Source of the DNA: Lachnospiraceae bacterium | Lineage (GTDB): Bacteria; Bacillota; Clostridia; Lachnospirales; Lachnospiraceae | Reading direction: 5' to 3' | Length of the DNA: 47,962 nucleotides | Assembly: GCA_017449765.1 (NCBI GenBank) | Contig: JAFTFE010000139.1 | Coordinates: forward strand, 1-47,962 | Shown: piece after piece, positions 1 to 47,962 of the stretch | Numbering within the stretch: the stretch's first letter is position 1 | Layout: every line of letters begins with the position of its first letter | Position numbers and translations under genes: made by a program | Notes under the pieces: model-generated | The model's database searches: none | What the model was told of the DNA's origin: nothing | What the model saw: only the letters and a program-made list of their open reading frames with translations

Positions 1-8
1 AGTAAAAA

Positions 9-923
9 ATGAAAAAGAATAAAAATCTATTTATTATAAAACTGATATGTATTTCATTTTTGCCGATGCTTGTATGTGCCTGCGGTAAAAAAGACAATAC
101 ACCGGAGTTTTCAGACGACGGAATGTTGGTTAAGCTTTCGGCTACACCTAAGGATATTGAGGAGGAACCGTTTACATATACTACTAATATTGAGGTATAT
201 AGTGACGGAACAGTTAAAATATATGCAGATAATTTTTCGAAATGGTATGGCAAGGATGAGCCTGATGTAGAAGAATTGAAAATTGATGATTCAGAACTCG
301 GGGAGATTAAACAGGCAATAGTTGATGAAGATTTGTATCATTTACATGAAGATGTGGGAAATAAAGACGGAATATCAGGGGTTGAAAAAAAACTTACTGT
401 ATATACTAAATCAGGTGAATATAGTGTATATGGTATAAACCCTTCAAATGTAAAATTTAATAAGGTGTATGATTTGATTTACGGATTAAGACGAGATGAG
501 CTTGCTACATATATTCTTTATATCGAAGATATTCAAAAAAAGGGAAGTGTGGATGATATAGGCGTTACTATCGAAGATTCATGCGAGAAAATTTTATTTG
601 ACAACTCTGATATTAAGGATATATATATTGAGGATGTGTCTGTATATTCGGAGGAAGAGGATGAGGATTTACATGAAGATAATACCTCCAAATACAAGAT
701 TGTAATTGAATTGACAGATGAGAATGTGGAAAGCTTGTATGAGATGACAAAATATGCGGATAGTATGAATTATGTTGCGTTTAATCTGTATGTTGATAAA
801 TCGCTCAATATGATACTTTATACTGATGTACCTATTGAAGACGGTAAGATATATTCAAATAGTGATTATACGGAAGAGGCCGCCGAAAATGCGGCTGAAA
901 TGCTTGTTAATGAGTTAAAATGA
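9..923 (+). CDS. Putative lipoprotein, function unknown
   Basis: A 304-residue secreted lipoprotein. The N-terminus has a basic start, a hydrophobic stretch (about residues 8-23) and a lipobox-like VCAC with the lipidated Cys at residue 25, followed by an acidic mature protein rich in Asp and Glu. I do not recognise a defined family. The last 50 residues (NLYVDKSLNMIL, then DYTEEAAENAAEML) faintly resemble the P1 head of SecD, where a strand is followed by an ITDG-like turn and an EEA-rich helix; this is a weak resemblance, not an assignment. No gene upstream is visible, so its operon is unknown. A separate promoter for the next gene lies downstream. Confidence 0.6.
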   Translation: MKKNKNLFIIKLICISFLPMLVCACGKKDNTPEFSDDGMLVKLSATPKDIEEEPFTYTTNIEVYSDGTVKIYADNFSKWYGKDEPDVEELKIDDSELGEIKQAIVDEDLYHLHEDVGNKDGISGVEKKLTVYTKSGEYSVYGINPSNVKFNKVYDLIYGLRRDELATYILYIEDIQKKGSVDDIGVTIEDSCEKILFDNSDIKDIYIEDVSVYSEEEDEDLHEDNTSKYKIVIELTDENVESLYEMTKYADSMNYVAFNLYVDKSLNMILYTDVPIEDGKIYSNSDYTEEAAENAAEMLVNELK

Positions 924-947
924 TAGTGTGACATTTATAAAATGATA

Positions 948-975
948 TTGACTTTTTTACTATCTTGGTTAAAAT
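948..975 (+). promoter_or_regulatory. Putative sigma-A promoter for glmU-pth-mfd
   Basis: TTGACT (948-953) and TAAAAT (970-975) are separated by 16 bases, about 50 bases before the glmU start. No terminator separates glmU, pth, mfd and the foldase gene, so this may drive all four. Prediction from consensus only. Confidence 0.4.
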
Positions 976-1024
976 ATATTAGTACTGTTATGTTTGGACA
1001 AAGTTGGAAAGTTGAGGAAGTTTT

Positions 1025-1771
1025 ATGGATAAATTAAAAGCGGTCATTCTGGCAGCTGGCAAGGGAACAAGAATGAATTCAGATATGCCGAAGGTTATCC
1101 ACAAGTGCGATAATCAGCCTATGGTGCATTACGTTATTAAAGCTGCAAAAGATGCAGGAGCTATGGATGTGTGCGTTATAGTTGGATATGGTGAAAACGA
1201 GGTTAAAAAGGCAATTTATGATGTGGTTGATTTTGTAACACAGGAGGAACAGCTTGGAACAGGTCATGCGGTGAAGTGTGCGAAGGATTTCATCGGTACA
1301 GATGGAGATGTGCTTGTGCTGTGTGGAGATACACCACTTATAACAGGAGATACACTTACGAAATTAGTTGAGTTGCACAAGAAGCTGGCAAATGGTGTTA
1401 CGGTGCTTTCTGCCATAGTTGATGATCCGACGGGATATGGCAGGATAATAAGAGATGAACAGAATGGTTTTGTTAAAATTGTTGAACAAAAGGATGCTGA
1501 CGAGGAAGAACTGGCTGTAAAAGAGATAAATTCCGGTATGTATATTTTCAATGCAGAGGCGCTTTCTGCAAGTCTTGAGCTTTTAAGTAATGATAATGCA
1601 GCGGGAGAATATTATCTGACTGATACAATTGCCATAATCAAAAAGATAGGTCTAAGAGTTTCTGCTATGGCACTTTCCGGAAATGCTGTCGATGATATTA
1701 AGGGTGTGAACACCATAGAACAGCTTGAACAGGCGACTGCCATAATGCAGAATAGGTCCGGTCAGAATTAA
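1025..1771 (+). CDS. glmU: UDP-GlcNAc pyrophosphorylase domain, stand-alone GlmU N-terminal half
   Basis: A 248-residue nucleotidyltransferase that should join UTP and GlcNAc-1-phosphate to make UDP-GlcNAc for peptidoglycan. The signature LAAGKGTRM followed by PKVIH (residues 9-25) is the nucleotide-binding loop. GTGHAVK, CGDTPLI and AGEYYLTD are further GlmU-type motifs. Typical GlmU is about 450 residues, with a C-terminal left-handed beta-helix that acetylates glucosamine-1-phosphate. Here the protein stops right after the linker helix (DIKGVNTIEQLEQA), and pth begins 10 bases later, so the acetyltransferase half is absent. There is no frameshifted remainder. The second activity must come from another gene or another substrate is used. 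Confidence 0.85.
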   Translation: MDKLKAVILAAGKGTRMNSDMPKVIHKCDNQPMVHYVIKAAKDAGAMDVCVIVGYGENEVKKAIYDVVDFVTQEEQLGTGHAVKCAKDFIGTDGDVLVLCGDTPLITGDTLTKLVELHKKLANGVTVLSAIVDDPTGYGRIIRDEQNGFVKIVEQKDADEEELAVKEINSGMYIFNAEALSASLELLSNDNAAGEYYLTDTIAIIKKIGLRVSAMALSGNAVDDIKGVNTIEQLEQATAIMQNRSGQN

Positions 1772-1781
1772 AGGTAGGTCT

Positions 1782-2339
1782 ATGAAGATAATTGCAGGAC
1801 TTGGAAATCCGTCTAAGGAATATTATGGTACAAGGCATAATGTCGGGTTTTCGGTTATATATAATATAAGTGATAATTATAATATAAGTGTAGACACTAA
1901 GAAGCATAAAGCTCTTATTGGAAAGGGTATTATAGAGAGTGAGAAGGTAATTCTTGCCATGCCTCAGACTTTCATGAATCTTTCGGGTGAAAGCATAAGG
2001 GAATTACTTGATTATTACAAATGTTCAAATGAAGATTTAATTGTCATATATGATGATGTAAGTCTTGATGTCGGTAAACTCAGGATAAGGAAAAAGGGAA
2101 GTGCCGGCGGACATAACGGTATAAAGAATATCATCCGGCACTTAGGGACAGATGTGTTTACAAGGATAAAAGTCGGAGTCGGTGAGAAGCCTGCGAAGAT
2201 GGATTTGGCAGATTATGTATTAGGAAGATTCTCAAGTGAGGAACAGCCTGTTATAAGAGATGCTGCCGACCGGGCAAGGGAGGCAGTCAGCGTTATTATA
2301 AAAGAAGGCGCAGATTCTGCCATGAATAAATTTAATTAA
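1782..2339 (+). CDS. pth: Peptidyl-tRNA hydrolase
   Basis: A 185-residue cytoplasmic enzyme that recycles tRNA from peptidyl-tRNAs dropped by ribosomes. It starts MKIIAGLGNPSKEYYGTRHNVGF, carrying the family Asn and catalytic His (GLGNP, TRHNVG). Later motifs are PQTFMNLSGE, DDVSLDVGKLRIRKKGSAGGHNG and VGVGEKP. Length and motif order are normal. It lies 10 bases after glmU and 18 bases before the corrected mfd start, so the three are probably cotranscribed. The glmU-pth-mfd order is a familiar Firmicute arrangement. Confidence 0.97.
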   Translation: MKIIAGLGNPSKEYYGTRHNVGFSVIYNISDNYNISVDTKKHKALIGKGIIESEKVILAMPQTFMNLSGESIRELLDYYKCSNEDLIVIYDDVSLDVGKLRIRKKGSAGGHNGIKNIIRHLGTDVFTRIKVGVGEKPAKMDLADYVLGRFSSEEQPVIRDAADRAREAVSVIIKEGADSAMNKFN

Positions 2340-2357
2340 ATATTGGAGGTTCTTAAT

Positions 2358-5300
2358 ATGCAGGCACTTATTGCAGCATTTAAGGAAGAACCGGGATTTA
2401 CAGAGCTGATAGATAACATACATCATAATAATTATCCTGTTCACATATGGGGATTGGATAAGCATGTTGAGCCTCTTGTGGCGAAAGCCGTATCAGATGA
2501 CACGGGGGCGGATTTGAAGCTTATAATTACATATGATGAGCGGCGTGCAAGAGAGCTTGTATCTGATTATAAGCTGTATGACAGGGATGTGTATTATTAT
2601 CCTGCAAAGGACGCTCTTTTTTATTATGCGGATATACACAGTAATGATACGGTTAAGGAAAGACTTGAGATAATAAGACATATTATAATGGGTGACAGTA
2701 TAACGGTCGTAACGACTATAGAAGGCTTGATGGATAAGCTGCCGCCGATTAACCATATCAGGGATAATGTATATACGCTTAAGCTTAATCAAAGTGTTGA
2801 TGTTAAAAAACTATCAGCAAAACTTATAACTCTCGGCTATGAGAAAACTACAATGGTTGAAGGACACGGGCAGTTCTCAGTAAGAGGCGGAATAATTGAT
2901 ATATTCCCAATTACTGAGGAGTGCCCTTATCGAGTTGAACTGTGGGGAGATGATATTGATTCAATAAGAAGCTTCGATGTGGAAAGCCAACGCTCTATAG
3001 AAGAGACAGATGAAATAAGTATCTATCCTTCCTGTGAGATGGTTCTAACGGAAGATAGGATAGAAAAAGGACTTGCAGGGATAGAAAAGGAGCATAAGAA
3101 ACAGGCTCAGAAGCTTAAGAAAGAATTTCGTACGGATGCTTATGCAAGACTCAATAAGATGGTTGAAGCTGTTAAGGAGGAATTAAAGGAATTTAATTCC
3201 ACTATGGGCTTAGACAGTATGGTTGAGTTTTTTTATGATGAGACAGTTTCTTTTTTGGATTATTTCGCTGATGATACGGATATATTTATTGATAATCCTG
3301 ATAAGGTATATCGTCAGGCGGATGTATATACTACGGAATTTGCTTTTTCCATGACAGGCAGACTGGAAGGCGGATATATTCTTCCGAAGCAGGCAGATGT
3401 CTTATATGAGGGTAAACATATTATAGCAAGACTATGTGAGAGAAAGCTTGTGCTTATCTCAGAAATATACGCTGCACAAAGGGGCTGGAAGGAAAAGAAG
3501 AATATTAAGATAGATACGGCAGGGCTTATAAGTTATAACAACAGCTTTGAGAATCTTATGTCTGATATAGAAAGATGGAAGAAGAAAAAGTATAAGGTTA
3601 TTATTCTGTCTCCGTCCGGTACAAGGGCAAGAAGGATAGTAAAGGACTTAAATGACAATGAGATAACTGCATATTTTTCCGAAAAGGGTGACAGGAAGCT
3701 TAAAAGCGGTGAGGTGATGGCTTCTGTCGGACGTGTGGAAACAGGTTTTGAAATACCTTCATGCAAGTTGGTTGTAATAAGTGAAAGCGATATTTTCACG
3801 GCAAAAGAGATTAAGAAGAAGAGGAAGACCTCGCGTTATCAGGGAGATAAGATCAGCAGCTTCTCGGATGTAAGTGTAGGTGACTACGTAGTACATCAAA
3901 ATCATGGTGTAGGTATATACCGGGGTATAGAAAAGGTTGAAACAGATGGGCGCCTTAAGGATTATATAAGTATTGAATATGATAAAGGAAGCAAGCTTTT
4001 TATACCTGTTGAGCAGCTTGATATGATTGGAAAGCTTTCAGGTAAAGAAGGTGTAAAGCCTAAGTTAAATAAGCTGGGCGGTACAGATTGGGAGAAGGTT
4101 AAGCAGCGTGTAAGGGGCCATGTTGATGATATTGCGAGAGAGCTTATAGAACTTTATGCCAAGAGACAGACTTCGCATGGCTTTAAATATTCGGAGGATA
4201 CTGTATGGCAGAGTGAATTTGAAGAACTATTTCCTTACGAAGAAACCATTGACCAACAGAAAGCCATAGATGAGACCAAGAGAGACATGGAAAGTGAAAG
4301 AATTATGGATAGGCTAATCTGTGGAGATGTTGGTTTTGGTAAGACGGAGATTGCTATAAGAGCTGCGTTTAAAGCGGTTCAGGATAATAAGCAGGTCGCT
4401 TACCTTGTGCCTACAACTATTTTAGCGGAGCAGCATTATAATACATTTAAGGAGAGAATGAGTAACTTTCCCGTAAATGTCAGAATGCTGTCAAGGTTCT
4501 GTACGCAGAAGGAGATAAAGCAGATATTAAATGAGTTAAAAACCGGTACGGTAGACATAGTCATAGGTACACACAGGCTTTTGTCAAAAGATGTGGAATT
4601 TAAGAATCTCGGATTGCTTATCATAGATGAGGAGCAGAGATTCGGTGTAAAACACAAGGAACAGATTAAACAGATGAAGGTCAGTGTTGATGTTCTTACA
4701 CTTACTGCTACGCCTATACCGAGAACTCTTCATATGAGTATGGTAGGACTTCGTGATATCAGTCTGCTTGAAGAACCGCCTATAGACAGAATGCCTATTC
4801 AGACATATATTATGGAATATGATATAGAGTTTGTGAAAGAGGCAATTAACAGGGAACTTAATCGTAACGGACAGGTTTATTATGTATATAACAGAGTCAA
4901 TACGATTGAGGATATAACGGCAAGATTACGTGCGGTAATACCTGATGCGAGGATTGAATTCGCACACGGCAAGATGAACGAGCGTGAGCTTGAAGAGATA
5001 ATGCACAGGTTTATCAATAAGGAGGTAGATGTCCTTGTTTCTACCACTATAATAGAAACAGGCCTTGATATACCGAACGTTAATACAATAATTATCCATG
5101 ATGCGGATAAATTTGGACTTGCACAGTTATATCAGCTAAGAGGGCGTGTAGGAAGAACCAATAGAAGTGCTTATGCCTTCCTGTTATACAAACGCGATAA
5201 GATAATCAAAGAAGTAGCTGAGAAAAGACTTAAAGCCATAAGAGAATTTACTGAGCTTGGTTCGGGTTATAAGATATCCATGAAGGACCTTGAAATACGA

Positions 5301-5879
5301 GGTGCAGGTAATCTGCTCGGACAGGAGCAGTCGGGCAATATCGAGGCGGTAGGTTATGATTTGTATTGTAAGATGTTAAATGATGCGATAAAACGTCTTT
5401 CCGGGGAAGAGGAAAAACCGGATTTTGTAACCTCGATAGAGCTTCCGGTAGAGGCATATATACCTGAAACATATGTAAAGAGTGAATTTGTAAAATTAGA
5501 TTTATATAAACGTATCTCAAAATGTAACACAAGAGAGGAAAATGATGCTATAATAGAAGAAGTGCGTGACAGATTCGGCGAGCCGCCAAAAAGCTTTTTC
5601 CGACTTTTGGATATTGCATATCTTAAGTCGATGGGACATAATAACTATATAACGGATATTAAATACTTAAATGATGAGGTTATGTTCGTAATTATGCCTA
5701 CAGCTCCCGTACACACCGAAAAAATCGATGTATTATTAAAGAAATACAAGGGAGAGATGAGGTTTGTGGCTGACAAGAATGCAGGTTTCAGGCTTAAAGC
5801 GTCGAAACTTATTCAGGAGGAATTGTTAGAAAAGGTGGAAGCTGCCTTGGATGACATTAAGATACTGTATGATGAATAA
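2358..5879 (+). CDS. mfd: Transcription-repair coupling factor Mfd
   Basis: An 1173-residue DNA translocase that removes stalled RNA polymerase from lesions and recruits UvrA. An in-frame TTG at 2343 would start inside the ribosome binding site GGAGG (2345-2349), so the ATG at 2358, eight bases after that site, is the better start. Domain order: UvrB-like N-terminal region (residues 1-300), RNA polymerase-interacting CarD-like domain beginning near residue 503 (VGDYVVHQNHGVGIYRG), helicase core with Walker A GDVGFGKTE (about 655) and DEEQ box (about 756), SAT-like TATPIPRTL, the motif VI region QLRGRVGR, the TRG region near 960-985 and a C-terminal UvrA-binding-surface domain. Full length and apparently intact. 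Confidence 0.97.
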   Translation: MQALIAAFKEEPGFTELIDNIHHNNYPVHIWGLDKHVEPLVAKAVSDDTGADLKLIITYDERRARELVSDYKLYDRDVYYYPAKDALFYYADIHSNDTVKERLEIIRHIIMGDSITVVTTIEGLMDKLPPINHIRDNVYTLKLNQSVDVKKLSAKLITLGYEKTTMVEGHGQFSVRGGIIDIFPITEECPYRVELWGDDIDSIRSFDVESQRSIEETDEISIYPSCEMVLTEDRIEKGLAGIEKEHKKQAQKLKKEFRTDAYARLNKMVEAVKEELKEFNSTMGLDSMVEFFYDETVSFLDYFADDTDIFIDNPDKVYRQADVYTTEFAFSMTGRLEGGYILPKQADVLYEGKHIIARLCERKLVLISEIYAAQRGWKEKKNIKIDTAGLISYNNSFENLMSDIERWKKKKYKVIILSPSGTRARRIVKDLNDNEITAYFSEKGDRKLKSGEVMASVGRVETGFEIPSCKLVVISESDIFTAKEIKKKRKTSRYQGDKISSFSDVSVGDYVVHQNHGVGIYRGIEKVETDGRLKDYISIEYDKGSKLFIPVEQLDMIGKLSGKEGVKPKLNKLGGTDWEKVKQRVRGHVDDIARELIELYAKRQTSHGFKYSEDTVWQSEFEELFPYEETIDQQKAIDETKRDMESERIMDRLICGDVGFGKTEIAIRAAFKAVQDNKQVAYLVPTTILAEQHYNTFKERMSNFPVNVRMLSRFCTQKEIKQILNELKTGTVDIVIGTHRLLSKDVEFKNLGLLIIDEEQRFGVKHKEQIKQMKVSVDVLTLTATPIPRTLHMSMVGLRDISLLEEPPIDRMPIQTYIMEYDIEFVKEAINRELNRNGQVYYVYNRVNTIEDITARLRAVIPDARIEFAHGKMNERELEEIMHRFINKEVDVLVSTTIIETGLDIPNVNTIIIHDADKFGLAQLYQLRGRVGRTNRSAYAFLLYKRDKIIKEVAEKRLKAIREFTELGSGYKISMKDLEIRGAGNLLGQEQSGNIEAVGYDLYCKMLNDAIKRLSGEEEKPDFVTSIELPVEAYIPETYVKSEFVKLDLYKRISKCNTREENDAIIEEVRDRFGEPPKSFFRLLDIAYLKSMGHNNYITDIKYLNDEVMFVIMPTAPVHTEKIDVLLKKYKGEMRFVADKNAGFRLKASKLIQEELLEKVEAALDDIKILYDE

Positions 5880-5900
5880 TCTATAAGGGAGGTACTTATA

Positions 5901-6956
5901 GTGAAGAATAGGATATTGAGTTTATTACTATTGGGTATAATTCTTGTAACCGGTATATCCGGCTGTACCAAGCGCTCAGTCGATGAAAACGATATAAAGG
6001 ATGATAAGGTTGTATTTCAATATGGCAGTAATATAGTTACAAAAGCGGAAGTTTATGTGTATATCAATACGATCAAGGAACGCTATGAGAGTCAGTATGG
6101 AGATGAGGTGTGGGCTTTGGCTCTTCCTGATGCAGACTCTGATGAGATATCAATGGTGGACCTGACAAAACAGGAAGTTGTAGAGGAAATAATTAAGGTC
6201 AAAACCTTGTATGCTCATGCGGATGATTTTGATATAACTCTTACCGAAAAAGAAAAATCCGATATAGAAGAAAAGGCAAAAAGTTTTTATGATGGTCTTA
6301 CGGATAATGAAAAACTTGATATGAGTCTTACTAATGATAAGATAATACAGATACTTACCGAGAATGCAATCGCTAAAAAAGTTGAAGATAAAATATTAGA
6401 AGATAATCCGATAGAAATATCTGACGAACAGGCAAGAATGACAACTTTTTATGATATGTATTTTGATTGTTATGATATTGCGGAAGACGGAAGTATAGTT
6501 CCTTATGATAAAGAAAAAAGAAGTGAGCAGTATGAAAAAGCTCTGGCAGCATGCAGTACGCTTGCTACTGCTGTGCTGGATGATGATGAAGAAGCTGAGA
6601 GTATAGAAAAATTATCAGAATACTATAAACTTGAGCATTCAAAGACACAGACTATGGCGCCTGAGGATATACTTGAAACATACGGAGAGGATATATATAA
6701 TCTTCTTTATTCTATGAAAAACGGAGAGTATAGTACCGTTGTTGAAAGTGAATACGGTTATCATGTATTTCAGATGATTGCGCTTACCGATATTGATGAG
6801 ACTGCTGCAAGGAAGGCTCAGATGACTCAGAATGCCATAGATGATATGCTGTCAGATACCATATCAAAATGGCAGAAAGAGATTGATAAGGATTTTACTT
6901 ATCCTGACTCAGTAAATATGGATGTATATGATACTATTGAATTAAAATCAGAATAA
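5901..6956 (+). CDS. Foldase lipoprotein, parvulin-type peptidyl-prolyl isomerase
   Basis: A 351-residue lipoprotein likely to act at the outer face of the membrane as a folding chaperone of the PrsA/SurA type. It starts with GTG at 5901, 10 bases after GGGAGG. The signal peptide ends in a lipobox-like ISGC (Cys at residue 22). Residues 35-150 look like the SurA_N chaperone helices (KAEVYVYINTIKERYES). The C-terminal part has the parvulin end motif (YSTVVESEYGYHVFQM, about residue 275). The region between is acidic and less conserved than in typical PrsA, so catalytic activity is uncertain. It follows mfd by 21 bases and ends at a terminator. Confidence 0.8.
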   Translation: MKNRILSLLLLGIILVTGISGCTKRSVDENDIKDDKVVFQYGSNIVTKAEVYVYINTIKERYESQYGDEVWALALPDADSDEISMVDLTKQEVVEEIIKVKTLYAHADDFDITLTEKEKSDIEEKAKSFYDGLTDNEKLDMSLTNDKIIQILTENAIAKKVEDKILEDNPIEISDEQARMTTFYDMYFDCYDIAEDGSIVPYDKEKRSEQYEKALAACSTLATAVLDDDEEAESIEKLSEYYKLEHSKTQTMAPEDILETYGEDIYNLLYSMKNGEYSTVVESEYGYHVFQMIALTDIDETAARKAQMTQNAIDDMLSDTISKWQKEIDKDFTYPDSVNMDVYDTIELKSE

Positions 6957-7004
6957 TTTTTTATGTATAATTCATAGATATTTTAAGATAATAATAATTA
7001 AACC

Positions 7005-7034
7005 GGCGATTACAGACTTAATTTTGTAATCGCC
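7005..7034 (+). terminator. Hairpin after the foldase gene
   Basis: A perfect 10-bp stem, GGCGATTACA (7005-7014) with TGTAATCGCC (7025-7034), has a 10-base loop and is followed by an AT-rich run. It is a likely intrinsic terminator, though the T run is imperfect. It lies 49 bases after the foldase stop and before the ribosome binding site of the next gene. Confidence 0.65.
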
Positions 7035-7064
7035 ATTTAAATTAGATTATCAGGAGGAATATCT

Positions 7065-7505
7065 ATGTGGGGATTTATAATAGCACTTATATCCGGAGCG
7101 CTTATGAGTGTTCAGGGAGTTTTTAATACAGGAGTGACCAAGCAGACATCTACATGGCTTGCATCAGCATGGGTTGCTCTGTCGGGATTTGCAGTTGCAT
7201 TTATATTGTGGCTTATATTTGAGAGAAACCAGGCAGGTATTATGTCACTTGCTAAGGTTGATGATAAATACATGCTCTTGGGAGGTGTGATTGGTGCGTT
7301 TATTACGTGGACGGTCATAAAAAGTATGGCGTCGCTTGGACCTGCTAAGGCAGTTTTACTGATTGTTATATCACAGCTTCTGGTTGCATATGTAATAGAG
7401 CTTATAGGACTTTTTGGTGTAGAGAAAAGTGCATTTGAATGGACAAAACTCATAGGAATTATAATAGCCTGTGTCGGATTTATAGTTTTTCAATGGCAAA
7501 AATAA
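7065..7505 (+). CDS. YdcZ-type (DUF606) small membrane protein of the DMT superfamily
   Basis: A 146-residue integral membrane protein with about five hydrophobic helices. The start GFIIALISGALMSVQGVFNTGVTK and the Gly-rich middle (LLGGVIGAFITW) fit the DMT_YdcZ family, which is thought to transport or exchange small solutes; no substrate is established here. The ribosome binding site is AGGAGG, 6 bases before the ATG. It stands alone between a terminator and comEA. It is a half-size DMT unit, so it presumably works as a dimer (inference from the family). Confidence 0.8.
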   Translation: MWGFIIALISGALMSVQGVFNTGVTKQTSTWLASAWVALSGFAVAFILWLIFERNQAGIMSLAKVDDKYMLLGGVIGAFITWTVIKSMASLGPAKAVLLIVISQLLVAYVIELIGLFGVEKSAFEWTKLIGIIIACVGFIVFQWQK

Positions 7506-7639
7506 TTGTAAAAAATTATTAAAACTATTGTAATATTTAGAAAAGTTATGTAAAATGATGTAAGTGTTTTATAATAGCAATATGGGATAACAGACAGATG
7601 GTATACCTTTTTATTTGTTTATATAAAGAGGTGTATTAT

Positions 7640-8257
7640 ATGAAGAATAAATTAATATTTGTAATAACTCTGATGCTTTGTCTGATGATTTCCGCCTGCG
7701 ATAAAGGCGGCGGATATATTGTTACAGGCAGTGATGAAGAAGAGACTTCTGCAGAGTCAGAAGAAAAAACCGAAGAAGCGGGTTATAAGGTGTCGGATAA
7801 TAATACGGCTGTATATGTATGTGGAGCGGTAGTTAATCCGGGAGTGTACAGATTTGATACAGAGGTTATCAAGGAAGAAGCCGTAGCAGCTGCAGGAGGC
7901 TTCGCAGAGGGAGCTTCAAGGGAATATATTAATCTGGCTGAGCATGTAACAGATGGTGAGCAGATATATGTTCCGTATGAAAGTGAACTTGAGGTATCAT
8001 TTGCTTATGGTATACAGGATTATAGCATAGGACAGACATATGACGGAGTATATTCAAACGACGGAAGGCTTAATATTAATAAGGCTTCGAAAGAGGATTT
8101 TATGACTCTTGCAGGTATCGGAGAAGTGAAGGCAGAGGCTATAGTAGCCTATAGAGATGAGCACGGAGCATTTAACAGTGTTGAAGAGATTATGAATGTA
8201 GATGGCATCAAAGAAGGTGTCTATAATAATATTAAAGACAATATTACTCTGAATTGA
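7640..8257 (+). CDS. comEA: ComEA-like DNA-binding competence lipoprotein
   Basis: A 205-residue surface protein likely to bind incoming double-stranded DNA during natural transformation. The ATG at 7640 is preferred over an upstream in-frame ATG at 7598 because AAAGAGGTG precedes it and the protein then starts with a clean signal peptide and lipobox (ISAC, Cys 20). After an acidic linker come a SLBB domain (VYVCGAVVNPGVYRFD) and a C-terminal helix-hairpin-helix pair (LNINKASKEDFMTLAGIGEVKAEAIVAYRDEHG). Most ComEA proteins use a membrane anchor; here the anchor appears to be a lipid. ComEC is encoded 4 kb downstream. It is 10 bases from the response regulator, so the two are probably cotranscribed. 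Confidence 0.92.
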   Translation: MKNKLIFVITLMLCLMISACDKGGGYIVTGSDEEETSAESEEKTEEAGYKVSDNNTAVYVCGAVVNPGVYRFDTEVIKEEAVAAAGGFAEGASREYINLAEHVTDGEQIYVPYESELEVSFAYGIQDYSIGQTYDGVYSNDGRLNINKASKEDFMTLAGIGEVKAEAIVAYRDEHGAFNSVEEIMNVDGIKEGVYNNIKDNITLN

Positions 8258-8267
8258 GGTTGAAGCT

Positions 8268-8951
8268 ATGAAGAATGTTTTGGTAGTCGATGATGAAAAA
8301 TCAATAGTAAAAGGTATCAAATTTTCACTTGAACAAGACGATATGTCGGTTGACGTAGCTTATGACGGTGAGGAAGCTGTTAATAAGGCTAAGGATAATA
8401 AGTATGATATTATACTGCTTGATATAATGCTTCCGAAGTACACCGGGCTTGAAGTGTGCCAGATGGTAAGGGAATTTTCGGATGTGCCTATTATTATGCT
8501 TACAGCAAAGGGCGATGATATGGATAAAATACTTGGTCTTGAGTACGGTGCAGATGACTACATAACTAAGCCTTTTAATATACTTGAGGTAAAGGCAAGA
8601 ATAAAGGCTATCTTAAGAAGAAACAGTAAGGTTTCATCTGCGGAAGAAAGCAGTAAGACGGTTGAGGCTAAGGGACTTAAGATAGATATGGACAGCCGAC
8701 GTGTATATATAGAGGACAAGGAAGTAAATCTTACAGCCAAGGAATTTGACCTGATATATCTGTTGGTTACCAATCCTAATAAGGTTTATTCCAGAGACCA
8801 GCTTTTAAACATTATTTGGGGAGCGTCTTATCCGGGAGATGCCCGAACGGTTGATGTACATGTTAGAAGACTTAGGGAGAAGATAGAGAAAACTCCTGCA
8901 GAACCACAGTACATACATACAAAATGGGGCGTCGGCTATTATTTTTCATAA
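8268..8951 (+). CDS. OmpR/PhoB-family response regulator
   Basis: A 227-residue two-component regulator. The receiver domain (residues 1-115) has the acidic pair (VVDDE), the phosphorylatable Asp in ILLDIMLP, the Thr in MLTAKGD and Lys in ITKPF. The C-terminal winged helix (residues 130-227) ends RTVDVHVRRLREKIEKTP and VGYYFS. The natural partner is probably the kinase at 10176, separated from it by the opposite-strand adenosine deaminase gene. The 3' end overlaps the end of that gene by 13 bases. Targets are unknown; phosphate or envelope stress would be typical for the subfamily. Confidence 0.93.
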   Translation: MKNVLVVDDEKSIVKGIKFSLEQDDMSVDVAYDGEEAVNKAKDNKYDIILLDIMLPKYTGLEVCQMVREFSDVPIIMLTAKGDDMDKILGLEYGADDYITKPFNILEVKARIKAILRRNSKVSSAEESSKTVEAKGLKIDMDSRRVYIEDKEVNLTAKEFDLIYLLVTNPNKVYSRDQLLNIIWGASYPGDARTVDVHVRRLREKIEKTPAEPQYIHTKWGVGYYFS

Positions 8952-9898
8952 AGCTTATATAATTCGTTTTTAATATCATCATTAGCAAAAGAAATTTCAA
9001 TGCTGTTTGCATAAAGCTGCATTAAGGTTTCTTTTGCTATATTAAATTTATCAATTATAAATTCATATTCTTTAGTCATGGTTGTACCGCTTACTGTTCG
9101 ATTGTCTGTATTAAGTGTAGCTAAAAGACCATACTCAAGAAATTCATTGAGAGGATAAGCTTCTCCTTCTTTTACAGCTTTTGTCTGATAATTGGATGTA
9201 GGACAAAGCTCAAAGCCTATGCGTTTGTTTTTGCATTTTTTCATAAGTGAACTATCTTTGGAAAGTGCTATACCGTGTCCGATTCTTTTGGCACCGGCCT
9301 CTACGGCAATCCTTATATTATCGGCACTTCCACATTCACCGGAATGAATAGTATATGGTATGTTGTATTTATTCATAGCATTAAAAAGATAAGTAAATAA
9401 GTTGTTTGGATAACCGGCTTCATTTCCTGCAAGATCCATGGCGCATAAACCGTTACCGATATAATCAAGACCTGATTTGAGCATATTAAGATTTTGCTCT
9501 TCGCTGTGATTTCTCATTGCACAAGCGATAATATTTGAATATACGCCGTATAGCTTTTGACCTTCTTTACATCCTTTGATTGCAGCTTCGTATATTTTCC
9601 GGTAGTTAAGTTCCTCATTAAGACTTAGTGTCGGAGCGAAGCGTATTTCGATGTAGCTTACGTTGTCCTCTTTTGCCTGCTTTATAAGATCTGTTACGGC
9701 GGCAGTTATATTCTCCGATGTCTGAAGACAGGATACCGGCAGGTCGAATTTTGTCAGATACTCCGCGAGACTTTGACAGTTATAAGGCGCAGTAAGCTCA
9801 TCGTTGTTGACATTTCTTCCGAGGCATTCGGATATAAATTCAGAGCTTAATGAGCCGTCTAAGTGACAGTGTAAATCTATCTTAGGAAGTGAGTTCAT
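8939..9898 (-). CDS. add: Adenosine deaminase
   Basis: A 319-residue metal-dependent hydrolase that converts adenosine to inosine for purine salvage. The N-terminal zinc ligands are in PKIDLHCHLDGS (residues 5-16). HSGECG carries the third His and the catalytic Glu, GHGIAL the following His, and NTDNRTVSGT the late Asp. Length is slightly short but complete. It is transcribed against its neighbours and its last 13 bases lie inside the response regulator gene. It interrupts what would otherwise be a regulator-kinase pair, so it may have been inserted there. Its own upstream region (9899-9960) is AT-rich; no clear promoter was assigned. Confidence 0.95.
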   Translation of the reverse strand: MNSLPKIDLHCHLDGSLSSEFISECLGRNVNNDELTAPYNCQSLAEYLTKFDLPVSCLQTSENITAAVTDLIKQAKEDNVSYIEIRFAPTLSLNEELNYRKIYEAAIKGCKEGQKLYGVYSNIIACAMRNHSEEQNLNMLKSGLDYIGNGLCAMDLAGNEAGYPNNLFTYLFNAMNKYNIPYTIHSGECGSADNIRIAVEAGAKRIGHGIALSKDSSLMKKCKNKRIGFELCPTSNYQTKAVKEGEAYPLNEFLEYGLLATLNTDNRTVSGTTMTKEYEFIIDKFNIAKETLMQLYANSIEISFANDDIKNELYKLYEK

Positions 9899-10009
9899 GC
9901 AGTTATCTCCTTTATGAAAAAATATGTATGTTTAAGTTGTTTCTACAGTTAATTATATTATTTGGTGAGCTGTTTAACAAGTAGCTTGAAGAAGAAAAAT
10001 AAGTATGAT

Positions 10010-10142
10010 AAAATGAGCTTTGCGCCGGGATGCGCTTGCGGAGATCGGCATAAAGCGAAAAAAACATCGAGCCGACAGGCGAGATGATAAAATGAGCTTT
10101 GCGCCGAGATGAAAAAATGAGCTTTGCGCCGGGATGCGCTTG
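10010..10142. repeat. Three short GC-rich direct repeats plus a dispersed motif
   Basis: The gap between add and the sensor kinase holds three copies of AAAATGAGCTTTGCGCC: 10010-10038, 10089-10111 (shorter, GAGATG after the core) and 10114-10142. The first and third continue with GGGATGCGCTTG. Between the first two lies CATCGAGCCGACAGGCGAG (from 10065), a relative of which recurs inverted at 15708-15729. The composition contrasts with the AT-rich surroundings. No open reading frame uses them. Confidence 0.7.
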
Positions 10143-10175
10143 AAGTAAGGATTATTATAAAAACGGAGAAAAAAT

Positions 10176-11573
10176 GTGAAGGGATTTTCTGTAAAAAAAG
10201 ATAAAATCAGTCTTAAGGCATTTATAACGGTAGCTATTATTCTGACTGTTTCTGTCTTATTATGGTTTTTTACAATTACATCAAGATATGTGCAGCTTTC
10301 GCAGTACAAAAAGCAGATTATAGATGATGCGGACAGGAATACAGATATTATCGCAGAAGTTTTAAAAGCTGATGAGGAGACGGATTCATATGTTAGAATG
10401 CTGTCAGAGGTTTATGATGGACGAGTGCTTGTAATTGATTCGGATTATAGGATAATCAAGGATTCAAAAGGAAGAAATCTTGATGCATTTATCGTTAGTG
10501 AAAAAATAATTAATGCCATGACAGGCATTGATACACATTATGTATATGAGGAAGACGGATATTTTCGTTTTATTAAGCAGGTAAGGTCATCTTCCGGAGA
10601 AGTGGAAAATCTTATTATAGTCCATATCTCCAATAAGAATATGAATGAAATAATGGATGATATGGATGAGATACAGAGAATAATATTTTTTGTGCTCGTG
10701 ATTATATGTATTGTATTTGCTGTATTAATTAGCAGAATAAGTGTGAGGGATATAAGGTATATTAATAATCAGATAGATATTCTTCAAAACGGGAATTTGG
10801 ATAAGCCTATCGAGGAAAAAGGTTTTAAGGAGTACAGAAATCTTATCGAGAATTATAATGAGACAATCGAGACACTTGCGAAGATTGATACGAGTCGACA
10901 GGAATTCGTATCAAACGTGTCACACGAGCTTAAGACTCCTATAACATCTATGAAGGTGCTGGCTGATTCCTTGGTGCAGAATGAAAACGCCGATCTTAAT
11001 ATGTATAAGGAATTTATGAGTGATATCGTGGATGAGATAGACAGAGAGAGCAAGATAATAAACGATTTACTTACGCTTGTAAAGATGGATAAGGATTCAT
11101 CGCAGATGAACATATCCGAGGTGAGTGTGAATGACCTTTTGGATGTTATACTTAAGAGGGTTACTCCGATTGCCGAGCAAAGAAATATTGAGATTACATA
11201 TGAGAGTTTTCGTGATGTAGAGGCAGAAGTTGATGAGGTTAAGCTTAGTCTGGCATTGTCTAATATCATTGAAAATGCAGTCAAATATAATATTGATAAC
11301 GGATGGGTAAAAGTATCACTCAATGCTGACCATAAGTTTTTCTATGTCAAGGTCGCTGACTCGGGAGTAGGTATTCCGGATGATAGTAAGGCACATGTAT
11401 TTGAGAGGTTTTACAGAGTGGATAAGGCCAGGAGCCGTGACACCGGAGGTACCGGTCTTGGACTTGCAATTACCAAAAATGTAATTGGTATGCATAGTGG
11501 AACGATAAAACTTTACAGTGAGTCCGGAGTGGGAACGACATTTACTATTAAAATACCTCTTAAGCATGCTTGA
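10176..11573 (+). CDS. Membrane sensor histidine kinase, PhoR-like
   Basis: A 465-residue kinase starting with GTG, preceded by CGGAG. One membrane helix lies at residues 15-36 and a second at about 168-190, bracketing an extracytoplasmic sensor of about 130 residues. A HAMP-like linker (RYINNQIDILQNGNLDKPI) follows. The phospho-acceptor His is in SHELKTPITSMK (about residue 249). ATPase motifs are NIIENAVKYN, DSGVGIP and GTGLGLAI. The probable substrate is the orphan response regulator at 8268-8951, now separated by add. It is followed by a lipoprotein and comEC on the same strand. Confidence 0.93.
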   Translation: MKGFSVKKDKISLKAFITVAIILTVSVLLWFFTITSRYVQLSQYKKQIIDDADRNTDIIAEVLKADEETDSYVRMLSEVYDGRVLVIDSDYRIIKDSKGRNLDAFIVSEKIINAMTGIDTHYVYEEDGYFRFIKQVRSSSGEVENLIIVHISNKNMNEIMDDMDEIQRIIFFVLVIICIVFAVLISRISVRDIRYINNQIDILQNGNLDKPIEEKGFKEYRNLIENYNETIETLAKIDTSRQEFVSNVSHELKTPITSMKVLADSLVQNENADLNMYKEFMSDIVDEIDRESKIINDLLTLVKMDKDSSQMNISEVSVNDLLDVILKRVTPIAEQRNIEITYESFRDVEAEVDEVKLSLALSNIIENAVKYNIDNGWVKVSLNADHKFFYVKVADSGVGIPDDSKAHVFERFYRVDKARSRDTGGTGLGLAITKNVIGMHSGTIKLYSESGVGTTFTIKIPLKHA

Positions 11574-11620
11574 GATAATCTTTGTTTGATTAGTATTTGA
11601 TAAAGATTTGGGAGTAAACT

Positions 11621-12115
11621 ATGAAAAGATTATGTATTCTGATGTTTGTCATGATATTATGCATGACAGGCTGTGGAAAAAATGAGGAACTTGATACAGA
11701 GAAAAGCGGTACTGAGATAACCGCGCCCGAAGCTACCATGGTTTATATTTATTATCCGGATAAGGACAGGGTTGCTGTGGCAGATGAAAGATATCAGCTT
11801 AAGCAGCCGGACTCTACCGCTGCATCCATAGAGGAGATAATGGCAAATATTACGAAGTATATAGAGGACAGGCTCACATATGGTATATATATGCTTGATT
11901 CCGAAAATGCTTTGACTCTTGAATTTACTCTGACAGATGAATATGACAAGGAATATTATCTCTTGGCGAAGTCTGCTGTTTCAAGAACCTTATTTCAGCT
12001 TCCGGATATAAGTGAGATAAAAATTGTATTATACGCAGGAGATAAGACTGTTGTATCGGAAGAGGTACTAAACAGAGATTCTATATATTATTATGATGAG
12101 GATGTCGTAGACTAA
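11621..12115 (+). CDS. GerMN-domain-like lipoprotein
   Basis: A 164-residue lipoprotein with lipobox MTGC (Cys 18). After an acidic linker, residues 38-150 (VYIYYPDKDRVAVADERYQL, ASIEEIMANI, then a late LPDISEIKIVL strand) resemble the GerMN fold found in GerM and LpqB-type proteins. Such domains occur at the cell surface next to sensor kinases, so it may help sense or respond with the kinase 47 bases upstream (inference). Nothing in the window points to sporulation. The next gene, comEC, begins 31 bases downstream. Confidence 0.6.
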   Translation: MKRLCILMFVMILCMTGCGKNEELDTEKSGTEITAPEATMVYIYYPDKDRVAVADERYQLKQPDSTAASIEEIMANITKYIEDRLTYGIYMLDSENALTLEFTLTDEYDKEYYLLAKSAVSRTLFQLPDISEIKIVLYAGDKTVVSEEVLNRDSIYYYDEDVVD

Positions 12116-12146
12116 CCCCATAATTCAAAGGAGAATTAAAAACTGA

Positions 12147-14594
12147 ATGAAAAGACCTATGTTTTGGGCAGTGATTTACTTTGCACTTGGAGAGGTCGTG
12201 TATGTATGCGTCAAAACAGTAGTCTTAACAGGCATAATTATGATTATGCTTATTTGTTGTGCCTGGCTGTGTATAAACACAGGAAGAATTAAGAGGATAA
12301 AGCTTTGTGCTGTCCTCTTTATTTTTATGCTGCTTGGATATGTCAATACTGCTGTCAGAGATTATGACAGACGTTACGATATTGATGGTATTGATGGTTG
12401 TTATATAAAGGTGGATGCAACGGTTTATAAGATAGATACCGGAAGCGAAGGCGTTAATTTATATTTAAAAACGGATAATGCGTTAAATGTGATTGTATTT
12501 AATCAGGAGGATAAATTCAGACTTGGTGACAGGGTAAATATAAAGGGAACTCTTAATGCGTTTGAACAAAACAGTAATGCAGGCTGCTTTGATTTTAAGA
12601 GGTTTTATAAAAGCAGAAATATAAGTTTAAGTGTCAAAAATTGTGAGATAGAAATTTTGTCACATAATGACGGTTTGTATTATGATTATTTGAATTTCCT
12701 GCTTGGACTTAAGAAGGATATAAAGTATAAACTTAGGATTATTACAGGTGCAGAGGAAGGTACGGATAAGGCTCCGGAGGATGGTTCTGATGTGGAAATC
12801 TTCGGAATATACAGTGGTATTCTGCTTGGAGACAGGAAGGATATAGATGATATTACCCTGCTTGATTACCGCAATAGCGGAATTGCGCATATACTTGCCA
12901 TATCGGGACTTCATATATCACTTTTATTCACAATATGCTTCGGACTCCTTAAAAAAATTGGAATAAACAGGTATGCAGCAGGCGGAGCGTCATTTATCAT
13001 AATCTTCTCGTATGCAATAATGTCGGGATTAAGTATGTCAACATTAAGAGCCCTTATTATGATAGTTATATCCATGATAGCCATATATACGGGTGAGACT
13101 TACGATATGCCGATATCACTTGCTGTAGCACTTATTATTATTCTTTTGTATCAGCCTTTTCGAATATATGACGGAAGCGTGATACTCAGTGTGACGGCGG
13201 TATTTGGAGTGTGCGTGGGGAATCATCTGATAAGATATGTAAAGCGCACGAGATTCTACAGACAGGGAAAGACGTTCAAGAAAAGAATTGTTTTTACGCT
13301 GATTAATTCATTTATTATATCTATATCGGTAAATCTGATTATGTTTCCGGTTATGATTTATACATATCATGAGATTACGCCTTACGGATTCCTGCTTAAT
13401 CTGATTGTTATTCCTCTTATGACAGTTGTGGTTTTGTCCGGAGCAGTTGCAATTATAGTATCATATATTTATATTCCGGCAGCATCTTATATAATCCTGA
13501 TTGGGAAAGTGGTCTTAAAGTTTTATGATGTTATATGTGATGTAACATATAAGCTTCCGTTTAACACAATAAACATAGGTCATATCAGACTGTATCAGGT
13601 TTTGATTTACTATCTGTGGATAATTGGATTTCTTGTTTTGTTTAATAAAAAATTAACGAGAAAAATCAGAGAAAGGATATATCATATAACGCATGTGTGG
13701 CTTACGCATAAAGGCTGGTTAAGACTTTGTGTATCGACTGTCATAGTTGTATCGGCGTTTGTTTGGATATTCCTTGGATTTACATATGTTAAAAGCCTTG
13801 ATGAGATTGTTATATGTGCAGATGTGGGACAGGGAGACGGTATATTTATCAGAACCGATTCGGGAATGAATATTGCCATAGACGGCGGTTCAACTTCGGA
13901 GGAAAAGCTTGGACAGTACACCATATCGCCCATGCTCAAATATTATGGTATGGCGCATATAGACTACTGGTTTATCTCCCATACGGATATGGATCATATA
14001 AGCAGTCTTCTGTATATTCTTTCTATGGGCAGGCGCTCAGGGATTACCATAGACAATATCGTCTTGTCATCACATATGAGAGGAGAAGAAAATTGTGAAA
14101 ATTTAATTGAGTTGGCGGAAATCTGTGGCGTAAATATCCTTTATATGAAAGCGGGAGATTATCTGTATGATGATACATACCGTATTACCTGTGCTCACCC
14201 TGATGATATATATGTGACGGAAGATATTAATGATTATTCGTTGTGTCTTAGCTATGTATCGGATGATTTTACGGTACTATTTACCGGGGATATGGGCAAT
14301 AATTCTATAGAATATATGCTTGGCAATGAAAGGGAGTATCTGTATGACGCATACGGAATTATCAAGGTTCCGCATCATGGTTCAAAGAATTCGGCAGATA
14401 AAATGCTTTATGAGAATATTAAAATCTATTACGCTGTTATATCCTGTGGTAAAAACAATCGTTACGGACATCCGCATGATGAGACAATTAAGCTCTTAGA
14501 AAAGTATGGGATTAAAATATACCGGACAGATGAGGATGGCGGAATTGTCTTCCGGGAAACTGCCCCCGGGGACGGGGGTTGGGGGCTAAAATGA
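12147..14594 (+). CDS. comEC: ComEC/Rec2 DNA uptake channel
   Basis: An 815-residue membrane channel thought to carry single-stranded DNA across the membrane in transformation. The N-terminal helices (residues 1-75) precede an OB-like extracellular domain, then the Competence domain with many membrane helices (about 220-500; GISGLHISLLF-type motif seen as AISGLHISLLF). The C-terminal metallo-beta-lactamase domain starts near 555 (CADVGQGDGIFI), with HTDMDHI (about 611), TGDMG and VPHHGSKNSAD. The C-terminal tail GDGGWGLK is encoded by a GC-rich repeat rather than by normal coding sequence. Together with comEA it suggests a competence system. Confidence 0.95.
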   Translation: MKRPMFWAVIYFALGEVVYVCVKTVVLTGIIMIMLICCAWLCINTGRIKRIKLCAVLFIFMLLGYVNTAVRDYDRRYDIDGIDGCYIKVDATVYKIDTGSEGVNLYLKTDNALNVIVFNQEDKFRLGDRVNIKGTLNAFEQNSNAGCFDFKRFYKSRNISLSVKNCEIEILSHNDGLYYDYLNFLLGLKKDIKYKLRIITGAEEGTDKAPEDGSDVEIFGIYSGILLGDRKDIDDITLLDYRNSGIAHILAISGLHISLLFTICFGLLKKIGINRYAAGGASFIIIFSYAIMSGLSMSTLRALIMIVISMIAIYTGETYDMPISLAVALIIILLYQPFRIYDGSVILSVTAVFGVCVGNHLIRYVKRTRFYRQGKTFKKRIVFTLINSFIISISVNLIMFPVMIYTYHEITPYGFLLNLIVIPLMTVVVLSGAVAIIVSYIYIPAASYIILIGKVVLKFYDVICDVTYKLPFNTINIGHIRLYQVLIYYLWIIGFLVLFNKKLTRKIRERIYHITHVWLTHKGWLRLCVSTVIVVSAFVWIFLGFTYVKSLDEIVICADVGQGDGIFIRTDSGMNIAIDGGSTSEEKLGQYTISPMLKYYGMAHIDYWFISHTDMDHISSLLYILSMGRRSGITIDNIVLSSHMRGEENCENLIELAEICGVNILYMKAGDYLYDDTYRITCAHPDDIYVTEDINDYSLCLSYVSDDFTVLFTGDMGNNSIEYMLGNEREYLYDAYGIIKVPHHGSKNSADKMLYENIKIYYAVISCGKNNRYGHPHDETIKLLEKYGIKIYRTDEDGGIVFRETAPGDGGWGLK

Positions 14595-14608
14595 AAATGC
14601 CCCGTCCC
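14568..14608 (+). repeat. GC-rich inverted repeat at the comEC 3' end
   Basis: GGGACGGGG (14569-14577) can pair with CCCCGTCCC (14600-14608). The left arm supplies the last comEC codons and stop. The same core, GGGACGGGGGTTRGG, occurs inverted twice at 16301-16344. It could act as a terminator or RNA stabiliser, but no T run follows. Confidence 0.65.
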
Positions 14609-14680
14609 TAGCGGCAACTTGAAAAAATATATATGGTGTTGTAAAATGATAATCAATATAAAAACAAACGGGTGTAAGAT

Positions 14681-15697
14681 ATGGCGTATAACAGCAAGAA
14701 AGCCAAACCTAACGGTATGGCGGTTATAAATGAGCATATAAAAGAGAATAAGTTCAGTAATGTATATGTATTAACAGGTGACGAGAGGTATCTCGTGCTG
14801 CAATACAGGGACAAGCTTATAGGTGCATTGATAGACAGAAATGATACTATGAATTTTTCGCTATTCAGAGATGATAGTATAGTGGAGGATGAGATAGTAT
14901 CTATAGCTGATACTATGCCTTTTTTTGCTGAAAAGCGCGTTATTGTTATAGAGGAAAGCAATTATCTTAACAAGAAAAACAGTGATAAGATATATAATAC
15001 TTTACAGAATCTCCCTGAGTCGAGTGTGATTATCTTTGTTGAAAGTCAGATTGACGGAAGAAATAAATTGTTTAAGCTTGTATCTGAGAATGGAACGATA
15101 GCATATTTTGATACGCCTGATAATCAAACCCTGATAAAATGGGTTAGAGGATTATTTTCACAAGATAATATAGCTATCGAAGAAGCTGCCGTGTATAAGT
15201 TGCTTGAGAACACAGGCAATGATATGAACAGGATTGCAACTGAGGTTGAGAAGATAAAATGTTATGGATTGGATAAGGAACGAATAAGTCTTGCAGATGT
15301 AGATGCTTTAAGTACAGATGCTGTAGAAGATAAAATATTCGAAATGATAGATGAGATAACCAAGAAGAATAAATCGAGGACGTTAAAGCTGTATGATGAT
15401 TTAAAATACTTAAAAACGGATGCCATGAGTATACTGGCTCTCATAACCAACCAATACAACAGGCTGCTTAAGACGTCTGAAGTGCTTGTAAGAGGAAATG
15501 ATGTAAGACAGGTTACCTCCATATTAAAAACCCAGGACTGGATTGCAAAAAAATACATAGCTTTGTCGAAGAATTATACAACAAGACAGCTTCTTGAATG
15601 TGTGAATCTATGTGTTGATACTGATAATGCGATAAAGACAGGCCGTATGAAAAAGGATCTTGCGGTAGAAATGTTGATACTTAAATTGATGGCATAA
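14681..15697 (+). CDS. holA: DNA polymerase III delta subunit
   Basis: A 338-residue clamp-loader subunit that opens the sliding clamp during replication. The N-terminal AAA+-like domain begins NVYVLTGDERYLVLQYRDKL, and the clamp-binding region includes MPFFAEKRVIVIEES. The central motif FDTPDNQTLIKWV and the C-terminal helical domain (KNKSRTLKLYDDL, ALITNQYNRLLKTSEV, GRMKKDLAVEMLILKL) fit the family. Length is normal. It follows comEC by 86 bases, a gene order common in Firmicutes where comEC, holA and rpsT cluster. Confidence 0.95.
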   Translation: MAYNSKKAKPNGMAVINEHIKENKFSNVYVLTGDERYLVLQYRDKLIGALIDRNDTMNFSLFRDDSIVEDEIVSIADTMPFFAEKRVIVIEESNYLNKKNSDKIYNTLQNLPESSVIIFVESQIDGRNKLFKLVSENGTIAYFDTPDNQTLIKWVRGLFSQDNIAIEEAAVYKLLENTGNDMNRIATEVEKIKCYGLDKERISLADVDALSTDAVEDKIFEMIDEITKKNKSRTLKLYDDLKYLKTDAMSILALITNQYNRLLKTSEVLVRGNDVRQVTSILKTQDWIAKKYIALSKNYTTRQLLECVNLCVDTDNAIKTGRMKKDLAVEMLILKLMA

Positions 15698-15707
15698 AAA
15701 GCTTATG

Positions 15708-15729
15708 CATCTCGCCTGACGGCTCGGTG
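15708..15729 (-). repeat. Dispersed short repeat after holA
   Basis: CATCTCGCCTGACGGCTCGG (from 15708) is the reverse complement of a near copy of the motif at 10065-10086 (one or two mismatches). A small hairpin, ACGGC-TTTC-GCCGT (15731-15744), follows it. Function unknown. Confidence 0.55.
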
Positions 15730-15751
15730 TACGGCTTTCGCCGTATAAAAT

Positions 15752-15804
15752 AAAAAAAGAAGGCAAGTTAGTGAGTGCGAGCACTCAAACCTGTCTTCTT
15801 TTTT
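15752..15804. terminator. Bidirectional terminator between holA and rpsT
   Basis: AAAAAAGAAG (15753-15762) pairs with CTTCTTTTTT (15795-15804), and TGAGTGC (15772-15778) pairs with GCACTCA (15781-15787). Poly-A on one side and poly-T on the other let it work for both convergent genes, holA (+) and rpsT (-). Confidence 0.85.
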
Positions 15805-15823
15805 ATTTTGCATTGGCTCAATG

Positions 15824-16087
15824 CTATGCCATCTTGTTTACGGCTAAAGTTAATCTTGAAATCTTTCTTGAAGCATTGTTCTTGTGGTATACACCCTTAG
15901 AAGCTGCTTTACTGATTTCTGAAGTTGCAGCAGTAAGTGCTGTCTGTGCAGCTGCCTTATCGCCTGCAGCGATAGCTGCCTCAACTTTCTTGATATAAGT
16001 TTTAACTTTTGACTTGATAGTCTTGTTTCTTAAAGTCTTAGTCTCAATTACTTTGATTCTCTTCTTAGCGGATTTGATATTAGCCAA
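15824..16087 (-). CDS. rpsT: 30S ribosomal protein S20
   Basis: An 87-residue protein that binds 16S rRNA early in small-subunit assembly. The conserved start is (M)ANIKSAKKRIKVIETKTLRNKTIKSKVKT, with the Ala-rich C-terminal helices (AAIAAGDKAAAQTALT, KGVYHKNNASRKISRLT). The first in-frame ATG (16102) would start inside the ribosome binding site: GGAGG lies at 16100-16096, and a TTG at 16087-16085, eight bases downstream, gives exactly the family N-terminus. TTG is therefore the start. Convergent with holA, sharing a terminator. Confidence 0.96.
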   Translation of the reverse strand: MANIKSAKKRIKVIETKTLRNKTIKSKVKTYIKKVEAAIAAGDKAAAQTALTAATSEISKAASKGVYHKNNASRKISRLTLAVNKMA

Positions 16088-16229
16088 ATCAGACACCTCC
16101 ATAAAAAATATAAAACAATATGTATAAAATTTATAAATTCTTACCGGTCAAGACACGAACGACATACCCACACCACCAGATATATCGGACCAGTTAAAAT
16201 TTTTACGTTATTACAAACACGCAATAGAT

Positions 16230-16258
16230 AGAATAACAAAAAGATTTTTATATGTCAA
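16230..16258 (-). promoter_or_regulatory. Putative rpsT promoter with long leader
   Basis: On the minus strand TTGACA (16258-16253) and TATTCT (16235-16230) are 17 bases apart. Transcription from here would give a leader of about 135 bases before the rpsT TTG. A low-efficiency start plus a long leader is compatible with autogenous control, but no known leader motif was recognised. Confidence 0.55.
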
Positions 16259-16300
16259 GATTTAATTGATTTTTTTTGAGGAATACTAAAATTTTCGCCA

Positions 16301-16344
16301 CCAACCCCCGTCCCCGTGGTCAACGCGTCCCTAACCCCCGTCCC
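16301..16344 (-). repeat. Two inverted copies of the GGGACGGGGGTT repeat
   Basis: On the minus strand GGGACGGGGGTTAGGGAC (16344-16327) and GGGGACGGGGGTTGG (16315-16301) lie at the end of the PAS/GGDEF gene. The first copy supplies that gene's last codons (RDGG) and its TAG stop, just as a related copy ends comEC at 14568. Confidence 0.7.
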
Positions 16345-18868
16345 TCAGGGCATTGTGAGGTGAGACTGACATAACGAAGGTATTGCTGCCTATGTTCCAT
16401 TTGACAGGAGTATAGTAAATGTCTACGTCATTCTTTATATGCTTGTTATATCTTGAAATATTGGTTGTCTTGCTGTTCTTGTATAAAGGACAGTCGCTGC
16501 AAGGTGAGCTCTCATCAGATATGCATCTGAAGCACTTTGCGCCTATAGCAATATTTGGATAGTATTCATGACTTATATCGTTGCAATATACGACATCATA
16601 GGTATCCTTATCAATTATAATCATAGGTGTCTGAACGATGTTAAATATCTGTATAGTGTCCTCCCTTAAGAATGATAAGGTGTTCTGTGCCTGTTTAGTG
16701 CAGATGGCTTCTGCAAGTATTTTAAATAATATATTAAATCCTGATATTTTGTCAGAATTCCAATCGGCTTTCGTGTTCATTGAATAAAATGCTACAAAAC
16801 CGATAAGTTTGCCGTTTAGTCTTATCTCTGACTGTATCAGTTTTCTTACGCCCTCGTAATACGGATTAAGATTAGGGAAGTTAAGTTTTATAACCGAAGT
16901 GTCCGAGAAGTAGGTTATGCCGGATGTCCCCATAGCATTAAGCTCCTCAAATATGGCAGCAGGAGTATGCTGCTTCTTGGCCATATCATTAGCTATACCG
17001 TCTGCACACCACTGGTGGGTACAGTCTACGAAATTCTTACCCGAACCATATTCAAATATGCTTATCTTGTCTATCTCATATGCAGTTCCAATCAGATTGA
17101 GTGCTTTTTCTATGCTGCTGTATGTATTGCTGTTTGTAAATAAGGTGGACAAAACTTCATTTATAAGGTTGTTGTCTTCGCTTTTTCTGCGGTCATTCTT
17201 ATACTGAACTCGCACCATATCCTCCTGATAGCAATAATAACTGTTTTTGCCGCTCAGCTTGACCTGATAAAGCGACATATCAGCGTGCTCTATCAGAACA
17301 TCCAGAGGAATCTGTTCATTAGTAGGAGATATACCTATACTTAGAGTAACCTTAGGTGAATTTGCACTTCCCGGATAGAGCTTCGAGATATCCGATAATA
17401 TGAATTTGGCTTTTTCAAATGCAACATTCATATCCAGTATATTACTTAAATAAAGACAGAATTCGTCGCCGCCGAGCCTGCCTGCGAAACCGTAATCTCC
17501 CGCATATCTTTTTAATGTATTGGCGATAGAAATAATAACCTCATCGCCCATCAGATGTCCGTAGGTGTCATTTATGTTTTTGAAGTCGTCTATATCAACG
17601 AGCATAAGTACATCATTTGAATTACCGTCCAATTCCCGTAAGCTTGCTTTGATGCGGCTTTCGTTTGTCACCTTATTAAAGAGTCCTGTCATCAGATCGG
17701 TCTCGGCCTTTGCAATAAGATTCTGCTGCTCAAGCTTCTGTGCATGTATATTTCTGAGAAGACCTATAACCCGTATAGGATTTTCTTCCTCGTCATATAT
17801 GGTTGAGAATATGGAGAAATACCATTGATAACCGCCGTTTTTGGTGTTGAGTTTAAATTCTGTTGAATGATACTCTGTGCCCATTTTTGCAAGGTTAAAT
17901 AATTCTTTTACCGTATCCTTGCTTTCATAAGCAACAAGTCCGGATTTTGTCATGTTCTCAGCAGGATTTTGTATTATTGAATCACCTTCAAATATATGAT
18001 TGAATTTGTCTGCGAATTTGATGGTATCGGTTGCTATGTCATACTCATACGGAAGTTCTTCGGATATATCGGATATTATGTGATATTTCTGTTCTTCTAT
18101 AGCTGCTTTCATTTCTGCTATCTTAAGATTGGATATATCGGACATAACTATATTAACGACAGGGAATCCTTCGGCTGTCTCGCCGGCTCTGGCAAAGACG
18201 GCATTTACCCATTTTAAACTATCGTCGGAGCATTTAATCCTATAATTAACTATAGTGGATTGTTTGTCTTCGGTAAGATCCGCCAAAGCATCTATGACGG
18301 TGGCAAGATCCTGACTTAAGATTATGGACAGGGTGTTCCTGCCGTATTTTTCCTTGTAGGTTTTCTCTGAATATCCGCACATATTGAAGAAATAATTATT
18401 TGCCCAGATAAGACTTAAATTGTTGTCCAGAAGGTGCTTGCTGACACCGCTCGGTACTGTGTTTGCAAATATCTCCAGGTCGGTCTTTGCCTGCTTCGTC
18501 TGGCTTGCGGCATTCTCAAGATTTGTTATATCGGTTAATATGCATTGTATTACCTCTCTGCCGTCATTTAAAGAAAAAGTCTGACCGCTGCATAGAGTGG
18601 TAACAGTCTTGCCTGTCTTGGTTTTAAGTTTGCTCTGGAAACTAATCATATTCGAAATGCTGAGTTGATAATTGATAGAGGAGATTATCTTATCAAAATC
18701 ATCCCTAAAAAGTTTATCAAGGGTAGTAAAGCCTCCTGATAATTCACGTGGAGTATATTCGGACATAAGACATAAGCCCTGGTCAAAATCCAAGATTCTG
18801 TAAGGCTCTTTTATCTCAAGTATAAAGGCTGCAACCTTATTTTGACTTATAAGTTTGTCCCTCTCCAT
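16331..18868 (-). CDS. Multi-PAS diguanylate cyclase with GAF and Cys-rich C-terminal sensor
   Basis: An 845-residue soluble signalling protein expected to make cyclic di-GMP. The ATG at 18868 is preferred to the upstream one at 18913 because GGGGGA precedes it by 6 bases. No membrane helix is evident. Three PAS-like sensors occupy about residues 10-115, 130-260 and 270-395. The GGDEF domain (about 400-560) has an intact LGGDEF near 464 and DIDDFKNINDTYGH. A GAF-like region follows (585-745). A last PAS-like segment (745-845) carries CFRC and CSDCP, a four-Cys cluster that might bind metal or sense redox state. No EAL domain is present. The tail comes from a GC-rich repeat. Confidence 0.9.
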   Translation of the reverse strand: MERDKLISQNKVAAFILEIKEPYRILDFDQGLCLMSEYTPRELSGGFTTLDKLFRDDFDKIISSINYQLSISNMISFQSKLKTKTGKTVTTLCSGQTFSLNDGREVIQCILTDITNLENAASQTKQAKTDLEIFANTVPSGVSKHLLDNNLSLIWANNYFFNMCGYSEKTYKEKYGRNTLSIILSQDLATVIDALADLTEDKQSTIVNYRIKCSDDSLKWVNAVFARAGETAEGFPVVNIVMSDISNLKIAEMKAAIEEQKYHIISDISEELPYEYDIATDTIKFADKFNHIFEGDSIIQNPAENMTKSGLVAYESKDTVKELFNLAKMGTEYHSTEFKLNTKNGGYQWYFSIFSTIYDEEENPIRVIGLLRNIHAQKLEQQNLIAKAETDLMTGLFNKVTNESRIKASLRELDGNSNDVLMLVDIDDFKNINDTYGHLMGDEVIISIANTLKRYAGDYGFAGRLGGDEFCLYLSNILDMNVAFEKAKFILSDISKLYPGSANSPKVTLSIGISPTNEQIPLDVLIEHADMSLYQVKLSGKNSYYCYQEDMVRVQYKNDRRKSEDNNLINEVLSTLFTNSNTYSSIEKALNLIGTAYEIDKISIFEYGSGKNFVDCTHQWCADGIANDMAKKQHTPAAIFEELNAMGTSGITYFSDTSVIKLNFPNLNPYYEGVRKLIQSEIRLNGKLIGFVAFYSMNTKADWNSDKISGFNILFKILAEAICTKQAQNTLSFLREDTIQIFNIVQTPMIIIDKDTYDVVYCNDISHEYYPNIAIGAKCFRCISDESSPCSDCPLYKNSKTTNISRYNKHIKNDVDIYYTPVKWNIGSNTFVMSVSPHNALRDGG

Positions 18869-19009
18869 AGCTATCCCCCGACATCTATATATAAAAATTA
18901 TATCACGCTGCAAATATGTGTGGCAAGTAAAATTATCTTAAAGCTTGCTTTACAGATTTGGAGATAAATGGTACAATCAATAATATATTATGTACGAGAG
19001 TTGGAAGTT

Positions 19010-19696
19010 ATGGATAGATACAAAAAGTATTCATTAGGAGCGACGATATGTGTCGCTTTGTTTATAATAAGCTTCGCCTTCTGCGTGCTTTGTATGAATA
19101 AAACAGTATATGATAAATGCTTGGATAAAAGCGGATTGCAGATTGAAGCAGATGCTGCTTCTGATACGGCAGCAGAAGAAACGGTATATGAGATTAAGGA
19201 TTTTGAGGCGAAGGCTAATTTTGATAAATTAAGTGATGATTTTAAATCATTCTTCAAGAATAAATACGAGCTTATCGGATTTGAATTAGATGAGTTTAAT
19301 GTGGATAGATTAAATCATATAAAGGGCTTTTACAGATTGGCGTGGCTTATGACAGTCATAACCTTCATAGGTATGATTTACAGCTTTATTACATTGTCAA
19401 AGAGGCGTATGTTTATGCCCTTTTTGTATGGTGGAGTGTTGGCGGCTTTTCTTACTTCATTAAATGCTTTTTTGTTCATAAGGTCGGATAGGGAATTCTG
19501 GGCAGCTGCACGAAATATGGTTTTAAGTGCTGACTATAGCTATTTCAGTGATAAGGATATTCTGTTAAAGATATTACCGCCGGAGTATGCTAAGTGGATG
19601 GCTGTTACTTATATTATGCTTGTGGCTGTACTTATTCTGATTATGATTTTGGTAAGGTGGTTTATACTATACTTAGGAAGACCGCACAGATTTTGA
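19010..19696 (+). CDS. Membrane protein, possibly TIGR01906/DUF1461 family
   Basis: A 228-residue protein with about four membrane helices (near residues 8-28, 105-125, 133-155, 200-222) and a soluble loop after the first. The layout, one helix, an extracytoplasmic loop of about 75 residues, then three helices with a late LLKILPPEYAKWMA motif, resembles the TIGR01906/DUF1461 family, whose function is unknown. An ATG at 18968 is in frame, but the ATG at 19010 gives a normal N-terminus (MDRYKKYSLGAT). It precedes glgB by 41 bases and diverges from the PAS/GGDEF gene. Confidence 0.55.
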   Translation: MDRYKKYSLGATICVALFIISFAFCVLCMNKTVYDKCLDKSGLQIEADAASDTAAEETVYEIKDFEAKANFDKLSDDFKSFFKNKYELIGFELDEFNVDRLNHIKGFYRLAWLMTVITFIGMIYSFITLSKRRMFMPFLYGGVLAAFLTSLNAFLFIRSDREFWAAARNMVLSADYSYFSDKDILLKILPPEYAKWMAVTYIMLVAVLILIMILVRWFILYLGRPHRF

Positions 19697-19737
19697 TTCT
19701 TAACGGATGCTAAAATATATATTATGGAGGTTTTTGA

Positions 19738-21966
19738 ATGAACGAGAGATTGGAAAACTGGGTAAACTGGGTGCTGTATGATGAGCTTGCTGAGGGCAAG
19801 ATAAATGCACCGAGACACATTCTGGGAATACATGATTATGGAGAGGGACAGGTTATAACCGTATACAGACCTCATGCTTCATCTGTATTTGTGACTTCGC
19901 CTACAGGTAAGGGTGCGACAGAGATGGAGCAGCTTGCAGATGGATTTTACGGAATATATTTTCCGAAGAAAAAATACAAAGGTAACAAATACCGTATACA
20001 GACCAATTATCAGGATGGAACTACGGTGACAACTGCTGATGCATATGCCTTTGACGGACTTATAACCGATTATGATACCTATCTTTTTAACGAGGGTAAA
20101 AATTATGACATTTACGAAAAGCTTGGCGCACATCCTATGAAGATTGACGGAGTTGAGGGAACATATTTTGCGGTATGGGCACCGAATGCAAGACGTGTAA
20201 GTGTAGTCGGAGACTTCAATATGTGGGATGGAGCACTCAATCCTATGCAGCTTCATTCCGTATCGGGTATACATGAGCTTTTTATACCTGATGTAAAGGA
20301 AGGTGCGGTATATAAGTATCAGATCCTTACCAGAGACGGGGAGCTTCTCTATAAGGCAGATCCATATGGCAATTACAATCAGGTAAGACCTGATAATGCA
20401 AATATAGTTGCCAATCTCAATAAGTTCAAATGGACCGATACCAAGTGGATGGAGGACAGGAACAAGATTTCAAGAGTTGACAGAATGAAGAGCCCTATGT
20501 CTATCTATGAGGTTCATCTTGGCTCATGGAAAAAGAAGATTGAGGATTCTGACTTTGGTTTTTATAACTATCGTGAGCTTGCCAAGATGCTTGGTGACTA
20601 TGTCGAGGAGATGGGATATACACATATAGAGCTTATGGGTATTGCAGAGTATCCTTTCGACGGCTCGTGGGGATATCAGGTAACCAATTACTACGCTCCG
20701 ACTTCAAGATACGGTGCACCGGAAGACTTTATGTATTTCATCAATTATATGCACAGTAAGGGCATAGGCGTTATACTTGACTGGGTACCGGCACATTTCC
20801 CGAGAGATGCACACGGACTCGGAAGATTTGACGGTATGCCGTTATATGAACATCCGGATTCAAGACGTGGAGAGCATCCGGATTGGGGAACATATATATT
20901 TGATTACGGCAGAAAAGAGGTAAGTAACTTCCTTACTGCAAATGCTCTTTTCTGGGTAGAGAAGTTCCATGTGGATGGACTTCGAGTAGATGCTGTGGCT
21001 TCTATGCTTTATCTTGATTACGGTAAACAGAGCGGCCAGTGGCTTCCTAATAAGGATGGCGGAAATGAAAACTATGATGCAATAGAGCTCTTGCAGAAGA
21101 TTAATTCTGTTATGGAGGAGAGAAATCCGGGAGCATATCTTATCGCTGAAGAGTCAACAGCCTGGGCAGGCGTTACGGCACCTGCTTCACTTAAGGGACT
21201 TGGTTTCTTATTCAAGTGGAATATGGGCTGGATGAATGACTTCCTTGAATATATGAAGTTAGATCCTTATTTCAGGTCATTCAACCATAACAAGCTTACA
21301 TTCAGCCTGTCATATACCTATGCAGAGAATTATGTGCTTGTAATATCACATGATGAGGTTGTGCATCTTAAGTGTTCAATGATTAATAAGATGCCGGGCT
21401 TTGAATTCGATAAGTTTGCCAACTTAAGAGCGGCATATGGATTTATGCTTGGACATCCGGGCAAAAAGCTTTTATTTATGGGACAGGAATTCGCACAGCT
21501 TCGTGAGTGGAGTGAGGCAAGAAGTCTTGACTGGTTCTTACTCGACCAGCCGCTTCACAGCAAGATGAAGGATTTTGTGGCAGCACTTAACCATATGTAC
21601 ACCAAGTATGATGCACTTTATTATAATGACAATGAGGTTATGGGCTTTGAATGGATTAAGGTTGACAGTGCGGATGAAGGAATAGTAGCATTTGTAAGAC
21701 GTGGAAAGACAGCAAAGGATCAGCTTATGTTTGTATGCAACTTCGTGCCGGTTGAGAGAAATAATTATATGATAGGCGCACCTTGTCTTACAAAATATGA
21801 GGAAATCCTTAATTCTGATGACGAGAAGTTCGGAGGCAGAGGAAATGTAAACGGTACTGTAACGGCACTTCCACAGCCTTGCGACAGAATGCAGAATTCA
21901 ATGCGCATAAATGTACCACCGCTTTCGGTTATGGTATTTAAGTATGATTATGTAGAGAAAAAATAA
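19738..21966 (+). CDS. glgB: 1,4-alpha-glucan branching enzyme
   Basis: A 742-residue cytoplasmic enzyme that introduces alpha-1,6 branches into glycogen. The ATG follows GGAGG by 8 bases. An N-terminal CBM48 region is visible at about 100-220 (GTYFAVWAPNARRVSVVGDFNMWDG). The GH13 core has the nucleophile Asp in DGLRVDAV (about 415), the acid Glu in LIAEESTAW (about 470) and ISHDEV (about 540). The C-terminal beta domain ends PPLSVMVFKYD. Full length. No other glycogen gene is adjacent, so it seems to be outside a glg operon. Confidence 0.97.
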   Translation: MNERLENWVNWVLYDELAEGKINAPRHILGIHDYGEGQVITVYRPHASSVFVTSPTGKGATEMEQLADGFYGIYFPKKKYKGNKYRIQTNYQDGTTVTTADAYAFDGLITDYDTYLFNEGKNYDIYEKLGAHPMKIDGVEGTYFAVWAPNARRVSVVGDFNMWDGALNPMQLHSVSGIHELFIPDVKEGAVYKYQILTRDGELLYKADPYGNYNQVRPDNANIVANLNKFKWTDTKWMEDRNKISRVDRMKSPMSIYEVHLGSWKKKIEDSDFGFYNYRELAKMLGDYVEEMGYTHIELMGIAEYPFDGSWGYQVTNYYAPTSRYGAPEDFMYFINYMHSKGIGVILDWVPAHFPRDAHGLGRFDGMPLYEHPDSRRGEHPDWGTYIFDYGRKEVSNFLTANALFWVEKFHVDGLRVDAVASMLYLDYGKQSGQWLPNKDGGNENYDAIELLQKINSVMEERNPGAYLIAEESTAWAGVTAPASLKGLGFLFKWNMGWMNDFLEYMKLDPYFRSFNHNKLTFSLSYTYAENYVLVISHDEVVHLKCSMINKMPGFEFDKFANLRAAYGFMLGHPGKKLLFMGQEFAQLREWSEARSLDWFLLDQPLHSKMKDFVAALNHMYTKYDALYYNDNEVMGFEWIKVDSADEGIVAFVRRGKTAKDQLMFVCNFVPVERNNYMIGAPCLTKYEEILNSDDEKFGGRGNVNGTVTALPQPCDRMQNSMRINVPPLSVMVFKYDYVEKK

Positions 21967-21973
21967 ACTTTGG

Positions 21974-22035
21974 TAGTGCATCCGTTTTAGGATAATTCTG
22001 CGTAAAAGCCGAAGAATTTGAAAACGGATGCACTA
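21974..22035 (+). terminator. Long hairpin terminator after glgB
   Basis: TAGTGCATCCGTTTT (21974-21988) pairs perfectly with AAAACGGATGCACTA (22021-22035). An inner stem AATTCT/AGAATT (21994-21999 with 22013-22018) extends it, and a T5 run follows. This is larger than a typical intrinsic terminator. Confidence 0.75.
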
Positions 22036-22076
22036 TGGTTTTTAATAAGAATTATAAGTTGGGATTTGGATAATAC

Positions 22077-22784
22077 ATGAAAAAAATAAAAAAAATATTT
22101 AAATATATATGTATTATAATCGGCATTATTATACTTGCGGTTGTTGTATTTACGGTAGGCATAAATGTATATGTAAGACTTAGCACGAAAAACCGAATAA
22201 TAGATGTGGATGAGGCAGAAGAACTTACCAACGTGGATTGCATAATAGTATTAGGTGCTTCTGTAAAAAACGGCGATACTCCGAGTCTTATGCTAAGCGA
22301 CAGATTGGACAGGGCGATAGAGGCTTATAATGCGGGGGTTGCCAAAAAGATTATAATGAGCGGCGATCACGGCAGTAAATATTATAATGAAGTTCAGGTT
22401 ATGAAGGATTATGCTATATCAAAAGGCGTTCCTTCGGAAGACATATTTATGGATCATGCCGGATTTTCTACCTATGATACTATGTACAGAGCTAAGGAGA
22501 TATTCGGTGCGAAGAAGGTTGTAATTATCACGCAAAGGTATCATTTGTACCGGTCAATATATGTGGCTAAAATGTTTGGTATGGATGCATATGGTATAGC
22601 GGCAGAGGATGTCAGATATCATGGTCAGACCAAGAGGGATATAAGAGAGATAGTAGCGGTTAATAAAGACTTTATCTGGTCACTCTTTAAATTCAAACCA
22701 ACGTTCTTAGGCGAGAAAATACCGCTTAATCAAAGCGGAGATGTGACAAATGATAAGGGCGGAGATATAATTAAAGAAGAATAA
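22077..22784 (+). CDS. SanA/YdcF-family (DUF218) membrane-anchored protein
   Basis: A 235-residue protein with one N-terminal membrane helix (residues 9-31) and a DUF218 domain. The motifs are VDCIIVLGASVKNGDTPSLML, IIMSGDHGS, and VVIITQRYHLYRSIYVAKMFGMDA. The E. coli relative SanA affects envelope permeability to vancomycin, and YdcF binds S-adenosylmethionine, but the reaction in this family is not settled. A charged tail (DKGGDIIKEE) is variable. It lies 18 bases before the cyclohydrolase gene, which may be cotranscribed. Confidence 0.85.
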   Translation: MKKIKKIFKYICIIIGIIILAVVVFTVGINVYVRLSTKNRIIDVDEAEELTNVDCIIVLGASVKNGDTPSLMLSDRLDRAIEAYNAGVAKKIIMSGDHGSKYYNEVQVMKDYAISKGVPSEDIFMDHAGFSTYDTMYRAKEIFGAKKVVIITQRYHLYRSIYVAKMFGMDAYGIAAEDVRYHGQTKRDIREIVAVNKDFIWSLFKFKPTFLGEKIPLNQSGDVTNDKGGDIIKEE

Positions 22785-22802
22785 AATATGGAGGTTTTTT
22801 TG

Positions 22803-23516
22803 ATGGAAATGTTATCACTCGCAAACGAGCTTAAAAGTAATGCTTACCCGGGAAGAGGTATAGTAATTGGTGTATCTGAGGACGGTACTAAGGCAGTAAC
22901 GGCATACTTCATAATGGGCAGAAGCTCTAACAGCAGAAACAGAATATTTGTGGAGGAGGGAGAAGGCATACGTACCGAAGCTTTTGACCCTTCCAAGCTT
23001 GAGGACCCAAGTCTTATAATATATGCACCTGTAAGAGTGCTTGGCAATAAGACCATAGTTACAAATGGTGACCAGACTGACACCATATATGAGGGTATGG
23101 ATAAGCAGAGTACCTTTGAACAGTCTTTAAGAAGCCGTGAATTCGAACCTGATGGTCCGAATTACACTCCGAGAATATCGGGTATTATGCACGTTGAAGG
23201 CGGACATTACAACTATGCGATGTCAATCCTAAAGAGCAACAACGGCAATCCGGATGCCTGCAACAGATACACCTTTGCTTATCAGAATCCCGTAGCAGGT
23301 GAGGGACATTTCATACATACATATATGCATGACGGCAATCCGCTTCCGAGCTTCGAAGGCGAGCCGAAGTGGGTTAAGATATCAGGCGACATCGATACAT
23401 TTACCAACGATGTCTGGACAAGCTTAAATGAAGATAATAAAGTATCTTTATTCGTGAGGTACATTGATATAGCAACCGGTGAATATGAAACAAGGATAGT
23501 AAATAAGAATAAGTAA
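22803..23516 (+). CDS. PurO-like IMP cyclohydrolase
   Basis: A 237-residue enzyme expected to close FAICAR to IMP, the last step of de novo purine synthesis. The start at 22803 follows GGAGG; an in-frame ATG at 22788 overlaps that site and is rejected. Residues such as NAYPGRGIVIG, YFIMGRSSNSRNRIF, and TNGDQTDTIYEG are typical of the archaeal-type IMP cyclohydrolase family (PF07826-like). The partner transformylase is encoded 22 bases downstream, so two genes replace a bifunctional PurH. No purine riboswitch was seen upstream. Confidence 0.88.
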   Translation: MEMLSLANELKSNAYPGRGIVIGVSEDGTKAVTAYFIMGRSSNSRNRIFVEEGEGIRTEAFDPSKLEDPSLIIYAPVRVLGNKTIVTNGDQTDTIYEGMDKQSTFEQSLRSREFEPDGPNYTPRISGIMHVEGGHYNYAMSILKSNNGNPDACNRYTFAYQNPVAGEGHFIHTYMHDGNPLPSFEGEPKWVKISGDIDTFTNDVWTSLNEDNKVSLFVRYIDIATGEYETRIVNKNK

Positions 23517-23538
23517 TTGTGAATTATAGGAGGAGAAT

Positions 23539-24717
23539 ATGAAAGAGATAGAATTAAAGTACGGATGTAATCCTAATCAGAAGCCGTCAAGAATATATAT
23601 GGAGGATGGAAGTGAGCTTCCTGTTACAGTGTTAAACGGCAAGCCGGGATATATCAATTTTCTTGATGCGTTTAACGGCTGGCAGTTGGTAAAGGAGTTA
23701 AAAGCAGCGACTAATCTTCCGGCTGCAACTTCATTTAAGCATGTATCGCCTGCGGGTGCAGCAGTAGGACTTCCACTCTCGGATACACTTGCCAAGATTT
23801 ACTGGGTAGATGACTTGGGCGAGCTTTCACCGCTTGCATGTGCCTATGCAAGAGCAAGAGGTGCAGACAGAATGTCTTCCTTCGGTGACTTTATCGCACT
23901 TTCGGATGTATGTGATGTAGATACAGCAAAGCTAATCAAAAGAGAGGTTTCAGACGGTGTAATCGCTCCGGGATATACTGATGAGGCATTAGAGATACTT
24001 AAGACTAAGAAGAAAGGCAATTATAATATTATTCAGATAGATGAATCATATGTGCCTGCTGCACTTGAGAAAAAGCAGGTTTACGGAATTACATTTGAAC
24101 AGGGAAGAAACGAGCTGGATGTAAACGGCGATTTGCTTTCCAATATAGTTACAAAGAATAAGGAAATACCTGACTGGGCACTTATCGATATGAAGATTTC
24201 ACTTATCATTTTAAAGTACACTCAGTCAAACTCAGTCTGCTATGTAAAGAACGGTCAGGCTATAGGTATCGGTGCGGGACAGCAGTCAAGAATTCACTGT
24301 ACAAGACTTGCCGGACAGAAGGCTGATAACTGGTTCTTACGTCAGTCACCTCAGGTGCTTGGTTTACAGTTTATAGACACACTCGGACGTGCAGACAGAG
24401 ATAATGCAATAGATGTATATATTGGAGATGAGTACGAGGATGTTCTTCGTGAAGGTGAGTGGCAGAAGAGATTTAAGGTTAAGCCTGAGGTATTCACACG
24501 CGAAGAAAAGAAGGCATGGCTTTCTAAAAATCAAGATGTTACACTTGGTTCAGACGCATTCTTCCCATTCTCGGATAATATCGAGAGAGCTAAGAAGAGT
24601 GGCGTTAAGTATATCGCTCAGCCGGGCGGCTCGGTAAGAGATGACCTTGTAATCGAGTGTGCCGACAGCTACGATATGGTAATGGCATTTACAGGTATAA
24701 GATTATTCCATCACTAA
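23539..24717 (+). CDS. purH: AICAR transformylase (PurH without cyclohydrolase domain)
   Basis: A 392-residue enzyme that transfers a formyl group from 10-formyl-tetrahydrofolate to AICAR. It starts with the transformylase domain (ELKYGCNPNQKPSRIYM), has the SFKHVSPAGAA motif with the catalytic Lys-His pair, GAGQQSRIHCTRLAG, and the family ending DAFFPFSDNIERA, QPGGSVRDD and FTGIRLFHH. Typical bifunctional PurH is about 510-520 residues; the missing 130 N-terminal residues are the MGS/cyclohydrolase domain. The adjacent PurO-like gene supplies that activity. The ribosome binding site is AGGAGG, 8 bases before the ATG. Confidence 0.93.
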   Translation: MKEIELKYGCNPNQKPSRIYMEDGSELPVTVLNGKPGYINFLDAFNGWQLVKELKAATNLPAATSFKHVSPAGAAVGLPLSDTLAKIYWVDDLGELSPLACAYARARGADRMSSFGDFIALSDVCDVDTAKLIKREVSDGVIAPGYTDEALEILKTKKKGNYNIIQIDESYVPAALEKKQVYGITFEQGRNELDVNGDLLSNIVTKNKEIPDWALIDMKISLIILKYTQSNSVCYVKNGQAIGIGAGQQSRIHCTRLAGQKADNWFLRQSPQVLGLQFIDTLGRADRDNAIDVYIGDEYEDVLREGEWQKRFKVKPEVFTREEKKAWLSKNQDVTLGSDAFFPFSDNIERAKKSGVKYIAQPGGSVRDDLVIECADSYDMVMAFTGIRLFHH

Positions 24718-24768
24718 GATAAATAAGGAATAAATAATATTTTGACAAGGAATAATATATTAATAAAA

Positions 24769-24819
24769 TGCAAAAATTGCACTTATATATTGACATAAGT
24801 GCAATTTTTGCACTATTAT
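24769..24819 (+). promoter_or_regulatory. Promoter inside an 18-bp perfect inverted repeat (operator)
   Basis: TGCAAAAATTGCACTTAT (24769-24786) and ATAAGTGCAATTTTTGCA (24795-24812) are perfect inverted repeats with an 8-base spacer. A promoter, TTGACA (24790-24795), 18 bases, TATTAT (24814-24819), overlaps them: the right arm fills the -35/-10 spacer and the left arm sits just upstream. Each arm is itself a TGCA-N5-TGCA near-palindrome. This is the layout of an autoregulatory operator for the XRE domain of the next gene (inference). Confidence 0.8.
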
Positions 24820-24838
24820 ATATTGGGAGGTGCAAAAT

Positions 24839-25309
24839 ATGAATTTGAAATCATTACGAAAAGAAAAAAAATTAACTCAAAAACAAGTTGCAGAATTAGT
24901 AGGAATATCGCTTAGATCTTATAAATCATATGAAAATGAAGAAAGCAAAAAAAATACAATAAAGTATAATTATATTTTTGAAAAGCTATCCTCAGTAAAT
25001 CCTATTGATGAGGAACATGGAATACTTGAATTAGAGGAAATAGTTGAGAAGTGTAGGAATGTATTCGAACAATATGATATTGAATATTGCTATTTGTTTG
25101 GTTCTTATGCAAAGAAAAAAGCTAAACCGACAAGTGATATTGATCTTCTTATTTCGGCAAATATAAAAGGGTTAAAATATTTCGAATTAATAGAAAAAAT
25201 AAGAGAAGCTCTGAATAAGAAGATAGATGCGTTAGATATAAATCAGGTAAAGGATAATTTTGAACTGGTGCAGGAAATATTGAAGGACGGGATAAAAATA
25301 TATGGATAA
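24839..25309 (+). CDS. XRE helix-turn-helix fused to MNT-type nucleotidyltransferase (antitoxin-like)
   Basis: A 156-residue two-domain protein. Residues 1-50 form an XRE/Cro HTH (LRKEKKLTQKQVAELVGISLRSYKSYE). Residues 65-156 are a minimal nucleotidyltransferase with GSY at 88-90 and metal-binding Asp100 and Asp102 in TSDIDLL. The ATG at 24839 follows GGGAGG; a GTG at 24830 overlaps it. MNT proteins usually pair with HEPN RNase toxins and neutralise them by adding AMP. Here the HEPN gene overlapping the 3' end is truncated. The fused HTH probably binds the palindrome at 24769-24812, which replaces the usual need for antitoxin-complex DNA binding. Codon use is more AT-rich than in purH, suggesting acquisition. 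Confidence 0.88.
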   Translation: MNLKSLRKEKKLTQKQVAELVGISLRSYKSYENEESKKNTIKYNYIFEKLSSVNPIDEEHGILELEEIVEKCRNVFEQYDIEYCYLFGSYAKKKAKPTSDIDLLISANIKGLKYFELIEKIREALNKKIDALDINQVKDNFELVQEILKDGIKIYG

Positions 25310-25391
25310 TACCAAGAATGATTTTTATTATATTACAAAAATTAAACATGATTTAAGTTTTATTGTAGAACATATGAAAATGATTGAATAA
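25302..25391 (+). pseudogene. Truncated HEPN (DUF86-like) toxin remnant
   Basis: A 29-codon frame overlaps the MNT gene by 8 bases in the typical antitoxin-toxin fashion. Its product, starting MDNTKNDFYYITKIKHDLSF and continuing IVEHMKMIE, matches the first helix of DUF86/HEPN toxins, which run to about 110 residues and carry the catalytic RX4H motif near the end. After the TAA at 25389 no continuation was found in any forward frame, so the catalytic part has been deleted and the toxin should be dead. Assignment rests on position and a short resemblance. Confidence 0.6.
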
Positions 25392-25469
25392 AAAGAGAAA
25401 AGTATTCATAAATAACATTTTTTGTATTATAATGATATTAATTTTAGTACGGAGTGTTATATAGATAAA

Positions 25470-25799
25470 ATGAACCGAAAAAGTCTGGTTTTGGAATGGA
25501 TAAGAATAGTGTTTGGACTGCTTGTATTTGCTTTTGGAGTCCATATGACGATATATGCCAATATCGGGCTTGGGAAGAGGATGTCAAGGATTCCGATAGG
25601 CATAGTTGAGGTAATGCTTTGGGCTGTGGTTTTGCTTGCCGGATACTTGCTGGGTGGTTCCGTAGGTATCGGAACGCTTATAAGTACATTTGGAGCAGGA
25701 CTTGTTATGCAGCTTGTGTATTATCTGATAAAATTCGAACCAAGAGACCTTAAGCATAAGGGTGTGATTGAGGTGTCGAAGGTATTGGTGGGAAAGTAA
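25470..25799 (+). pseudogene. Shortened YczE/YitT-like membrane protein
   Basis: A 109-residue membrane protein (start at 25470; an in-frame upstream ATG at 25422 lacks a good site). The first 35 residues (LEWIRIVFGLLVFAFGVHMTIYANIGLG) look like the N-terminus of the YczE/YyaS membrane family. The remainder (RIPIGIVEVMLWAVVLLAGYLLGGSVGIGTLI) looks like the second half, where a Gly-Gly-Pro/Ser-Val-Gly-Ile-Gly-Thr motif normally occurs near residue 170. The proteins are usually about 200 residues, so some 90 residues seem to be deleted in frame at KRM. It could still be expressed; function unknown. Confidence 0.5.
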
Positions 25800-25852
25800 A
25801 TCTAAAGTATTATGAAAAGGTTCATTTTGCATTGGTATTTTATAAATAGCTC

Positions 25853-25920
25853 TTGAAAAAGCTGTAAATATTATGTATAATTTATTCAAATCAGGATTTA
25901 CCAAATCACGATTTGAATAA
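25853..25920 (+). promoter_or_regulatory. Strong promoter followed by operator-like inverted repeat
   Basis: TTGAAA (25853-25858), 17 bases, TATAAT (25876-25881). Just downstream TTATTCAAATC (25882-25892) and GATTTGAATAA (25910-25920) form an 11-bp perfect inverted repeat, with an inner GATTT-ACC-AAATC pair. It covers the likely transcription start of the ATPase gene, so a repressor bound there would block it, or the RNA could fold. Confidence 0.65.
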
Positions 25921-25935
25921 ACGGGAGGCGTTTAT

Positions 25936-27387
25936 ATGTTTATAGGAAGAGAATCAGAGCTATCGTTTCTTAATGATAAATATAATGAAAAAAAGGGACA
26001 GCTTGTTGTTTTGTATGGCAGACGTCGTGTTGGAAAGACAGAAACTTTAAGGGAGTTTTGTAAAGGAAAACCGCACATTTTTTATTCATGTACTCAAAGC
26101 ACGGATAAAATACAGCTTGCTAAGTTTTCAAATCAGATATTTAAGGAAGATATTCCGGCTAAAAAATATATATCAGAATTTCCGGATTGGGAGACAGCTT
26201 TTCGCTCTTTGAAGGATTTACCATTTGGTAAAAAAAAGAAATTAGTTATAATCGATGAGTTTCCTTATTTGTGTAAAGGAAACAAAAGCATACCTTCTAT
26301 ATTGCAAAATCTTTGGGATACAGAGCTTAAGGATGAGAAGATTATGATTGTGCTGTGCGGAAGTGCGATGAGTTTTATCGAAAAGGATTTGCTTGCAGAG
26401 AAAAATCCGCTATATGGAAGAGCGACGGGCATATATAAAATGACTGAAATGGGCTTTTATGATGCCATCAGGTTTTTTCCGAATTATTCTGATGAGGATA
26501 AGATATTAGCTTATTCAATACTTGGTGGAATACCGCATTATCTTTGTCAGTTCAATCCTGAAATATCTGTAGCTGATAATATAAAGAGAAACATTTTGTC
26601 CAAAGGTTCGGTATTGTACAGTGAGGTTGATTTCCTACTGCATCAGGAACTTCGGGAGACACCGATTTATAATGCTATTATTGAGGCAGTTGCTCTCGGA
26701 AGTACAAAGCTTAATGATATAAGTCAGAAATCTCTTGTTGGAGACACATCAAAGACCAGTGTTTATTTAAAAAATCTAATAGAGCTTGGTATCGTAAGGC
26801 GTGAATTTTCTGTTGGATCTAAGGATAAGGAAAAAGCAAATTCAAACAGAGGAACATATACTTTAACAGATAACTTTTTCAAATTCTGGTACACATTCGG
26901 ATTTATTAATATTTCACAGCTTGAGGATGGAGATGTAGAGGGTGTATATGATTATATGATTGCCCCTGCACTCGATGAATTTGCATCACATATTTTTGAG
27001 GATGTATGTAAGGAGTTTATTAAGAATCTTCAGAAGAAAAATGCATTGCCTTTCAGGTACCTTCAGCTTGGCAGATGGATGGGAAAAACGACTGTTCGCG
27101 ACAGCAGTTCGTCAAGCGGCTTTAGAGAAACGGAAACAGAGATTGATTTGCTCGGAATCGGAAATGGAGCAAAGGAATATTTGGTTGGTGAATGTAAGTA
27201 TAAGAAAACAAAGTTTAATTATTCTGAATATCTTGATACTCAGGCAAAGCTTATGAACCTTAAGGAAACAGCAGATTTTTACTATGTATTGTTTTCAAAG
27301 TCGGGCTTTGATAAAAAGGTTATTGAAGAGGCGGAAAAAGATAGCAGGATTTCGTTGTACAATTTGAATCAGATAGTAAATATATAG
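25936..27387 (+). CDS. AAA ATPase with DUF234-type nuclease-like C-terminus
   Basis: A 483-residue ATPase of the archaeal-type ATP_bind/DUF234 group. The N-terminus FIGRESELSFL is followed by Walker A GRRRVGKT (residues 28-35) and Walker B LVIIDEFPYL (about 100-109). A winged-helix section (about 250-300, SVYLKNLIELGIVRREF) follows. The C-terminal part has ETEIDLL and LVGECKYKK, a D-xn-ExK arrangement like PD-(D/E)XK nucleases. Such proteins are widespread, often next to mobile or defence genes, and their role is unknown. The gene is a single unit behind an operator-like inverted repeat. The ribosome binding site is GGGAGG. Confidence 0.85.
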   Translation: MFIGRESELSFLNDKYNEKKGQLVVLYGRRRVGKTETLREFCKGKPHIFYSCTQSTDKIQLAKFSNQIFKEDIPAKKYISEFPDWETAFRSLKDLPFGKKKKLVIIDEFPYLCKGNKSIPSILQNLWDTELKDEKIMIVLCGSAMSFIEKDLLAEKNPLYGRATGIYKMTEMGFYDAIRFFPNYSDEDKILAYSILGGIPHYLCQFNPEISVADNIKRNILSKGSVLYSEVDFLLHQELRETPIYNAIIEAVALGSTKLNDISQKSLVGDTSKTSVYLKNLIELGIVRREFSVGSKDKEKANSNRGTYTLTDNFFKFWYTFGFINISQLEDGDVEGVYDYMIAPALDEFASHIFEDVCKEFIKNLQKKNALPFRYLQLGRWMGKTTVRDSSSSSGFRETETEIDLLGIGNGAKEYLVGECKYKKTKFNYSEYLDTQAKLMNLKETADFYYVLFSKSGFDKKVIEEAEKDSRISLYNLNQIVNI

Positions 27388-27441
27388 CAGAATAATTGAA
27401 GCATAACGATTTTATTAAAGTATATGGGAAGAAGGTAAAGT

Positions 27442-27732
27442 ATGAAGAAGACAACCAAAACAAAACTGATAGCGGCTGCTTTGACCGGTGGAGTATTTCT
27501 GGCGGGATTTACAAGCTGCAGGGCGAATAAGGACGATAAAACGACAGAGAAGACAACTTCTGACAGAACAACTACTGAAATATATGAAACTGACACAGAG
27601 GTGCCTGCTACTGTCTATGGTCCTCCTACAGACTTTGATGATACTACTACGGAGGAGACAACTACCGAGAAATATAATCCGGAGGATGATGTACCGGAGG
27701 ATGTGTACGGACCGCCGGAGGATTTTGAGTAG
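27442..27732 (+). CDS. Small lipoprotein with two VYGPP repeats, putative radical SAM substrate
   Basis: A 96-residue protein with a signal peptide and lipobox FTSC (Cys 26). Then comes a Thr/Asp/Glu-rich linker. Two matching 13-residue repeats follow, VPATVYGPPTDFD (54-66) and VPEDVYGPPEDFE (84-96); the second ends the protein. The stretch between is again Thr/Glu-rich. The gene is 51 bases before a radical SAM/SPASM gene on the same strand. The size, lipobox and YGxP motif recall the small lipoproteins of the rSAM/lipoprotein systems described in Bacteroidetes. That they are modified by the neighbour is inference. Confidence 0.75.
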   Translation: MKKTTKTKLIAAALTGGVFLAGFTSCRANKDDKTTEKTTSDRTTTEIYETDTEVPATVYGPPTDFDDTTTEETTTEKYNPEDDVPEDVYGPPEDFE

Positions 27733-27783
27733 TGCGATCTGTCGGGCGATAAATACGCCTAAGGATTGTATGGGGTAATTTGC

Positions 27784-28857
27784 ATGTTAAATGTTGATAC
27801 AAAGTATAAACATATGGAACAGCTTGCAGCGTACAGGGAAGAGCTGAAGAAAAAGCCTGTATTAAAGAATTTATTTTTGGAATTAACCTTAAGGTGCAAT
27901 GAGCATTGTCTGCATTGCGGCAGCTTCTGCGGAGATGCTAAAAGCGAAGAATTAACCGTAGAGCAGTACAAAGCATTTTTTGATGAGGTAAAGGAAGACT
28001 TCGGGACGAAGGGCTTTATGCTCTGCATAACCGGAGGTGAACCGCTTCTTCGAAAAGATTTTTTTGATATCATGGGTTACGCTCATAAGCTTGGCTTTAA
28101 GTGGGGGATGACAAGTAACGGAACTTTAATTACACCGGAGGTTGCGGACAAGCTCTACGAGGCAGGTATGAGTACAATATCCGTAAGCATAGATGGATTG
28201 GAGGAAACGCATGATGCTTTCAGACAGACTCCGGGCGGATACAGGAAGGCTATGGAGGGCATCCAAAATCTTATAAATGTGGGCAAGTTCAAAGCCATTC
28301 AGGTTACGACGGTGGTTACTCATCAGAATATAGGCGAGTTAGATGCGCTTTACGAAATATTTGACAAGATGGATATCGATTCTTGGAGAGTAATAAATAT
28401 CGAGCCTATGGGAAGGGCGAAGCTTCATCCGGAACTTATCTTAACCAAGGAAGATTATCGGTATCTGATGGAATTTATCAGGAACAAGAGGATGGACGGT
28501 GAGCCTGTGGAATACGGCTGCAGCCATTATCTGGGCGCCGAATATGAGCATGAGATAAGGGATTGGTACTTCATATGCTCGGCAGGTCTTTACGTCGCAA
28601 GCATAACTGTAAACGGCGATATAATAGCGTGCCTTGATATCGAGAGAAGACCGGAGCTGGTGCAGGGAAATATATTAAAAGACAGGTTTAAAGACATTTG
28701 GGAAAACAGGTTTGGGGAATTCAGGATTGACCTAAGCGAAAGATGTGATAAATGTCAGGATTGCAGTGAGAAAGACAGGTGTCACGGAGATTCATATCAC
28801 AGCTGGGATTTTGAAAAGAATGAGCCGATTTTGTGTTTTAGGGATATATTGTTTTAA
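27784..28857 (+). CDS. Radical SAM/SPASM enzyme, rSAM/lipoprotein-system type
   Basis: A 357-residue iron-sulfur enzyme. The radical SAM cluster motif is CNEHCLHC (Cys 38, 42, 45), with TGGEPLLRKD binding SAM. The C-terminus has SPASM-like Cys residues for auxiliary clusters: one in FICSAG, one in DIIACLD, then CDKCQDC, RCHGD and the late LCFRD. It resembles TIGR04133-like maturases in HCLHCGSFC, KWGMTSNGTLIT and the final cluster. The ATG at 27784 is preferred to a TTG at 27766 that would abut AAGGA. Substrate candidate: the VYGPP-repeat lipoprotein just upstream. An unrelated small-molecule role cannot be excluded. Confidence 0.85.
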   Translation: MLNVDTKYKHMEQLAAYREELKKKPVLKNLFLELTLRCNEHCLHCGSFCGDAKSEELTVEQYKAFFDEVKEDFGTKGFMLCITGGEPLLRKDFFDIMGYAHKLGFKWGMTSNGTLITPEVADKLYEAGMSTISVSIDGLEETHDAFRQTPGGYRKAMEGIQNLINVGKFKAIQVTTVVTHQNIGELDALYEIFDKMDIDSWRVINIEPMGRAKLHPELILTKEDYRYLMEFIRNKRMDGEPVEYGCSHYLGAEYEHEIRDWYFICSAGLYVASITVNGDIIACLDIERRPELVQGNILKDRFKDIWENRFGEFRIDLSERCDKCQDCSEKDRCHGDSYHSWDFEKNEPILCFRDILF

Positions 28858-28869
28858 GCGATTTAAGCT

Positions 28870-28898
28870 TTGACAATATAGGCTTTATGGAGTATAAT
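28870..28898 (+). promoter_or_regulatory. Consensus sigma-A promoter for greA-lysS
   Basis: TTGACA (28870-28875), 17 bases, TATAAT (28893-28898): a perfect consensus promoter 94 bases before greA. It separates the greA-lysS pair from the radical SAM gene. The leader of about 85 bases shows no recognised riboswitch. Confidence 0.85.
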
Positions 28899-28991
28899 TG
28901 TTGCATTGAATTTTTGCGAATAATATGATGAATGATACGGGAAATGATATAAATCGAGTTCATTCATTGATATGTAGAAAGGGATTTTGAT

Positions 28992-29471
28992 ATGGCAGAG
29001 AAGAAAAATATTCTTAGTTATGAAGGTCTTAAGGAATTAGAAGACGAGTTACAGGATTTAAAGGTCAATAAAAGACAGGACGTTGCTCAGAAGTTAAAGG
29101 AAGCAAGAGCACAGGGCGACTTATCAGAGAATGCTGAATACGATGCTGCCAAGGATGAACAGCGTGATATAGAAGCAAGGATAGAAGAGATTGAGAAAAT
29201 CCTCAAGAACGCAGAGATATATGATGAAGACGAGGCAGAGGCAGGTACAGTAAACTTCGGCTCAATGGTAGTTCTTCATGATGTTGATTTGGATGAGGTT
29301 GTAGAATATAAGATAGTTGGTTCAACAGAGGCTGATTTCCTGAAGGGTAAGATATCCAATGAGTCGCCTCTCGGCTCAGCAATCATGAGAAAGAAAATCG
29401 GTGATGTTGTAACTGTTGAAGCTCCGGACGGAGAATTCCAGTACAAGATACTTGATATCAGAAAGAAGTAA
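28992..29471 (+). CDS. greA: Transcription elongation factor GreA
   Basis: A 159-residue factor that reaches into the RNA polymerase secondary channel and helps cleave backtracked RNA. The N-terminal coiled coil contains GLKELEDELQDL and the tip motif ARAQGDLSENAEYDAAKDEQ, with the acidic pair used in catalysis. The C-terminal FKBP-like domain has ISNESPLGSAIMRKKIGDVVTVEAPDGEFQYKIL. Length is normal. It is 19 bases before lysS, with which it likely forms an operon, a common arrangement in Firmicutes. Confidence 0.97.
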   Translation: MAEKKNILSYEGLKELEDELQDLKVNKRQDVAQKLKEARAQGDLSENAEYDAAKDEQRDIEARIEEIEKILKNAEIYDEDEAEAGTVNFGSMVVLHDVDLDEVVEYKIVGSTEADFLKGKISNESPLGSAIMRKKIGDVVTVEAPDGEFQYKILDIRKK

Positions 29472-29490
29472 AAGTTAGGAAAGAAAAGAT

Positions 29491-31110
29491 ATGGCAGAAA
29501 ACCAAAATAAGAACAACAACGAACAGCCTAAGGAGCAGGACATAAACCAGCTTCTTAAGGTAAGAAGAGAAAAGCTTGCAGAGCTTCAGGCAAACGGCAA
29601 GGATCCATTTGTAATAACCAAGTATGATGTGACACATCATACTGCCGACTGCGTAGCTTTATATGAGAAATTAGAGAGCGAGTTACTTGCAGGCAGAACT
29701 CCTGTAGATGTAACAGGACTTCCTGAGGAGGAGGCAAGACCTATTAGAAAGAAGGACTACGAGGAGCGCCGCGCCATCATGGATGCTTCACCTATCGAGG
29801 TAAGCATAGCAGGCCGTCTTATGAGCAAGCGTATCATGGGAAAGGCTTCATTTTCCAATATACAGGATAAGCTCGGAAACATTCAGATATATGTTGCAAG
29901 AGATAATATCGGCGAGGAAAACTACGCAGAATATAAGAAATACGATGTGGGCGATATTGTTGGTATAAAGGGCTATGTGTTCAGAACAATGACCGGTGAG
30001 ATTTCAATCCATGTAAATGAGGTTACACTTCTTACCAAGTCACTTCAGATACTTCCTGAGAAATATCACGGCCTCACCAATACTGACATGAGATACAGAC
30101 AAAGATATACCGACCTTATCATGAATGCGGATGTTAAGGATACATTTATCAAGCGTTCCAAGATAATCGCAGCCATAAGAAAGTTCCTTGCAGGCAAGGA
30201 CTTCATGGAGGTTGAAACTCCGATGCTCGTGTCAAATGCGGGCGGTGCTGCAGCAAGACCGTTTGAGACACATTTCAACGCACTCGGCGAGGACCTTAAG
30301 CTTCGTATCTCACTGGAGTTATACTTAAAGAGACTTATCGTCGGCGGACTTGAAAGAGTGTACGAGATAGGTAGAGTATTCAGAAATGAGGGACTTGATA
30401 CAAGACACAATCCTGAGTTCACACTTATGGAGCTTTATCAGGCATACACCGACTACAACGGAATGATGGATCTGACCGAGGAAATGTATCGCTACGTGGC
30501 ACAGGAGGTGCTCGGCACAACCACCATCACCTATCAGGGTGTGGAGATGGATCTCGGCAAGCCATTTGAGAGAATAACCATGATCGATGCCGTTAAGAAA
30601 TACGCAGGCGTTGACTGGAATGAGATAAAGACACTTGAGGATGCAAGAAGGATTGCAGACGAAAAGCACGTAGAGTACGAGGATAGACACAAGAAGGGTG
30701 ACATACTCAACCTCTTCTTCGAGGAGTATGTAGAGGAGCACCTTATCCAGCCTACATTTGTAATGGATCACCCTATCGAAATCTCACCTCTTACCAAGAA
30801 GAAGCCTGAGAATCCGGAATACGTGGAGCGTTTTGAAATGTTCATGAACGGATGGGAGATGTGTAACGCATACTCAGAGCTTAACGACCCAATCGACCAA
30901 AGAGAGCGTTTCGCCGAGCAGGATAAGCTCGCCGACGCGGGTGACGAGGAAGCTAACCACACCGACGAGGACTTCTTAAACGCACTCGAAATCGGTATGC
31001 CTCCTACAGGTGGTATCGGTTATGGAATTGATAGGTTGTGTATGTTACTTACTGACAGTCCGGCGATCAGGGATGTGTTATTGTTCCCGACGATGAAAAG
31101 CTTAAATTAG
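29491..31110 (+). CDS. lysS: Lysyl-tRNA synthetase, class II
   Basis: A 539-residue enzyme that charges tRNA-Lys. An OB anticodon-binding domain occupies about residues 85-185 ([21 protein letters not shown]). The class II catalytic core has motif 1 around [17 protein letters not shown], motif 2 [14 protein letters not shown] and motif 3 [15 protein letters not shown]. It is somewhat longer than the usual 490-510, the extra being a charged N-terminal tail and a short insertion ([15 protein letters not shown]) before the OB fold. Codon use is more G+C-rich than neighbours, as in highly expressed genes. Its stop lies in a terminator stem. Confidence 0.97.
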
Positions 31111-31125
31111 TATATTTAAGCTTTT
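31096..31125 (+). terminator. Terminator overlapping the lysS stop codon
   Basis: AAAAGCTTAAAT (31096-31107), encoding the last four residues, pairs perfectly with ATTTAAGCTTTT (31114-31125), followed by TCGTTT. The stop codon 31108-31110 lies in the loop, so a ribosome ending lysS could disrupt the hairpin. Confidence 0.7.
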
Positions 31126-31167
31126 TCGTTTGCCTGATTAAAGTAAAATATTTGAAGAGGAGCATTT

Positions 31168-32058
31168 ATGGAACCAATAAAAAGTGTAAATGATTTCAAA
31201 TGTTTTCTGAAAGATAATCGAGAAAAGATTTATTCAAAATCTGAAAATGCAGAGGATATTTTGCTGAGCGATGAATGGATGCAAGAAGACCAATGGGACG
31301 AAGTGTATAATCAGGGGGAAGTACAAAAAATGGGAAACTATGAGATTGGCGAAGTATGGTGGACACAATTTCCTTTTGAAGAAATCAATGATACAAAACG
31401 TAGACCGGCAATAGTTATTGATAATGATAATATAGCTGTACTTACAATGATGGTTTCAAGTGTTGAAAAAAGCAATCCATACAGCATTGAGATTGATGAC
31501 TGGAAAGAAGCTGGATTATCAAAAAAATCATGGGCGAGAATTGACAGAATTATTAAAATGGATGAATGGCGAATGGAAAAGAAAATTGGAAATTTGTCAG
31601 ATCGTGACCTGAAAAAATTTATGCAATTAATACCTGAATATGTTGATGGAAAGTTTCATGAGTTTTCTTTGGTTGCTGTTACTAACTCAGAAGGGAAGTA
31701 TTTACAGGTTTATGATGAACGATGGAAATGTTGGTTATTTCCATATTTCAAAAGTACTGAATCAAATAAGGATAATGTTGATAATAGCATTTGTGATTTT
31801 TTGAAGTTGAATGTTGAATCAATGTATGTTACAAGTGCTGTTCATTGTAAGTATTCTGTAAGCGATGAAGTTTATAAAATATACAAGCATAAATTATATA
31901 AAGTAGCAATTGATGATGTTCCGGATTATATGACCGGTGATTCTTTTGAGTTGGATGGAAAGAAATGCTCATGGAAATCTATTAAAGAATTAGAAGAAGA
32001 CACAGATGCTATGGAGAAAAATGATGATATTATTGCATTTGTGAAAACAAAGTGTTAA
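31168..32058 (+). CDS. MazF/PemK-like domain fused to a Nudix-like C-terminal domain
   Basis: A 296-residue protein. After a 50-residue N-terminal region, residues 55-160 match the PemK/MazF toxin fold: YEIGEVWWTQFPFEEINDTKRRPAIVID with the Arg pair, then GLSKKSWARIDRIIK and a late IGNLSDRDLKKFM. The C-terminal half (about 165-296: FSLVAVTNSEGKYLQVYDERWKCWLF, SAVHCKYSVSDEVYKIY, KKCSWKSIKEL) resembles degenerate Nudix domains that lack the catalytic Nudix box. MazF proteins cleave RNA, but no antitoxin gene is adjacent, so it may not be a free toxin. It forms a single unit with its own terminator, in an AT-rich stretch next to a helicase-Nudix operon. Confidence 0.6.
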   Translation: MEPIKSVNDFKCFLKDNREKIYSKSENAEDILLSDEWMQEDQWDEVYNQGEVQKMGNYEIGEVWWTQFPFEEINDTKRRPAIVIDNDNIAVLTMMVSSVEKSNPYSIEIDDWKEAGLSKKSWARIDRIIKMDEWRMEKKIGNLSDRDLKKFMQLIPEYVDGKFHEFSLVAVTNSEGKYLQVYDERWKCWLFPYFKSTESNKDNVDNSICDFLKLNVESMYVTSAVHCKYSVSDEVYKIYKHKLYKVAIDDVPDYMTGDSFELDGKKCSWKSIKELEEDTDAMEKNDDIIAFVKTKC

Positions 32059-32076
32059 TTGTATAGAATAATGTAT

Positions 32077-32115
32077 AAAAGATTATGATTTCATTTTTTT
32101 GAATCATAATCTTTT
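32077..32115 (+). terminator. Terminator of the MazF-like gene
   Basis: AAAAGATTATGATT (32077-32090) pairs perfectly over 14 bases with AATCATAATCTTTT (32102-32115), T-rich on the 3' side. It separates this gene from the helicase operon. The following 230 bases to 32348 are very AT-rich and hold a TATCAA-TTT-TTGATA palindrome (32245-32259) and a TATAAT (32269-32274), a possible promoter with a poor -35. Confidence 0.8.
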
Positions 32116-32348
32116 TTGATTTAAAAAGATATGATGAAAGGTCTTGACTATGCGAAGATCCGATTATATTGAAGTAGTGAATGAAATTATAATAATAAGA
32201 TAATATCAAATTATTTTGTCATGAATAATTATATTTTGTTACTATATCAATTTTTGATAAATATATGATATAATATACGAGAATAATAAAAAAATTGTTC
32301 ATTTATTATTACAATTTATATTGTATATTTTTATATGTGGAGTAACTT

Positions 32349-35339
32349 ATGAAAAATTTTGATGAATTAAGATCTGGTTTTGAAACTGCATATATCGATG
32401 GTTCAGTGGCATCCTCTGTTGCATACAGACCCCAATTTATTTCTAATAATTACAAAGAAGGAAAGAAAGTCTTATCTTCTATAGAAGATGAGTTGTTGAT
32501 GTGCGATGGCTTTAAGATAAGTGTAGCATTTATTACCAAAAGTGGAATTACTCCGCTTCTTCAAACACTAAAAGAATTAGAAAAAAGGAATGTCACGGGA
32601 GAAATCTTAACCACAAATTATTTAAGCTTTAGTGAGCCGGAAGCATTAACAAAACTAAATGAATTATCAAATATTACGCTTAAAATGTATGATATTGATG
32701 CTTCAGGTGAAGGCTTTCACACTAAGGGATATATTTTTAAAAAATCTGAAATTTATCGTATCATTATTGGCAGTTCCAATATTACAAGTTCAGCACTTAC
32801 AAGTAATCGTGAGTGGAATACGAAATTGATTTCTACAGAACATGGTGAGATGGCTCAGGAAATTGTTTCTGAATTTAATGAGCTATGGAATTCTGAGTAC
32901 TCATTTTCATATGATGAATTTTATGAGACATATAAAGAGCGTTATAATATTATAAAGCATCAAAGAGCTTTGGCAAAGAAGGAAGAAGTTACTTCTATTG
33001 AAAAATACAAACTCAAACCGAACAGTATGCAGGTTGGCTTTATAACAAATTTGAAGAGGATTATAGATTCGGGAGAGAAAAGAGCTCTACTTATTTCAGC
33101 TACAGGAACAGGTAAGACCTATGCATCTGCATTTGCTATGCGTGAGCTTGGATTTAAACGCGTTTTGTTTATTGTTCACAGAGGTCAGCTTGCAGTACAG
33201 TCGAAGAAATCATACGAAAGGGTATTTCCAAAGTCTGTTAAAATGGGGCTTGTAGGTGCGGGTTATAGTGATTATGATGCAGATTATGTGTTTGCTACTG
33301 TGCAGACATTAAATAGAGATGAGCATTTGTTCCAGTACGATAAGGATAACTTCGATTGTATAGTGTTAGATGAGGCACATCATGTACCAGCAGATACATA
33401 TCAGAAAATTATGAAACATTTCACTCCTAAGCTTTGGCTGGGTATGACAGCAACACCTGATAAACGTGATGATAATATCGAAGGAAGAAATGTATATGAA
33501 ATTTTTAACTATCAGATTGCTTATGAGATAAGATTACAGCAGGCGATGGAAGAAAATTTACTTTGTCCATTTCATTATTTTGGAATAACTGATTTGTCGA
33601 TAATTGGAGATAATGAAGATTCTGACTATGACTTTTCTGTACTTACAAGTGATGAGAGAGTAAAGCATATAATTAGTCAAGCTAATTATTATGGATATAG
33701 TGGTGAAAAAGTAAAAGGTTTAATCTTTTGTAGCAGTATAAGAGAAACGGAAGAATTATCTTCCAAATTTAACAAGATTGTAAATCCTGCGACCGGAAAA
33801 CCATATAGAACCATTGCATTAAACGGTAGTGCATCGGAAAAGGAAAGACAGGATGCATTTGAACGATTGGCTATGAATGAAGAAGATGCGCATGATGAAG
33901 TAATTCCTTTAGATTATATTTTCTCAAAGGAAATATTAAATGAAGGTGTAGATATTGTTGAGGTCAATCAGGTAATAATGCTTCGCCCAACACAGTCACC
34001 AATTGTATTTATCCAACAGCTTGGAAGGGGCCTTAGAAAAGCTGAAGGAAAGGAATATGTTGTTATTCTTGATTTTATCGGGAATTATAATAAAAATTTT
34101 ATGATTCCTGTGGCATTATCCGGTGATCGAACATATAACGCTGATATAATTCGAAAATATATAATCAGTGGTAATAATACAATTCCAGGTGCATCTACGA
34201 TTCATTTTGATGCTATATCAAGAGAACGTATATTTAAGGCAATTGATAATATAAAGCCAAAAACATTTAAGGCGTTAATTAGAGAAGGATATACTAATTT
34301 AAAAAATCGTCTTGGTCGTATTCCAATGCTCATAGATTTTTATAAAAATGATGAAGTTGATCCGTTAATTATAATTCGAGAATATAAGACTTATTATTCA
34401 TTTATTGAAAAAATGGAGAATAATGATTCTTTTTTCTCTTTGACAGAACAAGAGAAGCTTACATTAGAATATTTGTCAAAAACAATTCTTAGTGGTGTCA
34501 GACCGGATGAGTTGGAAATACTTCGTCTCTTTCGAGATAAAACGTCTATATCATATCAGGAAGTGATTGACAGTTGCAAAAATAATTATGGATATGAAAT
34601 TACTAATTCGAAGATAAAAGCGGCATGTGATGTGCTTAGTGGAGAGTTTGTTACAAATTCGTCTGAGCTTGAAAAATTTAGTCATATAGATATTGTAAAT
34701 TATAACTCCAATTCATTTATTGAAAGAATGAAGAGTTATTCACAGAGACTTGCTCATAAGAATTTTCATGATCAGGTTGAAGATATAATTAAAGTTGGTT
34801 TATCAAGATATCAGGATAAATATAGTCATACTTATAAAAAAGATTCTCCATTTGTTCTTTATGAAAAGTATTCAAGACGAGATGTAAGTTTGCTCATGAG
34901 TGCCGGAAAAGATATGTCTTCTACAATGTACGGAATGTGGCCATACGGAGAAGATGTTTTTATTTTTGTTACGTATCATAAGGAAGAAAATACTGATGCA
35001 GAAAAACAATACATTGATGGTAAGCCTGATTATGCAGATGAATTTGTGGATAATGTGATTTTTAGGTGGGATTCACAAATAGATAAAAAACTGGGTGGGG
35101 CTTACATGCAGAAAGTATTAAATTCTCCAAGAAAGCATCTGATGGTTCAAAAAACAGATGTAGAAAATAATTTTTTCTATATGGGAGAATTTGATATCGT
35201 TGACGTATACGAAGATAAAAAAATGAATAACAGAGGAGAATTAAAACCTATTTGTAAATTAAAAGTTAAAATGCACACTGCTGTTAGAGAAGATTTGTTG
35301 CGTTATCTTCAAAGTGGCAATGATACGGAGGAAAAATAA
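32349..35339 (+). CDS. PLD nuclease-SF2 helicase-DUF3427 protein
   Basis: A 996-residue protein of a known fusion type. Residues 25-190 are a phospholipase D-like nuclease domain with one HxK motif (HTKGYIFKK, His 124) and GSSNIT. The superfamily 2 helicase core follows: SATGTGKTYA (about 251), LDEAHHV (about 341), GMTATPDKRD, and QQLGRGLRKAEGKEYVVILDF (about 556). The C-terminal 230 residues (YSRRDVSLLMSAGKDMSSTMYG onward) fit DUF3427. Such proteins are often suspected of DNA defence. The Nudix gene starts 3 bases after its stop, so the two are translationally coupled. Codon use and AT content differ from the core genes, suggesting transfer. Confidence 0.9.
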   Translation: MKNFDELRSGFETAYIDGSVASSVAYRPQFISNNYKEGKKVLSSIEDELLMCDGFKISVAFITKSGITPLLQTLKELEKRNVTGEILTTNYLSFSEPEALTKLNELSNITLKMYDIDASGEGFHTKGYIFKKSEIYRIIIGSSNITSSALTSNREWNTKLISTEHGEMAQEIVSEFNELWNSEYSFSYDEFYETYKERYNIIKHQRALAKKEEVTSIEKYKLKPNSMQVGFITNLKRIIDSGEKRALLISATGTGKTYASAFAMRELGFKRVLFIVHRGQLAVQSKKSYERVFPKSVKMGLVGAGYSDYDADYVFATVQTLNRDEHLFQYDKDNFDCIVLDEAHHVPADTYQKIMKHFTPKLWLGMTATPDKRDDNIEGRNVYEIFNYQIAYEIRLQQAMEENLLCPFHYFGITDLSIIGDNEDSDYDFSVLTSDERVKHIISQANYYGYSGEKVKGLIFCSSIRETEELSSKFNKIVNPATGKPYRTIALNGSASEKERQDAFERLAMNEEDAHDEVIPLDYIFSKEILNEGVDIVEVNQVIMLRPTQSPIVFIQQLGRGLRKAEGKEYVVILDFIGNYNKNFMIPVALSGDRTYNADIIRKYIISGNNTIPGASTIHFDAISRERIFKAIDNIKPKTFKALIREGYTNLKNRLGRIPMLIDFYKNDEVDPLIIIREYKTYYSFIEKMENNDSFFSLTEQEKLTLEYLSKTILSGVRPDELEILRLFRDKTSISYQEVIDSCKNNYGYEITNSKIKAACDVLSGEFVTNSSELEKFSHIDIVNYNSNSFIERMKSYSQRLAHKNFHDQVEDIIKVGLSRYQDKYSHTYKKDSPFVLYEKYSRRDVSLLMSAGKDMSSTMYGMWPYGEDVFIFVTYHKEENTDAEKQYIDGKPDYADEFVDNVIFRWDSQIDKKLGGAYMQKVLNSPRKHLMVQKTDVENNFFYMGEFDIVDVYEDKKMNNRGELKPICKLKVKMHTAVREDLLRYLQSGNDTEEK

Positions 35340-35341
35340 AT

Positions 35342-35734
35342 ATGAAAACAATAAGGGTTGTTGCAGCTGTAATCAAAGCTAAGAACGAAAATAATGAACC
35401 TATTATATTTGCAACCCAGCGAGGTTATGGTGATTTAAAAGGTGGTTGGGAATTTCCTGGAGGAAAAATCGAAGATGGAGAGACTCCTCAAGAAGCCTTA
35501 GTTCGCGAGATTAAAGAGGAATTAGATACTGATATTGAGGTAGGGGAGTTAATTGATACCATTGAATATGATTATCCTACATTTCATTTATCTATGGATT
35601 GCTTTTGGTGTGAAATAATAAAAGGCGATTTGGTGTTGAAGGAACATGAAGCTGCAAGGTGGCTAAGAAAGTCTGAATTGGATAATGTTGAATGGCTTCC
35701 AGCGGATATTACGCTTATAGATAAGATTAGGTGA
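35342..35734 (+). CDS. MutT-like Nudix hydrolase
   Basis: A 130-residue (deoxy)nucleoside triphosphate pyrophosphohydrolase. The Nudix box starts at about residue 40: GGKIEDGETPQEALVREIKEEL, matching GX5EX7REUXEE. The N-terminus RVVAAVIKAKN and C-terminus EHEAARWLRKSELDNVEWLPAD fit the MutT/CtfA subgroup. It follows the PLD-helicase-DUF3427 gene by 2 bases and recurring association of such genes is known, so it likely serves the same system, perhaps processing nucleotides released or required by it (inference). A terminator follows at 35779. Confidence 0.92.
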   Translation: MKTIRVVAAVIKAKNENNEPIIFATQRGYGDLKGGWEFPGGKIEDGETPQEALVREIKEELDTDIEVGELIDTIEYDYPTFHLSMDCFWCEIIKGDLVLKEHEAARWLRKSELDNVEWLPADITLIDKIR

Positions 35735-35778
35735 AAAATATATATCATATTCAAAGTTAATAATAATAGTATAATACT

Positions 35779-35828
35779 AAAAAGAGAGCAAGTTTGTAAT
35801 GGAAAAGTTAGATAACATGCTCTTTTTT
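35779..35828 (+). terminator. Terminator of the helicase-Nudix operon, repeat copy A
   Basis: AAAAGAGAGCA (35780-35790) pairs with TGCTCTTTTTT (35818-35828) with one G-U pair. The sequence AAAGAGAGCARGTYTGYAWT at its start recurs at 36873, so the two terminators are copies of one element. Confidence 0.7.
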
Positions 35829-35920
35829 CGATGTAAGTATTTAAATTTAAACATTGCTTTATTTTTCGTAAATATAGGAATTTTTTTGTTTTTTTAAATA
35901 ATATTTTTTTATTATTTTGA

Positions 35921-35949
35921 TTGACACTATCATGGGGTGTATATATACT
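35921..35949 (+). promoter_or_regulatory. Putative promoter before the PHP-domain remnant
   Basis: TTGACA (35921-35926), 17 bases, TATACT (35944-35949), about 107 bases before the remnant ATG. Surrounding sequence from 35829 to 36056 is extremely AT-rich with no gene. Confidence 0.4.
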
Positions 35950-36056
35950 ATAATTGTCAAAATTTGTAAAATATAGATAAAAAAATAACAGTATGTTTTT
36001 AACAAATTATAGATTAAATTAAAAAATATTTGTAATTTTGACAGGAGGAAAAATAA

Positions 36057-36161
36057 ATGAAAAAAATTGATTTTCATATTCATACAATAAAAACAATAAG
36101 CGATAGAGACTTTTCGTTCAGTATGGAACACCTTATTTGCTCTCATTTTTATTTGAAATGA
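36057..36161 (+). pseudogene. Truncated PHP-domain gene (possibly TrlF-like)
   Basis: A 34-codon frame behind a perfect AGGAGG site begins MKKIDFHIHTIKTISDRDFS and continues FSM; HIHT is the first metal-binding motif of PHP phosphoesterases, and SDRDF after it recalls the PHP-ATPase proteins of the TrlF type found in defence loci. After about residue 24 the reading frame diverges and stops, and no later PHP motif (such as TNHN) is found downstream. Most likely a deletion remnant with its promoter and start intact. Identification rests on about 25 residues. Confidence 0.5.
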
Positions 36162-36265
36162 GAAATAGAATGATAATTCATTTATAAGTAGAATAACAAA
36201 AACTTTGAAAAACGTGTAAAACTAATATATAATGTTCCTAAAATCACCCCCACAGGAGACCAACC

Positions 36266-36850
36266 ATGCTTACCAAACTAAAATACGGAAATACAAATAC
36301 ATTTTTAATCCAAGGCAAATCCGGAAATATTCTAATCGATACCGATTATGCCGGTACGCTTTCTATGTTCTACCGAAGGATAAAAGAACATGGCATAACT
36401 GTAAAGGATATCGACTACATTCTTGCTACACATTATCATCCTGATCATATTGGTCTGGTTGGTGAACTTATGGAGCAGGGAGTGGGACTGATTATTATGG
36501 AATCACAAGCAGGAGCGGTTCATTATTCTGATGAGATATTTGCAAGAGAGCCGGGACTTAGATACAAGCCGATAGATGATAGTGCGGCGGTTTTGCTTTC
36601 CTTTGAGGAGAGCAGAGCATTTCTTGGAAAGCTTGGTATAGACGGAGAGATTATCCGGACTCCGAGTCATAGTGTGGACAGTGTGTCAGTTGTTCTTGAT
36701 GAGGGGATATGCATTGTGGGAGATTTGGAACCGCTTGCGTATCTTACGGCTTATGATGATAACAAAGAACTTGCCGAAGATTGGGACAAGGTGATGTCGT
36801 ACAAACCTAAGGTGGTATATTATGCACATGCAAATGAGAAGAGGTTTTAG
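36266..36850 (+). CDS. MBL-fold metallo-hydrolase
   Basis: A 194-residue metallo-beta-lactamase-fold enzyme. The metal motif HYHPDH lies at residues 56-61 (His 56, His 58, Asp 60, His 61). Further ligands are likely in TPSHSVDSVSV (His), VGDLEP (Asp) and the late YYAHAN. The protein is compact and probably cytoplasmic; the substrate is unknown. The ATG follows AGGAG by 6-7 bases. A terminator follows at 36873. The first 80 bases of this gene with its upstream site are duplicated at 38131-38210. Confidence 0.85.
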   Translation: MLTKLKYGNTNTFLIQGKSGNILIDTDYAGTLSMFYRRIKEHGITVKDIDYILATHYHPDHIGLVGELMEQGVGLIIMESQAGAVHYSDEIFAREPGLRYKPIDDSAAVLLSFEESRAFLGKLGIDGEIIRTPSHSVDSVSVVLDEGICIVGDLEPLAYLTAYDDNKELAEDWDKVMSYKPKVVYYAHANEKRF

Positions 36851-36872
36851 AAATTATATATTATAATCTTAC

Positions 36873-36922
36873 AAAGAGAGCAGGTCTGCATTGGACATGT
36901 GCGGCACATACTGCTCTTTTTT
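36873..36922 (+). terminator. Terminator of the MBL gene, repeat copy B
   Basis: AGAGAGCAG pairs with CTGCTCTTTT; full stem from 36873-36883 with 36911-36922, plus an inner ATGTGC-G-GCACAT (36897-36909). The first 25 bases resemble copy A at 35781. The remaining gap to 37080 is AT-rich, with a small AGCATA-ATATGCT palindrome near 36964; no gene is supported. Confidence 0.75.
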
Positions 36923-37080
36923 GCTGTTAATATTGAATTTTATCAAATAATTAACTTGTTTTAGCATAATATGCTCAAAAAATGTCAAATTATAGGATTT
37001 CAAACAAAATTTTTGTTTTATTTTAATTTTTTTGTTGTAGAAATGAAGAGTGAATATACATTGTGGGAGGTTGGAAGGAT

Positions 37081-37144
37081 AAAAAATGGCGGGGAACTTC
37101 CCCCGCCGAAGATGGACCTGGGTCTTTCGACCAGCCCGATTTTA
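37081..37144 (-). ncRNA. Structured RNA repeat downstream of the DUF3800 gene (copy 1)
   Basis: Read on the minus strand, the element starts at the DUF3800 stop codon: TAAAATCGGG, then GGTC-GAAA-GACC (37132-37121), GGTCC, and GGCGGGG/CCCCGCC (37107-37101 with 37094-37088), ending in ATTTTTTA. It shares ATCGGGCTGGTCGAAAGACC and the second hairpin with copy 2 at 37844-37911. The final hairpin plus T6 is a good intrinsic terminator for the gene. Confidence 0.7.
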
Positions 37145-37825
37145 CAACTTTCGTTTTCGTATATGCTTGAGATAGTTTTTCTTGAAGTCTCGCATTGTAT
37201 CAAAAAACTCAAGTTCGGATTTTGTGAATGAATTATGTTCAGCTTTTTCTGCGAGCAATTCTACCGTACAAATCAGATCCGCAACTTGAAAAAGCTTATA
37301 ATCTACAGGTTTAACTTTACGCATTTCAACGTCAGTAAAAAGTGTATTAAAAACTGATGTAATTATTCGTGTTAGTTGTGTTTGACCATTATCATAGTAC
37401 ACAATAATTTTGTCAAAGCTGTTCCAAAAATCATCTCTAGAATGGAGTTCTTGTGATATGAGTTTACTGAGCTTTGCAGTCTGTATTATTTCATCTTCAC
37501 ATTCCGACTTTTTTACTCTTACAGTAAAGTATTTGATTGGAAGGCTGATGGTAAAAAAGTAAAGCACATTAAAAAGATGTTTTCTACTCTCAATTAAATC
37601 ATTTTCATATACACTTTCACGTCTTATGAGAGGACCAGTATGTATAGCGTGATTTTTATATCCGAGATTAGCTGTTCTATATTCTAATCCTTGTATTTTA
37701 TCTGTTATTTCATCTTCCTGATTATGAAGAACCATTGTAACATAGTAATAAGGAGAGTGATAGTCATATGGACCAAAATCTCCACTTTCATCTATGAAAC
37801 AACTGAGAATTTTTTGTGAAGCCAT
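37142..37825 (-). CDS. DUF3800 protein, putative RNase H-fold nuclease
   Basis: A 227-residue protein. The family hallmark FIDESGDFG (Asp 12, Glu 13, Asp 16) opens the protein and LFQVADLICTVE near residue 190 gives the late Asp. DUF3800 proteins are uncharacterised; the spaced acidic residues are compatible with an RNase H-like fold (inference). A minus-strand ribosome binding site, AGGGAG, precedes the ATG. The gene lies between two copies of a hairpin-rich repeat on the same strand, one in the 5' leader and one from the stop codon to the terminator. DUF3800 genes are known to be accompanied by structured RNA motifs, so the set is probably one functional unit. It runs against all neighbours. 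Confidence 0.85.
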   Translation of the reverse strand: MASQKILSCFIDESGDFGPYDYHSPYYYVTMVLHNQEDEITDKIQGLEYRTANLGYKNHAIHTGPLIRRESVYENDLIESRKHLFNVLYFFTISLPIKYFTVRVKKSECEDEIIQTAKLSKLISQELHSRDDFWNSFDKIIVYYDNGQTQLTRIITSVFNTLFTDVEMRKVKPVDYKLFQVADLICTVELLAEKAEHNSFTKSELEFFDTMRDFKKNYLKHIRKRKL

Positions 37826-37843
37826 ATTTGTTTTTCTCCCTAA

Positions 37844-37911
37844 ATAGAAATTGGCGGGGGTTTCCCCCGCCGCTCGGTGGACCAGGGTCTTTCGACCAGC
37901 CCGATTTCTAT
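37844..37911 (-). ncRNA. Structured RNA repeat in the DUF3800 leader (copy 2)
   Basis: On the minus strand: outer arm ATAGAAAT (37911-37904), core ATCGGGCTGGTCGAAAGACC with the GAAA-capped GGTC/GACC hairpin (37897-37886), then GGCGGGGG-AAA-CCCCCGCC (37871-37853) and the closing arm ATTTCTAT (37851-37844), which pairs with the first. The result looks like a closed multi-helix junction. It begins about where transcription from the promoter at 37944-37916 should start. Relative to copy 1, an A-U pair of the outer helix becomes G-C, a compensatory change. Confidence 0.72.
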
Positions 37912-37915
37912 ATTT

Positions 37916-37944
37916 ACAATAGCATAAAACCGGATTTATTTCAA
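37916..37944 (-). promoter_or_regulatory. Promoter of the RNA-DUF3800 transcript
   Basis: Minus strand TTGAAA (37944-37939), 17 bases, TATTGT (37921-37916). The predicted start, about 7 bases further (near 37909), coincides with the first base of RNA copy 2. The rest of the gap to 38130 is AT-rich with nothing else recognised. Confidence 0.6.
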
Positions 37945-38130
37945 TATATTGACTGAAAATAATTCGAAAAATCTAACTATCCGTTTCAGCTTGAAAGTAT
38001 GTTAGCAGTATCCCGAAAGAAATGCAATAGTAAAGTGCTGCCATTTTTATAATATTCACCATTTTATAAAATGATACATAAAAAATTATGAGGTTTAATT
38101 AAATTTGTGTTATCATTGGTTACATAATCG

Positions 38131-38229
38131 CCATCACAGGAGACCAACATGCTTACCAAACTAAAATACGTAAATACAAATACATTTTTAATCCAAGAAA
38201 AATCACGTAATAGAAAGGAGCAACCATAA
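38131..38229 (+). pseudogene. Duplicated 5' fragment of the MBL-fold gene
   Basis: From CACAGGAGACCAA through the ATG at 38149 and about 20 codons this repeats the start of the MBL gene at 36249-36325 almost exactly; the product begins MLTKLKYVNTNTFLIQ, as in the intact gene. It then diverges and stops at 38229, four bases before the broken aldo/keto reductase. It is a remnant of a duplicated gene whose body is gone. Confidence 0.85.
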
Positions 38230-38233
38230 TAAT

Positions 38234-38723
38234 ATGAAATACAGAATAAACAAACGCACAAAAGATAAAATCAGCGAGATTGGTATGGAGACTGCTTATA
38301 TCGGAGAGGAAGAGCATAGTGAAGCTGTCAAGACCGTGCGCTATGCCTATGAGCATGGAATCAATTACTTTGACCTTGCTGCCGGTGACGGCAGTGCATT
38401 TGGTATATTTGGAGAAGTTTTATGAGCTTAGCGAGGAAGAGCTGGATTACAGTATCATCGGAAGCTTTGCTCCGCCGGAGGCAAACGGAAAGTGTGTATA
38501 TTGTAACCATTGTAAGCCTTGCCCTGTGGGACTGGATATCGGGATGATCAATAAGTTCTACGATCTGGCGAAAATCGGAGACGATATGGCAAGGGCGCAT
38601 TATCATGCACTGGACACTAAAGCGGGCGATTGTATCCGTTGTGGACATTGTAACAGCCGTTGTATGTTCGGAGTGGATCAGATGAGCAGGATGCAGGAGA
38701 TAAAAGAGTATTTTGGGGAGTGA
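38234..38723 (+). pseudogene. Aldo/keto reductase with deletion and frameshift
   Basis: The N-terminus (KYRINKRTKDKISEIGMETAYIGEE, then AYEHGINYFDLAAGDGSAFGIFGE) matches clostridial iron-sulfur aldo/keto reductases and ends at a stop near 38425. In another frame, from about 38408, the C-terminus follows: ELSEEELDYSIIGSFAPPEANGKCVYCNHCKPCPVGLDI and CIRCGHCNSRCMFGVD, two 4Fe-4S motifs. The complete family member is about 370 residues; roughly 200 central residues, including the catalytic barrel, are missing at the junction near 38410. Not functional. Confidence 0.88.
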
Positions 38724-38816
38724 CATGTATGGGGCGTATAGGCCTATATCGGTTAACGGAATAATTGATTCAGTAAAATTAAGAATAAAATATAAAAAAT
38801 AGGATAATATAGATTT

Positions 38817-38860
38817 TTAGGGAACTTTATGTTATTATATACAATGTAAAAGTTCCCTAA
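38817..38860 (+). promoter_or_regulatory. 12-bp inverted repeat just before the Fic gene
   Basis: TTAGGGAACTTT (38817-38828) and AAAGTTCCCTAA (38849-38860) are a perfect inverted repeat with a 20-base AT-rich loop that contains TATTATATAC, a possible -10 region. The ribosome binding site GGAGG begins at 38861, directly after the right arm. It could be an operator or a hairpin that hides the site. Confidence 0.65.
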
Positions 38861-38874
38861 GGAGGTAATATAAT

Positions 38875-39816
38875 ATGGAGAACTCTTTTGATACAATTCA
38901 ACAGTTACTACAGGAAAAGGCAGATTATCAGGCACGGTTGAATCTTATTCCATATGACGGTTCTCCTGAGGTTAAGGAGAACAGCAGCGGAAAATATCTG
39001 TATATCAGAAAAAGGGTTAACGGAAGATTGACATCTACTTATGTGGATGTATATTCTGAGGAATTACATCAATTGTTGCTTCGTAATGTGAAAGAAGCAC
39101 GAGAATTAAAAAAACAAATTCGAAGAGTCGACAAAGAGTTGGTTTTAAACGGATATAAGGGGTACGAACTGTCTAAAGATGTTATTGTTAATATAGATTT
39201 TGCCAGAGCAAACTTAAAATCAAATATTTATGATCAGGCAATTTTGGAAGGAGTTGCCACGACATTTCCTCAAACAGAAGAAATCATTGAAAATGGAACA
39301 GTTAACGGAATGACTGCTGATGATGTACAGAAAATTCTAAATTTGAAACATGCATGGGAGTTCATTCTTGACAAGGATGTAATTCAATCGGATAGTAATT
39401 ACTATCTATTATGCCGTATAGCTAAGCTGGTAAATGAAGGATTTTTTTATGATGGTGGAAGGGTACGAGGAGTACCGATAAAAATCGGTGGAACAAGTTA
39501 TGTACCGCCAATTCCTATTGAGCTACAGGTTATAGAACACATTAATGATATTCTTGGTTCAGATAAGGAAACTATTGATATAGCAATCGAACTTTGTATG
39601 TATTGTATGAGAACGCAGATTTTTATAGATGGTAATAAACGTGCATCCGTGATATTTGCAAATCATTATATGATTGCTCATGGTCTTGGACTAATAATTA
39701 TTCCGGAAAATCATATTCCGGATTTTAAAAAGAAGCTTGTAAAATATTATGAAAGCGGAGACACTGGCGACATCAGTGACTTTTTGAAAGAAAACTGTTG
39801 GCGTAAATGTGTCTGA
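38875..39816 (+). CDS. Fic-family protein with Gln in place of motif His
   Basis: A 313-residue Fic/Doc-family protein. Residues 1-90 form a charged helical N-terminus. Near 125 the stretch ILEGVATTF resembles the inhibitory helix region that precedes many Fic domains. The Fic motif is at 248-256: QIFIDGNKR, compared with HxFx(D/E)GN(G/K)R. The GNKR half is Doc-like, and the catalytic His is replaced by Gln, so normal AMP or phosphate transfer is doubtful. TVNGMTADDVQKILNL and YVPPIPIEL (flap-like) also fit. The promoter region carries a 12-bp inverted repeat. Single gene next to a deleted aldo/keto reductase; AT-rich. Confidence 0.85.
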   Translation: MENSFDTIQQLLQEKADYQARLNLIPYDGSPEVKENSSGKYLYIRKRVNGRLTSTYVDVYSEELHQLLLRNVKEARELKKQIRRVDKELVLNGYKGYELSKDVIVNIDFARANLKSNIYDQAILEGVATTFPQTEEIIENGTVNGMTADDVQKILNLKHAWEFILDKDVIQSDSNYYLLCRIAKLVNEGFFYDGGRVRGVPIKIGGTSYVPPIPIELQVIEHINDILGSDKETIDIAIELCMYCMRTQIFIDGNKRASVIFANHYMIAHGLGLIIIPENHIPDFKKKLVKYYESGDTGDISDFLKENCWRKCV

Positions 39817-39829
39817 TTATTGATTAATT

Positions 39830-40336
39830 ATGAGACTATTCATCGCAATTCAATTTGAAGAAAATATAATTAACGCATTGACTGATTTTCAGGATAATCT
39901 TAAAAGACAGGGCGTGACGGGAAACTATACCAAACGGGAGAATCTGCATATCACGCTGGCATTTATCGGTGATTACGGTAATCCTGAAAGGGTTCTTGAT
40001 GCTATGGAGCGGGTGGACTTTCGTCCGATTAAAATCAGCTTGAACGGAGTCGGAAGCTTTGGAGATTTGTTCTGGGTTGGACTTGCTGATAATCCGCAGC
40101 TTACAGGGTATGTGAGGAGGCTGCGTCGGGAGCTTTCTGAACAGTGCATACCGTTTGATAAAAAGAGATTTTCACCGCACATTACCCTGATTAGAAAGAG
40201 TTCATATAAAGACGGAAAACCTATTCCTGTGTCTGATCCGCCGAAAGGCAGTATGGTGGCAACTGGGGTTTCGCTTATGTGCTCGGAGCGTGGGAAAAAT
40301 GGGATGATTTATACTGAGATTGGAAGAGTGGAGTAA
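39830..40336 (+). CDS. thpR: RNA 2',3'-cyclic phosphodiesterase
   Basis: A 168-residue 2H-phosphoesterase. Both active-site motifs are present: HITLAFIGD (about residue 40) and HITLIRKS (about 117). The N-terminus RLFIAIQFEENI and GVGSFGDLFWVGL are standard for ThpR (formerly LigT), which opens 2',3'-cyclic phosphate ends of RNA in vitro. Length is normal. It starts 13 bases after the Fic stop with no good ribosome binding site, so it may be translated by reinitiation, although it is a core gene unrelated to Fic. Confidence 0.93.
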   Translation: MRLFIAIQFEENIINALTDFQDNLKRQGVTGNYTKRENLHITLAFIGDYGNPERVLDAMERVDFRPIKISLNGVGSFGDLFWVGLADNPQLTGYVRRLRRELSEQCIPFDKKRFSPHITLIRKSSYKDGKPIPVSDPPKGSMVATGVSLMCSERGKNGMIYTEIGRVE

Positions 40337-40435
40337 AAAGTGTAGAGTAAAATCCTAAGTGATGGTATAATGTCTGTATCATATAATCGGTATGTGATAA
40401 ATTAGAAAAAACTAAAGAGTAAAGGAGAAGTTGTT

Positions 40436-40978
40436 ATGGGAAAAAATCCGTATGCAGGAACTAAGACAGAGAAGAATCTATGGGAGGCCTTTGCCGGTGA
40501 ATCGCAGGCAAGAAATAAATATACATATTTTGCTTCGGTTGCCAAGAAGGCAGGTTACGAGCAGATTGCAGCCTTATTCTTAAAGACTGCGGAAAATGAG
40601 AAGGAGCATGCCAAGCTTTGGTTTAAGGCGCTCGGTGAGCTTGGTGATACGGCGGAAAATCTTCTTCAGGCGGCAGAGGGTGAGAATCACGAGTGGACAG
40701 ATATGTACGAGAGGATGGCTAAGGATGCTGAGGAAGAAGGCTTCCCTGAGCTTGCAGAGAAGTTTAGAGGCGTAGCTGCCATCGAAAAGATGCATGAGGA
40801 AAGATACCGTGCACTGCTTAAAAATGTTGAAGCTATGGAAGTGTTCAAAAAAAGTGGCGTAACAATGTGGGAGTGCCGCAATTGCGGTCATGTTGTTGTA
40901 GGACTTGAGGCACCTGAGGTGTGTCCGGTATGTAATCATCCTCAGTCCTTCTTTGAAGTACGTCAGGAAAATTATTAA
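40436..40978 (+). CDS. Rubrerythrin
   Basis: A 180-residue peroxide-scavenging di-iron protein. The ferritin-like domain (residues 1-140) has helices with Glu motifs ([42 protein letters not shown]). The C-terminal rubredoxin-like iron site is CRNCGHV and [12 protein letters not shown]. Domain order is the classical one. The ATG follows AAGGAG by 8 bases. Desulfoferrodoxin is encoded 17 bases downstream, making a small oxygen-defence operon. TATCATATAATCGGTATGTG upstream (40377 onward) looks partly palindromic but was not assigned to a regulator. Confidence 0.97.
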
Positions 40979-40995
40979 GATACGGGGGTGTTATT

Positions 40996-41364
40996 ATGAA
41001 GTTTTTTGTATGTGAAAAATGTGGCAATTTTGTTGAAATGATTAAGGAGTCGGGAGCACCGATGATATGCTGCGGTGAGAAAATGAAAGAGCTTATTCCG
41101 GGTACATCAGATGGTGCAGTTGAAAAGCATGTACCTGTAGTTACTGTGGATGGTAACAAGGTAACTGTTACAGTTGGCTCTGTAGAGCATCCTATGATGG
41201 ACGCACATTATATTGAATGGATTGCATTGGAAACCGTAAAGGGAGCACAAAGAAAAGTACTTAAGCCTGATGAAAAACCTTGTGCGGAATTTATATTAAC
41301 AGATGATGATTCTGTTGTGGAAGTATATGCATATTGTAATCTGCACGGTCTTTGGAAGGCATAA
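40996..41364 (+). CDS. Desulfoferrodoxin (superoxide reductase)
   Basis: A 122-residue enzyme that reduces superoxide to hydrogen peroxide without oxygen release. The N-terminal desulforedoxin site is FVCEKCGN with ICCGEKM. The catalytic iron centre has the His ligands HVPVV, SVEHPM and HYIEWI, plus Cys and His in AYCNLHGLW. Length is standard for two-iron superoxide reductases. It works with rubrerythrin, which removes the peroxide, in the same operon; a terminator follows at 41394. Confidence 0.96.
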   Translation: MKFFVCEKCGNFVEMIKESGAPMICCGEKMKELIPGTSDGAVEKHVPVVTVDGNKVTVTVGSVEHPMMDAHYIEWIALETVKGAQRKVLKPDEKPCAEFILTDDDSVVEVYAYCNLHGLWKA

Positions 41365-41393
41365 AGAATAATTAAATATATACCATAAGAGCT

Positions 41394-41419
41394 AAGCACT
41401 TACCATGTCGTAAGTGCTT
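41394..41419 (+). terminator. Terminator of the rubrerythrin-desulfoferrodoxin operon
   Basis: AAGCACTTAC (41394-41403) pairs perfectly with GTAAGTGCTT (41410-41419) around a 6-base loop, followed by TTCTTATTTT. The remaining 200 bases to the ABC operon are AT-rich with no clear promoter. Confidence 0.9.
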
Positions 41420-41619
41420 TTCTTATTTTCTCATTACACATTATGACTAAAGTCATATCGAATTCCTATCTTTTTTCACTACAAATCTTTTTTTCAAGCT
41501 GATAAGATAATACCATCAGATTAAGATTTTATTTGATAAGCAATACAAGATGAACAAGTTAAAAAATTTTGGATGATGAGTTTATAGAGTAAAGAATTAT
41601 TAAAACAGGAGAGGATGTT

Positions 41620-42372
41620 ATGGATACAATTCTTAAAACAGTTGACCTGACCAAGAAGTATGATGGCAGAACCGTGGTGGATAATCTGAATATCGAGATA
41701 AAAAAGGGAGAGATTTTCGGACTTTTAGGACCGAACGGTGCAGGTAAGAGTACCACCATGAATATGATATGCAATATCGTTAAGCCGGATTACGGAACGG
41801 TGGAATTTATGAGTAAGGATTTTCGGAAGAATAAGAAGGAGCTTAGCAAAAGGCTTGGATATATACCGCAGAATCTTGCCATACACGGAAGTCTTAAGGC
41901 TTGGGAAAATGTTGAGCTTTTCACCTCTCTTTACGGGATAAAGGGCGAGGAGTTAAAGGATAGAATTGATGAGTCCTTGGAGTATGTTGGACTTTCCGAA
42001 AGAAGAAATGATTACGCGAAGAATTTCTCCGGAGGTATGAAACGAAGGCTTAATATAGCTTGTGCCATAGGACATCATCCGGATTTGCTCATCTTTGATG
42101 AACCGACAGTTGGTATCGATCCGCAGTCCAGAAACTTTATATTAGAGAAGATAAAGGAATCTAATAAAAACGGAGCAACTGTTATATATACAAGTCATTA
42201 TATGGAAGAAGTTGAGGCTATATGCAGCCGCATAGCGATTATGGATAACGGAAGAGTGATTGCCAGCGGAACAAGCGAGGAGTTAAAGAAGCTTGTGGTT
42301 GATGATGTGGAGTCCATAACACTTGAGGAAGTGTTCCTCACCATTACAGGAAAGAAATTGAGGGATTATTGA
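41620..42372 (+). CDS. ABC transporter ATPase
   Basis: A 250-residue ATP-binding subunit of an ABC-2 type exporter. Motifs: Walker A GPNGAGKST (about 37-45), signature NFSGGMKRRLNIACAIGH, Walker B LLIFDEPTVGID, and H-loop YTSHYMEEVE. It is followed without a gap by the first permease (TGA-ATG contact), and then by a second permease. The histidine kinase and regulator downstream suggest the exporter is induced by an envelope or antimicrobial signal (inference from the usual partnership). Confidence 0.95.
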   Translation: MDTILKTVDLTKKYDGRTVVDNLNIEIKKGEIFGLLGPNGAGKSTTMNMICNIVKPDYGTVEFMSKDFRKNKKELSKRLGYIPQNLAIHGSLKAWENVELFTSLYGIKGEELKDRIDESLEYVGLSERRNDYAKNFSGGMKRRLNIACAIGHHPDLLIFDEPTVGIDPQSRNFILEKIKESNKNGATVIYTSHYMEEVEAICSRIAIMDNGRVIASGTSEELKKLVVDDVESITLEEVFLTITGKKLRDY

Positions 42373-43302
42373 ATGATACGATATCTTATTAAAAATAATT
42401 TCAAAATAATGATGCGAAGCGGCGTAAATATTCTTCTTTATATCGTGTGTCCTGTGCTTGTGTCGGCGGTACTTATAAGCGCATTTTCATCTCTTATGGA
42501 AAACTACAAGCCGGATGAGGAATTTATGGCTAAGTACGGTGCTATCGAATCTAACTTCGAAGATCAAGCCAATGACAACCAAGCTAACTTTGCAGACCAA
42601 ACCAACGAAGACCAATCCGAAGATTCCGACCAAACAAACGGTATGATAAACTCATTTAATATAGCTGCAATCAACATCGAGCACCCATACTTTGTGCCTG
42701 CGATTGATTCGACGGACTACTACGGAATAATCGAGGTAGTGTACTTTGGATGGTGTGCCATAGTATGTATATCCGGTCTTTTATCCAGTGAGAAAAAGAA
42801 CAGGATAAATGACAAGCTTTACGTTTCCAATCTGTCGGTAACGCAAATCTATCTTGCCAGACTCATACCGCTTTCAATTACCTGTGCACTCGGCGTATCT
42901 ATTGCGGCGGTTATAGGCATGGTATTTATGGGAGTTCATTGGGGTAATTTGCTACTGTCCGCTATCGTGGTCATTCTTATGATATTTGCGGCATCAGCAT
43001 TTGAAATGATGTTATATGAGATAACAAACAGTATGCTGGTTACAATTATTGTTTCCTTTGCCATAGTCTGGATATGGGGATTTTTTGGAGGAAGCTTCGA
43101 GACCTATATGTTTTCACCGCATTCCATGACACTTAAAAATATTGATCCCATATATCACGGAAACCGGGCACTGGTGGAGCTTTCATGTATGGGACACAGC
43201 GACTATGTGTTAAGATCGGTTATTTATTCGCTGATTATGATAGTTGTTTGTTCGCTGGTGGCAGTGTTTGCAGGAAATGTCAGAAGGAGGAAGGGTGCAT
43301 GA
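42373..43302 (+). CDS. ABC-2 type permease subunit 1
   Basis: A 309-residue membrane protein. One helix lies near the N-terminus (residues 18-38), then an extracytoplasmic loop of about 85 residues, then five to six helices from about 123. It has the ABC-2 membrane layout (FGWCAIVCISGLLSSEKKNRINDKLYVSNLSVTQIYLARL). The loop contains a low-complexity Asp/Gln/Asn run, roughly EDQANDNQANFADQTNEDQ, perhaps 25 residues, unlike neighbours. It starts directly after the ATPase stop, and its last codon overlaps the next permease start by ATGA. Confidence 0.85.
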   Translation: MIRYLIKNNFKIMMRSGVNILLYIVCPVLVSAVLISAFSSLMENYKPDEEFMAKYGAIESNFEDQANDNQANFADQTNEDQSEDSDQTNGMINSFNIAAINIEHPYFVPAIDSTDYYGIIEVVYFGWCAIVCISGLLSSEKKNRINDKLYVSNLSVTQIYLARLIPLSITCALGVSIAAVIGMVFMGVHWGNLLLSAIVVILMIFAASAFEMMLYEITNSMLVTIIVSFAIVWIWGFFGGSFETYMFSPHSMTLKNIDPIYHGNRALVELSCMGHSDYVLRSVIYSLIMIVVCSLVAVFAGNVRRRKGA

Positions 43303-44585
43303 GTACGATTATTAAGTCAACTTTAAAGCTTACACTTAGAAATAAAGGCTTCTGGTTTTTCCTTATAATAACACCTTTGTTATCGGTACTTATTTTAAAT
43401 ATTAATCAGGATAATAATCTTGCATATTATTCCAAGGATGATGCTCCTAATATAAGCGAGCTTTCGAATTTAGACGACAAGGTCGCCTACTATCGGGGCG
43501 GAGGAGAGTATGTTATAAAGGTCTATGATGCGTGCCAGAGCGAGCTTTCGGAATATCTGCTTAATAAGCTTGCTGAAAATAATATGTTTAAGGTATGCCG
43601 AGTAAAGGCAGACGGTCTTACCAAGGAAGAGGCTGATATATGCGTGGAAAATGACGGTATAAATGACCGAATGGGTGCCGCCATATATCTCGATGAAAGC
43701 TTTGATAAAAAAGCAATTAATAACGAGGATGATGCTCTTACTGTTTACATTTTATCCGATGATGAAAGAGAAAAGCTTTTGATATACGAGGTTGGACAGT
43801 GCTTGGGAAGGATAAAGGCTGCTGCAACTATGGTCGGAGCTACAACTATGGAAGCTGACACATCTACTGGTGAAGAAGAAAATATCATGAAAGCCCTTAA
43901 GGAGATGGACGCCGCACTTCCAAAGGAAGAAGCGTCTTTGCCAAAGGATGAATCCGATAACGGACTTTCCGCACATCAGATTAGTCAAAAAACTTTGATG
44001 GGATATGCCTTTGCATTTATGACACTCGGGTTTGTATTTTGCGGAATTATAGTTGCGCATACCGCGATTAAGGAGCAAAAGGATATGGTTCTAACAAGAA
44101 TCAAGCTCTCCGGTATCGGAAGCTATGAGTACTTTGCCGCCAAGCTTATAGTCAGCATAATCGTATCTATGATGCTTACGGCAATTCTCGGTATATGTTC
44201 ATTTTTGGTAGATACCGATGCGATGGGTATGAACCGTTTGGAATTTATCGGTATGATTTTCCTGCTTGGAATTATCTTTTGTTCAATCAGTCTTTTGCTG
44301 GGCAGTCTTATGGGAAATGTAATGAGTGCAAATGTTGCGGCATTTACCCTTTGGAGCTTATCGTCTATGCTGGCAGGACTTTACTTCCCGCTTGATTATA
44401 CGACCAAGGCGATTAAGACATTATCCTATATTATGCCGCAGAAGTGGTTCGTTGACGGCACGGAAATGATATTAACCGATGACAACAAAGCATTCTTTAT
44501 GTTATTATGTGTTACAGTAGCATATCTTGTAATTATCATAAGCCTTGGAAGCGTAGGCATAAAATTTAAGAGCAGTGAAGATTGA
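43299..44585 (+). CDS. ABC-2 type permease subunit 2
   Basis: A 428-residue membrane protein; the ATG at 43299 overlaps the previous stop (ATGA), whereas an in-frame ATG at 43185 lies deep in the preceding gene and is rejected. One helix at about 15-35, a long extracytoplasmic domain of about 190 residues, then six helices from about 215 (ALKEM... then YAFAFMTLGFVFCGIIVAHTAIKE). The motif LTRIKLSGIGSYEYFAAKL fits ABC-2 permeases. The two permeases and ATPase should assemble as a heteromeric exporter; its substrate is unknown. Confidence 0.88.
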   Translation: MSTIIKSTLKLTLRNKGFWFFLIITPLLSVLILNINQDNNLAYYSKDDAPNISELSNLDDKVAYYRGGGEYVIKVYDACQSELSEYLLNKLAENNMFKVCRVKADGLTKEEADICVENDGINDRMGAAIYLDESFDKKAINNEDDALTVYILSDDEREKLLIYEVGQCLGRIKAAATMVGATTMEADTSTGEEENIMKALKEMDAALPKEEASLPKDESDNGLSAHQISQKTLMGYAFAFMTLGFVFCGIIVAHTAIKEQKDMVLTRIKLSGIGSYEYFAAKLIVSIIVSMMLTAILGICSFLVDTDAMGMNRLEFIGMIFLLGIIFCSISLLLGSLMGNVMSANVAAFTLWSLSSMLAGLYFPLDYTTKAIKTLSYIMPQKWFVDGTEMILTDDNKAFFMLLCVTVAYLVIIISLGSVGIKFKSSED

Positions 44586-44604
44586 AAAGTGAAGTGTCGG
44601 GTAG

Positions 44605-45744
44605 ATGAACGAAAGATTAAAGGATAATTATTTTGTATTTGTAAGAATATTATTAATGCTGATTCTTTGTGTGTACGGAATCATGAATATGATACAGACA
44701 ACAGGAGTATCTGTGTGGATACTCCTGCTTGTTTCGTTTTATATCGGGGCTATGACCGTAAAGGAAATATTTGACGGCAGGGGCAAGGTGTATTTACTGC
44801 TCATAGCGATATTATTTCTGTGCCTTATAATTTACTTTGGAAAAACTACCTTTCTTATGCTGGTGTTTTTTACCGTGCTTGAAGCATTCTCATTATTTCC
44901 GAAGATTGATTTTAAGTGGTATTTTCTGCCGATTCTTGGTGCATTTATCGAAAGTCCCTTAGGATGGGGTACGCAGCTTGTTTTAGTAGCGATGATGGTG
45001 GTAATATATATTCAGCATAACTTTGTGGTTAAGGATTATAAGAAACGGATGCAGGAGGATGTCAGGGTTGAGCAGAGTCTTAAAAAGGATATGCAAAGGC
45101 AGGAGTATGCATCCAAGGAGGAGCTAAGGAAGGGTATGCTGGTTGCTCAAAATCAGATACTTGAGGAAAGGGCAAATCTTTCCCAGACCTTGCACGATAA
45201 GCTTGGACATAACATCAACGGCTCCATCTATCAGCTTGAGGGTGCGAAGCTTCTTATGGATAAGGATCCCGAAAAGTCAAAGGGCATGATACAGGCGGTT
45301 ATTGATCAACTTAGAAACGGTATGGATGAGATAAGAGGCATATTAAGAAAAGAAAGACCAAAGAAAAATAAGCTGGCAATGCTTCAATTATACAAGCTGT
45401 GCGAGGATTGTAACGGCAGGGGAGTTGAAGCGGAATTATCGGTGGAAGGAGATACCGCTCTTGTTACGGATGACATCTGGGAAGTGATTCTTGATAATGC
45501 CTTTGAAGCCGTATCCAATTCCATGAAGTATGCCAGATGTAAGCATATAGATATAAAGCTGGTTGTGATGAATAAGGTGGTTCGGTGCAACATAACGGAT
45601 GACGGTGTAGGCTGTGTCAAGATGACTGACGGCATGGGAATATCCGGTATGAGGCAGAGAGTTCGGGCAGTAAACGGCAGCCTCGGATTCGAAACAGAGG
45701 CAGGTTTTACAGTGACGATGATTCTTCCGATAGGAGAGAGATAA
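44605..45744 (+). CDS. Histidine kinase, NarL/LiaS-type (HisKA_3)
   Basis: A 379-residue sensor. The N-terminal 150 residues contain about five membrane helices without a large extracytoplasmic domain, an intramembrane-sensing layout. A coiled stretch (EQSLKKDMQRQEYASKEEL) leads into the HisKA_3 box: SQTLHDKLGHNINGSIYQLE, with the phospho-acceptor His near residue 198. The ATP-binding part has LDNAFEAVSNSMKYA, DDGVGC and GMGISGMRQR. The response regulator starts 2 bases downstream. Together with the exporter they resemble systems that detect cell-wall-active peptides. Confidence 0.93.
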   Translation: MNERLKDNYFVFVRILLMLILCVYGIMNMIQTTGVSVWILLLVSFYIGAMTVKEIFDGRGKVYLLLIAILFLCLIIYFGKTTFLMLVFFTVLEAFSLFPKIDFKWYFLPILGAFIESPLGWGTQLVLVAMMVVIYIQHNFVVKDYKKRMQEDVRVEQSLKKDMQRQEYASKEELRKGMLVAQNQILEERANLSQTLHDKLGHNINGSIYQLEGAKLLMDKDPEKSKGMIQAVIDQLRNGMDEIRGILRKERPKKNKLAMLQLYKLCEDCNGRGVEAELSVEGDTALVTDDIWEVILDNAFEAVSNSMKYARCKHIDIKLVVMNKVVRCNITDDGVGCVKMTDGMGISGMRQRVRAVNGSLGFETEAGFTVTMILPIGER

Positions 45745-45745
45745 C

Positions 45746-46384
45746 ATGGATAAAATAAAAGTTATAATTGCAGACGACAGTGATTTTGTTCGTGACGGTA
45801 TGAAGATAATACTTGATGTGGATGATGATTTCGAGGTGCTTGGTGTGGCTTCAAATGGATTAGAAGCGATTGAGCTTGCCAAAAAAGAAGCACCGGATAT
45901 ATTTCTTATGGATATTCAAATGCCGGAGATGGATGGAATTGAGGCAACAAAGATTATAGTTGAGGAAGGGCTTGGAAAGGTTCTTATCCTTACTACCTTT
46001 GACGATGATGAGCTGGTAAAGCAGGCCTTGAAAAACGGAGCGAAGGGTTATCTTATAAAAAATCATACACCGGAGCATCTAAAGCAGATGATAAAGTCTG
46101 TTTACTTCGGTACAGGCGTTATGGAAGCAAGCGTAATGGAGTCTCTTACCGCCGGTAATACTGCGACGTCAGGTCTTTCCGAAGGCTTTGATGCAACGCC
46201 TTATTCGCCGAGGGAGCTTGAGATTATTAAGGCGGTGGCAGAGGGGCTTTCCAATAAAGAGATAGCAGGCAAGCTGTTTATCTCCGAAGGAACTGTAAAG
46301 AATTATATAACGGGAATTCTATCTAAAGAGGGCTTGTCCCACAGGACGGCTCTTGCGGTATATTATCTGACAGGAAAGAAATGA
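45746..46384 (+). CDS. LuxR/NarL-family response regulator
   Basis: A 212-residue regulator. The receiver domain has ADDSDFVRDG, phospho-acceptor Asp in IFLMDIQMP, Thr in ILTTFDDD and Lys in GYLIKN. The LuxR-type helix-turn-helix follows at about 145-205 (YSPRELEIIKAVAEGLSNKEIAGKLFISEGTVKNYITGIL). Partner of the kinase directly upstream; likely controls the ABC-2 operon before it. The stop codon lies 8 bases before glycerate kinase, so the latter may be cotranscribed. Confidence 0.95.
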   Translation: MDKIKVIIADDSDFVRDGMKIILDVDDDFEVLGVASNGLEAIELAKKEAPDIFLMDIQMPEMDGIEATKIIVEEGLGKVLILTTFDDDELVKQALKNGAKGYLIKNHTPEHLKQMIKSVYFGTGVMEASVMESLTAGNTATSGLSEGFDATPYSPRELEIIKAVAEGLSNKEIAGKLFISEGTVKNYITGILSKEGLSHRTALAVYYLTGKK

Positions 46385-46391
46385 GTATATT

Positions 46392-47528
46392 ATGAAGTTA
46401 GTATTTGCATCAGATTCCTTTAAAGGAACATTAACAAGTAAACAGATATCAACGCTTCTTGATAAGGCGGCACATGAGATATTCGGAAATGTCGAGACAG
46501 TAAAACTTTGTGTGGCTGATGGCGGCGAAGGCACGATAGATGCACTCATTGATTCTTTGGGAGGAGTCAAAGAAACTCTTACGGTTCATGGACCTCTTAT
46601 GGAGGAAGTCAGCGCCTATTACGGAAAGATAGATGAAAGAAGAACGATAATCGAGATGGCGGTTTCATCGGGACTTACGCTTGTTCCGGAGAGTAGAAGA
46701 AATCCTCTTTATACATCTTCCTATGGTTTGGGAGAACTTGTAAAGTCAGCACTTATAAACGGTGCGGACGATATAACCGTATGTATCGGTGGTTCGGCTA
46801 CAAATGACGGTGGTATGGGATTTCTTACTGCGCTTGGAGTTAGATTTTTAGATGCAGACGGAAACTGTCTGGAAGGAATAGGAGCAAATTTAAATAAGGT
46901 TGTTAAGATTGATATATCAGGATTAATGCCAAAAGCAAGTAAGGCACATTTTACGGTTATGTGTGATGTTACGAATCCTTTGTGTGGAGAGAACGGTGCT
47001 ACATATACCTACGGAAGACAAAAGGGCGCATCTGATAAAGAACTTGAAATACTTGAAAGAGGAATGGTGAACTACCGAGATGTAATCATAGACACATTCG
47101 GAATAAATCCTGATATAATATCAGGAAGCGGCGCAGCAGGAGGAGTGGGTGCGGCACTTAAGATTTTCTTAAATGCAGATATTAGGTCAGGTATTGAAAC
47201 TGTTCTTGATATGATTGGTTTTGATTCATATATATGTGATGCTGATTATGTCATAACAGGTGAAGGCAGGGCTGACGCGCAAAGCGTCTTCGGTAAAGTC
47301 GTTAAAGGAGTCGGTGACAGGGCGGCAAAGTATGGCATCCCTGCTATTGCTTTGTGTGGAAGCTTAGGTGATGGTTATGAGAAGCTTTACGAGCATGGAA
47401 TTAAAGAAATTATTTCAGCATCGGAGGGCAAAGATATTGAAGATGTGATGAGATTGCCGGACAGGTATTACTACGAGGCTGCTTTGGAAATGTTTGAAGC
47501 TTTAATGAAAAGGGCGGTGAGAAAATGA
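46392..47528 (+). CDS. Glycerate kinase
   Basis: A 378-residue kinase of the GckA/GarK class that phosphorylates glycerate to 2-phosphoglycerate for glycolysis. It starts KLVFASDSFKGTLTSKQIS and has the motifs VADGGEGTIDAL, EMAVSSGLTLV, GGSATNDGGMGFLTALG, SGAAGGVGAAL and TGEGRADAQS. Length is normal. It ends with an ATGA overlap with the DUF1848 gene. No glycerate transporter or other pathway gene is visible, so its metabolic setting in this window is unclear. Confidence 0.95.
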   Translation: MKLVFASDSFKGTLTSKQISTLLDKAAHEIFGNVETVKLCVADGGEGTIDALIDSLGGVKETLTVHGPLMEEVSAYYGKIDERRTIIEMAVSSGLTLVPESRRNPLYTSSYGLGELVKSALINGADDITVCIGGSATNDGGMGFLTALGVRFLDADGNCLEGIGANLNKVVKIDISGLMPKASKAHFTVMCDVTNPLCGENGATYTYGRQKGASDKELEILERGMVNYRDVIIDTFGINPDIISGSGAAGGVGAALKIFLNADIRSGIETVLDMIGFDSYICDADYVITGEGRADAQSVFGKVVKGVGDRAAKYGIPAIALCGSLGDGYEKLYEHGIKEIISASEGKDIEDVMRLPDRYYYEAALEMFEALMKRAVRK

Positions 47529-47962
47529 TTATCAATACAGGACAGAGGACAGACATACCGGCATTTTATGCAGAGTGGTTTGCCAACAGGCTAAAAAGCG
47601 GATTTGTCTGTGTGCGTAATCCTTATAATCCTAATCAGGTAAGTCGTTACCGGCTTGATCCGTCAGTAGTGGATGTGATTGGATTTTGTACTAAAAATCC
47701 TGCTCCGATGTTTCCGTACATGGAGCTTCTAAAGGATTACGGACAGTATTGGTTCGTAACGCTCACACCTTATGGACGGGACATCGAACCTAATGTACCG
47801 GATAAGCATCGACTTATAGAGGATTTTAAGAAGCTTTCCGATATAGTCGGGATTAACTCTATAGGCTGGCGGTATGATCCGATATTTCTCTCTGATAAAT
47901 ATACCTTTGAATATCATCTGCATGCCTTCGGACAGATAGCCAAAGAACTTGACGGATACACA
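47525..47962 (+). CDS. DUF1848 protein (partial, runs off the window)
   Basis: The first 146 codons of an open frame that continues past the window end. It begins MIINTGQRTDIPAFYAEW and contains RLKSGFVCVRNPYNPNQVSRY, PYMELLKDYGQYWFVTLTPY, and GWRYDPIFLS, hallmarks of the uncharacterised DUF1848 family (about 300 residues). The Cys-rich C-terminal part expected in that family lies outside. The ATG overlaps the stop of the glycerate kinase gene by ATGA, so they are translationally coupled. Confidence 0.9.
   Translation, partial: MIINTGQRTDIPAFYAEWFANRLKSGFVCVRNPYNPNQVSRYRLDPSVVDVIGFCTKNPAPMFPYMELLKDYGQYWFVTLTPYGRDIEPNVPDKHRLIEDFKKLSDIVGINSIGWRYDPIFLSDKYTFEYHLHAFGQIAKELDGYT

Follow-up and report, generated by a model that had tools for sequence, protein, structure and literature searches.

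A DUF3800-XI RNA upstream of a predicted nuclease gene: a candidate RNA antitoxin in a mobile unit, with gene-less copies in phages

Why does a gene for a DUF3800 protein stand between two copies of what appears to be the same folded RNA? This arrangement was seen in a 47,962-nucleotide stretch of a Lachnospiraceae genome (contig JAFTFE010000139.1, assembly GCA_017449765.1), which we analysed as a whole and refer to as the window. The gene (37142..37825, minus strand) encodes a predicted nuclease of 227 aa (Pfam PF12686, E 3e-8). The original prediction held that near-identical RNA elements flank this gene, and that the RNA is processed from both ends, guides or inhibits the protein, or marks a mobile unit. 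DUF3800 motifs are said to have been described in a paper of 2017.

Two elements around one gene

A search with the Rfam DUF3800 models assigned both elements to DUF3800-XI (RF02975), above its gathering score of 37.8 bits. Both lie on the minus strand. The 5′ element (37842..37905), of subtype CCCTGGTCCACC, scored 65.6 bits at 37856-37903; it reached 72.7 bits with R1, an RNA model built in this analysis that sets the boundaries of both elements. The 3′ element (37077..37140; 60.3 bits at 37092-37138) belongs to another subtype, CCCAGGTCCATC. The two are 78% identical over 64 nt, with a start-to-start spacing of 765. As had been predicted, the downstream copy adjoins the stop codon and contains a terminator-like hairpin: it begins 3 nt past the stop codon by its Rfam boundary, and its second hairpin (37088..37107, minus strand), with a T-run, is the probable terminator of the DUF3800 gene. 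The second hairpin of the 5′ RNA (37853..37871, minus strand) is also terminator-like and stands between RNA and gene. Both were among the terminator-like structures of the region, where four such sites were found and 0.8 expected.

The 5′ RNA comprises a GNRA-capped hairpin with a two-base bulge, a short linker and the second hairpin. We assessed covariation in alignment A1, which holds 71 of 84 extracted elements after 13 weak or near-duplicate ones were dropped. The bulged, tetraloop-capped hairpin and the second hairpin were paired in 93.4% of cells, with two-sided changes at 10 of 17 pairs, and none of 500 shuffles reached the observed value by any of five measures. These two nested hairpins account for the counted covariation; the conserved structure of DUF3800-XI elements is the two inner hairpins. 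An outer helix with a compensatory A-U to G-C change, also part of the original prediction, did not hold up. The helix is present in the predicted minimum-free-energy fold of copy 1 and absent from that of copy 2. Across 92 units it did not exceed what permuted flanks give, since 113 of 500 permutations equalled or surpassed it, which rules it out as a conserved feature. Because it is at chance across these units, the one A-U/G-C difference is no evidence. Most units have a separate 5′ hairpin further upstream: of the 92 units, 68 had a folding energy of −3 kcal/mol or better in the 24 nt preceding the element, and the mean z against mononucleotide shuffles was −3.2.

The flanking elements are thus real and well beyond chance, in the same orientation, both RF02975 and backed by covariation, but they are two different elements. 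In the window, the 3′ copy lies at a distance of 0.07 from the 5′ element of C54, a DUF3800 paralog in the same genome whose protein is only 46% identical to that of the window, and of 0.20 from its own partner. These RNA distances rule out an origin of the 3′ copy by duplication of its 5′ partner. At a second locus of this genome (C131), the 3′ copy lies at 0.10 from L290 and at 0.27 from its own 5′ partner. Because both are nearer to the 5′ elements of other clades, we favour reading the 3′ copies as orphans from other DUF3800 subtypes, which would stand behind this gene by chance.

To what extent is bracketing general? RF02975 matches occurred in 60 of 397 genomes of the family, under strict filters and with few candidates scored per genome. 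The 80 loci that we fetched cover the listed matches besides that of the window, without two weak ones (G374, G316) and with G089 added later. Among these RNA loci, 81 including the window, R1 detected a second same-strand element at four: the window, C131, G360 and G288. The G360 pair is weak (28.5 bits), and the G288 pair brackets a gene that appeared by eye to be nucleotidyltransferase-like, not DUF3800. Same-strand bracketing is therefore seen in 3 of 30 intact units, one of them with a weak pair. L090 carries a decayed element copy (21 bits) just upstream. No same-strand copy stood behind the gene at any of 80 loci collected from the protein, 78 of which extend 300 nt or more past the gene; we observed an inverted copy there at L273 and a chance-level 15.7-bit match far upstream at L239. 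An 81% identical ortholog in the congener G400 has the 5′ RNA and, behind the gene, an ordinary terminator-like hairpin without a 3′ copy.

Paired flanking copies were found at 3 of 30 intact units and 0 of 80 further loci, which rules them out as a general arrangement of DUF3800 loci. With so few bracketed units, and an ortholog without the 3′ copy, the bracket is rare and dispensable. Given that ortholog and the different subtype of the 3′ copies, processing from both ends finds no support either.

Pairing, asymmetry and mobility of RNA and gene

The layout that recurs at these loci, read from the sequence, is a promoter, a folded RNA, a terminator and a nuclease-like gene. Starting from the protein in genome contigs, we observed a 5′ RNA at 79 of 80 loci (the best 80 of 355 relatives), including one cut by the contig end (L215); no RNA was found at L257 in the ~100 bp between gene and contig end. 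The 397 family genomes contain 34 genes that are full-length, unbroken and matched at E 1e-80 or better; every one had the RNA, and 30 of them had built the profile. The four independent genes are G039, with an RNA cut by the contig end, and G041, G089 and G224, whose RNAs Rfam scores below its cut-off or does not list as matches. In 341 genomes of the class, the three new full-length clade genes (G634, G700, G547) all had the RNA. Outside the profile's own 30, this gives a 5′ RNA at seven of seven full-length clade genes, in samples that partly overlap with each other and with the protein-first set. There was no RNA match within the loci of a more distant unbroken gene (G556; 225 aa, E 1e-46) or of two distant fragments (G705, G703); the pairing therefore holds for this clade and not for all DUF3800 genes.

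Starting from the RNA gave a different picture. The 81 loci comprised 30 with an intact gene, 15 with a broken or cut gene and 36 with no gene found, where "no gene" means none by our own profile; short remnants can escape it, and some loci end early. By eye, gene-less copies often adjoin nucleotidyltransferase-like or AbiE-like genes, and one such copy in the window's genome has a nucleotidyltransferase-like gene on one side and a ToxN gene (Pfam PF13958, 5.7e-33) on the other. Median RNA scores were 74.5 bits beside intact genes, 74.3 bits beside broken or cut genes and 66.9 bits at gene-less bacterial loci; the lower last value suggests that some of these RNAs are decaying. The occurrence of the repeat without DUF3800 genes had been named in advance as grounds for refuting the original prediction. 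It was found at 36 of 81 loci, and in our reading argues for a trans-acting RNA, not against function.

The DUF3800 protein of the window and its relatives share the conserved motifs DESGD, IHxxPxIRxE, YYDxGQ and QxAD (alignments A2 and A3, the latter with 64 of 75 proteins). DUF3800 was its sole family in Pfam, where it did not match a ToxN/CptN/TenpN fold. Compared by sequence with solved structures, it had no homology at E up to 5; no PADLOC model fitted it, and PHROGs returned weak matches alone (E 0.047 or worse). RNA and protein distances were correlated across the 92 units (Mantel r 0.61; none of 2000 permutations reached r, the largest being 0.16).

Such co-divergence would be expected if the RNA were a required cofactor or guide of a DUF3800 defence nuclease, in the manner of CRISPR or OMEGA systems, and the phage copies described below were competitors. 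It adds to the case that the DUF3800 family is reported to have an RNase H fold (PMC10910872), and that Cas12a2 and type VI-F/V-A2 loci are described with DUF3800 proteins of this fold beside them (PMC10910872, PMC12669027). However, OMEGA and CRISPR-like nucleases have a variable unpaired guide beside a scaffold, and we saw no variable unpaired stretch fit for a guide in DUF3800-XI. The transcript apparently consists of hairpins and a short linker, with the folding 24 nt upstream and the terminator-like hairpin downstream. A cofactor role would also, alone, leave the frequent survival of the RNA without its gene unexplained. We regard this explanation as improbable, and the idea that the RNA guides the protein gained no support.

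The original prediction also named a promoter, TTGAAA-N17-TATTGT (37916..37944, minus strand). It is sigma-70-like and present with 9 of 12 consensus bases, but a consensus match alone is no better than shuffles: with seven promoter-like sites in the region against 4.8 expected, it is weak on its own. The region around it (37905..38090, minus strand) is conserved. A further two DUF3800 units in this genome share it at 79% and 83% identity, G400 at 75% and a PBECR4 locus of G404 at 78%. The DUF3800 unit lies with a Fic gene in a variable island of 2968 bp (36858..39825), which is absent between the same two neighbours in G400 and has AATTAT at both junctions.

Five pairs of units from different genomes were 88-98% identical (L071/L073, L084/L085, L039/L046, L090/L091, L051/L062). 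The DNA common to each pair begins shortly ahead of the promoter, at 52-82 nt from the RNA, and ends at the stop codon or about 30 nt beyond. Over up to 4 kb of flank per side, less at contig ends, these loci had no further similarity at E 1e-3 except the decayed upstream element of L090. Given such near-identical units with sharp ends in different contexts, the unit of promoter, RNA, terminator and gene is, as judged by these comparisons, mobile. The suggestion that the RNA marks a mobile unit was half right: the common stretch begins just ahead of the promoter and ends at or shortly after the stop codon, and the two RNA copies do not delimit it.

Could the RNA then be a selfish hairpin element, REP/RAYT- or MITE-like, with DUF3800 as an RNase H-fold transposase and the two copies of the window as its ends? 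Apart from the near-identical units and the AATTAT junctions, this would fit the dispersal of solo elements, some directly behind genes such as clpX. In relatives, no clean boundary of an empty site behind clpX could be read, and the last codons of that gene differ. However, IS200/IS605 and REP-RAYT elements have their termini at hairpins, whereas the ends of DUF3800 units fall at the promoter on one side and at, or slightly beyond, the stop codon on the other. A same-strand 3′ copy in 3 of 30 intact units, and one of a different subtype, is not what ends of an element would look like; visual inspection of the unit ends revealed no obvious terminal repeats or target duplications, and the compensatory changes imply an RNA. 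We consider a selfish element very improbable.

PBECR4, drum and the copies in phages

The promoter region common to these units provided a link to a second predicted nuclease. The congener G404 has this 180-bp promoter region at 78% identity to that of the window unit, and behind it a pair of tandem repeats, a terminator-like hairpin and a PBECR4 gene (Pfam PF18813, 3.2e-18). Rfam searches of this locus at E up to 1 gave two matches, both below cut-offs and not credible for the leader. As an H-type pseudoknot, which they fit, the repeats were 95.6% paired and had 12 two-sided cells (reached in 0 of 500 shuffles), although the count leans in its favour because the pseudoknot was read from the same sequences. 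The result was weaker for the number of pairs with a two-sided change (14 of 500 shuffles), and for further pair types the shuffles were not exceeded (463 of 500). The alignment used (A5) has nine repeats from four genomes and one phage; it omits two G086:C36 repeats with the same letters as those of G027, and the second G131 repeat.

We examined the upstream regions of 26 of 35 PBECR4 matches, partly by eye, and observed drum RNA at nine, two-repeat RNAs at four, a third repeat type at seven and unclear sequence at six. Conversely, 15 of 18 matches to drum (RF02958) in 200 genomes lay directly before PBECR4 (13 by coordinates and, by Pfam, one intact and one broken gene).

Fifteen viral records in IMG/VR contain a DUF3800-XI element. 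Three of them carry DUF3800; in the two with neighbours examined (L116, L121) it stands beside a tape-measure-like gene. The other 12, about eight lineages by their flanks, have the RNA without DUF3800 and without PBECR4 in the whole record, which may be a fragment. The element directly adjoins a drum RNA of 88.5 bits in L119/L123/L127, follows two PBECR4-type repeats at a distance of about 40 nt in L120/L124, and is inside a tRNA array in L118/L125, L301 and L302. L122 and L124 encode terminase large subunit, portal and exonuclease families, with the RNA between exonuclease and terminase; L119, L300 and L302 encode phage-type proteins, and L301 phosphoesterases only. The match in L300 is weak (28.7 bits). 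In an alignment that was fitted to the model, 94.7% of the cells of eight phage copies were paired and 11 were two-sided, a count that 0 of 500 shuffles reached; by the number of pairs with a two-sided change, 41 of 500 shuffles did as well. INPHARED phages had no match to the two phage RNA slots, two other RNA subtypes searched as patterns in viral contigs gave 0 matches each, and the two-repeat PBECR4-type pattern recovered there only the two records already known.

These phage copies bear on the main rival explanation, in which the RNA is a cis-regulatory leader, an attenuator or autoregulatory site of the DUF3800 mRNA; gene-less copies would be relics and the 3′ copy of the window a co-opted terminator. 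The position of the RNA 5′ of nearly every clade gene, its terminator-like final hairpin and the lower scores of gene-less bacterial copies overall all fit such a leader. The phage copies speak against it: they keep the fold with compensatory changes while lacking the gene. In four lineages (L117, L118, L120, L302), the second hairpin is kept, by eye, without the T-run that a terminator would need, which suggests that it is important as a structure and not only as a terminator. In two phage lineages the copies stand with other nuclease-heading RNAs, and in bacteria 15 loci hold a well-scoring RNA (median 74.3 bits) by a broken or cut gene. We consider a leader unlikely. It does count against the antidote reading given below that a leader would likewise be expected at nearly every gene, and that a relic leader would likewise outlive a lost gene.

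A candidate antidote and its relation to known systems

Of the functions proposed at the outset, inhibition of the protein, as in type III toxin-antitoxin systems, is the one that the comparative evidence favours. With moderate confidence, we propose that RNA and gene form an RNA-antitoxin/nuclease module, similar to type III toxin-antitoxin or AbiF, within a mobile unit, and that the gene-less phage copies are decoys. The near-obligate RNA, its persistence without the gene, the co-divergence, the PBECR4-like promoter and layout and the phage copies are together best read as signs of an antidote. We infer each of the functions involved: nuclease activity, toxicity, RNA-protein binding, neutralisation, defence and decoy function.

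In this model, the DUF3800 protein most likely has the 5′ DUF3800-XI RNA as its antidote. Most transcripts would end at the second hairpin, so that the antidote would be made in excess; it would bind and silence the RNase H-fold nuclease in trans. Rare read-through past the terminator would yield the DUF3800 enzyme. Phage infection might upset this balance, and the freed nuclease would then harm the cell, as in abortive infection. A free antidote would be cheap and a free nuclease harmful, which could explain why clade genes are rarely without the RNA and RNAs often without the gene. The 3′ element of the window would be an orphan antidote of another DUF3800 subtype, now at most a terminator of this gene. 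The gene-less phage copies, stacked in two lineages with PBECR4-heading RNAs, would be phage-carried antidotes that act as decoys.

The nearest tested precedent for a conserved hairpin motif as an RNA antitoxin is AbiF/RCd22 of Clostridioides difficile. There, an RNA with a hairpin motif and a terminator end stands upstream of a toxic protein and serves as its antitoxin both in cis and in trans (PMC12373285). The likeness to this system (Rfam RF03085, abiF motif) is the conserved, terminator-ended hairpin RNA upstream of the gene. AbiF/RCd22, as described there, has an Abi_2/AbiF protein and two motifs and was tested by experiment, whereas the present module has DUF3800, one motif and support from sequence.

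A report on type III systems (PMC5086642) gives the operon as a promoter, an RNA, a Rho-independent terminator and a nuclease gene, with tandem repeats in the RNA and co-divergence of RNA and protein. The operon layout of ToxIN, CptIN and TenpIN, and their co-divergence, resemble what we observed, with the layout here read from DNA. However, the type III antitoxin described there is a tandem repeat, whereas DUF3800-XI is a single element 5′ of the gene, and the toxin has the ToxN/CptN/TenpN fold where we find DUF3800. A pseudoknot, a further feature of type III antitoxin RNAs, was not noted in DUF3800-XI, where nested hairpins carry the counted covariation. Because it has neither tandem repeats nor a ToxN fold, we do not file the module as classical type III.

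For the phage copies, the precedent is pseudo-ToxI of phage PhiTE. This phage encodes the RNA component of an RNA-antitoxin system of bacteria, and escape was shown experimentally (PMC3475682). The likeness is an RNA without its toxin gene in a phage, here in 12 of 15 viral records, which may be fragments. One RNA class is described for pseudo-ToxI; here, RNAs of two systems lie together in two lineages, with a putative function.

The association of RF02975 with PF12686 is not new, as both window elements exceed the Rfam cut-off and DUF3800 is already in the family name. The Rfam listing names no function. Relative to it, we found here the subtype mismatch of the 3′ copy, the asymmetry of gene and RNA, the phage copies and the link to drum and PBECR4. 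We searched titles and abstract openings, outside bioRxiv and most subscription papers, and found no published proposal of these RNA-nuclease pairings.

We tentatively suggest that an "antidote slot" exists in some phages, as a non-coding stretch or a tRNA array in which antitoxin RNAs taken from unrelated RNA-controlled nuclease systems are stacked: DUF3800 with DUF3800-XI, and PBECR4 with drum RNA or pseudoknot repeats. If so, DUF3800-XI and drum, which are in Rfam without a named function, would be the RNA halves of toxin-antitoxin defence modules with nuclease folds new to that role. Phages would be carriers of multi-antidote arrays, and their stacked, gene-less copies would extend the single pseudo-ToxI precedent to natural arrays of this kind. 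This would also provide a search rule: an RNA class that precedes a nuclease gene in bacteria, yet is solitary in phages, would be worth looking for.

DUF3800-XI elements without a DUF3800 gene

We observed a DUF3800-XI element without a DUF3800 gene elsewhere in the window's own genome (L038, G000:C175). It had a nucleotidyltransferase-like gene on one side and a ToxN gene on the other, with a cluster of six tRNA genes alongside. At two further loci, L112 (G288) and L064 (G273), the gene bracketed or preceded by DUF3800-XI elements was, by eye, nucleotidyltransferase-like and not DUF3800. The gene-less elements of L082 (G301:C3), directly 3' of clpX, and of L114 began within a few bases of an unrelated gene's stop codon. 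The 3' copy in the window has the same placement near a stop codon.

In the phage records L122 (2672-2780) and L127 (3778-3880), the DUF3800-XI element was followed by a further conserved stretch that ended in a terminator-like hairpin. Possibly it represents a third RNA in the proposed slot, the phage non-coding stretch or tRNA array where such RNAs would stand together.

DUF3800 relatives and decay at the variable site

Among the 80 relatives fetched (the best 80 of 355), a single one lacked a recognisable 5' RNA (L257, 1-107). A different terminator-like hairpin occupied the expected position, and the contig ended ~100 bp upstream. An unbroken, more distant DUF3800 relative (225 aa, E 1e-46) had no DUF3800-XI match within its locus (L358, G556:C17); its partner may be a different RNA, or it may have none.

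At the window's variable site, we observed a decayed 87-bp duplicate (38126-38212) of the start of a metallo-beta-lactamase-fold gene (at 36242-36329), followed by an apparently broken oxidoreductase gene. These features point to earlier duplication and loss there.

RNAs preceding PBECR4 genes

Genes for the predicted nuclease PBECR4 were preceded by several kinds of RNA or repeat. In L207 (from the congener G404), L326, L329, L334 and L335, the stretch 5' of the gene held a tandem pair of pseudoknot-type repeats plus a terminator-like hairpin, an arrangement that resembles type III systems in layout. No Rfam family matched the G404 leader at or above its own cut-off. A third repeat type, GTTGGCAG-CAACA..., preceded PBECR4 in seven loci, as judged by eye (L307, L308, L311, L313, L316, L319 and L321). 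The PBECR4 gene lay directly 3' of the Rfam drum RNA in 15 of 18 drum matches (for example, L309/L337 and L306/L343). The drum RNA and PBECR4 are a candidate second RNA-antitoxin pair.
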